A stretch of 64,000 bases of DNA from contig JAHLTZ010000030.1 in assembly GCA_025786725.1 (NCBI GenBank), positions 186,001-250,000 of the forward strand, given 5' to 3'. Shown here piece after piece: positions 1 to 64,000 of this stretch. The first letter of the stretch is position 1. Every line of letters starts with the position of its first letter. Source of the DNA: Syncephalis fuscata (Eukaryota; Zoopagomycota; Zoopagomycetes; Zoopagales; Piptocephalidaceae). Made by a program: the position numbers and the translations under genes. A model generated the notes under the pieces. It saw nothing but the letters and a program-made list of their open reading frames with translations, ran no database searches and was not told the origin of the DNA.

Positions 1-204
1 CGTACAGTAGCACTGACTCAATAGTAGCAGTCATTGCATACACTGTTGATAGCGATTGCTGCCATCACCGCTATTAGCAATAATCGTATACTGATTAGCT
101 ACAGTTATTAGATCGACTATTAGACTTTGGTTGGTTATCGTTGCTATTTTAGAATAGAAGTAGTGGCGGTTATATCGGCAGTTTAATTGCCAGTAGCCAC
201 TATT
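1..204. other. Upstream region of the poly(A) polymerase gene
   Basis: AT-rich leader sequence before the first coding exon. No gene or recognisable motif is visible. It probably carries the promoter and 5' UTR of the gene starting at 205. Confidence 0.4.
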
Positions 205-3032
<2,828 letters not shown>

Positions 3033-3709
3033 TTGGGTAGGAAGGAGATAGGAGTGTGACAAAGGAGTGAGAGAGAGTGAGAGAGTGAGAGAGGCATAGT
3101 ACAATTGGCCTATATACATATACATATACATATACATTACACGCATATGTATGTATGTATGTATGTATGTGCACAGGTTATAGCTAGACGAGTGCAATGA
3201 CTATTATTTGCGTTATCAAATTTAGTGAGCAAAAAGTCTGGCTTTTCTTCTTTCCCTCTTCAAACGCATCAAGTAAATTAGCACTACAAGCAAATGAAAT
3301 AGGCGTACACAATTAATTACGGAAGGATTCTCAAGTGCACTCTTTGCTCTTTGTTCTTTCTTTTTGATCTGCATGCTTATTCTCTACACATATCTAATAA
3401 AAGCATTTATATACATCAAATACTTGTGCCTTTCCAATGTTTCTATTTGTTAATGTAGTCTATAGTAATATATTATTATTATATTTATTATAGTTTAAAT
3501 GGTGCTATGTATTGTTTTTAAGAAATATTAATAGCAAAATGTAAATGTAAATATATTATTAAGTAAAAAACAATATCGTATACTTTGGAAATGAGGCGCT
3601 GGCATGTTAATTTACATACTGATTAATTAGAGAGTATTACTGTTTTATTAATTAAACAAACCATTAGTGCTTAATAGAAATTGTATTATTTGAATCAAAC
3701 GCTTTAAGT
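3033..3709. other. Convergent intergenic region with microsatellites
   Basis: Space between the converging 3' ends of PAP and the PLC-like gene. It holds GA-rich repeats near 3070-3090, a (TATACA)n-like tract near 3112-3135 and a (GTAT)n tract near 3147-3170. The rest is AT-rich. No coding signal was seen. Confidence 0.6.
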
Positions 3710-4709
3710 TTATGCATTCATATCCTTAATAATTGCTTTGAATGGTTCCAGCATGTTATAATAGTAGTCGATTTTGACACGATGAACTCGTGTATATGTG
3801 GAGGAATAAAGTGTTGTCACTCTTTAAGTTTGGGAATGAATCCTTAGCAAGAACACTAAGACATTGCTTTGGCATGTGTCCATGGAACAAGTCGCTAAAC
3901 CAGCCTGATGCAGTTGCATCGTAGCCATAATCGATGCACTGCCATTTGGTTTCTCTTTTGATGCATTCTTAGCATGATCACTATAGTTCTTAACAAGCTC
4001 ATTGGTATTTTTTGCTCTACGCGTGTACTCCCAGCTGCCCTCCAAATAATCCGACGACTGTGAATCCAGGCTGGACGTTTGTCTGAATTAGGACAAATCT
4101 TCCAAAGAAGACGACAACTTGCTTGCCTTGTTTTGTCATCTCATCGAGTGTGGGCCATGGAGCCTTAGTATCTGTACGTTCAAGCATCTTGCCCGACAAA
4201 TGCTGCTTGAGATTTGCAATAATAGCATTGGCCGTCGTTGCTTTATCGCCATCGTAGTCACCATACTCAATGACGATGACCTCGTTGGGATTTTGGGCAA
4301 TAAAGTCTTTAACCTGCTTGATATGTACATCTAACGGATCGCCAATGCCACGAACGCCACCCTCGCCGTGGCAAGTGACGACTGATTTTTTATTGACACA
4401 CGTGTCGATATCCAACAGACGAATGCCATTCTTTAGCTGAGTGCCAATGTCGTGGCCCGATTGGTTCTCCCAGAAACAACCGAGCATTGAACGGCTCGTA
4501 ACGCATTTTTTTATAAGGCCACAGCTTGCAGTTAACCTATAAGCGGCTGAATTGTGCGTGCCCATGAAAGTAAATCTGTCGAAGGGTAGACGACAATAGT
4601 CGGGTGATCCATTGCAAGATTTTGGTACAGCGGCTTCGGTTGAACTGGTAGCAGCCAGAATGGCAGTAGTAGCCAACAATAAGTATGGTGGATTTATAAA
4701 GCGAGTCAT
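3710..4709 (-). CDS. Secreted PI-PLC X-domain-like phosphodiesterase, frameshifted
   Basis: Starts at 4709 with a hydrophobic signal peptide of about 26 residues ending near TEA-AVP. The PLC-like TIM-barrel fold is indicated by FMGTHNSAAYR (first catalytic-type His), GIRLLDIDTC and VTCHGEGG (second His), and by VIVIEYGDYDGD. It probably acts outside the cell on phosphoinositide or GPI-type substrates, but the substrate cannot be read from the sequence. The continuous frame breaks near 4040. Convincing coding sequence resumes in another frame (EGSWEYTRRAKNTNE), then again after about 3955 (KWQCIDYGYDATASGW) and after about 3830, ending in MLEPFKAIIKDMNA with a TAA at 3710. Three 1-nt shifts without other damage suggest assembly indels. 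The spliced product would be about 330 residues. Confidence 0.8.
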
Positions 4710-5645
4710 ACTATTATTGATTGTTCAAATGTGTTTAATCGTTGCAAATGATTGAGATTAAAGGTCGATAGTTGGTGGTTTTAAATAAATGTTAGAATCG
4801 TTTCGGCAACTAAGGGAATGGGATATTGATGTTGTTGATAATTGCAAATGTAAGTGATTGCTAAAGTGCTTTATATACTATATAACTCCAATGATTACTA
4901 GTAAGCTATCAATAAGGCTTAAATACCTAGCACTTTGGTAGTTTACATGCAACTTAGTCACAACGCAATTTACCCATTACAGGCCTATTGACTTTATTAT
5001 TATTTCTTGTTTTTGGCCTTTTTTACTATTCAATCCAAATTGTTTGATTTGCTGCCACGTTGTATAAATATTAATTGGGCTATAAATGGCCTATTGTTTA
5101 TATCAATATTTAAGAGCACATGTACAGTATTAATTAGATTGCCATATAAGAATAGACACGTATATAATGCACTAAATTGATACTTTTAATGATAGTTGAA
5201 TTGACCCTGTATAAACAATCATATTGTGTACATTGAAACATCTTAAATGGTACTTTTAATTGATTAATTGATTAGTTGTTTGTCAAACAATGCTTAAACC
5301 AAACATAAATACAGTCTATATAATATAGATATCGTCATAAGTAAAGGCGCGCCTTATCAACCGTAAACAATGTTTTTTTTCACTTGCAATAGGACAGTGT
5401 TATTCAAAAATATAATTAATACAACTATAACTATTATATTAATATTTTAAAATAAATTAACCGTCGGCCTTTTTTTAACTATTTTAATTTTAACAAACGT
5501 ATTATTGCTAGTTATCAATAATAGCAATAATAATAATATAGACAAGTCACATGTATTTAAAGGTTTTGTAGATAATTAAGTTATTTATTTGATTTATATA
5601 ATTTATTGTGCACAACACATATACATATAAAAAGTAGTACATAGT
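4710..5645. other. Intergenic region, AT-rich
   Basis: Upstream region of the PLC-like gene and downstream region of the SRAP gene. TATA-like runs occur near 4870-4885. No coding potential, tRNA or repeat structure was recognised. Confidence 0.5.
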
Positions 5646-6820
5646 TTATTTTGTATTTTTTGGTTTAAAATAGGCCGTCATTGGACGTGTATAAGGTGTT
5701 GATTTAGATGTACGCGACGGCTTACTCGCTTTGCCCTTTGTGGAGGACGATTTAGCCTTAGGTTTAGGACTAGCGTTTGTCGATGAACCACCACTGTTCG
5801 GTGATGCAGTAGTGCTTGTTTTGTTCTTATTCAATTGATCTACAGCGGAGGCCTGACTAAAGTATTGCTTAATACCATTGGCTGCCTCATCAATAGGCTT
5901 TATACACTCAACGCCGTGATTACTTGTATGGTTTACTTTTTGCGATACAGGATACCTGTCTTTTACTTAATATCAATCATGTAACTCATCTTTACCTACC
6001 ATGCTAACTGTCCATCAAATGGACATAGTTTCTTAAGCCAGTCTTTTTGTCCACTCAACCATTCCGAAGGATCATCAAGGACGACAGGCATCCGCTCATG
6101 AAGGCCTGAGATGTCATTTGCAGCATTTGTAGTCACAATGACATACGTATAGTTTATTTCGTCTATACAAACTAAGTAGTTATAAAAAGTAAAGCTCAAT
6201 CACATACCATTATTTAATGTCTCTGTGTACAATCCTGCCAATAACATGATCGACTGATCTGCTCGATGAATATAATATGGTATTCGATGCTTGTCTTGGT
6301 GTTTCCACTCATAATAGCTTTATGATGTCAACATAAATCAGTTGCTGTATAATATAACTTACCCTCGTGCTAGAACAACACATCGTTTATACTTTTCGCC
6401 AACAATTGGCTTACTTCGAATGGTATCGTCACGTATATTAATTATTATAGCCTTCTGATTGTATTTAGTAATGCCCCATTGCTGCATAGCAATAACACCT
6501 GTTAATAAACCGTTTATTAAATACAAACGAGACTATACCATGTTTTGAATAAGACGTTCGCCACTTTGACTGTCCCATATCAATGTCGGCTGTGTTTGCG
6601 TAGGAGCAACGTTGTAACTTTATAAACAACAGGTTATTACTATATTAAAATATATCTTTATAAACGATTACTTTGGTCGGAATTGCTCGGGATGAAGCCA
6701 ACGATAAAGGTGAAAGCGAGCCTGTATTGACTCGACATCCTATTGGCACTGCATTACTATTATCTGTTATATTCAATAGTATTAAACGCCCACCACTCCT
6801 AATTCCGTTCGACCGCACAT
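5646..6820 (-). CDS. SRAP-domain abasic-site processing protein (HMCES/YedK family), 7 exons
   Basis: Forms a covalent DNA-protein crosslink with abasic sites in single-stranded DNA through the N-terminal Cys, shielding them at replication forks. The first exon starts MCGRTELG, so Cys2 (the crosslinking residue after Met removal) is present. Further SRAP hallmarks are FRPNYNVAPTQTQP, QQWGIT, GYYEWK, GLHERMPVVLDD and WYPVSQKVN followed by CIKPID. Exons on the minus strand: 6820 to about 6785, 6739-6672, 6617-6539, 6498-6363, 6317-6208, 6162-6000, 5955-5646. The first donor is uncertain, since three phase-0 GT sites are possible. The Lys/Ser/Thr-rich tail ends in RPMTAYFKPK, which resembles a degenerate PCNA-interacting box, and GIKQYF lies upstream of it. 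No frameshift was seen. The gene is divergent from U1-70K. Confidence 0.92.
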
Positions 6821-6959
6821 CTTCAAGTGTATTTGCAAACAGTAATGCTTGATAGAAAATAGTAAGTATATTGATGATTTAGTTAAACAAACAAATCAAT
6901 AAAATATATTCGTTATTAAAAATAAACTAGTTCTTTCTCTTTTGATTTTATCCGTAATC
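6821..6959. promoter_or_regulatory. 139-bp divergent promoter between SRAP and U1-70K genes
   Basis: The start codons at 6820 (minus) and 6960 (plus) face away from each other across only 139 AT-rich bases, so promoter elements must be compact and probably shared. No defined factor site was recognised. Confidence 0.55.
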
Positions 6960-8303
6960 ATGACGGAGAAGCTACCTCCGCATCTTAATCGTCTGTTTGT
7001 ACCGCGACCGCCTCCAAAGCCTGTCGCGCCTCTTGATCGCGATCTAGGCCGTCGTCGCGGTCCCACTGTAGAGGGCATAGGAGCATACTTTAATTTACTA
7101 AAAGACTACGATCCTGACTACGTCCCACAAGAAACGCCTGAACAAGCTCGACTTCGTAAAGTAAGTTTGAACTGTGCAATAAAACGGCAGTCTTGTCGTT
7201 AGTAGCAGTAGCGGTTTATAGATCGATATCAGATGAGTATAATAATGACTAACGACCAACTGTAGCGCACGGAAAGACTAGCCAACACTGAAAAAACACT
7301 TAAAACACAGCTAGAAGATTGTAAGTTATGGCTTAATAGCGACGCGTCTTGTATGCGCCAGCTCATTTCGTTGCTAATACTGCTCAATAGGGGATCCTCA
7401 TAAAGATTCCAAAGCAAGTGGCGACCCATATAAAACACTATTTATTGGTCGTTTGGTAAGGCACAGTTTATTGTTTAGTACGCGTTATTTAATGCAGCTA
7501 TTTTGCATATTGAACAGAGTTATGAAGCAACCGAGGAAGATATTCGACGGGCATTTGATCGATATGGAAAAATTGTTAATGTAAATAGTAAATGGCATAC
7601 TACAGCGATGTTGTTACTTATTGCAAATTAGATTGGATTAGTACGTAAAAAGGATTCGCAAAAGTCGCAAGGTTATGCATTTATTGAATTCGAAGATGAG
7701 CGAGATATGAAAGGTAAAAAAAATGTTACTATATTGTTTAAAGGACAAAATACAATTATTTGAACTAGATGCCTACAAAGATGGCGACGGCATGAAACTA
7801 CTGGACCGTCGAGTTGTAGTGGATGTTGAGCGTGGCCGCACTGTCAAAGATTGGCGTCCTAAGCGTCTTGGTAAGTATTCGCGCGGTTCTATCATTTATA
7901 TATGCTTATTGTTCACCGTTTAATAGGTGGCGGATTGGGACAGACACGCGTTGGACGTCCTGACGAGAACCAACGCCATTCAGGACGTGATCCAGTTATT
8001 GGTGGTGGATACCAACCACCTGAGGAATCATCACGCCATACTAGTCGTGGACATAGTGGTCGTGGTTATGAGGGAAGATCAGGTGGCTACAGTTCTCGAT
8101 CAGGTGGCAATCATGGTGGATATGGCGGCCATGGACGCGATCATCGTGACCGAAATGGACATTACGACCGACATCATCGCAACAGGTCACGCTCTCCTCG
8201 GCGTGATTACCGCGACCGAGATCATGATCGTGATCGAGGCAGTCGTGACTATAGAGACCGTGGTGGCCGTGATCATCGAGATCGAGATGGATATCGACAC
8301 TAA
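6960..8303 (+). CDS. SNP1: U1 small nuclear ribonucleoprotein 70 kDa, 7 exons
   Basis: Core U1 snRNP protein that binds stem-loop I of U1 snRNA and helps recognise 5' splice sites. The N-terminus ([18 protein letters not shown]) matches the U1-70K N-terminal region. The RRM has RNP2-like KTLFIGRL and RNP1-like [10 protein letters not shown], and [19 protein letters not shown] is diagnostic. The C-terminus is Gly/Arg- and Arg/Asp/Ser-rich. Exons: 6960-7160, 7266-7320, 7391-7455, 7518-7580, 7632-7713, 7769-7870, 7927-8303. The ATG at 6960 is chosen because the family N-terminus starts there. No frame break was seen. It is relevant here because the window holds a gene that demands extraordinary 5' splice-site recognition at 48980. 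Confidence 0.96.
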
Positions 8304-8521
8304 ATAACTAATGGTTTATAAACAAAACTAAGTCTATTGAAATAAAGCGGTATTGAGTAATTTTTAAAGCAAATGGACTGATTAATTGACCGATTTGTAT
8401 GTACGCAGCTAGTATAGCTATAAATTGTAATAAATATAAAGTAAACAATGGGCGGTTTTATTCTAGTTTCATTTATATTCATTTATTTGTTTTTTAGCTC
8501 CAATTACTTAAAGAGATTGCA

Positions 8522-9625
8522 ATGTCAGATCTAGAAACTAAACAGTTGGATAGTTCTGTTTTGGAGGACACTACAGCCGAGATTAGTCAAGGCTTTATGC
8601 GTAGTCGTCTTAAATTCCTTAATAACTTGGAACGTATTTGTAAAGCGTATGAAGAAAAACCCGATAGTCCAGTTGTTGTAGATCTGGTCAATATGAAGGT
8701 TACGCGTGATACTGGGGCGATCGAGGAAGATGAGCGGTATCGTACAAGTAAAACCAAAACATCTAATGTTGTAAATAAAAGACATAATAAATATGTCATT
8801 AATAGCTATTGCAAGAAGCTGCAAGAAGCCTATTTTAATTCAGATTCTGATAACGAGCCTGATAGGGATGAAGACGACGAAGAAGACGATAAAGAAGACG
8901 AGGCGGACGACAAAGAAGCGCCCAGTATTATTAAAAAAGAGGATAACCAAGAGCGCATTTTACTAAATATACTTCAAGATCAACGTAAACGACTGTCTCA
9001 AATGGCCTTTGACGATGGTGATGATGATGCGTGGAGTACTGTTAAGCAAAAGCAGCCGCGACAATTAACAGATAAGCAAAAAAGCGATGAAATGCTCAAG
9101 TCTAGTACGCAGACTAGCAAGTATAATCAGATGAACGGCTTTACTAAAAACAATTTGAATAATCAACAATTCAACGCACGCCAGCAATCATCCGCTTCCT
9201 TTGTTAATAATGCTTGGAATACAACACGTGCGGTGAAAAGCGTTAGACCAGTGGCAACACAATTAAAACTATTTCGGTATACGCCTAAAAAATCACGTAC
9301 ACCAAAAGATAGCATCGATACCACAACAGTGAAAGAAGAGGCGAATGAGCCAACAATATGTACAAGCAAAAGATCTGAGCCATTGTCGGCGAACGAAATG
9401 CATTTATTGAACATGAAACAAGCTAAAGCATTTGCTAAAAGTACTGGACAAACAATATCTCAAAGAACGCTACAAAGTCCTATTTATTTAGCAGCATGGA
9501 TGAAGCTACACAATTGTCCCAAAGCTACTATAGTTTCACTATCTCGTGACAATTTTGGACATCAACGCAAAGCAATCTCTAAAAAGATGGGCAATACGTC
9601 ATCGTCTAATAACGACATAAAGTAG
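8522..9625 (+). CDS. Acidic Scm3/HJURP-like candidate (CENP-A chaperone family)
   Basis: Single-exon gene of 367 residues, 218 nt downstream of U1-70K on the same strand. Residues about 25-75 (SRLKFLNNLERICKAYEEK, PVVVDLVNMKV, DTGAIEEDERY) resemble the Scm3/HJURP core, in which a helix is followed by a PVV/DL and T-G pattern that binds the CENP-A/H4 dimer. Residues about 115-135 form an Asp/Glu-rich stretch typical of histone chaperones. The C-terminal 80 residues include an unassigned block around LNMKQAKAFAKSTGQ. The identification rests on a short motif and is an inference; another acidic nuclear protein is possible. The frame is clean throughout. Confidence 0.5.
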   Translation: MSDLETKQLDSSVLEDTTAEISQGFMRSRLKFLNNLERICKAYEEKPDSPVVVDLVNMKVTRDTGAIEEDERYRTSKTKTSNVVNKRHNKYVINSYCKKLQEAYFNSDSDNEPDRDEDDEEDDKEDEADDKEAPSIIKKEDNQERILLNILQDQRKRLSQMAFDDGDDDAWSTVKQKQPRQLTDKQKSDEMLKSSTQTSKYNQMNGFTKNNLNNQQFNARQQSSASFVNNAWNTTRAVKSVRPVATQLKLFRYTPKKSRTPKDSIDTTTVKEEANEPTICTSKRSEPLSANEMHLLNMKQAKAFAKSTGQTISQRTLQSPIYLAAWMKLHNCPKATIVSLSRDNFGHQRKAISKKMGNTSSSNNDIK

Positions 9626-10275
9626 AGCCATATGAAGTAGAGCCACGTATCCTCCATTTTGTATAATCGTTGTGTTTTATTGTATTGAAGATATTGAAGG
9701 CTGGATTGATGTAGCAGTCATTATGCTTAATAAAGAGTCTATAATAAATGAGCAATTATAAATATGACGACACTTGAATCTGTAAAAATCCCTCAAAGGG
9801 TATATTTAATTAACCATTTAGTCATTAAGCCTAAAAGGCCTTTGGAGTTAGCAAGTTTTGATTTGATTTACTAATAAATATAGTCAATAAACAGGTAATA
9901 CACTGAAAACAAAGACCTAAAATAAATACACAAAGAACGGCGCAAAGTTCAGTTAGTAGTTGGGTAGATTGAGATATTAATAGATGCACTCAATTGAAAG
10001 ATTTAACGCCTTTGCTGTCGCCTAATAGTGGTTGGCCATGCTCTTTGTTAATACAACGCTATTGTCTAGCCACCTTAGCTCATAGATTCAGTACTTCAGA
10101 TGGGCTATAAATGTAGTTCAATTAGATTGCCAATAAAGACTACTACTATTATTATTCCCGCCAACATTTCTTTAGCATTAACATTTTATAGCATTGCACA
10201 TAACCATTCGGCTATCAAGTATCCACTCATTCATTCATTTATCATTCATTGTTTTTAGCATTTTATTCAATCTAA
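9626..10275. other. Intergenic region and tyrosinase promoter
   Basis: 650 AT-rich bases. A TATA-like element (CTATAAAT) lies near 10105, about 170 bases before the tyrosinase ATG. No gene was recognised. Confidence 0.45.
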
Positions 10276-11827
10276 ATGTTTGGAAAATATACGCGGCTTT
10301 GTGCATTGGCCGTCGCATGTCTTATTGCATCGACTAGCCATGTAGATGCTCAACAATGCCAAGTGCGTCAGCGCCAGGAAATTCGTACACTTAGCGCTCA
10401 GCAACGAACAGCATTCCTCGGTGCCATTCGCAGTATGCAATCCACTGGATCGCCCAGTAAATATGACGAGTATACGCTTAGACACAACGATGCTCACGAT
10501 GCGGCTCATGGCAAACCCATGTTTCTTCCATGGCATCGTTGGTTTATTCGTGAATTTGAAAAAGATCTCCAAAGGTTTGATCCCAGTATCATGTTGCCTT
10601 ATTGGGTAAGTTAAATTACAATGATTTTAGATCGTGTCACTAACTTTAATGTAATTAGGACTGGTCCTATGACTCTCAACGACCAGCTGCTTCGCCTATA
10701 TTCCGATCTGACTGGCTAGGTGGCAATGGCAATCCTAACAACAACTACTGTGTAGATAGTGGTACTTTTGCTCAGCACAGACCATCCTACCCATCGCCTC
10801 ATTGTCTTAGACGGCGATTTAATAGAGGCACTCAGCTTTCTCCATATACACCACCTGAAGAATTATTAAGAATTAAACAAGCAGCTACCTATGGTGAATT
10901 TAAAAACCAGCTAGAAGGTCCCCCTCATGGAAATGTGCATATGACAATTGATACTACTGGCACTGATATGTCTACTATGTACAGTCCAAATGAGTAAGTT
11001 GTAGCTATTTTATTAATTAGCACTATCTAATCTGTATTTTATCATCCAGTCCTATTTTCTGGGTTCATCATGCCTTTGTTGATAAAATCTGGGCTGACTG
11101 GCAAGCAATCAATTCAAGAAATATGCGTGCCTATGGAGCGGACAATGAGCGGACTATTGGAGTAACCAGTAAAGATCAACTTTTTAACTCGCCACTCAGA
11201 GTGGAGGATGTATTTGATACTCGTGCTCTTTGCTACACCTATGCTCCATTTAGAAGTAATTCTCTTCTTCGCCGTGGTCTGCCATCTGAGTCGACACCGA
11301 CTGGCGATAACTCGACCAGCATCAATGCTAAAACCACATCAGCACCAGCCAGTGATAACTCGACCAGTACCAATACTAGCACCACAACAACACCACCTAC
11401 TCTTGATACCGCTTCCAAACAGTACACAGAAACCGTAGAAATTCTTGCTCTTCAACATCCCATGCCACTCCCCGATCACTGGATTATTATGAACAAACTT
11501 AACGTCACTGAAACTCGCCAAAATGAAGCCAAACAGTATGAACTCATTGAAAGTTGCAACAAAAATCCCAAATATATCTCCCCAGTCGTACCATTCCGCA
11601 ATGAAAATGTTATGAAGGATATATTATCGTATGCCGACAATATCATTTGTACTCTAGGTGGCAAGCAATTGAAGCTCGAGGTCAACAAAACCATTTCCGA
11701 TATAGGCCAATACATAGTAGAGATTATTAAGAAAGTAAGCAAGTTTATTGCCAAAGTCCAAGCAGACGGTTTTGAGGAAACAGCCAACAAAATTTTCAAT
11801 CAATTCAAAAAACCAGTATCGCATTAG
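10276..11827 (+). CDS. Secreted tyrosinase (type-3 copper oxidase), 3 exons
   Basis: Binuclear copper monophenol/diphenol oxidase, probably acting outside the cell in melanin-type polymerisation or phenol oxidation. A signal peptide of about 25 residues ends near VDAQQC. The CuA signature is HGKPMFLPWHRWFIREFE. The CuB site is HGNVH (exon 2) plus DPIFWVHHAFVDKIW (exon 3), so the copper-ligand histidines are present. Exons: 10276-10605, 10659-10993, 11050-11827. A Thr/Ser/Asn/Pro-rich linker with short repeats (around 11300-11400) separates the catalytic core from a C-terminal region that in this family often shields the active site. The total is about 480 residues. No frameshift was seen. Confidence 0.95.
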
Positions 11828-11929
11828 TGTACTATACACACAGTAAATAAATATAAATTTGTTGTAATTAATCGTCATTTATTTTAATTGGTCATATTGT
11901 TGGTTAAAAAATATTTGAATTTATTGTAA

Positions 11930-13215
11930 ATGGTAATAAATTAGTATAAAATTAAAAGGAATTTTGAAAAATACACTGTTTTTAAATCTTACCATAGCAA
12001 ATTCCTCTTTTTTAAATTTATTAATTAATAAAATCATTTTTTGTTTGCCCCACACTTCGCTTTTTTTGTAATGACTTTATCACCGATTAAATAGTCTTTA
12101 ATGGCATGTTTTCTTTTTTTTATAAATGTTTCATTAGTAGTTTGTATTTGTTTAATAAAAAACAATTGTTTTAATATCAATTGCTGTTTTAATATTATTA
12201 ATACTAATTCTTACAGAGTATGTTCTTGTATTGTATTTTTTGAGTTGCATTTGCCACCAGTATATTGTTGGAAGTCTTTTGACAAATAAAATACGACTAG
12301 CATTGTTATTAATATTGCTACAATTAGCTAAATTATGTAAATAAGCAAAGTTTTAAATTAAACTAGTTGTATTTATTATAATTAACATTTTTTTCCATCT
12401 GGCATTTTAGCTTTGCAACTTTTATTATTCAGTAATATTATAAATGCATAATACTGTTACTCAGCTAACAATAAAGATAGATTTTTATATTTTATTTTAT
12501 TTTAGCTTGTTACCAGAATTTATACAATTACAACTTTTGTTATAAATCTGCTAACTTGTTATTGTAATAAGTTAAAGCCATTTGATACTAATAATATTTT
12601 TTATTAAATTAATATTAAAATATTTGGCTAGGCTACTACTTCTATTTCTTTTTTTCCTTTGGTCACTTGGTCAATGGTACATCATTTTATTACTGATGTT
12701 GTAACAATGTCATTCTTTTTTATTAAACCAAAGGCAGATTAAACTTTGTAATAAAAATACTAGCATCTATTAAGCTATTACAATTGTTAGTGTATATTAA
12801 ATAATCAAATATGTACTTAATGTTTTTACTTGTAAATCTTTTGATTTTATATTTGAGAATGTAGCAACATCATTTGTAATAAATTTAATAATAGATCTAA
12901 TAGTATTATTACTAGAATCATATGCACAACCATTAGAATGGTTAAAATTGCATTGGACAATTTTTAATAAGCCAGTTTTTTGCTTTCTGGCCATCAAAAC
13001 AAACTGAAATTTGTTGCTGGAACGGCCTTCATAAGGACAAATAAGCTATAATTTTGCTGAATCACTATTTTCCTCTTAAAGTTGCAGCCGTTAACAAGCT
13101 TAAACTCGCCAACAGCGGCTTTTAGTTTTTCAATACTGTTAAATATAGCTTTTCTAAGTAGTTTGGTAGACATTTGGTAGATTTTTCAAAACGGTGTATT
13201 TCAATAAGTAAAATT
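11930..13215 (-). mobile_element. Degenerate transposon copy R1 with zinc-finger-like remnant
   Basis: AT-rich repeat sharing long stretches with two other places in the window: 12060-12310 matches 46490-46750, and 12340-12560 plus 12940-13110 match 53160-53450. Broken minus-strand reading frames near 12797-13115 encode CPYEGRSSNKFQF followed by MARKQKTGLLKIVQCNF, with VNGCNFKR upstream in another frame. This pattern is reminiscent of WRKY/FLYWCH/FAR1-type DNA-binding domains of Mutator-like transposases. No complete transposase or clear terminal repeats were identified, so the class is an inference. Confidence 0.55.
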
Positions 13216-13291
13216 TAAAAACAGTGTATTTTCTAATTTTTCCATTTATTAATGCTACAGAATTAACAGTATACACAATATTTGCTGTAAA

Positions 13292-15185
13292 TTAGCGTAC
13301 TTTCTGCAGTAATCGTAAATGTCCTTCGACATTTTTACGCAATTCTTCAGTTGTTAGTAATCGTTTACATACAACATCATCCTAGTTGATCGGGAACATA
13401 CAAATGAATTTAAAATATACAAACAAGTTATTTACACTTACCAGTGCAAGTTTAACACCTGGATAAAGAATAGACCAGTATTTGTTAAAATCAGTATGAT
13501 GTCTATCAATACCAATGGTTCGTAGCTCTAACAGTACAACCTTTTTCATTGCCTAAAATACTAATAAGCATGTGATTAAATGAATGATATATCAGCTTAC
13601 TTTGTGATTAGAATTTTTAATGTTTTCGGCATTGGCTTTGTCAATCTAATTATCGATAACCATTAGTTGGCCTGAATTGGCTGTATTGCATGTAATTACC
13701 GCAGACTGCTTAGAAGGTAATGCTGGCTTTACTGTTGTCTTGACCGATTTTTTACCTGACAGTATTGCTGAATTTGGCGCGGCTGCACCGGTTCTTGCTG
13801 GCGAGTCAGTCAATCGTTGCATAAGTGTTCGATCTCGCTTTGAAAGGCGTTTTCTAATGCTGATTGGTGTTCTGGCTGCATTTGCTACTTGATTGTCTAT
13901 TTCCGCCGACACATGCTCCAAATATAAGTACTCTGCCAAACCATCTATTTATATTCGATAAGCATACGCTTGCTAGACCGCTTCCGTTCTATACTTGCCA
14001 ATTGATAATGAACTTTCCGTTTGGCCATCTAACGTTTTAATGGTTATTAATACAGATTTTATAATAAATACAATTACATACGGGCGCTATTGTTTGCTAG
14101 TTTAGATCCTGGAATTTGATTCCACCACGAATCAAACAATGCTAATGTATTTATTGATTCATTTCGTTCAATATACATTCTATTTCTGTTTGAGCACTAC
14201 TGGAAAGCAAAGATAAAGCTGAATTGTCATAATCACACAGATTAACAAATTCATCATAATTACGAAGCCATTCTGCTTTAATACATAAGCTTGACTCTGC
14301 TGTATTATGATCCAGAGTTGCATAAACTAGTAGTTCATGCGGCAACTGTGTATTTGCTTTAATCACCGTCGTTTCTATATTCCAAATGTAAGCAAATCAG
14401 CTGAATTGCCTCTTATTTCGTGCTATTACCAATATGATCGAATGGATTCAGTCCTATTTTACCAGCAGTCGTCCACCGAAGACGTGCTTGTGATGTGACA
14501 TGCAATACCAAGGCATATTGTGAATGTCCGCAGCCATCCATCTATGACATTCAACTAGTTTATACATCAAATAGTCTACAAACCATATCACCTTACCTTC
14601 GAGCTTCCCAAAACCGTATTAAAGAATTCAGTGGCTAGAGTTGCCTCCGGTATCGTTACGCTGTATTAATGTAAAATGAGCAAGATATACTTGTACAGTG
14701 TAATATTCTATCTTACACATCACTGCAAATACCCGTACGATAGATGGATGGTACAGTACAAGTTTGACAAATAGAAGCCAAATTCATGGTCACTGGCGTT
14801 GGTTCCAATTGATCCACGCTGATATTCATTTCACGCAATAATAATATACCTATTTAAAAGCAAACATTGTTGTATTGATCCAGATTAACATTCTACGCGC
14901 TGCTCTTACCCGTCAACTCAGCAGTCTCGCCAAGACAAACATTCAAAAGCGACGCGTCTATACAAGTGCATTATTGTTATTATGGCGTTTATAGCTGCAC
15001 ATGAATGCTCTACTTGTTACACATTTACCTAGTCCAATCGGTGCTAGTAGACTTGGATTGACATGGAGTGTTGCGTCCCAAATCACCATACGATGACCAA
15101 GATCTTCAACTGTCTCAGCAACTTCATTCTCTATGGTCGAGAGTGATGTCATGACACGTATAGGTAATTGGTCGATAATACTCAT
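13292..15185 (-). CDS. Sld7/MTBP-like replication regulator candidate, about 10 exons
   Basis: Multi-exon minus-strand gene starting MSIIDQLPIRVMTSL at 15185. Exons include 15185-15029, 14957-14910, one starting near 14850, and others down to 13292. The C-terminal segment (KVVLLELRTIGIDRHH, DFNKYW, then EELRKNVEGHLRLLQK) resembles the Sld7 C-terminal dimerisation domain (LR-x-x-GI then D-[YF]), a partner of Sld3 in origin firing; MTBP is the animal counterpart. A central basic region (ARTPISIRKRLSKRDR) carries an SP/TP-rich stretch. A 54-nt intron probably removes the in-frame TAG at about 13632. Two 1-nt breaks (near 14172, and at AAA near 13950, where EYK should continue into DGLAEYL) look like lost bases. 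That it codes for protein is convincing; the family name is tentative. Confidence 0.5.
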
Positions 15186-16934
15186 TAAAAGTCTATAAAT
15201 TGCGCAAAGCAGCGATTTGTCGTTCTCCCGTCAGTATATATGAAACAAAAAAAACTTTCTACAATTCTGCCTGTTAAATAAGAGGAAAAAATGTGCTGCT
15301 CACTAATTGATGCCTGTTTTTTGTACAACTATCACAACTTATGTTAGCTATAGATTATTTTGATCACTGATGTCACTCACCACCCATCATCATGTTTAAT
15401 ATATTGAATATTACTAAAATAGTCGTTTTAACCACAAATCATACTAAATGACCAATAAATTTAATTAAATTGTATAATAATGTTAAATGACATACAATGT
15501 ATTATATAATAATGCATTTTATTTAAATCAACTAGCAAGTATCAAAATTAAAAGTTAAAAATTAAATGGTACATAGCATGTGTATATTAGTACAACAACA
15601 CTAGTACAATCAAATAGAACAATTAACTAAATAATTATTGATATCACTGCTAAAATAGCTGATGTGGTTGTAATCATAGTAAATATAACTCATTGCAATA
15701 TGTTAGTATTCAATCAATCTTTCTACACATGGCTAAAAACAATAATCGGTTTTAAATGTTCCAAAGAAATAAAATAGTATGTTACACGATTTATTTAAAT
15801 CAGTTTATTAGCAATATTTTAATAGAAAGTAACTAAATGAACTACTGATAATATGTAGCAATGCCATAATATATTCAGGATTAAATTGCGTATTACATCA
15901 CTAAAATAAATATGTATATATTAGATTGTACTTTACTATGAACTTAAGATTTATTTATACTGTAAATAGAAATATCTGGTTTGACATTGTATAAAATACT
16001 ATTAATTTCATCAAACTCATTGTTCATGAATATTATTGAAGCAATTTAATTGAATATTATCAAGCAATATAAAATTGAGATAGCATATTAAATAATAGGC
16101 TTTTCCTATCGCTGAATTAATTATTATTATTACCATATTTGGTAATTATAAATTATTTAAATCTTCCCACACAAAAAATCGTAACTTTACATTTTTACCA
16201 TATTCTAGACAATTTTTTTACTTAAGTAAAAAGTTACAATATAACCGATTAGTTTTTATTATCAATAAAAAGTGTACAAGTTTTTTTAACTCATACATTC
16301 TTGTATTTTATATGTTTATAATTACTATTTTATCTTCATAGTATCATTATCATCCAATTTTAATCTGAGCTGGAAAAGTAAGATTTAGATTATCTTAAAA
16401 ATATGCTTGTTTAACGCTGTCATTCACCAGATCATACCAAGTTAAAAACAGTAAACACGTCGTGTGTGTAACCAACGCTTGATCTGCTGATCATGCCTAA
16501 AGGCGGTCTTGAATCACGCACCAATATCGTCAGCATGTTTGTCGAGCTCCTTTTCTTTCTTAATTTAGTATCCCTTTTCTTTTTCTTCTATCTTCACTGC
16601 AACTTTGTATTAACCACCATACTTAAGCTAAAATACTAACTGTTATATTATTACCTGTGCGTATCATATCAACTTGTCTATTTGCATATTACGTTTGTTT
16701 CTTCGGTTTTGGGAAACAACAACAAAAGTTGGCCTAGCTGTTATTCATATAACTGCTTGACGCTTTACACTGTGCTTTATTTAGTACCAACAAACCATAT
16801 CCGTGCCAGCTCACTTGCTTTATCAGTCGACATTTTTTATTTTCTCCTAAACCTGCACTTTTACCGGTCCACACCATTGTATTGCGACTATTATTTATTG
16901 GTGTTGCGCTGTTCTACCTAGCAAAGTGAACAAA
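15186..16934. other. Intergenic region with dispersed repeat
   Basis: 1.7 kb of AT-rich DNA. 15697-15835 is similar to 31664-31806 in the same orientation. A short block, CTGATGTCACTCACCAC near 15365, recurs near 37232. The 3' part must contain the arrestin promoter and 5' UTR. No gene was supported; the open frame near 16682-16921 lacks coding character. Confidence 0.5.
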
Positions 16935-19805
16935 ATGTCGTCGCCGGCAATTGATATACGGCCTACAACTCCAGTATCATCGACGTCTGATTCACGACCT
17001 ATATCGCCTCCTTTGCCGCCAGGCTCAGAACTGACCGATATTAATGCCTTTAGACCAGCGGCTACTGTATCAGCACGATGTTCCAAGATAAAGCTACGGC
17101 TATTTCTTGATTCAAATGTATTTATCGCAGGTGGCAATATTTATGGCCGTATGGAGCTGACATCAGCCACTTCTCGCTCACTACTTTTGGGCGAAATTGC
17201 AGTTGAGTTAACTGGCTATGAAGGTAAGTAGAGCCGATAGTATGGCCTGCACAGAATGGCAATCTAAATACTGATCGTGCACCTTCTCTTTCTTGCTACT
17301 ACAATAGAGGTTTCCTGTCAAGAAGTTACAGCCAGTCAATCATTTCTATCGTCTCGACTACTTTTTCAAGGGGCTAAAGTACCGCCATCCAATGCTGTTC
17401 ACGGCCCGGCGCAGAAGGGGCACTTTTGGCTGGCCCGCAAAGGAAAGACTACATTTCCATTTGCTTTTCGTGTTCCTAGCGATGCGCCAAGCTCGGCTGT
17501 ATTTCAAACGACGGCCAGCCTACGCTACGTTGTTACTGGCGTTGTTCAAATATTTTACAGTGGACAAGAGGACACGGTGTTTCGTTCAAAGGAGGCATGT
17601 GTTATGGAATCGTTTGACGGTAAAAGACTATCAAATATTCTACTTGATACCAGGGGAGCACCAATAGAAATGACCAATACACGCCGTTTATTTTTTGGCG
17701 GTCCTGGCGCTTTGCAGGTTACTGCACAGTTACAGCAATCAGTATTCAGCTCAGGACAAAATATATCGTTAATGGTTAGAGTACGTAATGACACACGCCG
17801 TCGTGTTCAAGGCATTAAAGTTAGTATTGGACATCGCCTCCGCATATACATGGCGGGCAAAGAAGCACCTCGAATTACATCGCAAATTGTACATGAATCG
17901 AGTTTCAACACTGAGGATTTTTCATTTGATCCAGGTGTAGAACGTACTGCAGTAATTAATGTGGCTGCACCTTCAAAGGCGCGAACAGCTCGACAAAACT
18001 CTTTATTCAGAATTGAATGCTACATTGTTGTTGCCTGTTATGTCGGCGCATTTTATCGCGATCTTACTGTGGAGATACCGATTACGCTATTGCACGCTGC
18101 TTCGCTTAACAAGCCAGCACCATTAGATCTTACACGTAATCGATATACAAATCAGTACAATCTACTCGACGAGAATGCCATTGTCGAGGAAGCATACCAA
18201 AGTTTAGAGAACAATGAAGAAGCAAAAGATAGCGGTATCAATGACAATTATTCACGCACTCCACCAATCGATATGCCATCACCTACACGAAGATGGCTTC
18301 CTTGGAGTTCTAACGATGATATTGCTGCCAATTATTCACGCACACCTAGCCCAACAAGCTCCCTTCCTTTACCAACAAATAGCGATATACCACCAGTGCC
18401 GGCTTCGTTAACATCATTAACAGCTGCTGCCGATATCAACCAAGGCCGACTTGTTGCCTCCAGTCCTTCATATGCACCAGCATCACCTATAAACTATGTG
18501 CCAGCGCGTGAGCGTCTGCGCTATGTGCCATTTCGTGCACCACCAACAGAAAAGGCCCTTGACTCGCCGCTTCGTCCCCTCCTTTATCAGGGTGCAGCGT
18601 TACCACCACCGTCGTCCTCCCGGCCAATGAGTGCATTGGGTATTCGATCAAATGACTACGACAGACCAACCAATCTTGTTAGTGGTAATGATAGCAACCC
18701 TGTGAATATTGAACGCCCGTTTAGGCCCAATTCCAATCCTTTGCATACGTCAAATCTATCATCACCTGCTTCTTCTGCTGTCAGCAGTGTTTCCGGAACA
18801 CCTTTAGAAAAATCACCCAACACATCACCTTGCGGAACACCTGCAGGCTCATCTCCAGCACAATTAAATGGATTTAATGAGTTCATGGCTAAATCACGAC
18901 AAATTAATAACAACGGTAAGCTGCATTTATTAAAATATTAGCCTGAATGGGCGACAAACTAATTAACTATCTAATTGTATTTATTATCACAATATAGTTA
19001 TGCTGACGCGCACACCTCCAACAGGTGAAGGACTGCCTGAAATATGTACTTTTCGCGAGGAAAATGCCTTAGCCAGCAGTCTTCCGGCAAACTTGAATAG
19101 AATTTATCGTACACCGTCGCCACCTCAATCCCCTCGGAACGCAAGTCCTAGGCCGCTTCCTATTACACCTGTAAAAGCAGCAATCGACAATGCACCCAAC
19201 AGTGAAGTATCTGCGCCAGGACAGCCCAGTGGTATTTCTCGTCTTTTCCAATGGGGTGCTGCATCATTCACTCAGCTTGTAACAAGCAATGAAGGCGCTG
19301 TATTGACTGATTCACCTTTAACCGACAACGTGTCCAGCTCATCGGAAGGTAAGCACCGAATGGTTGCTGCGCATGTCCGATCGGTGTCGAATGGCGATGC
19401 TAGCATAGATGAACCGTTAAGCGGTCAAAAACCTCCCGCTTATCATCCCCATGTTTACAAGATGAATCGTCCTGCAGAAAGATCACCCCTAGCTAATAAT
19501 TTTACCCAGAATGAATTGGATAATCATTCACAGAGTCCGGTAAGTTTATTTTTTGTATAAAAATATCTTTACTAACTTGTACTGTTTGTTTATTAGACGG
19601 ATAGTTTATCCAATGACAAGACAACAACAAATCATCCTTCTAGCACATCTCAGTCTAAACCACTTCCTAAAGCTAGTGAAGATCGTTCGCCGTCGCATCG
19701 TGTAGCAGCTATTGCTCTGAAAATGTTGTGGCACGGCCTATATCACCCTTGCTACGTCAATATCTCGACAGGTATACAGCGGCAGCAACTGGTAACACGC
19801 AGTAA
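16935..19805 (+). CDS. Alpha-arrestin (ART/Rog-like) ubiquitin-ligase adaptor, 4 exons
   Basis: Adaptor that links membrane cargo to a Nedd4/Rsp5-type ubiquitin ligase. The arrestin N domain begins near residue 55 (KLRLFLDSNVFIAGG, IYGRMEL). The C domain follows (ALQVTAQLQQSVFSSGQNIS, LMVRVRNDTRRRVQGIKVSI). After about residue 330 the protein is a long Pro/Ser/Thr-rich disordered tail. The tail contains a PPxY motif (KPPAYHPH, codons around 19430), the expected WW-domain ligand. Exons: 16935-17223, 17308-18915, 18998-19539, 19597-19805. The last exon shifts by one base near 19717; the shifted frame reads RPISPLLRQYLDRYTAAA and stops at 19803-19805, and is the likelier C-terminus. The total is about 890 residues. 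Confidence 0.9.
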
Positions 19806-20687
19806 AACTTGGGTAATTTATATTTTATGTTATTTGCACTTATTTACACTATAAATTATAAAATGATGCTTTTTATTCAAACAACTTGTCAACTTGTAGC
19901 ATTCTATAACGTTTATGCTTTATTAACTGCAATTTTTTAGTAATAAGGGTGCTTTAGAATTGTATTTTACATCTAAGAAAGAGGAAAAGTTTGTAATACA
20001 GCAGTCAATTGTTAACATAATACACGTATCAACAGCTGATAGTGCTGTATTAAAATAAACAGTTTATTTTTGTATTCAAGTTGTAATGTCAAATTAAGGG
20101 CATGTGCAAACCAATCAGTGTATTTTAATGATTTCAAAAACCGTAACTAGTTTATGCGCGACAGTAGATATTTGTAAATAAATAAAGGTCCAATACAGTG
20201 ATATTACTGCTGCATTGGTGCCCGCACTGTTTGGAATCTATTAAAATACTGGATATTGAACTTGTCGGCGAAACCAGCAGCAAAGACACAGGGATGTGCT
20301 ATTATTGTTTTTTATAACCAATAAAGCTAGTTAGTATCACGTGTGCTGGATGGTTGCAATTGTTACATCATTTGTACAAGTACTGAACAGGCTGAAGTAG
20401 GGATTTGGCTGCATGCCATTGTATCATCGACATATTGATATACTCCTGTTTCGATTATTATGCAAATGCATAATTATTGGTTCGAATTGCACATCAATGC
20501 TATTTTGTGCAATGCAACATACTGGTACTTTAGCACAATCATACACTTAAATAGCCCACACAGCATGCCCAACTAACCGGTGGTATTAGCATCACACTCT
20601 ACTTTCTTCCAAATAATTACCACTATTTATTTTATACTAACTGCGCTTTATCATACATTATATTTACTTTAATAAATCAATATCACC
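19806..20687. other. Intergenic region upstream of the small secreted protein gene
   Basis: AT-rich, without coding signal apart from the core promoter element listed separately at 20545. Confidence 0.45.
20545..20560 (+). promoter_or_regulatory. TATA-like core promoter shared with the microexon gene
   Basis: TTAAATAGCCCACA lies about 142 bases before the ATG at 20688. The microexon gene has TATAAATAGCCCACA at almost the same distance, and both are followed by a CCAACT block. Shared promoter and leader suggest common ancestry and perhaps co-regulation. Confidence 0.5.
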
Positions 20688-21089
20688 ATGAAGCTTTCTA
20701 TTACTCTCGTTTGCACTATCGTCATGGCTTTTGTGGTTAATACACCCATGGTGGATTCTATGCCAATTCTGCTTCATCGCGATGTTGTGCCATTGGCTAA
20801 GAGAGCTGGTGGAGGTTTTGAAGACCCGGTTTATGAGAAATGGATGCAAGATTATCTTGGAAAACCCCGAGAAGATTTTGAGGAATGGGCTTGGAAGAAA
20901 CAAGCTCAGCGAAGTAAAATTCAGGAAGAGCTGGCTCGGAAAGAATGGCAAAAGGGCCATCCTAATGAATCTTGGGAAGAGTATAAGGCCAAAACTTTAG
21001 AAGAATTTAAAAAGTGGCAGGAAAAGCGGGAACGAGGGGAAATCGCGCCACATCAACTTCAACGGATTCCAGGACCTCCTCAACAATAA
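20688..21089 (+). CDS. Small secreted protein with dibasic site, charged mature region
   Basis: 133 residues, single exon, family not recognised. The first 24 residues (MKLSITLVCTIVMAFVVN) form a signal peptide nearly identical in design to the leader of the microexon gene at 48980. A Lys-Arg pair at residues 38-39 (PLAKRAGGGF) is a probable Kex2 cleavage site. The mature part is helical, hydrophilic and Trp/Lys/Glu-rich, with several related W-containing blocks (YEKWMQDY, EEWAWKK, KEWQKGHP, ESWEEYK, KKWQEK) suggesting a degenerate repeat of about 18-20 residues. It has no cysteines after the leader. Likely an extracellular peptide precursor; its function cannot be inferred. Confidence 0.7.
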   Translation: MKLSITLVCTIVMAFVVNTPMVDSMPILLHRDVVPLAKRAGGGFEDPVYEKWMQDYLGKPREDFEEWAWKKQAQRSKIQEELARKEWQKGHPNESWEEYKAKTLEEFKKWQEKRERGEIAPHQLQRIPGPPQQ

Positions 21090-21761
21090 TTAGTGCTTTA
21101 AAGCGTTTATGTTTTCTGTATAATTGGTCTGTTAATTCAATACGATTGATATATATGTGATAAAATCAAATTTATTTGATAACGTGCCATTTAATACATT
21201 TAAATATCAAGTTCCAGCCAATACTTCAGCTTATTCACATTTTAATCAGGGATATCATTATAATACCAGCAATCTACAATTAGTTATGTCTACTCAACTA
21301 TGCAAGATCCTAGTAATAAACACATAATTCCATTTAATTATATATAATCCATTTTCTATTTTTATGTTTTGTTTGCATCTGTTTTATTAAAAACATTAAT
21401 CAGTAAATATATTAATGTGATATCTGTATAATATAGTTAGCAATAAATTAACCTTTTATTAATTAATATTGATCAATATACCATTATAAATCTAATGATA
21501 AATAAAAACAGTTTTAACTAAAGCAATTTATAGTTCGATCTACAGTAGTGTGAGTATAAGAGAAATAGTGCCAATTAGCGACATTAAGGTTATATTGTAC
21601 ATAGCTCTATAGGTGGACTGAGTGAAGTGTGCTGAAATACATAAAAATAGAATATGTCTACTATATCATTTTATGATATGCAGTAATTCGGATATACAAC
21701 GTATATAACATTACTATTAAATGTAATTTATTTGAATATATATTATTTACACAAGTTTATT
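21090..21761. other. Convergent intergenic region, AT-rich
   Basis: Space between the 3' ends of the small secreted gene and the LRR gene. Nothing recognisable beyond AT-rich sequence. Confidence 0.5.
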
Positions 21762-23305
21762 TCACACAACAATATATAATTGGGGCTTTTGAATTAGTAG
21801 TGTCTGTAATATTTTAGGCAATGTAGTTATAGTATTACTATTGCCTGACTTTCTCGTATTGGCTATTGCATCAACGGCCGGACATCCTGAAAGAATTATC
21901 GAGTGCAAACGAGGCCATATAGCTTGTTTGACATGGCTGTGTGACTCTGTTACTCGTGAAGTAATGTTAAAGATAGCCTGTATTGCTAGCAAATTGACGT
22001 ATCTCGATCCAGATAAATCTAACACGCTTAATTCAATAAGGCCAGTTGATAATCGTTGTAAGCATGTGATGGCATGTGGATTAACAACGGTTGTTTGGTT
22101 CACACCACCAGATTGAGATAGCGTTACTTGGGTATTGCCTGTTTCAAAACAGCCACCTAATCGAAGTGTTTTCAACAATGGTACATAGTCAACGAGTAGA
22201 CGGGCCGTGCGTAATGGCGGTAGCCATCGACATCCACGCACATCAAGATGACATAGCGCCGAATAACGAGGTGGACCAACAACTGACATACTTAATTTAT
22301 CCTTGGGTTTTTGTTCTTTAATTGTTTGTGGTCCATAAACCATTGTGTCTTCGTCAGCATCTTCCCAACTATCTGGCGTTTCTTTAACTAGAATCGACAC
22401 ACTTGATGTGCATAGGTCATTCTTCTTTGCTTTCTTCTTCTTACTACTACTGCTGTCGCTACTACTATTACTATCGTTACTGCTATCTACATCTTCCCAA
22501 TCAAGTACAACACCGGAAAGAAAGCAAAGCAATAATTCAATATCTATTTCGCTACCGGCCAGATAAAGTGCCGTGTAATCAATATCTAGAAACTGCTCTA
22601 GCGTTGATTTTACCAGTGATGTCCAGTAAAGAGATGGATCGTGTAAATAGCGGCCCAATGTTATCTCTCGCAATAGCCACTGTTTAATATGCAATGGTAG
22701 ATATGGTATTTCAGTAATATATGCATTTAAATGACGAGCCATTTCTCGAATACACAGACTGCTTAGCATTGTATCGGTAGATATATCGCTGCACTCAGGA
22801 AATGATGAATGAAATAGGTAATTGACATCGTAAGCTGGGTCTTCTACAAGCTCGCCGTATCGATTAATAGATAATTTAACTGAGCTGGGCTCTTTTGCCG
22901 TTTGTAGCCATTTGGGCCAGCTATCTTGTGGTGTTAGTTCTTGTTTTATGTCACGCTTGCCTCGTCGTTTGCGCTGTACATGTCCAGGCTGTTGCCACGA
23001 AGGCGGCGGCGGCGGTCCTTCGACGGGACGGTTCTGGCGCGAACGTAGAAGTCTAGGTGCATCTACATGATTCTGCCGACTAGTATTGTCTGTTTCTGGT
23101 AATGCACCGAATATACCGGCCGTGCCACCCCACGCCAATACTGCGTAATCTTCGGTGGTGGCTCGATTACTGCTCCAGCCTGCTACACGGCGGTTTTCAG
23201 GCATCGTAAACGGTTTGTACTAACACCAATACGATTTCCCGCAAGCAGTTGACGTTGGCGTGCTTCATCGCGTAATCGCCACAGTCGTTCGGTCACCGAG
23301 CTCAT
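21762..23305 (-). CDS. Leucine-rich-repeat (RNI-like) protein
   Basis: An open frame of about 480 codons is preceded by a further 33 codons (MSSVTERLWRLRDEARQRQL) in another frame. A 1-nt shift near 23209 joins the two, so the start is probably 23305. The C-terminal 170 residues contain RNI/AMN1-type leucine-rich repeats (LCHLDVRGCRWLPPL, LLKTLRLGGC, LSVLDLSGSRYVN, LHSIILSGCP). The middle has an acidic/Ser-rich insert with a KKKK tract (22440-22520), and the N-terminus is Pro-rich and basic (GPPPPPSW, KRRGKRD). It may be a substrate receptor or scaffold, but no F-box is evident. Exact family unknown. Confidence 0.75.
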
Positions 23306-23679
23306 TGAAACAGAACTAATCAAGAAGAGTAATGTAGCTGTAGTATAATAATAGCATATAATAATAATGGTACAGTAATAGCAATAGTAAGCAAAGCTGT
23401 TTCAGTTACACTCAATGAATCATTATTTATAATACTGCATCTTATTTACAATAAACTAAAACATTTACTGCGAACATTTCTAATTAAATTAGTACCGATT
23501 GGTCAATGTATTAATAAGAACAGTAATAAACTACAACCATTAGACGTGCTATTATTACTAAAGCAATCCTGCTATTTATTGGTTTTGGCTTGTTGTATAT
23601 ACAATAAAACATAATAAACACAGTCCCACTTTGGCCTGTACCCGTCTATCAATGTATCAATTAACAAGCTATAAAATAA
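23306..23679. other. Short intergenic region
   Basis: AT-rich spacer between the LRR gene's 5' end and the transporter gene's 3' end. No feature was supported. Confidence 0.45.
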
Positions 23680-25960
23680 CTAACGGCGTCTTTGCTCCTC
23701 TAGTCGTGCCATAACATCGGCCACATCATCAAAAAAGCGGTCTTCTCCAATGAGCTTAATTAGCCCGGCCTTTTTAAATACTTGTCTTAATGGACCATCA
23801 CGTCTTAGATTGGCGACATAGACAGCAATGCCGCGGCGTTTATATGCAGATATAATCTCGACCAATATCTGGGCCGCACTAATGGAGCAATCAACAATAG
23901 TAGCATTAATCTTGTGTATATAGTAATACCACATCTAGGTTAACTTACACAGCATCCACGCTGGGTACATGAGTAAAATCAAATATAATACGATCGGCTG
24001 GTGGAAGAATTGCTAGATCGGCTGGATGTGCTCGTGCATCACCATGCTGTTCAAGTCGCAACAGTCGATCCTTTAGTTGTCCACAATTAGCAAAATAAAG
24101 ATCTTCTTCAAATCTAACGATTAATATACCGTCAACGAGTTCAGCCTGTTGTGGATCGAGTTCAGGCAATGGAACATAATGGTCTGACGTGCCTTTAAGT
24201 CGTCCCTAAAATGTTATCATTTAAAGTGTTAGCATTAGTGTTATTGATCAAAAATAGTCTATCATTACCATTGCTGCAACTCTTGGCACTGTTGTATGAC
24301 GAATAACAAGCATGATCGATATACAGATAACCATGAGTATGCCTGCTTCTACCGATACGGCTACTGTAGTAATAAATACGGTTAACATAACAGTAAGATC
24401 GCCCCATGCACGCAATCGAGTAATAAATCGTAGCTCTCGAGGAGCTTCGGTAATTAAACCCAACGCAGCTGTAAATACAACGCCAGCCAGCGCAGCTCGT
24501 GGTAAATACCAAAGCGAAGGTAATAGCAGCAAACCGGCACTTAGCACCCAGATGGCTGTCAATAAACCGGCTAGCTGTGTGCGGGCACCAGCTTTATCGT
24601 TGATTTTGGTACGTGCCATCGAGCCAAATGCCGGAAATGCACCCAATATACCGCCAAATATATTAGCCACACCTAATGCAACTAGCTCTCGATTGGAGCT
24701 GACGGTGTAATGGTGTTTAGCCGCATACTGCTTAGTGACTGCAACTGATTCCACAAATCCCACGACGGTCATCAGCAAGGCCGATGTGGCAAGTGAACGG
24801 AACTGGGTCCAGGCCAAGCGATGTAATGGTGGCCAGCGTAGCGTGGGCAGCTCACCAGCACCGTCTACATCTCCCAACACAATAACGCCTTGTTTGTCCA
24901 GGCGAAGATAGTGTGAGATGAGAATAGCAACAATCATCACTAGTAGAATTTCCGGTACTAGCTGTGGCCATACAAGACGTGGCCGATGCCGCGCCAATCG
25001 TCGTTTAATCAATCTGGCAGATAAAAGTGCAGCAATACAGCCAAATCCTACTAAAGCAGTGGATACATGTGTATGCTGAATATGCCTCATAAGCCACCAA
25101 AGCTTCTCCAAGGCCGATGCATCATCATCTAATGCATCCTGTATCATAGCTGTCAGTCCTAGTAGTGGTATACACTGTAGAATACAGATAACAACGCCGA
25201 CTGCGGCAATAAATCCATGCAGCATAATGCGCGACAGAACCGAATCTAAAAAGCCCAGACGAAATAGACCAAGGATTAAGTTGAAGAAGCCCACTAAAAC
25301 AGCCAAAATTGTTGCCAATTCCGCTGGATTCAACATTGTGGATGGATCGTCGTCTAGTAAAACAAATTAATGATTAATAGCAAATAATGTTTGACGTATT
25401 ATCTACCATCGGAGGCGTCTTCGGACATGGCAGTTCCCACTAGCATGGCCACTAGTGCCTCTGGTCCCATGGATAGTTGTCGACTTGTACCAAGCAGCGA
25501 ATAGGCAAATGTAGGTGCGCAAGCTGTCCATATTCCATGCATAGGTCCGAGTTGAGCCAAACTAGCATACGATAGACCCTGTGGCACTAGTAGACACGCC
25601 ACCGTCAAACTGGCTATTACATCGCGTATAAGTGTCGACCATCCCCGATTAGGATAGACGGGCATCCATGCCAGAACCGGTATATAGTAGGCAACGCGAT
25701 GACGCCACTGAGCCCACCATGAACGAGGCACGTCATTACTGGCGTGGATGGTTAATGGACGATCTAGCAGCAAAAATACACAAGTTAGTCGGCTTAACCA
25801 CGTTCTATCATAGCTGGTAAGCCAGCTTCAAAAGATAATACTGATATTTACCGCGTACATCAGCATAGCTGTAGAATCCATCTCCTTGCTCATCGCTATC
25901 ATAATAAACACTGTCACTATTTGATAGTAGTGGGGAGAATTCAGCCCGTTCCCCCTCCAT
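23680..25960 (-). CDS. SulP-family anion transporter with C-terminal STAS domain, 5 exons
   Basis: Membrane sulfate/anion permease of the SLC26/SulP family. The acidic N-terminus (MEGERAEFSPLLSN) leads into the family signature LVPQGLSYASLAQLGPMHG and a multi-helix transport domain. A regulatory cytoplasmic STAS domain (GILIVRFEEDLYFANC, IIFDFTHVPSVDA, AAQILVEIISAY) ends the protein. Exons on the minus strand: 25960-25852, 25763-25407, 25353-24269, 24205-23949, 23878-23680; all junctions keep frame. The total is about 670 residues, a normal family length. The transported anion cannot be told from sequence. Confidence 0.93.
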
Positions 25961-27035
25961 GCGTAAAGTATGAAAAGTAGAGTAAAGCTCAATAAGAATA
26001 AAACAGTGCCTATTTGCTAAAACAAGTTCAGAGGATTGAGTGCATGCAACGTATAATGAATCAAGTCTTGTTAAAACAGATACGTTTTATTTATTAACGT
26101 AAACTAGTTGGCTATGGTTTTGCCTTTCCCGACGTGTTGGTGTCACGTATTTCTACGTGGATTGGCCTATAAACGTTATTTGAAAATGATCCTTAAGCGG
26201 TGGTCCATTGGAATATTCTTTTTTTGTTAATTATTCATTAGTTTGCTAACAATATGTTCTATACTAATGCCTATTTTTATTATTTGTAGTTTATCCTTTT
26301 TTATTGTACTCATTAGTTTCTTGGTAACACGTTCTATAGCCATACTTGTTTTGCTTGTAGTTTATCCCTTGTACCACACCCAGTGCTTTACCAATGGTAT
26401 GCCTTATAATAATGAGTGGTTTTACCAATAACAAGCACTATGCTAATGATTTCTACAAACTTACCAATATCTATGGTTTATCAGTAATAACCTGTGTTAA
26501 ATACTGAATCGATAACGATTGAATTCAAAAGTATTAACTTGATTGTCGGCAAATGTAATGCATCATTTATGAAGTTGTACTATTTTATGCATGGTGTAAT
26601 AATCTATTTATCAATTTAACATTATAATCTTTTAATAAAGGTCTATGCCGTAATAGATGCATATTAATTTGTTTCTTTGTCGGTATATATAAATTAAAAC
26701 CAATTTTACAAACTTACCTGTATTTGAATAATAAACTTAATACATTTTAAAAATGATCATAGTTTAATAACACCATGTTCAATGATTGTATATGTATTAC
26801 TGGACAAATTGCTTTACTGGCGATATGTTCTATGATTACACTGTTTTTAAAACGAATTGACTGTTTTTATACTAATATTATAATCATGTTACCTTTAATA
26901 TGTTCTATAATACTGTACTTGGTGTATATTGACACAGTTACAGTTCATACAGCTACAAACATATTCATTTTAACCATAATATTAGTAATTTATTTAATTA
27001 ATTGTCTTGTTTATTTCTATTGCTATTACGCTATT
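25961..27035. other. AT-rich intergenic region with imperfect tandem repeat
   Basis: Near 26230-26440 an imperfect tandem repeat of about 90 bases contains recurrent TGTAGTTTATCC blocks. The hydrophobic open frame at 26775-27065 is low-complexity, TA-driven sequence and is not accepted as a gene. Confidence 0.4.
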
Positions 27036-27535
27036 ATTAGCAGTTTTTTTACCATCCATGACTGATATACTTAAAAGATAGCAAAATGACTGCTGGATTC
27101 GAGTTCTCCATGCTTAGCTGTAAGGAATGGCATAAAATATGAAGCAATGATTTTTGCAACAAAAGTAAGTCAAAATGCAATTTATGTGTTATTAGTAACG
27201 AAGAATTAAGCTATATGTATATCTATGACATGAATTGCCGATTTTCATTGATATTTTAACATAATAACTTCCTATTATAATTGCTATACTATTTTAGAAC
27301 GTTTTAAATTTACTTAGATTAAATTTCAAATTTATTATTAAAATTTTAAAATTTTGAAATTTACTTTTTTTTGCTAACAAATAATACGTAAATTGCATTT
27401 TTGACTTACTTTTGTTGCAAAAATCATTGCTTTATATTTTATGCCAATCTGTATAACCAAGCATGGGGAACTCGAATCCAGCAGTCAATTTGCTATCTTT
27501 TAAGTATATCAGTCATGGATGGTAAAAAACTGTTA
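27036..27535. repeat. Long inverted repeat (arms about 165 nt)
   Basis: 27036-27202 is closely the reverse complement of 27370-27535, with a spacer of about 170 nt. Both arms contain the block reading ACTCGAATCCAGCAGTC on one strand or its complement on the other. Transcription would give a large hairpin. Confidence 0.75.
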
Positions 27536-28035
27536 TTTTTGTACATTTATTAGCATACTAGCACAACTATTACATCATTACTCAATGCAGTTGCGTTATA
27601 CTTTGCCAATAGTCGTAGATATGTTATACGTATACTCATGCAAAATATCAAGCGATTTACTTTATTATACGTAAAGTTATACGTAATCTTAACAATGCTT
27701 TTTAAGTAAATTTAGATATCGTAAATCGCATTTTTGGCTAATATTTTTTGCAAAAATCATTGCTCCATTTTTATACCAATCGATACGGCGAAGCATGGAG
27801 GACTCGAATCCAATAGCCATTCTGCTGTATTTTAGTTATACAGCCCATGGTTGGCTAAAAACTGCTATTTTTGTACATTTATTAGCGTATTAGCACTGCC
27901 ATTGCACAGTAACACAATAAAATTACGGTATACTTTGTCAATAGCTACCTATAGAGTATGTGCATATTTGTGCAAAATATCAAGCAATTTGCTTTATTAT
28001 ACGTAAAGTTGTAAATAATCTTAGGAACGCTTTAT
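27370..28035 (+). repeat. Direct tandem repeat of about 330 nt, two copies
   Basis: The segment from about 27390 to 27720 is repeated at about 27725-28035. Conserved blocks include GCAAAAATCATTGCT, ATTTTTGTACATTTATTAGC, GCAAAATATCAAGC and TTATTATACGTAAAGTT. The first copy also forms the right arm of the inverted repeat. The family is unknown, possibly a short non-autonomous element. Confidence 0.65.
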
Positions 28036-29171
28036 TAATTAAATGATCGCTATTACTTTTTAACGCATATCTCATCAAATGTTTACCGCCTGATGGCACT
28101 GAACGCACCCTTTATATACTGCTGCATATTATCATAGCATTAACTCAATGGTTTTGCGTTTAAATTTACAAGCCAACACTCTGTTGGTATTCAAAGTACT
28201 AGAAACGGAAATACGTTATTTTTGCTACAATCATAATTATTATGCATAAGATATTGCATTTTACAATAATTATATGCGTTAAAAATAACAAATAGTGCAA
28301 CATTACAACGTTTATGGCTATTCCGCATTGCTGGCAAAGTGTCCATACAGGCATGCTAATATAAACAAATAAACAGATATTTGCATGATGTTTATAGTTA
28401 GTAGCAAATGAAATATGTATGCACTCAACATGGCTGTAATTGATTATATTTGTCATAAATAAATTGTAATATTATTATTATGGCGTTATCATATGGCGCT
28501 AGTCTTCATATTTGCTAATAATTAACATTTATCATACAGCTTTTTAGTTGTCGAATGCAATAAATTATAAAATTATTGCAATTATAACATAACAAGCATA
28601 ATAATCTATATTATTGTACATACAACAAAGTGGTATTACACAGCTAATTTATATGGATTTAACATACTAACGACAATCCAATTGTCACTGTCGATTATAG
28701 TATTTAATAATTATATTATAGTCTAATTGTTACTATTCTATTTGATATTATTACTTAATTATAATACAGAACAGAGCGCTATAAATAAACAGATAAATAC
28801 AAGCAATAAAATGGTCATTGTCGCATTTTAGCTATATTTTATTCTTGTTTGTTATACAAGAAATAATTATATTTCCCATTTCACAAATGGATATTTTATA
28901 ATTAATAGCCAATAATAATAAACTTTTATTTTCTCAATCAATACATGTCAATTAACTCTACATTATTTATGGCAATAAACGCATTGTTTATTCTCGACTG
29001 TCCTAATCAAATGCTAACTTTGTTAATAGAAATACTAATTAAAAGTCAAATAAGCAAATGAATAATTTATCTATGTACAGACGACTAATTAACGCGTTGC
29101 TATATACATACCATATTAACAAATACATTATATATATTTAACAAATGAGATTATCTAATTTGGTTTATTAA
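28036..29171. other. AT-rich intergenic region
   Basis: About 1.1 kb downstream of the ZNHIT2-like gene. No coding, RNA or repeat signal that I can support. Confidence 0.45.
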
Positions 29172-30699
29172 TTAATTACTAGATTTAATTTGAATAGAAT
29201 CGGTACATTTCGTTAATAGTGTTTTGGCTGAATCCTTTTTCATTAGCCAATTGACATACACAGCATAAAAATACACTTTTTTAGAGGCAAGAAATGCTTT
29301 TCGCCGAAACGAACCATCAGTACTTCTAATAGAAGAGGCTGCTTTATGAGATGCTAGTTCCAGAATGGTATAGATATCTCCTAGGGCCGCGCTCAGTGCA
29401 CGATAAGATTTGGAAAATAAACAGACCAAATCATTGGAAAATGTAGCCAAGGCATGCGTGGACTGTTTGTATACGTTGGACTAGTTAATATTCATTAGTG
29501 GTTAGACATGTTCTATGTACTAAAGAAAACTTACCTCAGCAATGTGCTGATAGCCATACAGGGTCGCTTCATCTAAACTGGAAAATACGGTGTGTTGTTT
29601 GCTGACTATTAATGGTGCAATATCCATTAGAACAATGGCCGATTCGACAACATCTTCGTGAATATCACCGTTTAAATATCGACAGACAAATACGTATGCA
29701 TATCTGTTACATGTTAATATCCGTCAGCAATATTAGCATCAATTGTTTAGTACTTACAAAACGGGTATGAGATTAAATAAAAGCGAATCGCTTGGTATGG
29801 CAGTGGTAATGTTTTCTAATAATGGTAAATGTTGTAGTGAGCTTGGCCAGCCAGTACAAGCCGATTTACTCGACAATTGTTTTGGAATTGCTGTGTCAAA
29901 TGGTGCATCAATAGCGTCGTCTTCCATTATAACAATGGCCGTCGATTATCATCCATCTCCCACCAAGGATGATACAGTGATACTTGCTGCAATAGCGCTT
30001 CTCTTTCCTCCGAGTCGGCGTGAATAACTCGATGGAAATCTTGTCGTTCCTCTGGTGTCATACAATCCCAAATAGCATCAAACGAGGCCGATTCTAACCA
30101 AATAGCAACACAGCTATATTAATACACAATTAGATATATCTATTTCAATGACTAACCTATCTCTAATCCCTTTAGACGATTGGCTAAATCAGCAACATCA
30201 TCAGCACCATCTTCATGCTTATCTAATCAGTTAACATTCAATTAAATCTTATTTAATATTACCAACGTAGTTGATGTATCACAATTCTAAATACCTTTTC
30301 TAGCGCCTGCTTGTTCTGGCACGTCTTCTTCGATCTGACGTAAGAATGAAAGCATCCGTGTACGCTCCTGATCATTTGCGCGTGTATTCTTTAATTCAGT
30401 TACTAGCTGTTCTTTATAAAAACCTTCAGAGCATGCTAGATGTGCCTATATAAAAATAGTAATTTTGTAAAGCTATCTGTAAAACTATTAAAGCTAGCCT
30501 ACCTCGCCACGATAACAGGTAAGCGAGCAATATGGAAGATTACAGCGTGGACACGTATATCTTGCCGCCTGTATCAAACAACTGACATATTTATATACAA
30601 ATGTATAGTAATTAGCAAAATTACAAATGCATGCAGGGATCTATTATTAAACAATACTTACACGCCACAAGAGCTATCGGGAATCTGCACAGAATCCAT
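29172..30699 (-). CDS. HIT-type zinc-finger protein, ZNHIT2-like, frameshifted once
   Basis: In other organisms ZNHIT2 links the R2TP/HSP90 assembly machinery to U5 snRNP maturation. The N-terminal HIT finger is visible as ARYTCPRCNLPYCSLTCYRGE followed, one exon later, by AHLACSEGFYKEQL. The fold's first Cys pair is incomplete in the first exon (DSSCGV then a splice site). Downstream are LANRLKGLE, FDAIWDCMTPEERQDFHRVI and a YHPWWE block, typical of ZNHIT2 C-terminal regions. Minus-strand exons start at 30699, 30568, 30445, about 30230 and about 30092, with further exons down to 29172. The frame shifts by one base near 29940, after WWEMDDNRR. Confidence 0.72.
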
Positions 30700-32060
30700 A
30701 AGAGTTGGTAGCTTGCCAAGTAAGAAGTGTATATTGGTTAATAACAGGAATAAAAATAAAAACGCTATTGCAAAAACATATTATTTAAATTAAAAAAGCT
30801 TTTTGTTTTTTTTTATTTATTTACCTATTTCATCTTATTTTTTTAATACTTTTAGACACAATTGAGCACTTATCCATTACTATTCCATGTGCATTATAAC
30901 ATGTATAATATTACATCCAACATTAGTTGATTCATGTGTAATTATCAGTAAAATAATGTAATTAATTAGTTATTTTATTGTTGTTTTAATATATACATTG
31001 TCATTTATGATATTAATTGTTTAAAATGCCATTTATTTAGTCAGATTGGCTATAGGAAAAGTGGCTGTTTAATAAACGACTTTTATAATAATTATATTAA
31101 TTTTGATCTCTATTTTATTTAACTATGTTTATTATTTAGCCCCATTTTAAAGCTATGGGTTCCAAAGTTCAATAGTTTTAGATGTAGTTGTGATGGTGTA
31201 GATTATACGTAAAGTAAGAAGAAAGAATGGCATCTTACTAAAAATAAACTTTAACATTTATAAGCTCTGTCAGGGACTAATTTAAAGTACCGTGGGAAAA
31301 TACTTGCATAAATCTTTTTACTCAGTTATTTTTGTAAAACTAACTATTCGTTACATATCAATTGCTGTTTATTAGTAAGTACAACATATGCGCATTATGG
31401 TATTAGTTGAGGTTGAAATAGCATCTAATAAAATAAAAGGCTTTTTACACTGAATTGTTAAATATTTTGTTGAAATGACCTACAAGTATAAAAAGAATAA
31501 AATAATTGCGATTATTGAATATAATTATTATAATATGCAAATATGGATCAAGTAAACAGAAACAAAATAGAAAAGGAGCAAATCACATAATAATTTGATG
31601 TACAGCATGACAAACAAGCAACAGGAGCAATAAATAATGACATGGAATTGCATTCATATGGCTTTATTAATATTCAATCAATCTTTCTACGTGTGGCCAA
31701 CAACAACAATAATAATAATAATCGGCCTCAAATGTTTCAAAAAATCAAATAGTATGTTACATTGTTTATTCAAATCAATTTATTAAATATTTTAATAGAA
31801 ATCGATATAACTATGTTGCATCATAACGCATGACTTAATTGGAACGAATTTTGCTTTAGAGACTTAAAATAAAGCGCAAAGTAAAATTTGGTCAATATAA
31901 TCTACAGCTTTTGTGTAAACAGCTTTTTACTGTACTAATGTCGTCATTCACCAAGACTATGCAGTGCAAGCATGCCTTGTCGTGTAACTAACGAAGAGGC
32001 ATACCAGTATGCATCTGACGTAGACTTATTCCTCTTACCTTTACTCTTCTTGTCAATACA
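30700..32060. other. Intergenic region with dispersed repeat
   Basis: AT-rich. 31664-31806 matches 15697-15835 (shared blocks TATTCAATCAATCTTTCTAC and AATAGTATGTTACA). Both copies lie upstream of plus-strand genes. No gene was seen. Confidence 0.5.
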
Positions 32061-34046
32061 ATGGAAAGCGCTAACAGTGATAGCAATTACACGGCAACAC
32101 AGCCACCGGCACCTGTTATTATTATCGGTGCAGGCCCAAGTGGCTTGCTAGCTGCACTTATATTAACGGAGCTTAATATTCCGGTGGAAATTTATGGTAT
32201 GTATCTACTATTTAGTAAACTGTTTACTGTTAATACTCATAATAAACATACTTTATTAAGACCGTGCATTACAACCAAGTACCTACTGGCGTGCACCTGG
32301 TGTACTTCCACGTACACTAGAAGCATTTGCACGCCTAGGCGTAGTAGACACATTGTTGGAACGTGGTGTGCACATGCAACAAGTAGGCATTTATATTGGT
32401 ACAAAGCGTATACTTGGCAATCGACCGCGAACAGCACGGACAGAGTATCCGTTTGTGCTTTCTGTGCCACAAACAGACACAGAAGCAATACTGCGCGATC
32501 GACTTGAGGCATTGAATGTATCCGTGCAGTGGGGATGGAGTTTTGTTGATTATAGTATGGATCAGGACAACGTTACGGCAACATTACAATCTGTGGTCGA
32601 TATTGATACACTACGACAAACACAAGGCTGTTATATTATCGGCTGCGATGGATCTCAAAGTGCAGTACGTAATGCCATTGGGGCGGGTTTTAGTAAAGAT
32701 GTGCCATCTAAAAAAATGATCGGTGCTGATATACTGATGAAAGGCGATTGGAATACAATGCGGTGAGTTGATAATACTAGCTATCATTGTTAGTTGACTA
32801 TAGCTGATTCATTGGTATTTAAAGTATATACTGGCATCCTAACGGTGCATTTGGTATTGTTCCAGTAGGTAATGATCGTTATCGAGCATTTACCAAACTA
32901 CTACCATCAATGGAAAAAACACCAGAGGCATTTGTTAAAATAATGCAGGAACGGGTTGCACCTACTGAAGTGCCCAATATAAGTACTATGACAGTTGCTG
33001 TGTTTACTGTGTTTGATCAAGTGGCGCAACGATTTCGATCTACCGACGGCCGCGTATTTCTATGCGGAGATGCGGCTCATGTACAGGATCCGGTTGGTGC
33101 TCAAGGTATGAATTCAGCCATTGGTGATGCGGAAAATCTTACTTGGAAACTTGGCTTGGTAATTCGTGGCATGGCACATGAGAATCTATTAATGACGTAC
33201 GAGGATGAGCGCAAACCATTTGTTGTCCAATCTATTAAAAATGCACCGGCGTTTGGCTCATTTGCTCAACGACTTCCAAACTTTCTACAGCGATGGGGAC
33301 TCCGCCTTTTAGGCTTTTTATTCGATTCTTTGCCTCGTAACGTACGGCGTGTCGGCTTTGAGCGATCGGCGCAGTTAAGCTATCGTTATAATACACCAGG
33401 CGCTGCCGTCTTACAAGACACTCAGAAATGGACAGCACCCCGTGGATGGCGTTTGTTTGCACGCCAAGTCGACTTATGCGCACCAGGTGCACGCGCTATT
33501 AATAGTACGCTATTGTCATTGACGAGAAAGCAAGCGAATGAAGCTAGCAATGGACTTGACCTTGATCCATGCATTATAACCGACTTCATCAATACAAAAC
33601 AACGTTTGCACGACTACCAGCGAGAATATATTGGGCAGTTTATTGCACTAGTGTTTATAGATGAACAATTGCTAAATAACGAGTTAATGGATTTACTTGC
33701 AACGTTTGTAAACACTTTGCAAGCACATTTATCGGCAGTTGCGCCACCGGCTATTGTATGCCGTGGAATGTCGGATGTTAAGACCATGCTATCAGCAGCA
33801 ACTCAAATCTATGATCGCTTTAGCCGCGACGAAGTTCGCGTGCTAATTGATCAAGCACAAGCAGAGCAATACGATCGACTTACAATGACACAGCTCTACA
33901 ATGGTGATATCGTTAAGGCGCCGGCCGTCTATCTTATCCGTCCAGATGCTTATATTGCTTGTCGTACGCTTTTATCAACAGCATCCGATCGTTTTGTTGA
34001 ATATTTAACGAATTTTTTGGCGGTAGGATCGATCGGTACAGTTTAA
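32061..34046 (+). CDS. FAD-dependent aromatic monooxygenase (phenol-hydroxylase type), 3 exons
   Basis: Flavoprotein hydroxylase of the PHBH/phenol 2-monooxygenase group, expected to hydroxylate aromatic substrates with NAD(P)H and O2. The Rossmann motif is VIIIGAGPSGLLAALIL, the DG motif is IIGCDGSQSAVRNAIG, and the GD motif is [19 protein letters not shown], so all three FAD-binding elements are intact. A thioredoxin-like C-terminal domain ends with VYLIRPDAYIACR. Exons: 32061-32196, 32261-32762, 32825-34046. It encodes about 620 residues with no frame break. It is a paralogue of the gene at 38455, with the same first-intron position (after EIYG). The substrate is unknown. Confidence 0.93.
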
Positions 34047-34538
34047 GTTATATTACATTGCTAGCTACTTAAATATTATTACACATTACGTATTGTCTTT
34101 TTTATTAGCTGAATAAAAATAACCTATTTCCTTTGTAAATATTAATATATTACAATTAGTTGTATTTAATATAATTATTATAAATTGTTTAGTTAGCTGT
34201 TTTATTTATTTCTATTGTTGTTATTAAATAATCTTTTAACCATTTAGTGTGATTTGGGGGTCAAATGACTAAATTTAATAACATTTGCGCAATTAAACTA
34301 CATTTTTGTTCTATTGAACATGGGACAAGTGGTGAGTTTTATTTAATCACCACATCATCACACTTATTGCTTTTTGGTGGTCAAACGACTAAATTTGATA
34401 ACATTTGTCGTATTAGCGAAGGAACTGAGCGAGTAAACCGAGTTGGAAATTATCCAGTCGCGGAGTATTCTGTAGACATCACATACTCTCACGACCACGT
34501 AATTCGTAAAATAATCGGCCGCATTTGGTCAGCTTATC
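34047..34538. other. Intergenic region with a short direct repeat
   Basis: GGTCAAATGACTAAATTT near 34259 recurs as GGTCAAACGACTAAATTT near 34378, with similar flanks. It may belong to the adjacent retroelement remnant. Confidence 0.4.
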
Positions 34539-35350
34539 TTATTTTACTAATCCAGCAATAGTTTGAAAGCTATTCAGCCATTCTAATAAATCTTGTTTGT
34601 CGTCTAACTTTTCAATATCCATTTTTGGTAGCCTTGCTAATGGCGCTGATTTTCCTATCAGCGGAGTACTGCTTTGGAGTGTAGTTAAGAGTATGTTTGT
34701 TTGAATACGAAAAACTGAATTTAAAACAAACCAAACCAAACCCTACTCCTCGAATGCTTTTATTAATATAGGTATAGGTAAAACCGCTAGTTTATATGTG
34801 TCTATGTACTCCGCCACAGGAGCATCATTGCTACGCTGTCAACTAATTCATTATCGGCTATTGATTCAAAGGCCGTCGTCGGTTGGGGAACACGACTAGG
34901 AGTAGTTATTGTTAGATTATTAAAACCCGTCATGGGCGTAGGGGCTATAACTCTGTGCGTTGGAGCAATTGTCGGCAGAACAGTACCGGGTGTTTGTAAA
35001 GTATACCTGGGGACAGGTGAAGCCAAAGGTAAGATAGCACTTTGATCATTGCTTAGACGTTGTAACGCGTAGTTTAATGCAATAGCTATTTGTGCGCTAT
35101 TAGCTGTTGATAAAAAACCGGCGCGTTGTACTAAGGTGTTGACAAAGCTTTCTGTTACCAAGTGTACTACCGGTGAAGTAACGGATGGTAATGAGTTAAG
35201 TGCCGGTTCAGGAGTTGTTGGAACTGGTACCTTAGATTAATTGCTTGGTGTCACGTTGGATCGATTATCAACCTCATCATGTTCGTCAGTAGGTAAGGCA
35301 ATTGCCGCAGCAGCGCGTGTCAGTAAGCCGAGTCTATTTTTAGAGGTCAT
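34539..35350 (-). mobile_element. Decayed gag-like retroelement fragment
   Basis: A minus-strand frame from an ATG at 35350 (MTSKNRLGLLTRAAAA) runs through Thr/Pro-rich sequence with an in-frame TAA near 35236, then continues to 34802 (VNTLVQRAGFLSTANSAQIA). A second frame at 34739-34539 reads LARLPKMDIEKLDDKQD then LLEWLNSFQTIAG. This P-x-L/M then W-L-x-x-F pattern is typical of Ty3/Gypsy-type gag capsids. No protease, reverse transcriptase or integrase follows. Reading frames are interrupted, so it is not functional as shown. Confidence 0.45.
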
Positions 35351-38300
35351 TTGTTTTAGATGATAGGCTAAAAATGAAGTTTGGTAATAAAGGATCAAAT
35401 AAAGTAAAATGTGTTTGTAATACTAGTATCTACTGGTACGGGAGTGTACAAACAAGCAATGATTATCTGACGTTGCCTAGGTCCTCCACCAATTGTCGTA
35501 TTAGTGGAGGAGCCGGGGGGGGAGTGGCGGAGCTAGTTCGACAATAGAAGCGTAAAGCACTAGTGTAACAAGTGGTAACAACTTTCTTGTTACGATAAAC
35601 CAAGTGTCAGAAGTACAACAATATTAGTTATACCACCTTCATTGCACTTATATAAAGAATAGTGGTATATAACTGATAACCCCTGACGATCCCTGACGAT
35701 CCTTTAACTATTTCCGTATCAGAAAATAGTGCATTTAACGTGTCAACATAATAAATTTACTAGCGAATATCACCACTGTAAAATAGTAAACAATAAACAC
35801 AAATAATAAAAAGCATTATTTATTTTTATTCACCATGTTGTGTTTACGGGTGTTACAACTAGTATATTGGTTTATGTTTTGGGCGCAATAGTTAGAATTA
35901 AAATTCTATTACTTTCTTAACAATATTCAGTTCATCGTATTTATATTGAATATTTGAACTCCGTACCACTAGTACCATCAATCCATTGAATCCATGTCCA
36001 ACGCCACAACATTCAATTTATTAAACATGACGAAAGGTGATGAATGACATCAGGGATTAAAATATTTATTAACATAGATTCATTATCCAGCACGCTTATA
36101 TCTAACATTTACTTGTATTATTCTTCTATTACCCCATACAATTATATATCAGTTTATAACATACTAGCCACATTCTGGTTATTATATGCAGCAACACATT
36201 TCACTCATCCAACTATTACGCTGTACATTCACTAAATTGTATGATGTTTATTGTGTAGCGCATAAGAGTTATGCAATGCCATTATTGTTTTGATTTCAAA
36301 TCTATTATTAAACAAGTGCTCTTTATGTTTTAGTGCTTTTGGCATCGGAAAGGCGCTGTAGCATTAACACCATTTGTGCAGGCGCTTGAATGGCCATATT
36401 AGTACACTGTACCTTTAGTACTGTAGATTTGACATAGATATTATATACTTTATATTTATAGAGTGTTGTTATATATTGTTATACAGTATATTGGCCACAC
36501 TACATCGATTGGCGTTGTCCATTTTACCCTAGCTTTATCTTTAAAGTTGGCCACTTATTCCAGCACGATTATTATGGCCATCACAAACAATGTACTTCTT
36601 ACTAGTCATTATAGCATATTTTATTCACTATTTACTTTTTTTGTATTATTTCTACGTGTTTATTTATATTATAATACAATTGCTTCAATTCCCTTGCTTT
36701 ATTTTATTTGTTTTACTTCAACTAATACTGTATTGCCACTACATTTCTCTTTTATGACACATTTCTAAACGGTAATAGCCACGAGTCTGGCGGTTTTTTT
36801 GCTTAACTCTGACCCGGAATATATAGATTTACAGTCCCCCATTGGGTCATTTCCGGCTGACCTTGCCATTACTGTGGATACGCATTGTTTTGCTTGATCA
36901 ACACCAAAGCCATTGCTAATTGACAATTGCCGGTTTGTCTAGCAGACGGTTACAATAATTCGATTTGTTAATAATTAGCCTGGTGCAAAAATAAACATGA
37001 TTTTGGATAGAGGAAAGATGGGCGATCATAGAAAACATAAAAAGCGGTGTCAAAGCTACAGTGTGTATAGTGGAATGAGTATAGCAAGTATATTAAACAT
37101 ATAAACAATAAAATGTGTCTAGTGTATCGTAGAATGATACATAGTAGTGTGGGACAGAATGGGAATGATATAGGTAAATGGTGGATATATGCATACTGGA
37201 TAACGAATCTACAATGATGAGTATTTGATGACTGATGTCACTCACCACTAAATCACGCTAAATTAAACGATTAAATATTTTCCATTATAGATTTATTATC
37301 CAGTACACATGCATAATTTATACAATAATATCATTCCATTGTGTACGCATACTATTATATATTATTATATAATATAATATACATATCATGTTCATTATAT
37401 GCTTTAATACACTTCATTTATCCTACTTATTGAGTTGTATGCACTATAAATCCAGCATAGCTATGCACATTACTATATACCATTTTCTATTTGTTTGGTT
37501 CCACTTTATTTAAAGTTACCTTTTTTTGCTAATTTATTAATAATAGATTGGGCACATCAAGTTCATTGCGTTGTCATGTATACTATAATTTCACTACTGG
37601 TGTTTACGTACTTCTTATTCACAATGTTTATTTCCTTATACTGTTCTATATCTTTTAACATAAATAAAATAAAAAACCATATACTATAGTTTATAAATTA
37701 CGTATATTATCTCATTGCTACTTTAAAGTTTGATCATAAATCAACCTATTGGTAAAATTGTTGTGATGTTTAGTAGAAATGCTACACAGTATTATTAGTC
37801 ACCATTGAAAAACAACGTCATCGCTTAAACTTACTTTTAATCCCGATGCTTATGATGTAAATAGATGTTAAAGAGCATCAATTGTTTAATTGGCCAAATT
37901 GCATGAATAAATAAAAAGCATTATGCTAACTTACCGCTGCATCACAAGTCAACTGCTAAAAAACAAGCGGCATGAATTGTGCACTATTTTTGTTAAAATT
38001 GTTATTGCATATTTCCAAATGCGGATGCTGTGACGGGTGTTTATTTTCCGCTACAGCCATTAATTAGCTGTAAACGGGTCGGATCGGAAGCGTACACCTA
38101 TTAACCTGTCGGAAGCGCATTATTTTCGACAAATATCCGGTCAACGCTCAACAAATTAAGCAGTCAGAAGGCAAAGGGCCAGCTTGTTCGAAAGATGTTT
38201 AGAAGATGTAGAGCGCGTTAAATTGTAAAGAGTACAATTTTAGCAATAAACGCTCAAATGCTACAGGCAGTGTTTATCGCTCATTGGCATTAATAAATAG

Positions 38301-38454
38301 AGCCTAGTGATAACACGCGGATTCTTTCCAAGTAAGCTAATTCTTTATTTCTTCAATTTGTATATGCGTGATTATCTAATAATCACTAGCAATAAGCATA
38401 GTATTAATTGCAATTTCGTCGACGTAGTAAGATAGTTATAACTCAAACAAAAGC
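35351..38454. other. 3.1-kb AT-rich intergenic region, possible LTR remnant
   Basis: 35440-35720 is less AT-rich and holds a CTCCAC/GTGGAG hairpin near 35480-35510, a G run at 35514-35520, a TATATAAAG-like box near 35650 and a tandem CCCTGACGAT. In minus-strand terms it lies just upstream of the gag-like frame and could be its LTR or leader. The block CTGATGTCACTCACCAC near 37232 is shared with 15365. Open frames at 36044, 36463 and 37495 are AT-driven and not accepted as genes. Confidence 0.35.
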
Positions 38455-40683
<2,229 letters not shown>

Positions 40684-41545
40684 TCATTACTATTAAGCTA
40701 TTATCATTATTATTATTATCACTTATCATTTATTATCAATAAAATATTATTATTAACGTCATTGAACTACAGTATTAAATTATTATTATTTATTAAATAT
40801 TACAGTGTCAATATCAAAGCACATTATGTTTTCTTGCGCCACATTCATATCAATCCTTTCTTTTTTTTACACAGTAAAGCTTACTTTTATTCAAGTTTGT
40901 CATCAGGCCAAGAACCCTGCGAAAGTACCTTATTTAGTAAGTGTATTAATAATATTTAATTCAAATATTACTACTAACTAATTAATTAACATTCATAAAT
41001 AACTAGCTATATACATAATTTGAGTAAAATGACAGGCCATTTAATCTATTTTGTTTGTATATTTATTTTGATACTATGTATTATTATTATTATTGTTATT
41101 ATTACAATATAATATCACACTTCAATATAATTTTGTACAGAATAGATATATATCAAGCATTTGTATATATTCAACGTGTGATTTATTGCGCAAAATGCTA
41201 ATGCTGTTTAAAATATACGGCTAAGTACAAGCTCTTTCAATCATCATTGTCGTTAATAATAGTTTAGTGTAACTATACAATTTGCTGATACTAAATACAA
41301 ATATTATTATTTACATTAATTCTGTGTTTTATTACTATTATTTCCAAGCATTATTCTATCTATTAGTTGAAATGTGGTAATTGTAAACAACTAGTAAAGT
41401 TATTTGATGTCACTTATTATTATCATTATGCAACCATTAGATATAGTTGTATAATTATTATTGTTTCAATATTATATATTTATTTAAAATAGTTAATAAA
41501 TATTTAATATATTCAATTAAACAAAGTTTATTTGTATTGATTCAT
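40684..41545. other. Convergent intergenic region, AT-rich
   Basis: Between the 3' ends of the second monooxygenase and prohibitin. TTATTATTA-type simple sequence around 40700-40760 and 41080-41105. No gene. Confidence 0.5.
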
Positions 41546-42584
41546 TCATTTTTTCGACGATGGTGATGACGCTTTCTCTGCTGCCACGTTAAGTAGCAAC
41601 GTATCGGCGTCTAGCATTACTCGATTGTTTGAACGCGAAATAATATGCGCAATGTCGCGGGCCGCATCAATCTTACGTAGTGCAATGAATCCGGGCTTAT
41701 CTTTAATAGCATCACCAATCAATTCGGCCGATCGTGCCTCACCATCTGCCTTAACAATCGTCGCTTGTTTATCTTGTTTCGCACGTTCGACGACAAACAT
41801 CGCCCGCTGTGCATCTTGCTGCGCAATTTGCTTCGCCTCGACAGCATGCGTGAATTCGGGACTGAACGTGACGTGCGTAATTGACACATCGTCAAGAACC
41901 ATGTTAAAGCGCAAGGAGCGCTGCGTTAAATTGTCACGCACTAGACGCGATACACGTTCACGTTGCGTAATCAGCTGCGACGCGTTAAACTGCGCCACAA
42001 CACTCTTAAGCACTTCGTTGACAATCGAGGGCAGAACACGCTCATCGTAGTCCTCACCGAGTGTTCGGTAGATGGTTGGTAGTTCTCCAACAATAGGCCT
42101 GCTTAGTACACGACATGTAATGTTGACCATTTGAAGATCTAATACCAATCGTTATGCATTGTATTAAATTTACTATTTTTACGTGTAAAATGCTCTACTC
42201 TTACCTTTTGTACCAGTTAATGAAGAAATATTACGTGGCTTTGCACGTACATCGTAGATCACTGGCGTTTCAACCCAAGGAATGTTGAAATGCGTTCCTT
42301 CCGCGTAGACTTGCTTCTGTACGCCAAAGAATCGAGAATATTTAACTGCTCGCTGACCACCATCAACTACCGTAACCAATTATTGTTAGTTTTAAAGATC
42401 TCGACATTATCACACAGCTACTGGTCTATCATTTTATTTAAACATTAAAACACAACAACTTACCGTTAAATAGACAGGAGTTGATACCAAGACCAAGACC
42501 CGCAAGAGCAATTAACGTACCGCCGCCAGTGAAGAAATGACGGTTAGGTAGTCGATTTTTAAGTTGGTTAAATTGCTGGGCCAT
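41546..42584 (-). CDS. PHB2: Prohibitin-2, mitochondrial inner-membrane ring subunit, 3 exons
   Basis: Subunit of the ring-shaped prohibitin complex of the mitochondrial inner membrane, with roles in respiratory-chain stability and protease control. The N-terminal segment [19 protein letters not shown] is the membrane anchor. The SPFH domain includes [28 protein letters not shown] and DLQMVNI. The block [20 protein letters not shown] distinguishes PHB2 from PHB1. A C-terminal coiled coil follows ([20 protein letters not shown]). Exons on the minus strand: 42584-42464, 42366-42205, 42138-41546. It encodes about 290 residues and the frame is clean. Confidence 0.95.
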
Positions 42585-43041
42585 ACTGTGATTGTTCGTC
42601 ACTATACTTATTGCATAGGCTAAAAGAAAGAAACGAGGCGTGTACACAGGTGCGGTGACAAGCTGGCTTGTGGTTGTTCTTTGCTGAATAGTATGGTGAT
42701 GGTGCTGGTATTGATGACAATGGCTGTAACTATTTTCATTTCAAAGTGCACTCAATGACGAAGCGATTTTTATTGAATAGAAACTGTCAAATAAAAACTG
42801 TTATAATTTAATAATAAGAAATCAAGTCTTTATTTTTCTTCTTTTCTTGACGAGCACATTAACACTCAGTATTCGTGGGTGGCTTTTTATTTTGTTTTAC
42901 TGCTATTAACACACTTGGTCCATCATTTCAATAGCATTCTTTTTTATACTATTACAACTATTTAAACTAGCTAATATATATATATATACATACATATATA
43001 CATATACAAAGTTTTAAGTAGTCGCACTGAATACGACAACA
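42585..43041. promoter_or_regulatory. Divergent promoter region, PHB2 and helicase genes
   Basis: 457 bases between the start codons of two divergent housekeeping genes. It contains a TATATATA/TACATACA tract near 42975-43005, close to the helicase start. No specific factor site was identified. Confidence 0.45.
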
Positions 43042-46000
43042 ATGGCAATGATACAACGTTCAAAAAAGAACAGCAGTGACCGACGTCGAGCAAAACGTTC
43101 TAAGGAAGAAAAAGAAATAGATGAGCTTAACAAACGCTATGCCGAGTCGGTAAGTGATATTATAATTAAATATAATATGTAATAATATAGCTAACTAACT
43201 AACTAACGTAACAATGTATAGTTATCACTATCAGAGGTTGTCAAATTCAGTGATGTACCAATATCAAGTAAAACACTACAAGGTAGGTGGCAGAATACAT
43301 TAATATTAATTTATACAATTAAACATTACTGGCTATTTGATAATCTAGGCTTGAATAAGTCAAATTTTGTAGAAATGACGGATATTCAAAGAAAATCAAT
43401 ACCATTGGCATTGCAGAAGCGTGATATTTTGGGTGCGGCTCGTACTGGTTCAGGTAAAACACTGGCTTTTCTTGTTCCGGTAGGTATTATGGTTATTTAT
43501 ACAATTAATATCATTAAATATCATTGTACTGTAAATCTAACAAGTAATTATTGTTCTTATTGAATAGATTATAGAGATTCTTTATCGTGAACGATGGAGT
43601 CAATATGATGGTATTGGTGCATTGGTTATTTCACCAACTCGTGAACTAGTAAGTAGCACTGATGTGTATACAATATTTATTCGCTGTTTAATTAATATTA
43701 TCAAATAATAGGCAGTGCAGATATTTAACGTTTTATGCCAGTTTGGCAAGGAGCATAGCTTTTCGGCTGGTCTGGTTATTGGCGGTAAAGATTTGAAAAC
43801 GGAACAGGAGCGAATTACACGAATGAATATTCTGGTCTGTACACCAGGTCGACTACTGCAACATATGGATCAGACACCAAATTTTGACTGTTCTCGTCTT
43901 CAAATGCTTGGTAAGTAGTGGTATTGATGAGTATAGCATGAAATGTATGTATTAAATGGATACTGACTGTGTGTGCATTAGTACTTGATGAAGCTGACCG
44001 TATTTTGGATATGGGATTTGCAAAAACATTAAATGCTATTATTGATAATTTGCCAGCGGAACGACAAACTATGCTATTCTCTGCAACACAAACAAAGTCT
44101 GTTAAAGATCTGGCACGGCTTAGCTTAAAGGTAATTAGTTTATATGTGTATAATAGTAATAGTATCAATAACTTATAATATATAGAATCCTGAGTATGTG
44201 GCTGTACATGAGCAATCTGAATTCAGTACACCAAAGCAGCTACAGCAACACTACATGGTAACCGAGTTGCAATCTAAGCTAGATATGCTCTATTCCTTTA
44301 TCAAAACACATTTACAATGTAAAGCATTAGTATTCTTTTCCAGTTGCAAACAAGTAAGTGTGGCATTTAATTAATCATTATGCAATTGTAATATTTATTA
44401 ACAGTTTTGTTATTATTACTAGGTGCGATTTGCCTATGAAACGTTTTGTAAACTTCAACCTGGTGTGCAAATAATGCAACTCCATGGAAAGCAAAAGCAA
44501 CAAAAGCGTATTGATATTTTTTCACAATTCTCTCGTTCAAAGCATTCATTTCTATTCTGCACGGATATTGCCGCTCGTGGACTTGATTTCCCTGCTGTTG
44601 ATTGGGTCATCCAAGTAGATTGTCCCGAAGATGCTGACACGTATATTCATCGAGTTGGTCGTACAGCACGCTATGAATCAGTGGGACGTGCACTACTGTT
44701 ATTGCTACCATCAGAGGAAGCAGCAATGGCCGAATTATTAAAGCGAAACGTGTGCCCATTGAAAAGATTCGGGTAAAGCAAAGCCGTAAACAAGTGATTC
44801 AACAACAGATGCAGGCATTCTGTTTCAAAGACCCCGAGATTAAATATCTAGGCCAAAAGGCATTTGTATCTTATGTGCGATCAGTCTATTTACAAAAGAA
44901 TAAGGACATTTTTGATGTCAATGCACTGCCACTAGAAGAATTTGCATCATCATTTGGTCTTCCAGGCGCACCACGAATTCGGTTTGTTAAGGTTAGATAA
45001 AAATAGAACTGTGGAAATGATACCGCACACATATTCAATATACAAATAACTAACACGCTGTATAATTTAGAAATCAGATGAAAAGAACGTACCACGACAG
45101 GCACAAAAGCCAATCAATATACCCGAAATGAATGATGAAGATGATGACAATAGTGACGAAGATAGTGGTAAGGATAGCGACGCAGAAGAGTCTAGTGATG
45201 CTGCTAGCAAGGAAGATGAAAGTGAAGACGAGAAGGTGGCAGAGAAGCAAGTAAGTAAATGACTTTAGATAAGCTATAATGGCTATAAACGTATACTGAT
45301 GCTTATTAAAAATAATCAGCGTCCCAAGACAAAAATTGAAAAGATGTTTCTTCGTAAAAATCAATCTATTCTTGCTGATCATTATACTCGTCTTGTGAAT
45401 CAAGAAGATGACAAAGTGGCTGCGGTGTCTGCCGCTAAGCTTACCGATGCATTGGCCGATGCTGACGGTGATGACGAATTCATGACGCTTAAGCGTGTCG
45501 ATCATGACTTGGATGATAGCACACCGGAACTGATAGAAGCTCAATCGAAGCGCAGTATGCGTAAAACAAAAAAGGATATTGCTAAAAATGCACCTCGTGG
45601 AGAGAAACTGTTATTCGATGATGAAGGCGAGGTATGTAGATTATTGTTAATATATATATCAAACATGTAATTAATCTTGATATATGTTAATTTGTGAAAT
45701 GATAAAATAGGCCCATCCTGTATATGAGTTTGAAGCATTGGATGACTTTATGAAGGCAGGAGATGTGACAGAAAAGCAAAAGGCATATGTAGAGGAGAAT
45801 TTGGCAGCTATGCGCGATGCCGATGCAACCGATAGACAAATGGCTCGCGAGAAACGACGTGAGAAACGTTTAAAGCGAAAGCTACGTGAACAAGAGGAGG
45901 TAAGTTGGAACATCTTAAATATTACTATGCAACGACTAAGATAAATGTGTACTTTAATAGGCAAATAACAATGAAGATGATGATAAATATGTAGTTCAGC

Positions 46001-46211
46001 TAGGTGGCATTTCTGATGAAGGTGAGGCTGACTCCGGATCCGACGAAGGTCATTTTGGAATGGCACAAATATCAGATACAGAGTCTAAAAGAACGCTAAA
46101 GGACCAGTTTTCACAAGAAACAGAAAGAGAGCCAAATTGGTTGAAACAGAAGAGCCTACAACATTGGCCGAGCAAGAAAGACTGGCGCTGCAGTTGCTAG
46201 GCATTTCATAA
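43042..46211 (+). CDS. DBP4: DEAD-box RNA helicase, Dbp4/Hca4 (DDX10) type, 12 exons, frameshifts
   Basis: Nucleolar ATP-dependent RNA helicase for 40S ribosomal-subunit assembly. Motifs appear in order: Q-motif region ([13 protein letters not shown]), I (AARTGSGKT), Ia (SPTRELA), Ib (CTPGRLLQH), II ([13 protein letters not shown]), III (LFSATQ), IV-VI ([22 protein letters not shown]). The block [20 protein letters not shown] is characteristic of Dbp4/DDX10, as is the acidic C-terminal extension. Exons: 43042-43149, 43222-43282, 43349-43479, 43568-43648, 43712-43910, 43982-44130, 44186-44353, 44423-44991, 45071-45250, 45320-45631, 45711-45900, 45961-46211. The frame shifts by one base near 44745, where ELLK continues as [12 protein letters not shown], and again near 46125 before [11 protein letters not shown]. 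It ends at 46209-46211. Confidence 0.93.
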
Positions 46212-46379
46212 CATTTATTGCTTTATATCTACCCTTCTTCTTGCTTAATTACCAAAATGCAGTAATAATAATACTATTGAATAAAATAATATTTAAAACA
46301 CATTTAATAGCTCGGTATTAGCACTAAAGAATAAGTAATTTGCAAATATTTTTAATTAGCATTGCCACTAAAGAATAGG

Positions 46380-47035
46380 CAGTATAAATCTTTTTAAAAA
46401 TAAAGTTTATTAAAGGGGGAAATTTCAAATACATCGTTTTTAAATTACTAAATTATTAATTCAATTGTTTTCGTCTATATCACACCTCGTCTTTTTGTAA
46501 TGACGTCCATCACAGTCTAAACACTTTTTAACGATATGTTTTTTATAGTTGTTTTATTAGCGGTTTGTATTTGCTTTTTAATAAAAAACGTTTATTTCAA
46601 CATTAACTACTGTTTCGACATGATTAGTGCTAATTTTTACAAAGCATATTTTTGTATTGTGTTTTTGAGCTGCATTTACCACAAATATATTGTTGAAAGT
46701 CTTTTGGCAAATAAAACACGATTAGCATTGCTGTTGTTGGTCATGCGTAAAAAGATTGATAAATATTAATAAAAGCCATATGATTGCGACTCCATGTCGT
46801 TCCACATCCATTATTATTATTGTTACTACGTACAGTGTAGATTATCGCATCTAAATGGTCTCTTCTATTTTCCAATCTTCTACTGTTGCATTTGGGCAGA
46901 TTTGCAATGTAAGATACTCGTCTATGATGACAAAAGGTAGGATGGCTGGCATTTTTGATGTTCACCATTCTCTTAAGCATTCTTGGCATCAACTTGGTAG
47001 ATGCAGACTCTTTGTTAACCATTGATAAAACAAAT
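46380..47035 (-). mobile_element. Degenerate transposon copy R2
   Basis: 46490-46750 is clearly related to 12060-12310 (shared CTTTTTGTAATGAC, GTTTGTATTTG, AGTCTTTTGACAAATAAAA-like blocks). The adjoining minus-strand frame at 47022-46741 contains LPKCNSRRLENRRDHLDAII, probably a remnant of the same element's protein. It lies only about 170 nt beyond the helicase stop codon. Confidence 0.5.
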
Positions 47036-48835
47036 TAGCCTCCACCATATACAATAATGATAGGCTAAGTGTCTTCACCAGTAACATCTTGGGGCGACAG
47101 TTGTAACCAAAAGATACGGCATGTCGTTGAGATTACTTGAACAGGTGTTGATGTAAAATAAGAGAAATAAAGACTAGTGATTGAATAGTGTTTTTTATTG
47201 ATGTTCAAATACGCATGCTATTTATATTGTTATATTTAGCATTATTGTATAATATTAGCTGCTTACATTGATAAATAATTAAATTAAGCCTTATAATAGT
47301 TGGCTTAGTTGGTGGTTGTATAAATGTAAGTATATAAGAAGTTACAATGTGATTGTAAATATTTATCCGTACAAACAACCAGAACTATAAAGTATAGTGA
47401 CGATAATCAAGTATTTAACTACTAAAGCTCATTGATTCAATTTTATTTACAACTCTCTGTTTTCTGTGCGTTATCTCAATTTAACATTGTTGCTGTTCTA
47501 GCTGCATTAGCAACAGTCAGCTTTTGATAAACGCAGTCCAGCTTAGCATAACTATAATGATTTGTTATGAGTTAAATCGGTAAACCTTGAGCTACCAGTT
47601 GTTTTTTTATTGGCTTCTGCTTTGGTTTGTTCTTCCATATTCTATTTTGCTTGACTTATCAGAAGTGGTTTCAGAAATGTAAGTAACACTTAGGCCTTGG
47701 ATAATTACCCATTAATATGCAATTCATTGCAATTATAAACTCGGGATTGCTGATATTTGGTTAGAACTTTCTATTGTGTCTATTCTAGTGTTTTTATATT
47801 GTATTGCGTGTAATTTAGCCGATGCAGTTTAGTCGACAGCTGAAACTGATAAAATGACTTGTTAGAATGTTTCATTGCTCAAAATGCCATGGTGCATCAT
47901 GCTACAAACAGTACTTATTGTATAGTCAATTTCGGGTAATTCGGATTAGCCGCCATTTGAATGATGGTAGTTGCACAATATGTGGCATGATATGCCTGAA
48001 TGTGATGCATCTGTGAATTCAAAAAGTTATTTCCCCATAACAACAGGCATAGTGTCGAATGAAATGCACACATCTACCAATCAACACGCTTTATAATTTA
48101 AGGAATTATAACTGGCTTATTTATAGCAGTGAAAACTTGTATTAAAATGCCATTTTGATACATTAAACTTGTTTTTGTATCAGTGTTGTGTGCTAGTCTG
48201 TATGAATGCAGATATTGAGGACTAAATTGGTAGAAATGGTAGCAAAGACATCATTATCGTTTTACAAAACCAAACAATATACTTGTTTTATCAAGTAGTT
48301 AGGTGTATGATAGAAAATACAGGCTAATATGTCTATTGTTATCGTATATGTACTGGGCTATGGACACTGTTATAGTACCCGTGTCAATGATTAACAGATT
48401 AAAGTAAAGATCAAGAAAGTTATGCACTATTTTGTTTGCATGCAAATATTGAAGAACAAGTCATTCAGTGGAAGCAACAGCAAAGACATCATTGTCGCTT
48501 TTACAAAACCAACTAATATATTCTCTTTACCAAATAGTTAAAGCGTGTAACAAAAATACAAAATGATGTACATGTCTTTATCGCATAGGTATTGCTCATT
48601 GGAATTGCCAAGTCATTTGTTTAAATTTCGAGAATATTGAAACCAAGACCGGGCAGGTTAAAATCAAAACTGATTAGGTTGAAATTAAGCCTAAGAAGCA
48701 TACCATTACACCTTGAATTTATTAATATACACATATACCTCAAACCATTGTTTGGATTGTTTTATTGGTCCATACTACACATCAATAATATATCTCGTAT
48801 ACTACAGCACACCAGTACCTCAGCATAGCCATAAG
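47036..48835. other. Intergenic region upstream of the microexon gene
   Basis: 1.8 kb. Two related blocks (around 48235-48330 and 48470-48560: AGCAAAGACATCATT followed by TTTTACAAAACCAA) form a diverged tandem duplication of about 240 nt. No coding signal. Confidence 0.45.
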
Positions 48836-48850
48836 TATAAATAGCCCACA
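48836..48850 (+). promoter_or_regulatory. TATA box of the microexon gene
   Basis: TATAAATAGCCCACA, 144 bases before the ATG at 48980. It matches the element at 20545 upstream of the paralogous secreted-protein gene in both sequence and spacing. Confidence 0.55.
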
Positions 48851-48979
48851 AAATACACACAACCAACTGCGATGTCATCATTATACTCTATTTCTTGCTA
48901 TACACACACTATTATACACTCTATACCAACCACGTTCTATTACCTCTTTATTTGTTTGTTTTAGCAAATTAATACCAGC

Positions 48980-51900
48980 ATGAAGCTTTCCATTGCCGCC
49001 GTTTGCACCATTGCCGTGACTCTTGTGGTCAGTACAGTCATGATGGATGCTAAACCAGCCTTAGTTCGTCGTGGTATGTTACAATATCAATAAATATAAT
49101 AGTATTTGTTCATCAAGAGTATTTTTTAACTAATGACTATAATAGATGGCAAGTAATATCATATATTGGTTATTCACACACTAATTGTATGCTATTCATT
49201 GTGTGTATCACTAACTTAATATTAATAGGTTGTAAGTAGCATTGTATATTAATTGACTGTACATTAATTGTATGTATGCGCTGTGTTTAGACAACTTAAT
49301 ATTAGCGGAATGTAAGTTGTATTGTATATCAATTGATTACCCACTAATTACACGCTATGCACTATGTTTATCAATAACTTAATATCAATAGCTAGTAGGT
49401 TGTATTGCATATCAATAAAACATACACTAATTATGTATCATGAATTGCATCCATCAACAACTTAATATTAGCGGAATGTAAGTTGTATTGTATATTAATT
49501 GAATATTGACTAACTATATATTATCCATTATGTGTATCAACAACTTAATACAATAGGCCGTAAGTGATATCGTATACTGATGACCCATAAATTAATTATA
49601 TATTATGTATTGTGTGTATCAACGACTTAATATCATAGAGGGTAAGTTTTATTGTACATTAACTGACTGCGCTAATTATATACCATGCACCGTATATATC
49701 AACAACTCTACTAATAGAATGTAAGTTATATTGTATATTAATTGGGCATTGGCTAATTGTATATTATGTGTTGTGTATACCAATAACTTAACACTAATAG
49801 GCAGTAAGTAGCATTGTATATTGGTGACTTACAAATTAATTATATACCGTGTATTGCGTACATCAACAACTTGATGGAATAGTTGGTAAGTGGCATTGTA
49901 TATTAACTGACTATGCGCTAATTATATACCACGTATTGTTTGTATGAACAATTTAATACTAATAGATAGTAGGTTGTATTGTATATTAGCTATTTACTTA
50001 CTGATCATATTCATGTACCGTTTGTATCAACTTAACATTGATAGAATGTAAGTAGCATTATATATTAACTGACTACTAGCTAATTGCATATTGTGTATTG
50101 TGTATATCAATAATTTAATATCAATAGGTTGTAAGTTGTATTATATATTGATTGGCTATATACTAAATATGTTATTTACTGATTATACCAATCATTTAAC
50201 ATTAATAGGGAGTAAGTGGTATTGCATATTAATTGACTATATATTAACCATGCTATTTGTTAATCTTACCAATTATTTAATATTAATAGGGGGTAAGTAA
50301 TATTGTATATTAATTGACTATACATTACATACATTTACTGATTGTACCAACTATTTAATATTAATAGAGTGTAGGTTATATTGTATGTTACTTGAACATT
50401 CGCTAATTGTATATGATGTACTGTGTGTATCAACAACTTAATATTAATAGGCGGTAAGTTATATTGTATATTAATTGACTATTGGCTAATTATATACTAT
50501 GCGCCTATATATGAATAACTTAATATGATAGGCAGTAAGTTGTATTGTATATTAATCGACTATACATTAACTATACTATTGATTGATTGCATCGATTGCT
50601 TAATATTAATAGATTGTAAGTGGTATTGTATATTTGCTGCATATACATTAACTATGTTATTTACTAATTATACTAATTATTTAATATTAATAGGGTGTAA
50701 GTAGCATTGTATATCAACCGACTATTCACTAATTATATGCCATGCGCCGCGTATATCAATAAATTAATATGATAGGTGGTAAGTTGTATTGTATGTTAAT
50801 CGACTATACATTAACTATACTATTGATTGATTGTACCGATTGTTTAATATTAATAGATTGTAAGTAGTATTGTATATTAATTGACTATACATTAACTATG
50901 CTATTTACTGATGGTATTAATTATTTAATATTAATAGATAGTAAGTAGTATTGTATATTAGCTAAATATATATTAATTATGCTATTTACTGATTGTACCA
51001 ATCATTTAACATTAATAGTGTGTAAGTGGTATTGCATATTAATTGACTATATATTAACCATGCTATTTGTTAATCTTACCAATTATTTAATATTAATAGG
51101 GGGTAAGTAATATTGTATATTAATTGACTATACATTAGCCATACTATTTACTGATTGTACTAACTATTTAATATTAATAGAGTGTAGGTTATATTGTATG
51201 TTACTTGAACATTCGCTAATTGTATATGATGTACTGTGTGTATCAACAACTTAATATTAATAGGTCGTAAGTAGCATTGTATATTAATTGACTATTGGCT
51301 AATTATATACTATGCGCCGTACATATGAATAACTTAATATGATAGGCAGTAAGTTGTATTGTATATTAATCGACTATACATTAACTATACTATTGATTGA
51401 TTGCATCGATTGCTTAATATTAATAGATTGTAAGTGGTATTGTATATTTGCTGCATATACATTAACTATGTTATTTACTAATTATACTAATTATTTAATA
51501 TTAATAGGGTGTAAGTAGCATTGTATATCAACCGATATTCACTAATTATATGCCATGCGCCGCGTATATCAATAAATTAATATGATAGGTGGTAAGTTGT
51601 ATTGTATGTTAATCGACTATACATTAACTATATTATTGATTGATTGTACCGATTGTTTGATGTCAATAGCTAGTAAGTTGTATTGTATATTAATTGAGTA
51701 TACACTGACTATACTATTGATTGATTGCATCGATTGTTTAATATTAATAGATTGTAAGTGGTATTGTATATTCGCTGCATATACATTAACTATGTTATTT
51801 GATAATGTTATTAACTATTTAATATTAATAGACGGTAAGTTTTGTTGCGTATTAATTGACTATTAACTAATTATACATTGTATATTACGTGTACCAATAA

Positions 51901-52243
51901 ATTAATATAATAGGGGGTAAGTTTTATTGTATATTAACTGACTGTGCTAATTATATACCATGTACTGTGTGTATCAACAACTTAATATTGATAGAAAGTA
52001 AGTGATATTGTATATCAATTGACTATAAACTAACTGCATGCTATTTACTGTGTGTATGAATAACTTGTTATTACTAGCTTGTAAGTTGTATTATATGATA
52101 GTTGACTATTTCCTAATTGTATACAATGTATTATGTGCGCCAAAACCATAATATTAATAGGCAGTAAGTAGCATTGAATATTAACAGCTTTTAAATTAAC
52201 CATACAACATATAATATCTTTATTTATAAACACAGCTTCATAA
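48980..52243 (+). CDS. Cys-rich secreted prepropeptide encoded by 38 single-codon microexons
   Basis: Exon 1 (48980-49073) encodes a signal peptide (MKLSIAAVCTIAVTLVVS) and ends Ala-Leu-Val-Arg-Arg plus one base, a probable Kex2 site. Then come 38 microexons, all 3 nt except two of 6 nt, starting at 49146, 49229, 49306 (6 nt), 49392, 49472 (6 nt), 49557, 49639, 49718, 49801, 49883, 49966, 50045, 50128, 50209, 50290, 50368, 50451, 50532, 50613, 50694, 50776, 50857, 50938, 51019, 51100, 51181, 51264, 51346, 51427, 51508, 51589, 51670, 51751, 51832, 51914, 51995, 52078, 52161. The last coding bases are 52236-52243 (TAA). The 39 introns are 72-80 nt. 33 donors are GTAAGT, four GTAGGT, one GTATGT and one GCAAGT; all acceptors are AG. 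Joined in phase 1 they give 73 residues. The 42-residue mature peptide has eight Cys (C-x2-C-x3-C-x3-C-x3-C-x5-C-x3-C-x6-C), with ECGNWC and ECRNWC as an internal repeat. Function unknown; perhaps an extracellular disulfide-rich effector or antimicrobial. The alternative frame (phase 0) is also open but does not join to exon 1 and has one Cys. Confidence 0.85.
49074..52235 (+). repeat. Tandem array of about 80-nt intron units within the microexon gene
   Basis: Around 39 head-to-tail units. Each runs from a GTAAGT-type donor through a GTATTGTATATTAATTGACTA-like head, truncated here to its common core TATTGTATATTAATTGAC, to a CTTAATATTAATAG-like tail; the units then differ in the following triplet. 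Conservation peaks at both splice sites, whereas the intron middles and the triplets vary. Units from about 50215 onward resemble one another more than the earlier ones do, pointing to recent expansion in the 3' half. Confidence 0.85.
50290..51910 (+). repeat. Segmental duplication of about 810 nt inside the array
   Basis: 50290-50800 is almost identical to 51100-51610, an offset of about 810 nt or ten intron-exon units. Six of seven corresponding microexon triplets match; the exception is at 50451 versus 51264. The duplication accounts for the repeated W-x-x-C-x-N-W-C-like segments of the predicted peptide. Since each unit carries a multiple of three coding bases, the frame is kept. Confidence 0.8.
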
Positions 52244-53139
52244 TTATTCTCAAGACATCAGCATTAGTAGTGCAATCAAACCAATATTCCAATACACTTT
52301 AGGTATATATCCAGAAAAAGCAAGACCGTTCGACAACTACACCGTCTAGTATATCTATATATTAATTTTTGGCCAATGCTTTGGTTTATCCAGTCTTTAA
52401 TCAATGGAATCATTATGTTACCAACATGTTTGCATCTGGCAGCTCATATTCAACTGTGCAAGCCTATAGTAATAAACCTATGGTTCCATCCTAGTTATAT
52501 ACAACCAAATTGCTGCATCTATAATCATGTTCTATTTGCATCCAATAATGACAATTATCAATCAAATAATTAAATTAATAACAAAATGTGTATAATTATA
52601 TCGCCTAAGCTATAGACATAGATTGGTATGGATAGTAGCAAAGCTATCATTATTATATAGCCAAATAATATTATACTGAAATTGGAATAAAAACACTTTC
52701 CTAATAAAACATGGCAATAAAGTATAAAATATTATAAACCAAAATAAATAAACAAATAAAATACGTGAATAGTGATAGCGAGACTATACTGTATGCAAGT
52801 GACCAAGAGCAATAAACAAAATGAATTGAAATCTACAAAAAGAATACAGTTAGCAATAAACTTTTGGCTTTTGTTAATATAGTTTTCTACAATTTACAAT
52901 ATTAATGATATAGATGGACATGTAGTATATGTATACAGGATAGATATGTACAGTACAATAATAATGATAAGTAAATAGTTAATGACCAATGACACTTGCC
53001 ACCCAGTTTCATCTTCAATAAAGCGAATGTTTTGTTTAAATGTGTGACTATTATAGTTATTTAACTGCCAAGTCATAGTAAACAATCAATAGTGCGCTTA
53101 ATATTGTTAAAAAAAGTTATTTTATTTAGTTGCTAAAAT
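52244..53139. other. 3' region of the microexon gene and intergenic DNA
   Basis: AT-rich. If the final exon were read in the alternative phase it would stay open to a TAG near 52346. No independent gene was recognised. Confidence 0.4.
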
Positions 53140-53600
53140 ATCACAAGATTTAACACAAATCAAGTGATTTAAATAAGCAAAGCTTTAGATTAAAAAAATT
53201 GCATTTATTATAATTAACTTTTTTCCCGTCAGGCATTTTTAGATTATTATCGAAAATTATACAGTTGCAACTTCTGTTATAAATCCGCTAATTTGATAAT
53301 AATAATAATAATTCTATTAAATTTCATTGGACAATTTTTAATAAGCCAGTTTTTTGCTTTCTGGCAGTCAAAACAAACTGACATTTGTTGGTGGAACGGT
53401 CTTCATAAGGACAAATAAGCTATAATCTTGCTGAATCACTATTTTTTTTTAAAATTACAATTTTCAACAAGTCTAAACTCCTCAATAGTAATTTTCAATT
53501 CTTAGATACTGATGAATATGACTCCTTTAAATAGTTTATTAAACATTATGTGTAATTGAAAAACACAATTAGACTGTTGCAGTTACTCGTGGCATACAAT
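53140..53600 (-). mobile_element. Internally deleted transposon copy R3
   Basis: 53160-53300 matches 12340-12560 and 53330-53450 matches 12945-13075 closely (shared GGACAATTTTTAATAAGCCA and TTCATAAGGACAAATAAGC), so about 380 nt present in copy R1 is missing between the two blocks. Minus-strand coding remnants of the zinc-finger-like segment are again broken. Confidence 0.6.
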
Positions 53601-53816
53601 ACAATAGCAAAGTATATAAATAAAATTTTAAAAATAAACTAAAGTTTTTATTAATCATTTAATAATTCAAAATTAAATAAATTTAAAAAATAATGTATTT
53701 TAAATTTTCTTTAAATTTCTTTAAATTAAAGTTTATTGAATGTATAATTGAAATCAGTAGATCTAAATGAGCATATTTTACTTAAAATAAAATAATTATA
53801 AACTTTGATATTACTC

Positions 53817-54323
53817 CTACAAAACTTTGATTTTAAAGTACTGGTAATCATTGTTCTTGCTGCATTGATTAGTGATGGTGTGTCCACGCCAAGGGAATTT
53901 ACCATCGGATTCAATACAATCCCATTTTCCGTTGTTTTTATCATCACTGTATTTGGAGATAATCTTGAATTTATCGGCCGGATAGCCTGGCTCGGTATAG
54001 ATTCTCCATAGTTGTCTTGGCTCAGCATTACAGTCGGCCAGATCGACAGCTTTTGAAGCTTGCTTGATACAACGATTAGAGGCGGTGTTTACGAATAGGT
54101 AATAGCCGCCGCGTTTTTGCAGTTTCCATTTTCTTGTTTTGGCGTCTGCATAGGTGTCATCACACAAACCAAACCAGACATCGCCGCGACTATCAAAAAG
54201 GCAGCGGCCTTCAAAAGTAACTTGAACAGTTTTGCCGTCTAAATCTTGTCTATTTACTGCATCGCTTTTGTTGGCAGTGGCCAAAAGTGTTCCGATAACA
54301 GCGAGGTATAAAATAATCTTCAT
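53817..54323 (-). CDS. Secreted ricin-B-type (beta-trefoil) lectin
   Basis: 168 residues, single exon. A signal peptide (MKIILYLAVIGTLLATAN) precedes one ricin-type beta-trefoil domain. Visible elements are GRCLFDSRGDVWFGLC, YYLFVNTASNRCIKQA, VDLADC then QLWRI, and WDCIESDG then NQCSKNNDYQYFKI, that is, repeated Q/N-x-W-type and Cys positions. No catalytic domain is attached, so this is a carbohydrate-binding module on its own rather than a two-domain enzyme. The start is the ATG directly before the hydrophobic stretch. A TATA-like box lies about 85-90 nt upstream. The ligand sugar cannot be predicted. Confidence 0.85.
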   Translation of the reverse strand: MKIILYLAVIGTLLATANKSDAVNRQDLDGKTVQVTFEGRCLFDSRGDVWFGLCDDTYADAKTRKWKLQKRGGYYLFVNTASNRCIKQASKAVDLADCNAEPRQLWRIYTEPGYPADKFKIISKYSDDKNNGKWDCIESDGKFPWRGHTITNQCSKNNDYQYFKIKVL

Positions 54324-55652
54324 GATGAATAGAGGAATAAGTTGCTAGTAATGTTTATGGGTAATATGGGCAATGTTGTAATAAAGTTGATATCAAATAT
54401 TGGGTTGCTTTTATACTGTATTACGATTCATAGCTTGTTTTTAAACCAGTATTAATAAGATTCATAGCCTGTGCCAAATACCTAGTCTAGCCTATTTTTT
54501 TGCTGTAATACCTAAGGCCTTTTATTAACCTTATCCATTAATAGATCAATTTACTTTTATTTTTATTATATAGAATAAAGTATTATATTATTTCTTGTAT
54601 AGCCAGTTATGCTGATAGTTCTACTATTAACATGTTTATTTCAAATTAATATAGTGAAATGTAAAATTTGTATTAACGATCATTGTAAGTGACATAAATC
54701 TGTTAAAATAAAAGGCTATGTATAGTTTGAATAAGGCCCTTTAACCGCAATTTAATTTCATCAACAGGCCTATATTAACAGATCTGTATTGACAGTGGAT
54801 CATTGATAAAACATTTTAAACTGGTTTAATTGATATTAATAAAATAAATTGATTTTCATGCTAATTATAGCATCAGCATTACTATAATAGCTGTTATAAA
54901 CTATTATTATTGATTATAAAAATAGCACAGTTTAAAATTTTAAAATTTTAAACAATCGCATGCGTTGAATACCAAATTAATATGCCATTTCTGTTATAAC
55001 CATAATAGCATGTAGATATATAAATATATACTAAAATAGCGTGGCATAACAAAATAGAAATAATACATTTATTGTTTTAAATATAGATTCCCCTTTTATC
55101 TATCTATAGTCTGCGCTTGTTTTATTGCCCACACAAAGGAGATGTCGCCATGCTAATGCCATAACTCCAATCAATATTATATTGATCATATATGCCACAT
55201 TTATTTGAAACTGCAAACTCTGATTCTATCTGGTTTACATAGGAGTAGTGTAAACGATATTACAATATGTTCATCAATATTTTTTATTGGTGATTAATAA
55301 AAATTTAATAGCACACTTTTTACAATATATGAATATATATATATATGATAGATTACATTTGTATAAATGTTATATTAATGACTGGTATTATTTACTGCTA
55401 TATTTAAAAAAACCAAAATGGATAACGGATAATTGCTTGTTTCAGTTATATGTATTCGTATAGTCCATTGACTAATTGGTTATATTTATTTTACAATGTA
55501 ACAAAAAGTGTCTAATGTAAAACCTAGTTAATTTTTTGTTTTTCAGTAAGCAATATCACATAAACAGCGCTCATTCCTTTATCGTTCCATTCTACCAACA
55601 ATTGTCTCCTCTATCCATCATCAAATCCCCACGAATTTACTATCTCAACAAT
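54324..55652. promoter_or_regulatory. Divergent upstream region of two secreted-protein genes
   Basis: 1.3 kb of AT-rich DNA between the lectin (minus) and the unknown secreted protein (plus). TATAAAAG on the minus strand at 54408-54415 is a plausible lectin TATA box. No gene was seen. Confidence 0.45.
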
Positions 55653-56868
55653 ATGTTGAACGAAAACAAACTTATTTTTGCAGCAGGACTCTGCTTACTA
55701 AGTTTTTCGCTGCATTTTCAAGATACAACTGCAATTTCTATCCAAGGTGGATTTAACAGAGGTATATATATATTATATCGAGTATTAGCTACTAAGCACT
55801 GACTATTATTGTATTATTTTAAGTCATGACGAAAGCGAAAGGATCCATAAATCTTAATCAACCAGATCTTAAAATTGGATACAGCACAAAAAATATAAAA
55901 ATAAATACTATCCGAATGCCCTTTATCAAAACCGTAAAGTATCCATCGAATGCGCTGATCCTACAAATCTATTCAAGTATTCTGCCGTCCAAGTAAGTAA
56001 ATTATCTAATTATGTATACGATCATAAACTCAATTGTCAATATAGAGTATCTATGAAAAAATAAAAAGCCAACCAAATCTAGACTCAAGAGGAAGCGAAT
56101 TTTTAAAGATTCCATTGCATGTATTTCCGCTGGATAAATGAACAACATGCTTTGTTTTTTCACAAAAACAGAAGATTGCTCCAATCAAAAAGTCTATGAC
56201 TCCAATGACGACCAAAAGGCCGCTCTGCTATTCAGTTTATTCAAACAAATACTCCAAGGTACGCTATAGCTATTAATAAAACCATACTTTATTTATTTCT
56301 TATTAGCTATGGCTTTTCTAAATCGCTACGGATGGTCATATAACATTTATGGACTAAACAGTAAGTTATTGCTAACAGTCATCTCGGTTGCTAATTGATA
56401 ATTGTAGACATGTTTATTGATATGACGTCAACTAAATCACTAAATGTCTGGATACCCGAAATGTCATATTACACACCATTAAAATTTAATAAAGATGGCA
56501 CGGTACAACTAGACAAGCGTCCAAATAAGTCTACATCCGAGTCTCCACCAGAGTTTGAAACTCAAACTTTAGTGGATCCACTGAAGACTACCACATGGAT
56601 GTTTACTTACACTTGTAGCTAGAAATCCGGTATTTCAGACATTCGTCGCCCTAAAAGCAGCAATCAAAGCAGGAGAAAACATACGATTTGCTTTAATTGG
56701 TTTAATAACTCCACTGGCTTCCGAGGCTTTTGGAGTATTTGAGCTTTTGCAACTGCTACTCGTTGGTGATGTTAAAAAACGACTTACACCACAGCAAGCT
56801 TGGACAGAGGCAATGAATTTTAAAGACTCTGGCGCGCAACGCGGTATCATGCCCGCCAAGAAGCCTTA
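55653..56868 (+). CDS. Unknown secreted protein, 5 or more exons, frameshifted
   Basis: Family not recognised. Exon 1 (55653-55761) encodes a signal peptide (MLNENKLIFAAGLCLLSFSL). Later exons start at about 55824, 56171, 56307 and 56406. Plausible segments are KYYPNALYQNRKVSIEC, DCSNQKVYDSNDDQKAALL, AMAFLNRYGWSYNIYGLN, SLNVWIPEMSYYTPLKF and, in a shifted frame after about 56615, VFQTFVALKAAIKAGENI, ending in GIMPAKKP at 56868. The frame is inconsistent around 55870 and 56615, again by single bases. It shares a divergent upstream region with the lectin, so both may act outside the cell. Confidence 0.55.
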
Positions 56869-57660
56869 AGTATTGATATTAAACAACTATAGTCATTTAC
56901 AATGAATTATTATAATTTATAATAAAACAGAATTTGCGCTGATATTCACTACACATATGCCAAGTAAATAACAGAATTAAAAATATAAGCATTATAAAGT
57001 ATATATATGAAAACTAGCAATATTTATAGCATTGCTACTTGTATTTTAACAATTATATTTATTTTATTACAAAAAATTTTCATTATTTACTTTCGTGCCC
57101 CACCTTGCATCTAAAAACAAACATTATCCGTTAGTCTATATCAACCAAAATAAACACCAATATCAACAGTGCAACTAAATGGCTCAGTATGTATATAGTA
57201 GCTTCAGCGTACAAATGTACATCAGGTCTAACATGTCTGAAAATATAGACTCATCCTTGCCAATCTCTTACAGTTATATTCACTGCTTATTCCCAGTTAC
57301 TTACATAACCGCCTCTTTGGCTGATCAATAGACACTGTACGCAAATGGACCTAACAATAGAATAAAAGATAACTTGTAAGCATTTATCATTATTTGCACA
57401 AAAATTATCAAAATGTATAGATTCAGTTCAATGTAGTTGTCATCAAACACAATGTGTATGAAGTCTAACATGTCAAAAATACATTATATCATCATTATCG
57501 CAAATCATTAAAAGCGCAACGCAGCAGCAAAAAGTCAAATAAAATACCCACTGTAAAAGCAGTATATTTATCAACATATAACTTGATTCATCGAGCGTAT
57601 TCCTAATACAATAATAGTTGGTTAGCAATCATTTTTAACAAGCAAAACAAAACAAAAGCA
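56869..57660. other. Intergenic region with weak direct repeat
   Basis: Around 57170-57260 and 57410-57500 share blocks such as GTCTAACATGTC and GTATG, spaced about 240 nt. No coding signal. Confidence 0.4.
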
Positions 57661-57664
57661 ATAT

Positions 57665-57900
57665 AACAATGTAAAATGTCTCCCCTTTGGGTAATGCTGT
57701 TCAGATCATGACCCCCCTGGGGCCTGGCTTACGCCTGACACAGACAGCGACCGTGAAAAGTGGAGTTAATTTATTCTAGGCCACGCTTTGACCTGCTCAG
57801 TCCACGAGCAACGTATATAGTATATAACAGTATACGCCGCAAAAACAGGCAGGCTTCGATCGGGCCAGATGAAATGGTACATATAGGAAGGGAAACATAA
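57665..57900. ncRNA. GC-richer island, possible structured RNA gene
   Basis: A stretch of about 230 nt is far less AT-rich than its surroundings and has several potential hairpins: GGC-GTAA-GCC near 57728-57737 (minus-strand reading), CCCCCCTGGGG near 57712, GAGCAA against TTGCTC-type pairing near 57790-57805, and GTATA...TATAC near 57810-57835. No open frame spans it. It does not match U1, U2, U4, U5, U6, SRP, RNase P or tRNA as I know them. Strand and identity are unknown. Confidence 0.3.
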
Positions 57901-58476
57901 CAGATAGGCATGGTATAGCTACTTACTATTGAATATAATCAAGCATAAAGACGCGTTGTAGTATAAAGATAACAATAATAAAGCACTAATATTACAGAAA
58001 AGAAAAAAGAAAGAATAAAGAATAAACAATGGATGTTTTAATTTTTATTTATTTATTCTATTTATTAGTTAGATTACACGCAGGGGATAGACCCTTCTAA
58101 TACACCCACGCTTATTCTATCTATTACATCAGTGATCCGATAGTTTTTAATCTCAAGGTTGGGGATCACTTCGATGATTCGCTCGGCCATTGAATCGACT
58201 GACCTGTAATTTATATGGTAGTATATTACTGAGCATATATGCACACACGCACACACACACATCATCTACTCGCCTCACTCGTTACTGATTCGTGCACAGA
58301 TATAACGACCTCTGAGTGGTGAGTGAGTGAGTGTGTGTGTGTGGCCAGTTAGCCTTTTCGTCCGCTCGTTTCTCTTTCTTGTACTCGTTTTAGTTCAGCT
58401 TCTTCTTCTACGAGAACGACAACGATTTACTCGCGTATACTCGCTACTTACTATATACTATCTACACTTTCTAGTG
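57901..58476. other. Upstream region of the dihydrolipoamide dehydrogenase gene
   Basis: Contains A/AG-rich sequence, an (AC)n tract near 58245-58260 and a (GAGT)n(GT)n tract near 58320-58342. The minus-strand open frame 58265-58074 has a coding-like C-terminal stretch, but no start exon could be found. Confidence 0.45.
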
Positions 58477-60771
<2,295 letters not shown>

Positions 60772-61033
60772 TTCATGAATTAAAAACAATGTGTTTATTG
60801 AATCTTTATCTTCTTCATCAAAGTGTTTATATTTTCACTCTTACGTATAAACAACAATATTCACAGACACATGCTTGTGGCATAGTATAATGTAGTTTAT
60901 AATTATGCAATTAGAAATCCTATAAACTAAATATAAACAAACAAACAAACAAAAATGTTAATTAACTAATATTTAATAATATACATAATAAATTACTTAC
61001 CTTTGAGATAATAGTTGCTTTAACACCATCACG

Positions 61034-62845
61034 CTATTCTTCTTCTACTACTCCTGTTTTGTTCTTTATCGTATCATCATCGACTATTTTTGCATCGGCA
61101 AGTTGTTCAGTCACCTCGCTCACTTGTACTATGCTTGAATCTACCGGTGTGCTGATCTGTGCTGTTTTAGTGATGGTCGTTGTACTAGTGCCGTCATCAG
61201 AAACGACCGTCTCGGTTGTTGCCGTCATTACCGTCATCTCGGTAGCAATAATATCGGCGGCAGTGAGTGCGGCTGCACCTGCATCGGCAACCGGTGCTAA
61301 TATTTTTGTCTCTTCAACTGCCAGTATAGCTGGACCGGCAGCCAACTTTGCTTCATATTGTTCCTGTGACAATAATCTCGACCAGTCACAGCTACCATCT
61401 TCACCCAGCACTTCAAGACGGTGATAGAATGTACGCGAACGGATATACGGGTCGAGTTTAAAGTAGACCACGTTCATTTCAGCAGCTATTTGATCACGTT
61501 TTTTAAATGCTTCGGCACCTGCATCACTGCCATCCTTTGCCGCAGCTGCTTCGTTGATCCAGGTACGGGTCGTGGCGAGGAACTTATCGGTAAATATAGC
61601 AAATTCAGCTCGTCGTGTGGCACGTCCCTCTTCATCATGTAGACGTAGATCATCTTCTTCACGTGGTGGTGGATAATAGTACTCGTACGTATCCGTACCA
61701 CCAAGACGAGGCGGTAGATCCTCGGCTGCAATAAACTCTTGTAAATCGGTCAATTTACGTGCACAGTGGAACTTTGACGCCACAACTGGATCCAACCATG
61801 GGTTAATCATTTGCCAAATACCCCAGAAGATAAGCGGCGCATTAGACACCATATAAACCCCCAGTGACTCTGGATAATAAGCTTGGAAGCACTGAACAAT
61901 AAACTTAACAAATCGGTAATCCATATTACTCATAGTAAAGTCAGCCAAATCAAACAGAATATCGGCTGTCTCGACAGGTGCATGGATCATTAAACGAGCC
62001 GTTTCCATGACCCAAATGGTAAATCGACGAATATCATTGAATGGCTGCAAATCCTTGTTATGAAAACGTACATTAATATAACTATAATAATAGCAATAAT
62101 AAAAATTAGTTAATTAAACAATAAATGCATATATTACTTACCAAACAGGTCGTTTGTTATGATCAGTATTGTGAATATACGATTGACCAATTGTTAATGG
62201 ACGTGTATTCAATCCGGCTTCACCCTCTCTAATGATACCGGCCACGTCTTCACGTATACGCCATTGAAGGGTTGTCATAGCCACGCCCAATGCCTTAACA
62301 ACGGACCATTTACGGGCCCGTAGAAATCGCAACAATAAACTATCTGGATGATCGTGCATAATTAGATTCCAAAACTCTTGTTGCAACTCTTCAAGTGACA
62401 CGGGTCGCTTTGAACTGCACGTAACATCTTCGTCTTCGGCGTCGGCTGCTTTGGGACGAGCCATTGAGGTAACGGTACTCAATCCATTGGCCAGACCGCC
62501 CCAAAAGCCGCCCTTCTTTTTGGGTGCGTTATCTTCAGCCGCAGCCGCCGCCGCCGCAGCTGCAGCTTCAGCTTCGGCATCCTCTGCCGGTGTGGCAGTA
62601 GCGGTATCGCCATTTCGCTTCAACACAATATCCACAAAGGCCTCCTCAATACCCAGCGATTTAATACGCTGTTGATCGTCATAGAGAAAGGCCAATAAAC
62701 CATCCCACATTTGACGTAGACATTCTTGTTGGGCCGTAGTAAGTGCGCCTAAATGACCATAGGGCCGTCCATCTTCAGTCTTGGTGCCCATGGCCGTAGC
62801 CGCTTCTTGTTCAACACTGTTCGACATGATATCGTAGATGGACAA
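61034..62845 (-). CDS. Sec14 (CRAL-TRIO) lipid-transfer domain protein, 2 exons
   Basis: Phosphatidylinositol/phosphatidylcholine-transfer-type protein. Exon 1 (62845-62142) has a N-terminal low-complexity region with an alanine run (GCC/GCA codons near 62530-62560) and then the CRAL-TRIO-N region (DSLLLRFLRARKWSVVKA). Exon 2 (62081-61034) carries the lipid-binding core: CYINVRFHNKDLQPF, RRFTIWVMETARLMIH, ADILFDLADFTMSNMDY, FKIVQC-like CFQAYYPESLGVYMVSNAP, and FWGIWQMINPWLDP. The C-terminal 120 residues are Ala/Thr/Val-rich and probably disordered. The frame is clean. A second in-frame ATG at 62827 is an alternative start. It converges with the E3 gene. Confidence 0.9.
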
Positions 62846-64000
62846 ATAGAGTCGTTGCTGCTATAATTGTTGTTGTTGTTGTTGTTATTGTTTTCAACAA
62901 ATAGTAATCACAACTATAACCAAATAGATATTAGTATTGCAATAGTGTCTAAAAAACAATTTGTTGTTGTCGTTATATTAAAACAAGCAGACAAGTGATG
63001 CATTAAGCAAAAGTTTTACGCTTTTACTACATTTGATACCGCGAAACTAGCACAACAATTGCCTGTGCCAGATGAAACTTGCCCTTACAAGTGTCAGATG
63101 TATATTACTAATAATACCCACACGTTATGACGTAAATAATAGCACTAATAGCTTTCAATAGTCTTCAATGATACAATAGTATTATAGTAATACAATTATT
63201 AATGGCTCATATACCCCCATACTACTTCTATTCACCATTCCACTCTCTAGCTAGTCACCAGTCCTTCTTCTCTTTTATAAACAGCTGAATAAACTTACAT
63301 GAAAGAGTTAGGTAGTAAAGAGGTGCCAATAACAATGGGGAGAGATGAGAATAATAGTGGTTTATCTTGCAATTGTGGTCGGCTGTGCGTCACGAGTCTT
63401 TTAAATGATGCGGATAAAAATAGACCGAGCCCTTCAGCTGATTAAACAAGAACTGTCAATAGAAGGAAAAGTTACTATTTATTTCCACCAATCGCTACTT
63501 TTAATTCAGCTATTTTACAGACGAATTAGCATAATAACAATGCTATTAACATTATTAATACTGTTAATGTTGCTAATAATAAAGAATTTATTGTTTATTG
63601 TTTATTGTTTATGGATAATAGAATACAAGTGTACACAATCCCTTTATATCATATAGTGTAACCATGCTGTATCTATAAACCACTGCAATTATAGTTTTAC
63701 TTAACCAAGCTGCTATTGCAGTATCGCTTGAATCATCATGTGGGATTATATGAGGATTGGTTACGGTAAAAAAAAACGCAAAAATCATACCCCATTTAAA
63801 GTTTAACAAAATAGTCTGTTGGGAAAACTGGCTTAGTGTAAAATTGCATCTATATGGTCATTAGATTATTTCAAATATAGCCAATAGTCATTCAATGGCA
63901 TGACCAAAGCTAGTAAGAGGAGGGATAGTGACATAATTCATAGTACTTGGGTGCAAAATAGCCAGTAGCCTAAAAACACTAACTATTTAATGCTGTTGAA
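62846..64000. other. Upstream region of the Sec14 gene and window end
   Basis: A (TTG)n tract near 62868-62890 lies in the probable 5' UTR of the Sec14 gene. The rest is AT-rich without a supported gene; the open frame at 63405-63656 is low-complexity. Confidence 0.45.

Follow-up and report, generated by a model that had tools for sequence, protein, structure and literature searches.

We report that a gene of the fungus Syncephalis fuscata, located in the 64,000-nucleotide stretch of genomic DNA that we analysed (the window), is very likely an intact protein-coding gene in which an ordinary leader exon is followed by a long row of in-phase one-codon exons, all joined in order. It is one member of a large secreted-peptide family in this species; secretion and Kex2-type cleavage are both putative and read from the leader. 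In the model that we favour, an ordinary first exon would carry the leader, the mature peptide would be assembled from a row of exons of 3 nt (occasionally 6 nt) that share one phase, and splicing would proceed by intron definition, every short intron being excised as a unit. The initial annotation had proposed a gene whose mature peptide comes almost wholly from 3-nt exons, and this proposal is strongly supported by junction codons, exon lengths and the intronless paralogs described below.

The gene lies on the forward strand. Exon 1 (48980–49073) encodes the leader MKLSIAAVCTIAVTLVVSTVMMDAKPALVRR together with the first base of the following codon, giving intron phase 1. Alignment of ten upstream regions, those of the window gene and nine paralogs, revealed a TATA-box-like element, TATAAATAG (48836–48844, +), in which TWTAAAT is kept in all ten. 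The array (49074–52235, +) comprises 39 introns and 38 microexons, 36 of 3 nt and two of 6 nt, running from 49146 to 52163. The microexons start at 49146, 49229, 49306 (6 nt), 49392, 49472 (6 nt), 49557, 49639, 49718, 49801, 49883, 49966, 50045, 50128, 50209, 50290, 50368, 50451, 50532, 50613, 50694, 50776, 50857, 50938, 51019, 51100, 51181, 51264, 51346, 51427, 51508, 51589, 51670, 51751, 51832, 51914, 51995, 52078 and 52161. Both 6-nt microexons read CGGAAT. In several paralogs an exon like the first (49306–49311, +), CGGAAT or AGGAAT, is followed by GCN and encodes Glu-Cys; the second (49472–49477, +), with GCC in the next unit, gives the first Glu-Cys. Donors are GTAAGT (33), GTAGGT (4) and GCAAGT (1). 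The introns that precede the microexons are 72–80 nt long, and the last intron is 72 nt and ends at 52235. The terminal exon follows with its coding part CT TCA TAA (52236–52243, +), its acceptor 72 nt past the last donor and its stop at 52241–52243. The 3′ untranslated region (52244 to approximately 52490, +) contains AATAAA at 52471–52476 and by eye resembles those of two intronless paralogs, L048 and L050. Every element of the 38 consecutive microexons and their introns of 72–80 nt, as first described in the initial annotation, was found letter for letter, and recomputation reproduced its 42 mature codons with no stop, eight Cys and four Trp, its TAA directly after the final acceptor, and its 222 coding nucleotides including the stop (94 + 120 + 8).

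The pattern AG-N3-G[TC]A[AG]GT occurs 36 times in the 3,264 bases of the gene, compared with six times on the rest of the plus strand of the window and once on its entire minus strand; these 36 matches and the two 6-nt units make up the 38 microexons. Because the pattern is concentrated within the gene and rare elsewhere in the window, the array exceeds chance. A scan at the bacterial setting found no tRNA genes in the window. One match to U1 snRNA exceeded the cut-off.

The same unit recurs across the genome. The strict form AATAG-NNN-GTAAGT matched 3,183 times versus 28 for the reversed pattern, and two consecutive strict units matched 2,214 times versus 0; a version with four bases in place of three gave 54 matches versus 50 reversed. 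Dividing by the recovery of the strict pattern (791/1,073), we estimate about 4,300 three-base exons genome-wide. A search for the opening 30 bases of the leader, allowing three or fewer mismatches, gave 249 matches across the genome, against 0 for a control. We sampled 44 copies; eight further loci, three of them known from pieces of 0.8–1.0 kb, lie outside this sample. In the window gene and 39 paralogs, modelled with exon lengths of 1–59 nt allowed, 1,016 of 1,073 microexons are 3 nt long and 1,064 are either 3 or 6 nt, and these 1,064 preserve the phase set by exon 1, which ends at codon position 1. The rows contain 18–48 microexons in 34 of the 40 arrays, with a longest row of 48, and the products of these 34 are 50–79 amino acids long including a leader of 31. 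Array introns are mostly 73–83 nt, with splice sites that are strongly conserved and very similar along each array. Among the 32 array genes with a recognised terminal exon, its acceptor lies 68–73 nt past the last donor in 30 and at exactly 72 nt in 23. Judged by eye, the leader has a hydrophobic stretch and is conserved across paralogs, and the family combines the features of fungal small secreted Cys-rich proteins, a class of effector candidates: a leader, small size, Cys content and many lineage-specific copies. Units may have been missed in the 39 of 1,033 introns between microexons that are at least 155 nt long. Modelled exons with lengths not divisible by three occur in seven of the 40 arrays; in four of the seven (L022, L038, L045 and L046), the joined frame then runs past the terminal-exon stop. 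L031 and L047 appear broken.

Two of the paralogs analysed, L048 and L050, lack introns; in each, a single open frame encodes the same leader followed by a Cys-rich mature peptide. Their Cys spacing is similar to that of array products, and at 35 and 40 residues their mature parts fall within the range of full array products. A tree of 43 of the 44 copies (L047 left out) places L048 with the window gene at 97/90; it is the closest relative of that gene among the paralogs analysed. The joined window product scores 60 against L048, the other two registers score 14 each, and the best of 1,000 shuffles scores 48. Some comparisons of arrays with intronless reading frames are at chance; for L050 and its tree neighbour L043, 93 of 1,000 shuffles score as well. 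With the annotated protein P0121 as query, 313 candidates were found, and of the 150 that were scored, 43 match contiguously, in a single frame, as far as residue 46 or further; all 43 extend past the 31-residue leader and four contain stops. L048 may stem from the recombination of a cDNA with a locus already present, or it may be an intronless form of long standing. A simple retrocopy from transcription start to poly-A is unsupported, as homology continues upstream past the TATA box. One three-unit pattern was searched for a parent array of L048 and none was found.

Arrays differ between paralogs by the gain, loss and duplication of whole units of about 81 bp. Within the window array, introns 13–20 are 94–100% identical to introns 23–30, which marks a recent block duplication of eight introns (first copy 50212–50856, second copy 51022–51669, both +); one of the seven internal microexons differs, with GCG in the first copy and GTC in the second. 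Intron identity falls with distance, from 0.782 at distance 1 to 0.746 at distance 12, and even array introns from different genes share about 75% identity. Identical triplets gave a weak sign of duplication at distances 1 (51 versus 40.1 expected, s.d. 5.9) and 4 (57 versus 35.2 expected, s.d. 5.6) and were below expectation at distances 5, 8, 9 and 12; L031 and L047 were left out of this comparison of units. Exons usually diverge faster than introns, a supporting observation in which unit pairs are non-independent and replaced units inflate the ratio. Because neighbouring introns are more alike, a block has been duplicated and paralogs differ by whole units, unit duplication is indicated. 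Comparison of paralogs thus shows, at the level of sequence, that arrays turn over by units; they lengthen, shorten and reshuffle through duplication and loss of these exon–intron units, probably by recombination. With all units in the same phase, whole residues are added, removed or swapped at each event and the frame is left unbroken.

The contiguous members identified with P0121, and introns that remain about 75% identical between genes, would also fit an unlikely opposite history in which the intronless form is ancestral and an introner-like element was inserted at nearly every codon. Such a history requires insertions exactly 3 nt apart, dozens of times, and the three observations that indicate unit duplication speak against it. 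In addition, both intronless genes in the tree sit among array genes, although only these two were placed. Introner elements are introns gained by insertion with target-site duplication, whereas the arrays here look like duplications of units.

Coding tests on the joined triplets bear on how the arrays would be spliced. Across all 40 genes, codons formed at junctions between neighbouring units contain 2 stops in 970, compared with a mean of 47.2 and a minimum of 32 in 500 shuffles, and both stops represent one site in the near-identical pair L015/L044. With L010, L011, L031 and L047 left out as short, mis-chained or broken, joining units 2–12 apart gave 3.5–6.0% stops, versus 0.2% for neighbour joining and 4.9% (43.9/903) for shuffled order. 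Because only neighbour joining is nearly stop-free, selection sees the full-length product. In a register test without the same four genes, with arrays ended at the first long gap (29 genes), the phase set by exon 1 contained 1 stop and 88 Cys in 530 codons; the other two phases contained 3 stops and 5 Cys, and 50 stops and 24 Cys, respectively. The framework C-x2-C-x3-C-x4..20-C-x2..7-C was found in 8 of 32 array products (arrays with at least 18 microexons, L031 and L047 left out), compared with 0.04 expected after shuffling. That the array triplets would be selected as the product of joining every microexon in order is strongly supported, and it is, as judged from the genome, very probable that all of the 3-nt exons are spliced together in order.

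Near-identical splice sites along the arrays, and lengths and phase that make skipping frame-neutral for almost every microexon, raise the question of whether any subset might be skipped, with each gene yielding many peptides per cell and the repertoire itself being the function. We consider this quite improbable: skipped junctions carry stops about as often as shuffled ones, and the mature parts of L048 and L050 match the size of full-array products. Rare skipping of microexons may still occur. Exon 1 joined directly to the terminal exon is also in frame, and the array could on this basis be spliced out whole, as a single long intron between exon 1 and 52236, to give a very short peptide, with the units representing a decaying satellite or splicing decoys. 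This is highly unlikely, as stop avoidance is specific to neighbour joining in the exon-1 phase and the joined triplets spell the Cys framework of the intronless paralogs. A non-coding repeat with splice-like motifs present by chance or descent, to which the truly tandem units with a period of about 81 might point, is scarcely credible given the genome-wide spacing of exactly 3 nt between acceptor- and donor-like motifs, the conserved leader and terminal exon, and the contrary coding tests. The genome-wide contrast in exon length, together with the junction and register tests, rules out a chance or satellite origin.

No protein in a collection of 5.8 billion shares three 5-residue words with the joined window product. 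A profile of the two intronless members matched nine proteins, all from S. fuscata and all carrying the leader; this search relies on shared words, and very remote homology could escape it. P0121 and P0122 of these nine were mapped: P0121 maps to one contiguous stretch, P0122 appears by eye to join exon 1 to sequence past a broken array, and no array product was shown among them. As the joined window product has no counterpart in the protein collection searched, annotation appears to miss array genes. Neither Pfam nor PDB sequences gave a significant match to L048 or L050 (best E-values 7.2 and 0.57). An AlphaFold model of L050 from a two-row alignment had a mean pLDDT of 63, and we therefore draw no conclusion about its fold.

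Schistosome micro-exon genes (MEGs) encode secreted products through an ordinary leader exon and a body of many short exons divisible by three, mostly 6–36 nt long, which are skipped to give variants. The S. fuscata genes are similar in their putative secretion, their leader in an ordinary exon and their many short exons in multiples of three, a symmetric body seen in 1,064 of 1,073 microexons. They differ in that the exons are 3 nt long, the coding signal favours keeping all exons and the organism is a fungus. The junctions that skipping would create here are not kept stop-free. Word-based protein searches, which remote homology may escape, gave no match outside S. fuscata and none to a MEG protein. 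Cone-snail peptides and fungal small secreted proteins share with this family a conserved signal, a variable mature part, partly conserved Cys spacing and many copies; they are typically encoded by ordinary exons, whereas the variable part here is an array of codon cassettes. Aphid bicycle genes are named for a Cys-Tyr-Cys motif, which occurs in none of the 40 joined products. Homology to bicycle genes was absent, with all nine profile matches from S. fuscata, in a shared-word search that may miss remote relatives. Bicycle genes are fast-evolving putative effectors with many unusually small internal exons, almost all of which start at codon position 2 (PMC9168663). The S. fuscata family shares these features, and nearly all of its microexons start at codon position 2, as exon 1 ends after position 1; one-codon exons are not described in the consulted portion of that paper (PMC9168663), and the organisms belong to different kingdoms. 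Excerpts from other studies describe a 1-nt exon in Arabidopsis APC11 (PMC4674806), plant microexons of 1–15 nt (PMC8831610) and a 1-nt exon in Fusarium CYP621A (PMC12940212), with intronless relatives supporting the 1-nt exons of APC11 (PMC4674806) and CYP621A (PMC12940212). As in those excerpts, spliceosomes can include exons of 1–3 nt; there, such exons are isolated or two are adjacent in ordinary genes, whereas here dozens form the mature protein. Among the matches listed from the open-licence PMC literature, judged by titles and the starts of abstracts, none reports a gene composed of 3-nt exons in rows, although absence there is not proof, and by the same measure nothing on 3-nt exons appeared for Syncephalis and exons.

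The outcome of this architecture would be hypervariable, mostly Cys-rich peptides preceded by a conserved leader, from which Arg-Arg cleavage most likely releases them. Syncephalis is a mycoparasitic genus, and the peptides may be used against the host or competing fungi. We tentatively propose that these are codon-cassette genes, in which the intron would serve as a tool for evolving proteins residue by residue: each residue would sit in its own intron-flanked unit, and recombination between near-identical introns would allow residues to be duplicated, deleted or swapped without damage to the frame. The replacement of whole triplets seems to outpace change in the flanking introns, possibly through a directed process (short-tract conversion or targeted mutation) rather than by selected point mutations alone.

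Recognising an exon only a few bases long is considered difficult for the spliceosome, and the cases described are isolated; here such exons stand in rows as long as 48, which, to judge from the coding signal, the cell would handle correctly. The arrays raise the questions of whether an order of splicing is enforced and why so costly a layout is kept. They offer a natural system for studying how the spliceosome copes, dozens of times in each transcript, with a pair of splice sites separated by three bases, and suggest a new, residue-by-residue route to protein diversification.

The gene at 48980-52243 of the window had been read in the initial annotation as a secreted Cys-rich peptide gene built from 38 consecutive single-codon microexons, and our recount in the sequence agreed with its numbers. 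Exon 1 (48980-49073, plus strand) encodes a 31-residue leader plus one further base, the first of a codon; each 3-nt microexon consequently supplies bases two and three of one codon and the first base of the next. The 38 microexons, 36 of 3 nt and two of 6 nt, lie between 49146 and 52163 on the plus strand, each preceded by an intron of 72-80 nt. Their donors are GTAAGT (n = 33), GTAGGT (n = 4) and GCAAGT (n = 1), and AATAG ends 28 of the 38 acceptors. A last intron of 72 nt leads to the plus-strand terminal exon, which starts at 52236. Joining the microexons confirmed a mature part of 42 codons without a stop, including eight Cys and four Trp, with the TAA after the last acceptor at 52241-52243.

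We modelled exon chains from splice-site scores alone in 40 paralogous loci of the same genome (L009-L048). L048 has no array; the other 39 loci and the window gene form a set of 40 array genes. The score matrices covered splice motifs and not the exon; because their training units had 3- or 6-nt exons and a donor pattern, the search itself partly dictates the donor consensus. Of the 816 microexons from a strict pass (exons of 60 nt or less), 812 had lengths divisible by three. When looser criteria were applied to exons of 1-59 nt, the 40 genes yielded 1,073 microexons: 1,016 were 3 nt long, 48 were 6 nt long and nine, which fall in seven genes, had other lengths. Introns between microexons measured 73-83 nt in 973 of 1,033 cases; 12 were at least 484 nt, and 26 were 155-164 nt, each probably hiding an unscored unit. 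Ordinary introns of the sulfate transporter gene in the window are similar or shorter, with more variable donors, in a comparison of only three introns, one seen as translation. The transporter itself matches an S. fuscata protein at 100% identity, with 98% of the query covered. Elsewhere in the window, a 332-bp repeat is present twice in tandem (27387-28044, 77% matching), and FAD_binding_3 domains occur in two open frames separated by a few kilobases (32910-34046 and 39370-40683), perhaps a duplicated monooxygenase.

The coding content of these rows was examined by joining neighbouring units. Across all 40 genes, two of the 970 junction codons were stops, both at a single site common to the near-identical pair L015/L044; shuffling the unit order 500 times gave 47.2 stops on average and never fewer than 32. 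Without four poor rows, 903 junction codons contained two stops and 157 Cys (expected 78.8, maximum 98), and joining units two to twelve apart gave 3.5-6.0% stops. Reading 29 genes as far as their first gap gave one stop and 88 Cys among 530 codons in the exon-1 register, whereas the other two registers had 3 and 50 stops and 5 and 24 Cys. Scarce stops and abundant Cys show that the product under selection is the one whose units are joined in genomic order and read in the exon-1 phase. In L015/L044 the array reads into a stop once 11 residues of the mature part have been encoded; it is either a short peptide gene or a decaying copy.

Intronless relatives provided a further comparison. In L048 and L050, the leader is followed by 35 and 40 more residues, respectively, in a single open frame and then a stop, and their 3′ untranslated regions resemble that of the window gene. 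A tree built from leader plus upstream DNA of 43 copies joined L048 to the window gene (97/90); a second grouping, of L050 and L043, was less firm (82/85). Aligned to L048, the joined window product scored 60, compared with 14 for each of the other two registers and 48 for the best of 1,000 shuffled orders. When L043, L026 and L012 were compared with L048, and L043, L012, the window gene and L026 with L050, 19-133 of 1,000 shuffles (joint range) did equally well or better; the mature parts therefore do not back the kinship of L050 and L043. The framework C-x2-C-x3-C-x4..20-C-x2..7-C was present in eight of 32 array products, where 0.04 were expected; L048, L050 and the annotated protein P0121 have it too. 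With P0121 as query, 43 of 150 scored candidates matched without interruption to residue 46 or further, four of them with stops, indicating that intronless members are frequent. Three other annotated proteins (P0127, P0128 and P0129) carry a leader of the window-gene type on other kinds of mature part, P0127 lacking the Cys framework altogether, so one leader may be used for various types of peptide.

Arrays change by whole units. Within the window array, introns 13-20 match introns 23-30 at 94-100% identity, which marks this segment as a recent block duplication. Intron identity fell from 0.782 at one unit of distance to 0.746 at twelve, and was 0.748 between genes. Recent paralogs such as L018/L022 keep their array ends, and their interiors differ by whole units. 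This pair diverges by 1.1% in the upstream flank, 0% in the leader, 6.9% in introns and 31% in microexons; the values for L009/L046 are 0%, 0%, 20% and 58%. In the latter pair, 895 aligned bases of upstream flank and leader are identical and the arrays strongly different, suggesting that the 5′ part was converted or the arrays exchanged. Contrary to this fast-microexon pattern, divergence between L012 and L013 is 5.8% for the upstream flank, 3.3% for introns and 5.9% for microexons, and L015/L044, L021/L023 and L028/L033, three of 15 pairs compared, had no microexon change. In 141 unit pairs whose two flanking introns showed six differences or fewer, 16 microexons differed, at 29 of 423 bases, and nine of these microexons did so by two or three bases. 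At a mean intron length of 78 nt, this is approximately five times the intron rate, a ratio that serves as support and not as a measured rate because unit pairs share members.

The terminal exon start was recognized in 32 of the 40 array genes. In 23 of them the terminal acceptor follows the last donor by exactly 72 nt, and in 30, all but L031 and L036, by 68-73 nt. The joined frame runs beyond the stop in L022, L038, L045 and L046, each with a modelled exon that is not a multiple of three, owing to an overlooked unit, faulty modelling or genuine damage. Arrays persist in L031, which has a changed start codon, and L047, which has a shifted leader with a stop; both are likely pseudogenes and could date array decay. 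L051 (C256:745000-746000) has a leader and first unit and then unrelated sequence, to which annotated protein P0122 appears to join exon 1, an instance of misannotation.

The family is abundant in the 28.95-Mb genome (299 contigs). Exon 1 plus the first units found at least 170 matches, with 40 of 467 candidates scored, and the leader's first 30 bases occurred 249 times at three or fewer mismatches (control, 0). The strict unit AATAG|NNN|GTAAGT occurred 3,183 times, compared with 28 for the reversed control, and twice in succession 2,214 times (control, 0); a version with a 4-base exon occurred 54 times (control, 50). Since the strict pattern catches 791 of 1,073 modelled microexons, approximately 4,300 units are expected genome-wide. 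Opposite-orientation pairs of very similar arrays on contig C1 (475-478 kb/531-534 kb and 575 kb/610 kb) hint at inverted duplications. A second, more distant subfamily within this superfamily (L052-L054; C2:519200-523700, minus strand) has the leader MKLSIATVCTLLVAFVASTVMVDAMPAAAHV, without Arg-Arg, the same exon 1 phase and approximately 40 matched three-base units, although one was scored at 2 nt. By eye, its phase-1 reading seems helical, not Cys-rich.

Searches with the joined window product and a profile of the two intronless members found no matching protein outside S. fuscata, and among the matches listed in the open literature none described a gene with rows of one-codon exons. Published work documents single exons of 1-3 nt (PMC4674806, PMC8831610, PMC12940212), and microexon-rich aphid effectors share small exons and phase with the Syncephalis arrays (PMC9168663). 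Layout, frame, selection on in-order joining and unit turnover are all established at the level of genomic sequence. Splicing would be intron-defined, given short introns of uniform length and conserved splice sites. Among the 41 of 287 candidates scored, a single U1 snRNA match exceeded the cut-off (C234:263436-263600), although the genome has thousands of extra splice sites. The peptide would be secreted and cleaved at Arg-Arg, and may act against a host or competing fungi. S. fuscata belongs to the Zoopagales (Piptocephalidaceae), and its presumed mycoparasitic lifestyle is taken from the genus, as its congener S. pseudoplumigaleata is counted among mycoparasites in PMC6784888. The predicted array product would belong to a known kind, the hypervariable secreted peptides.
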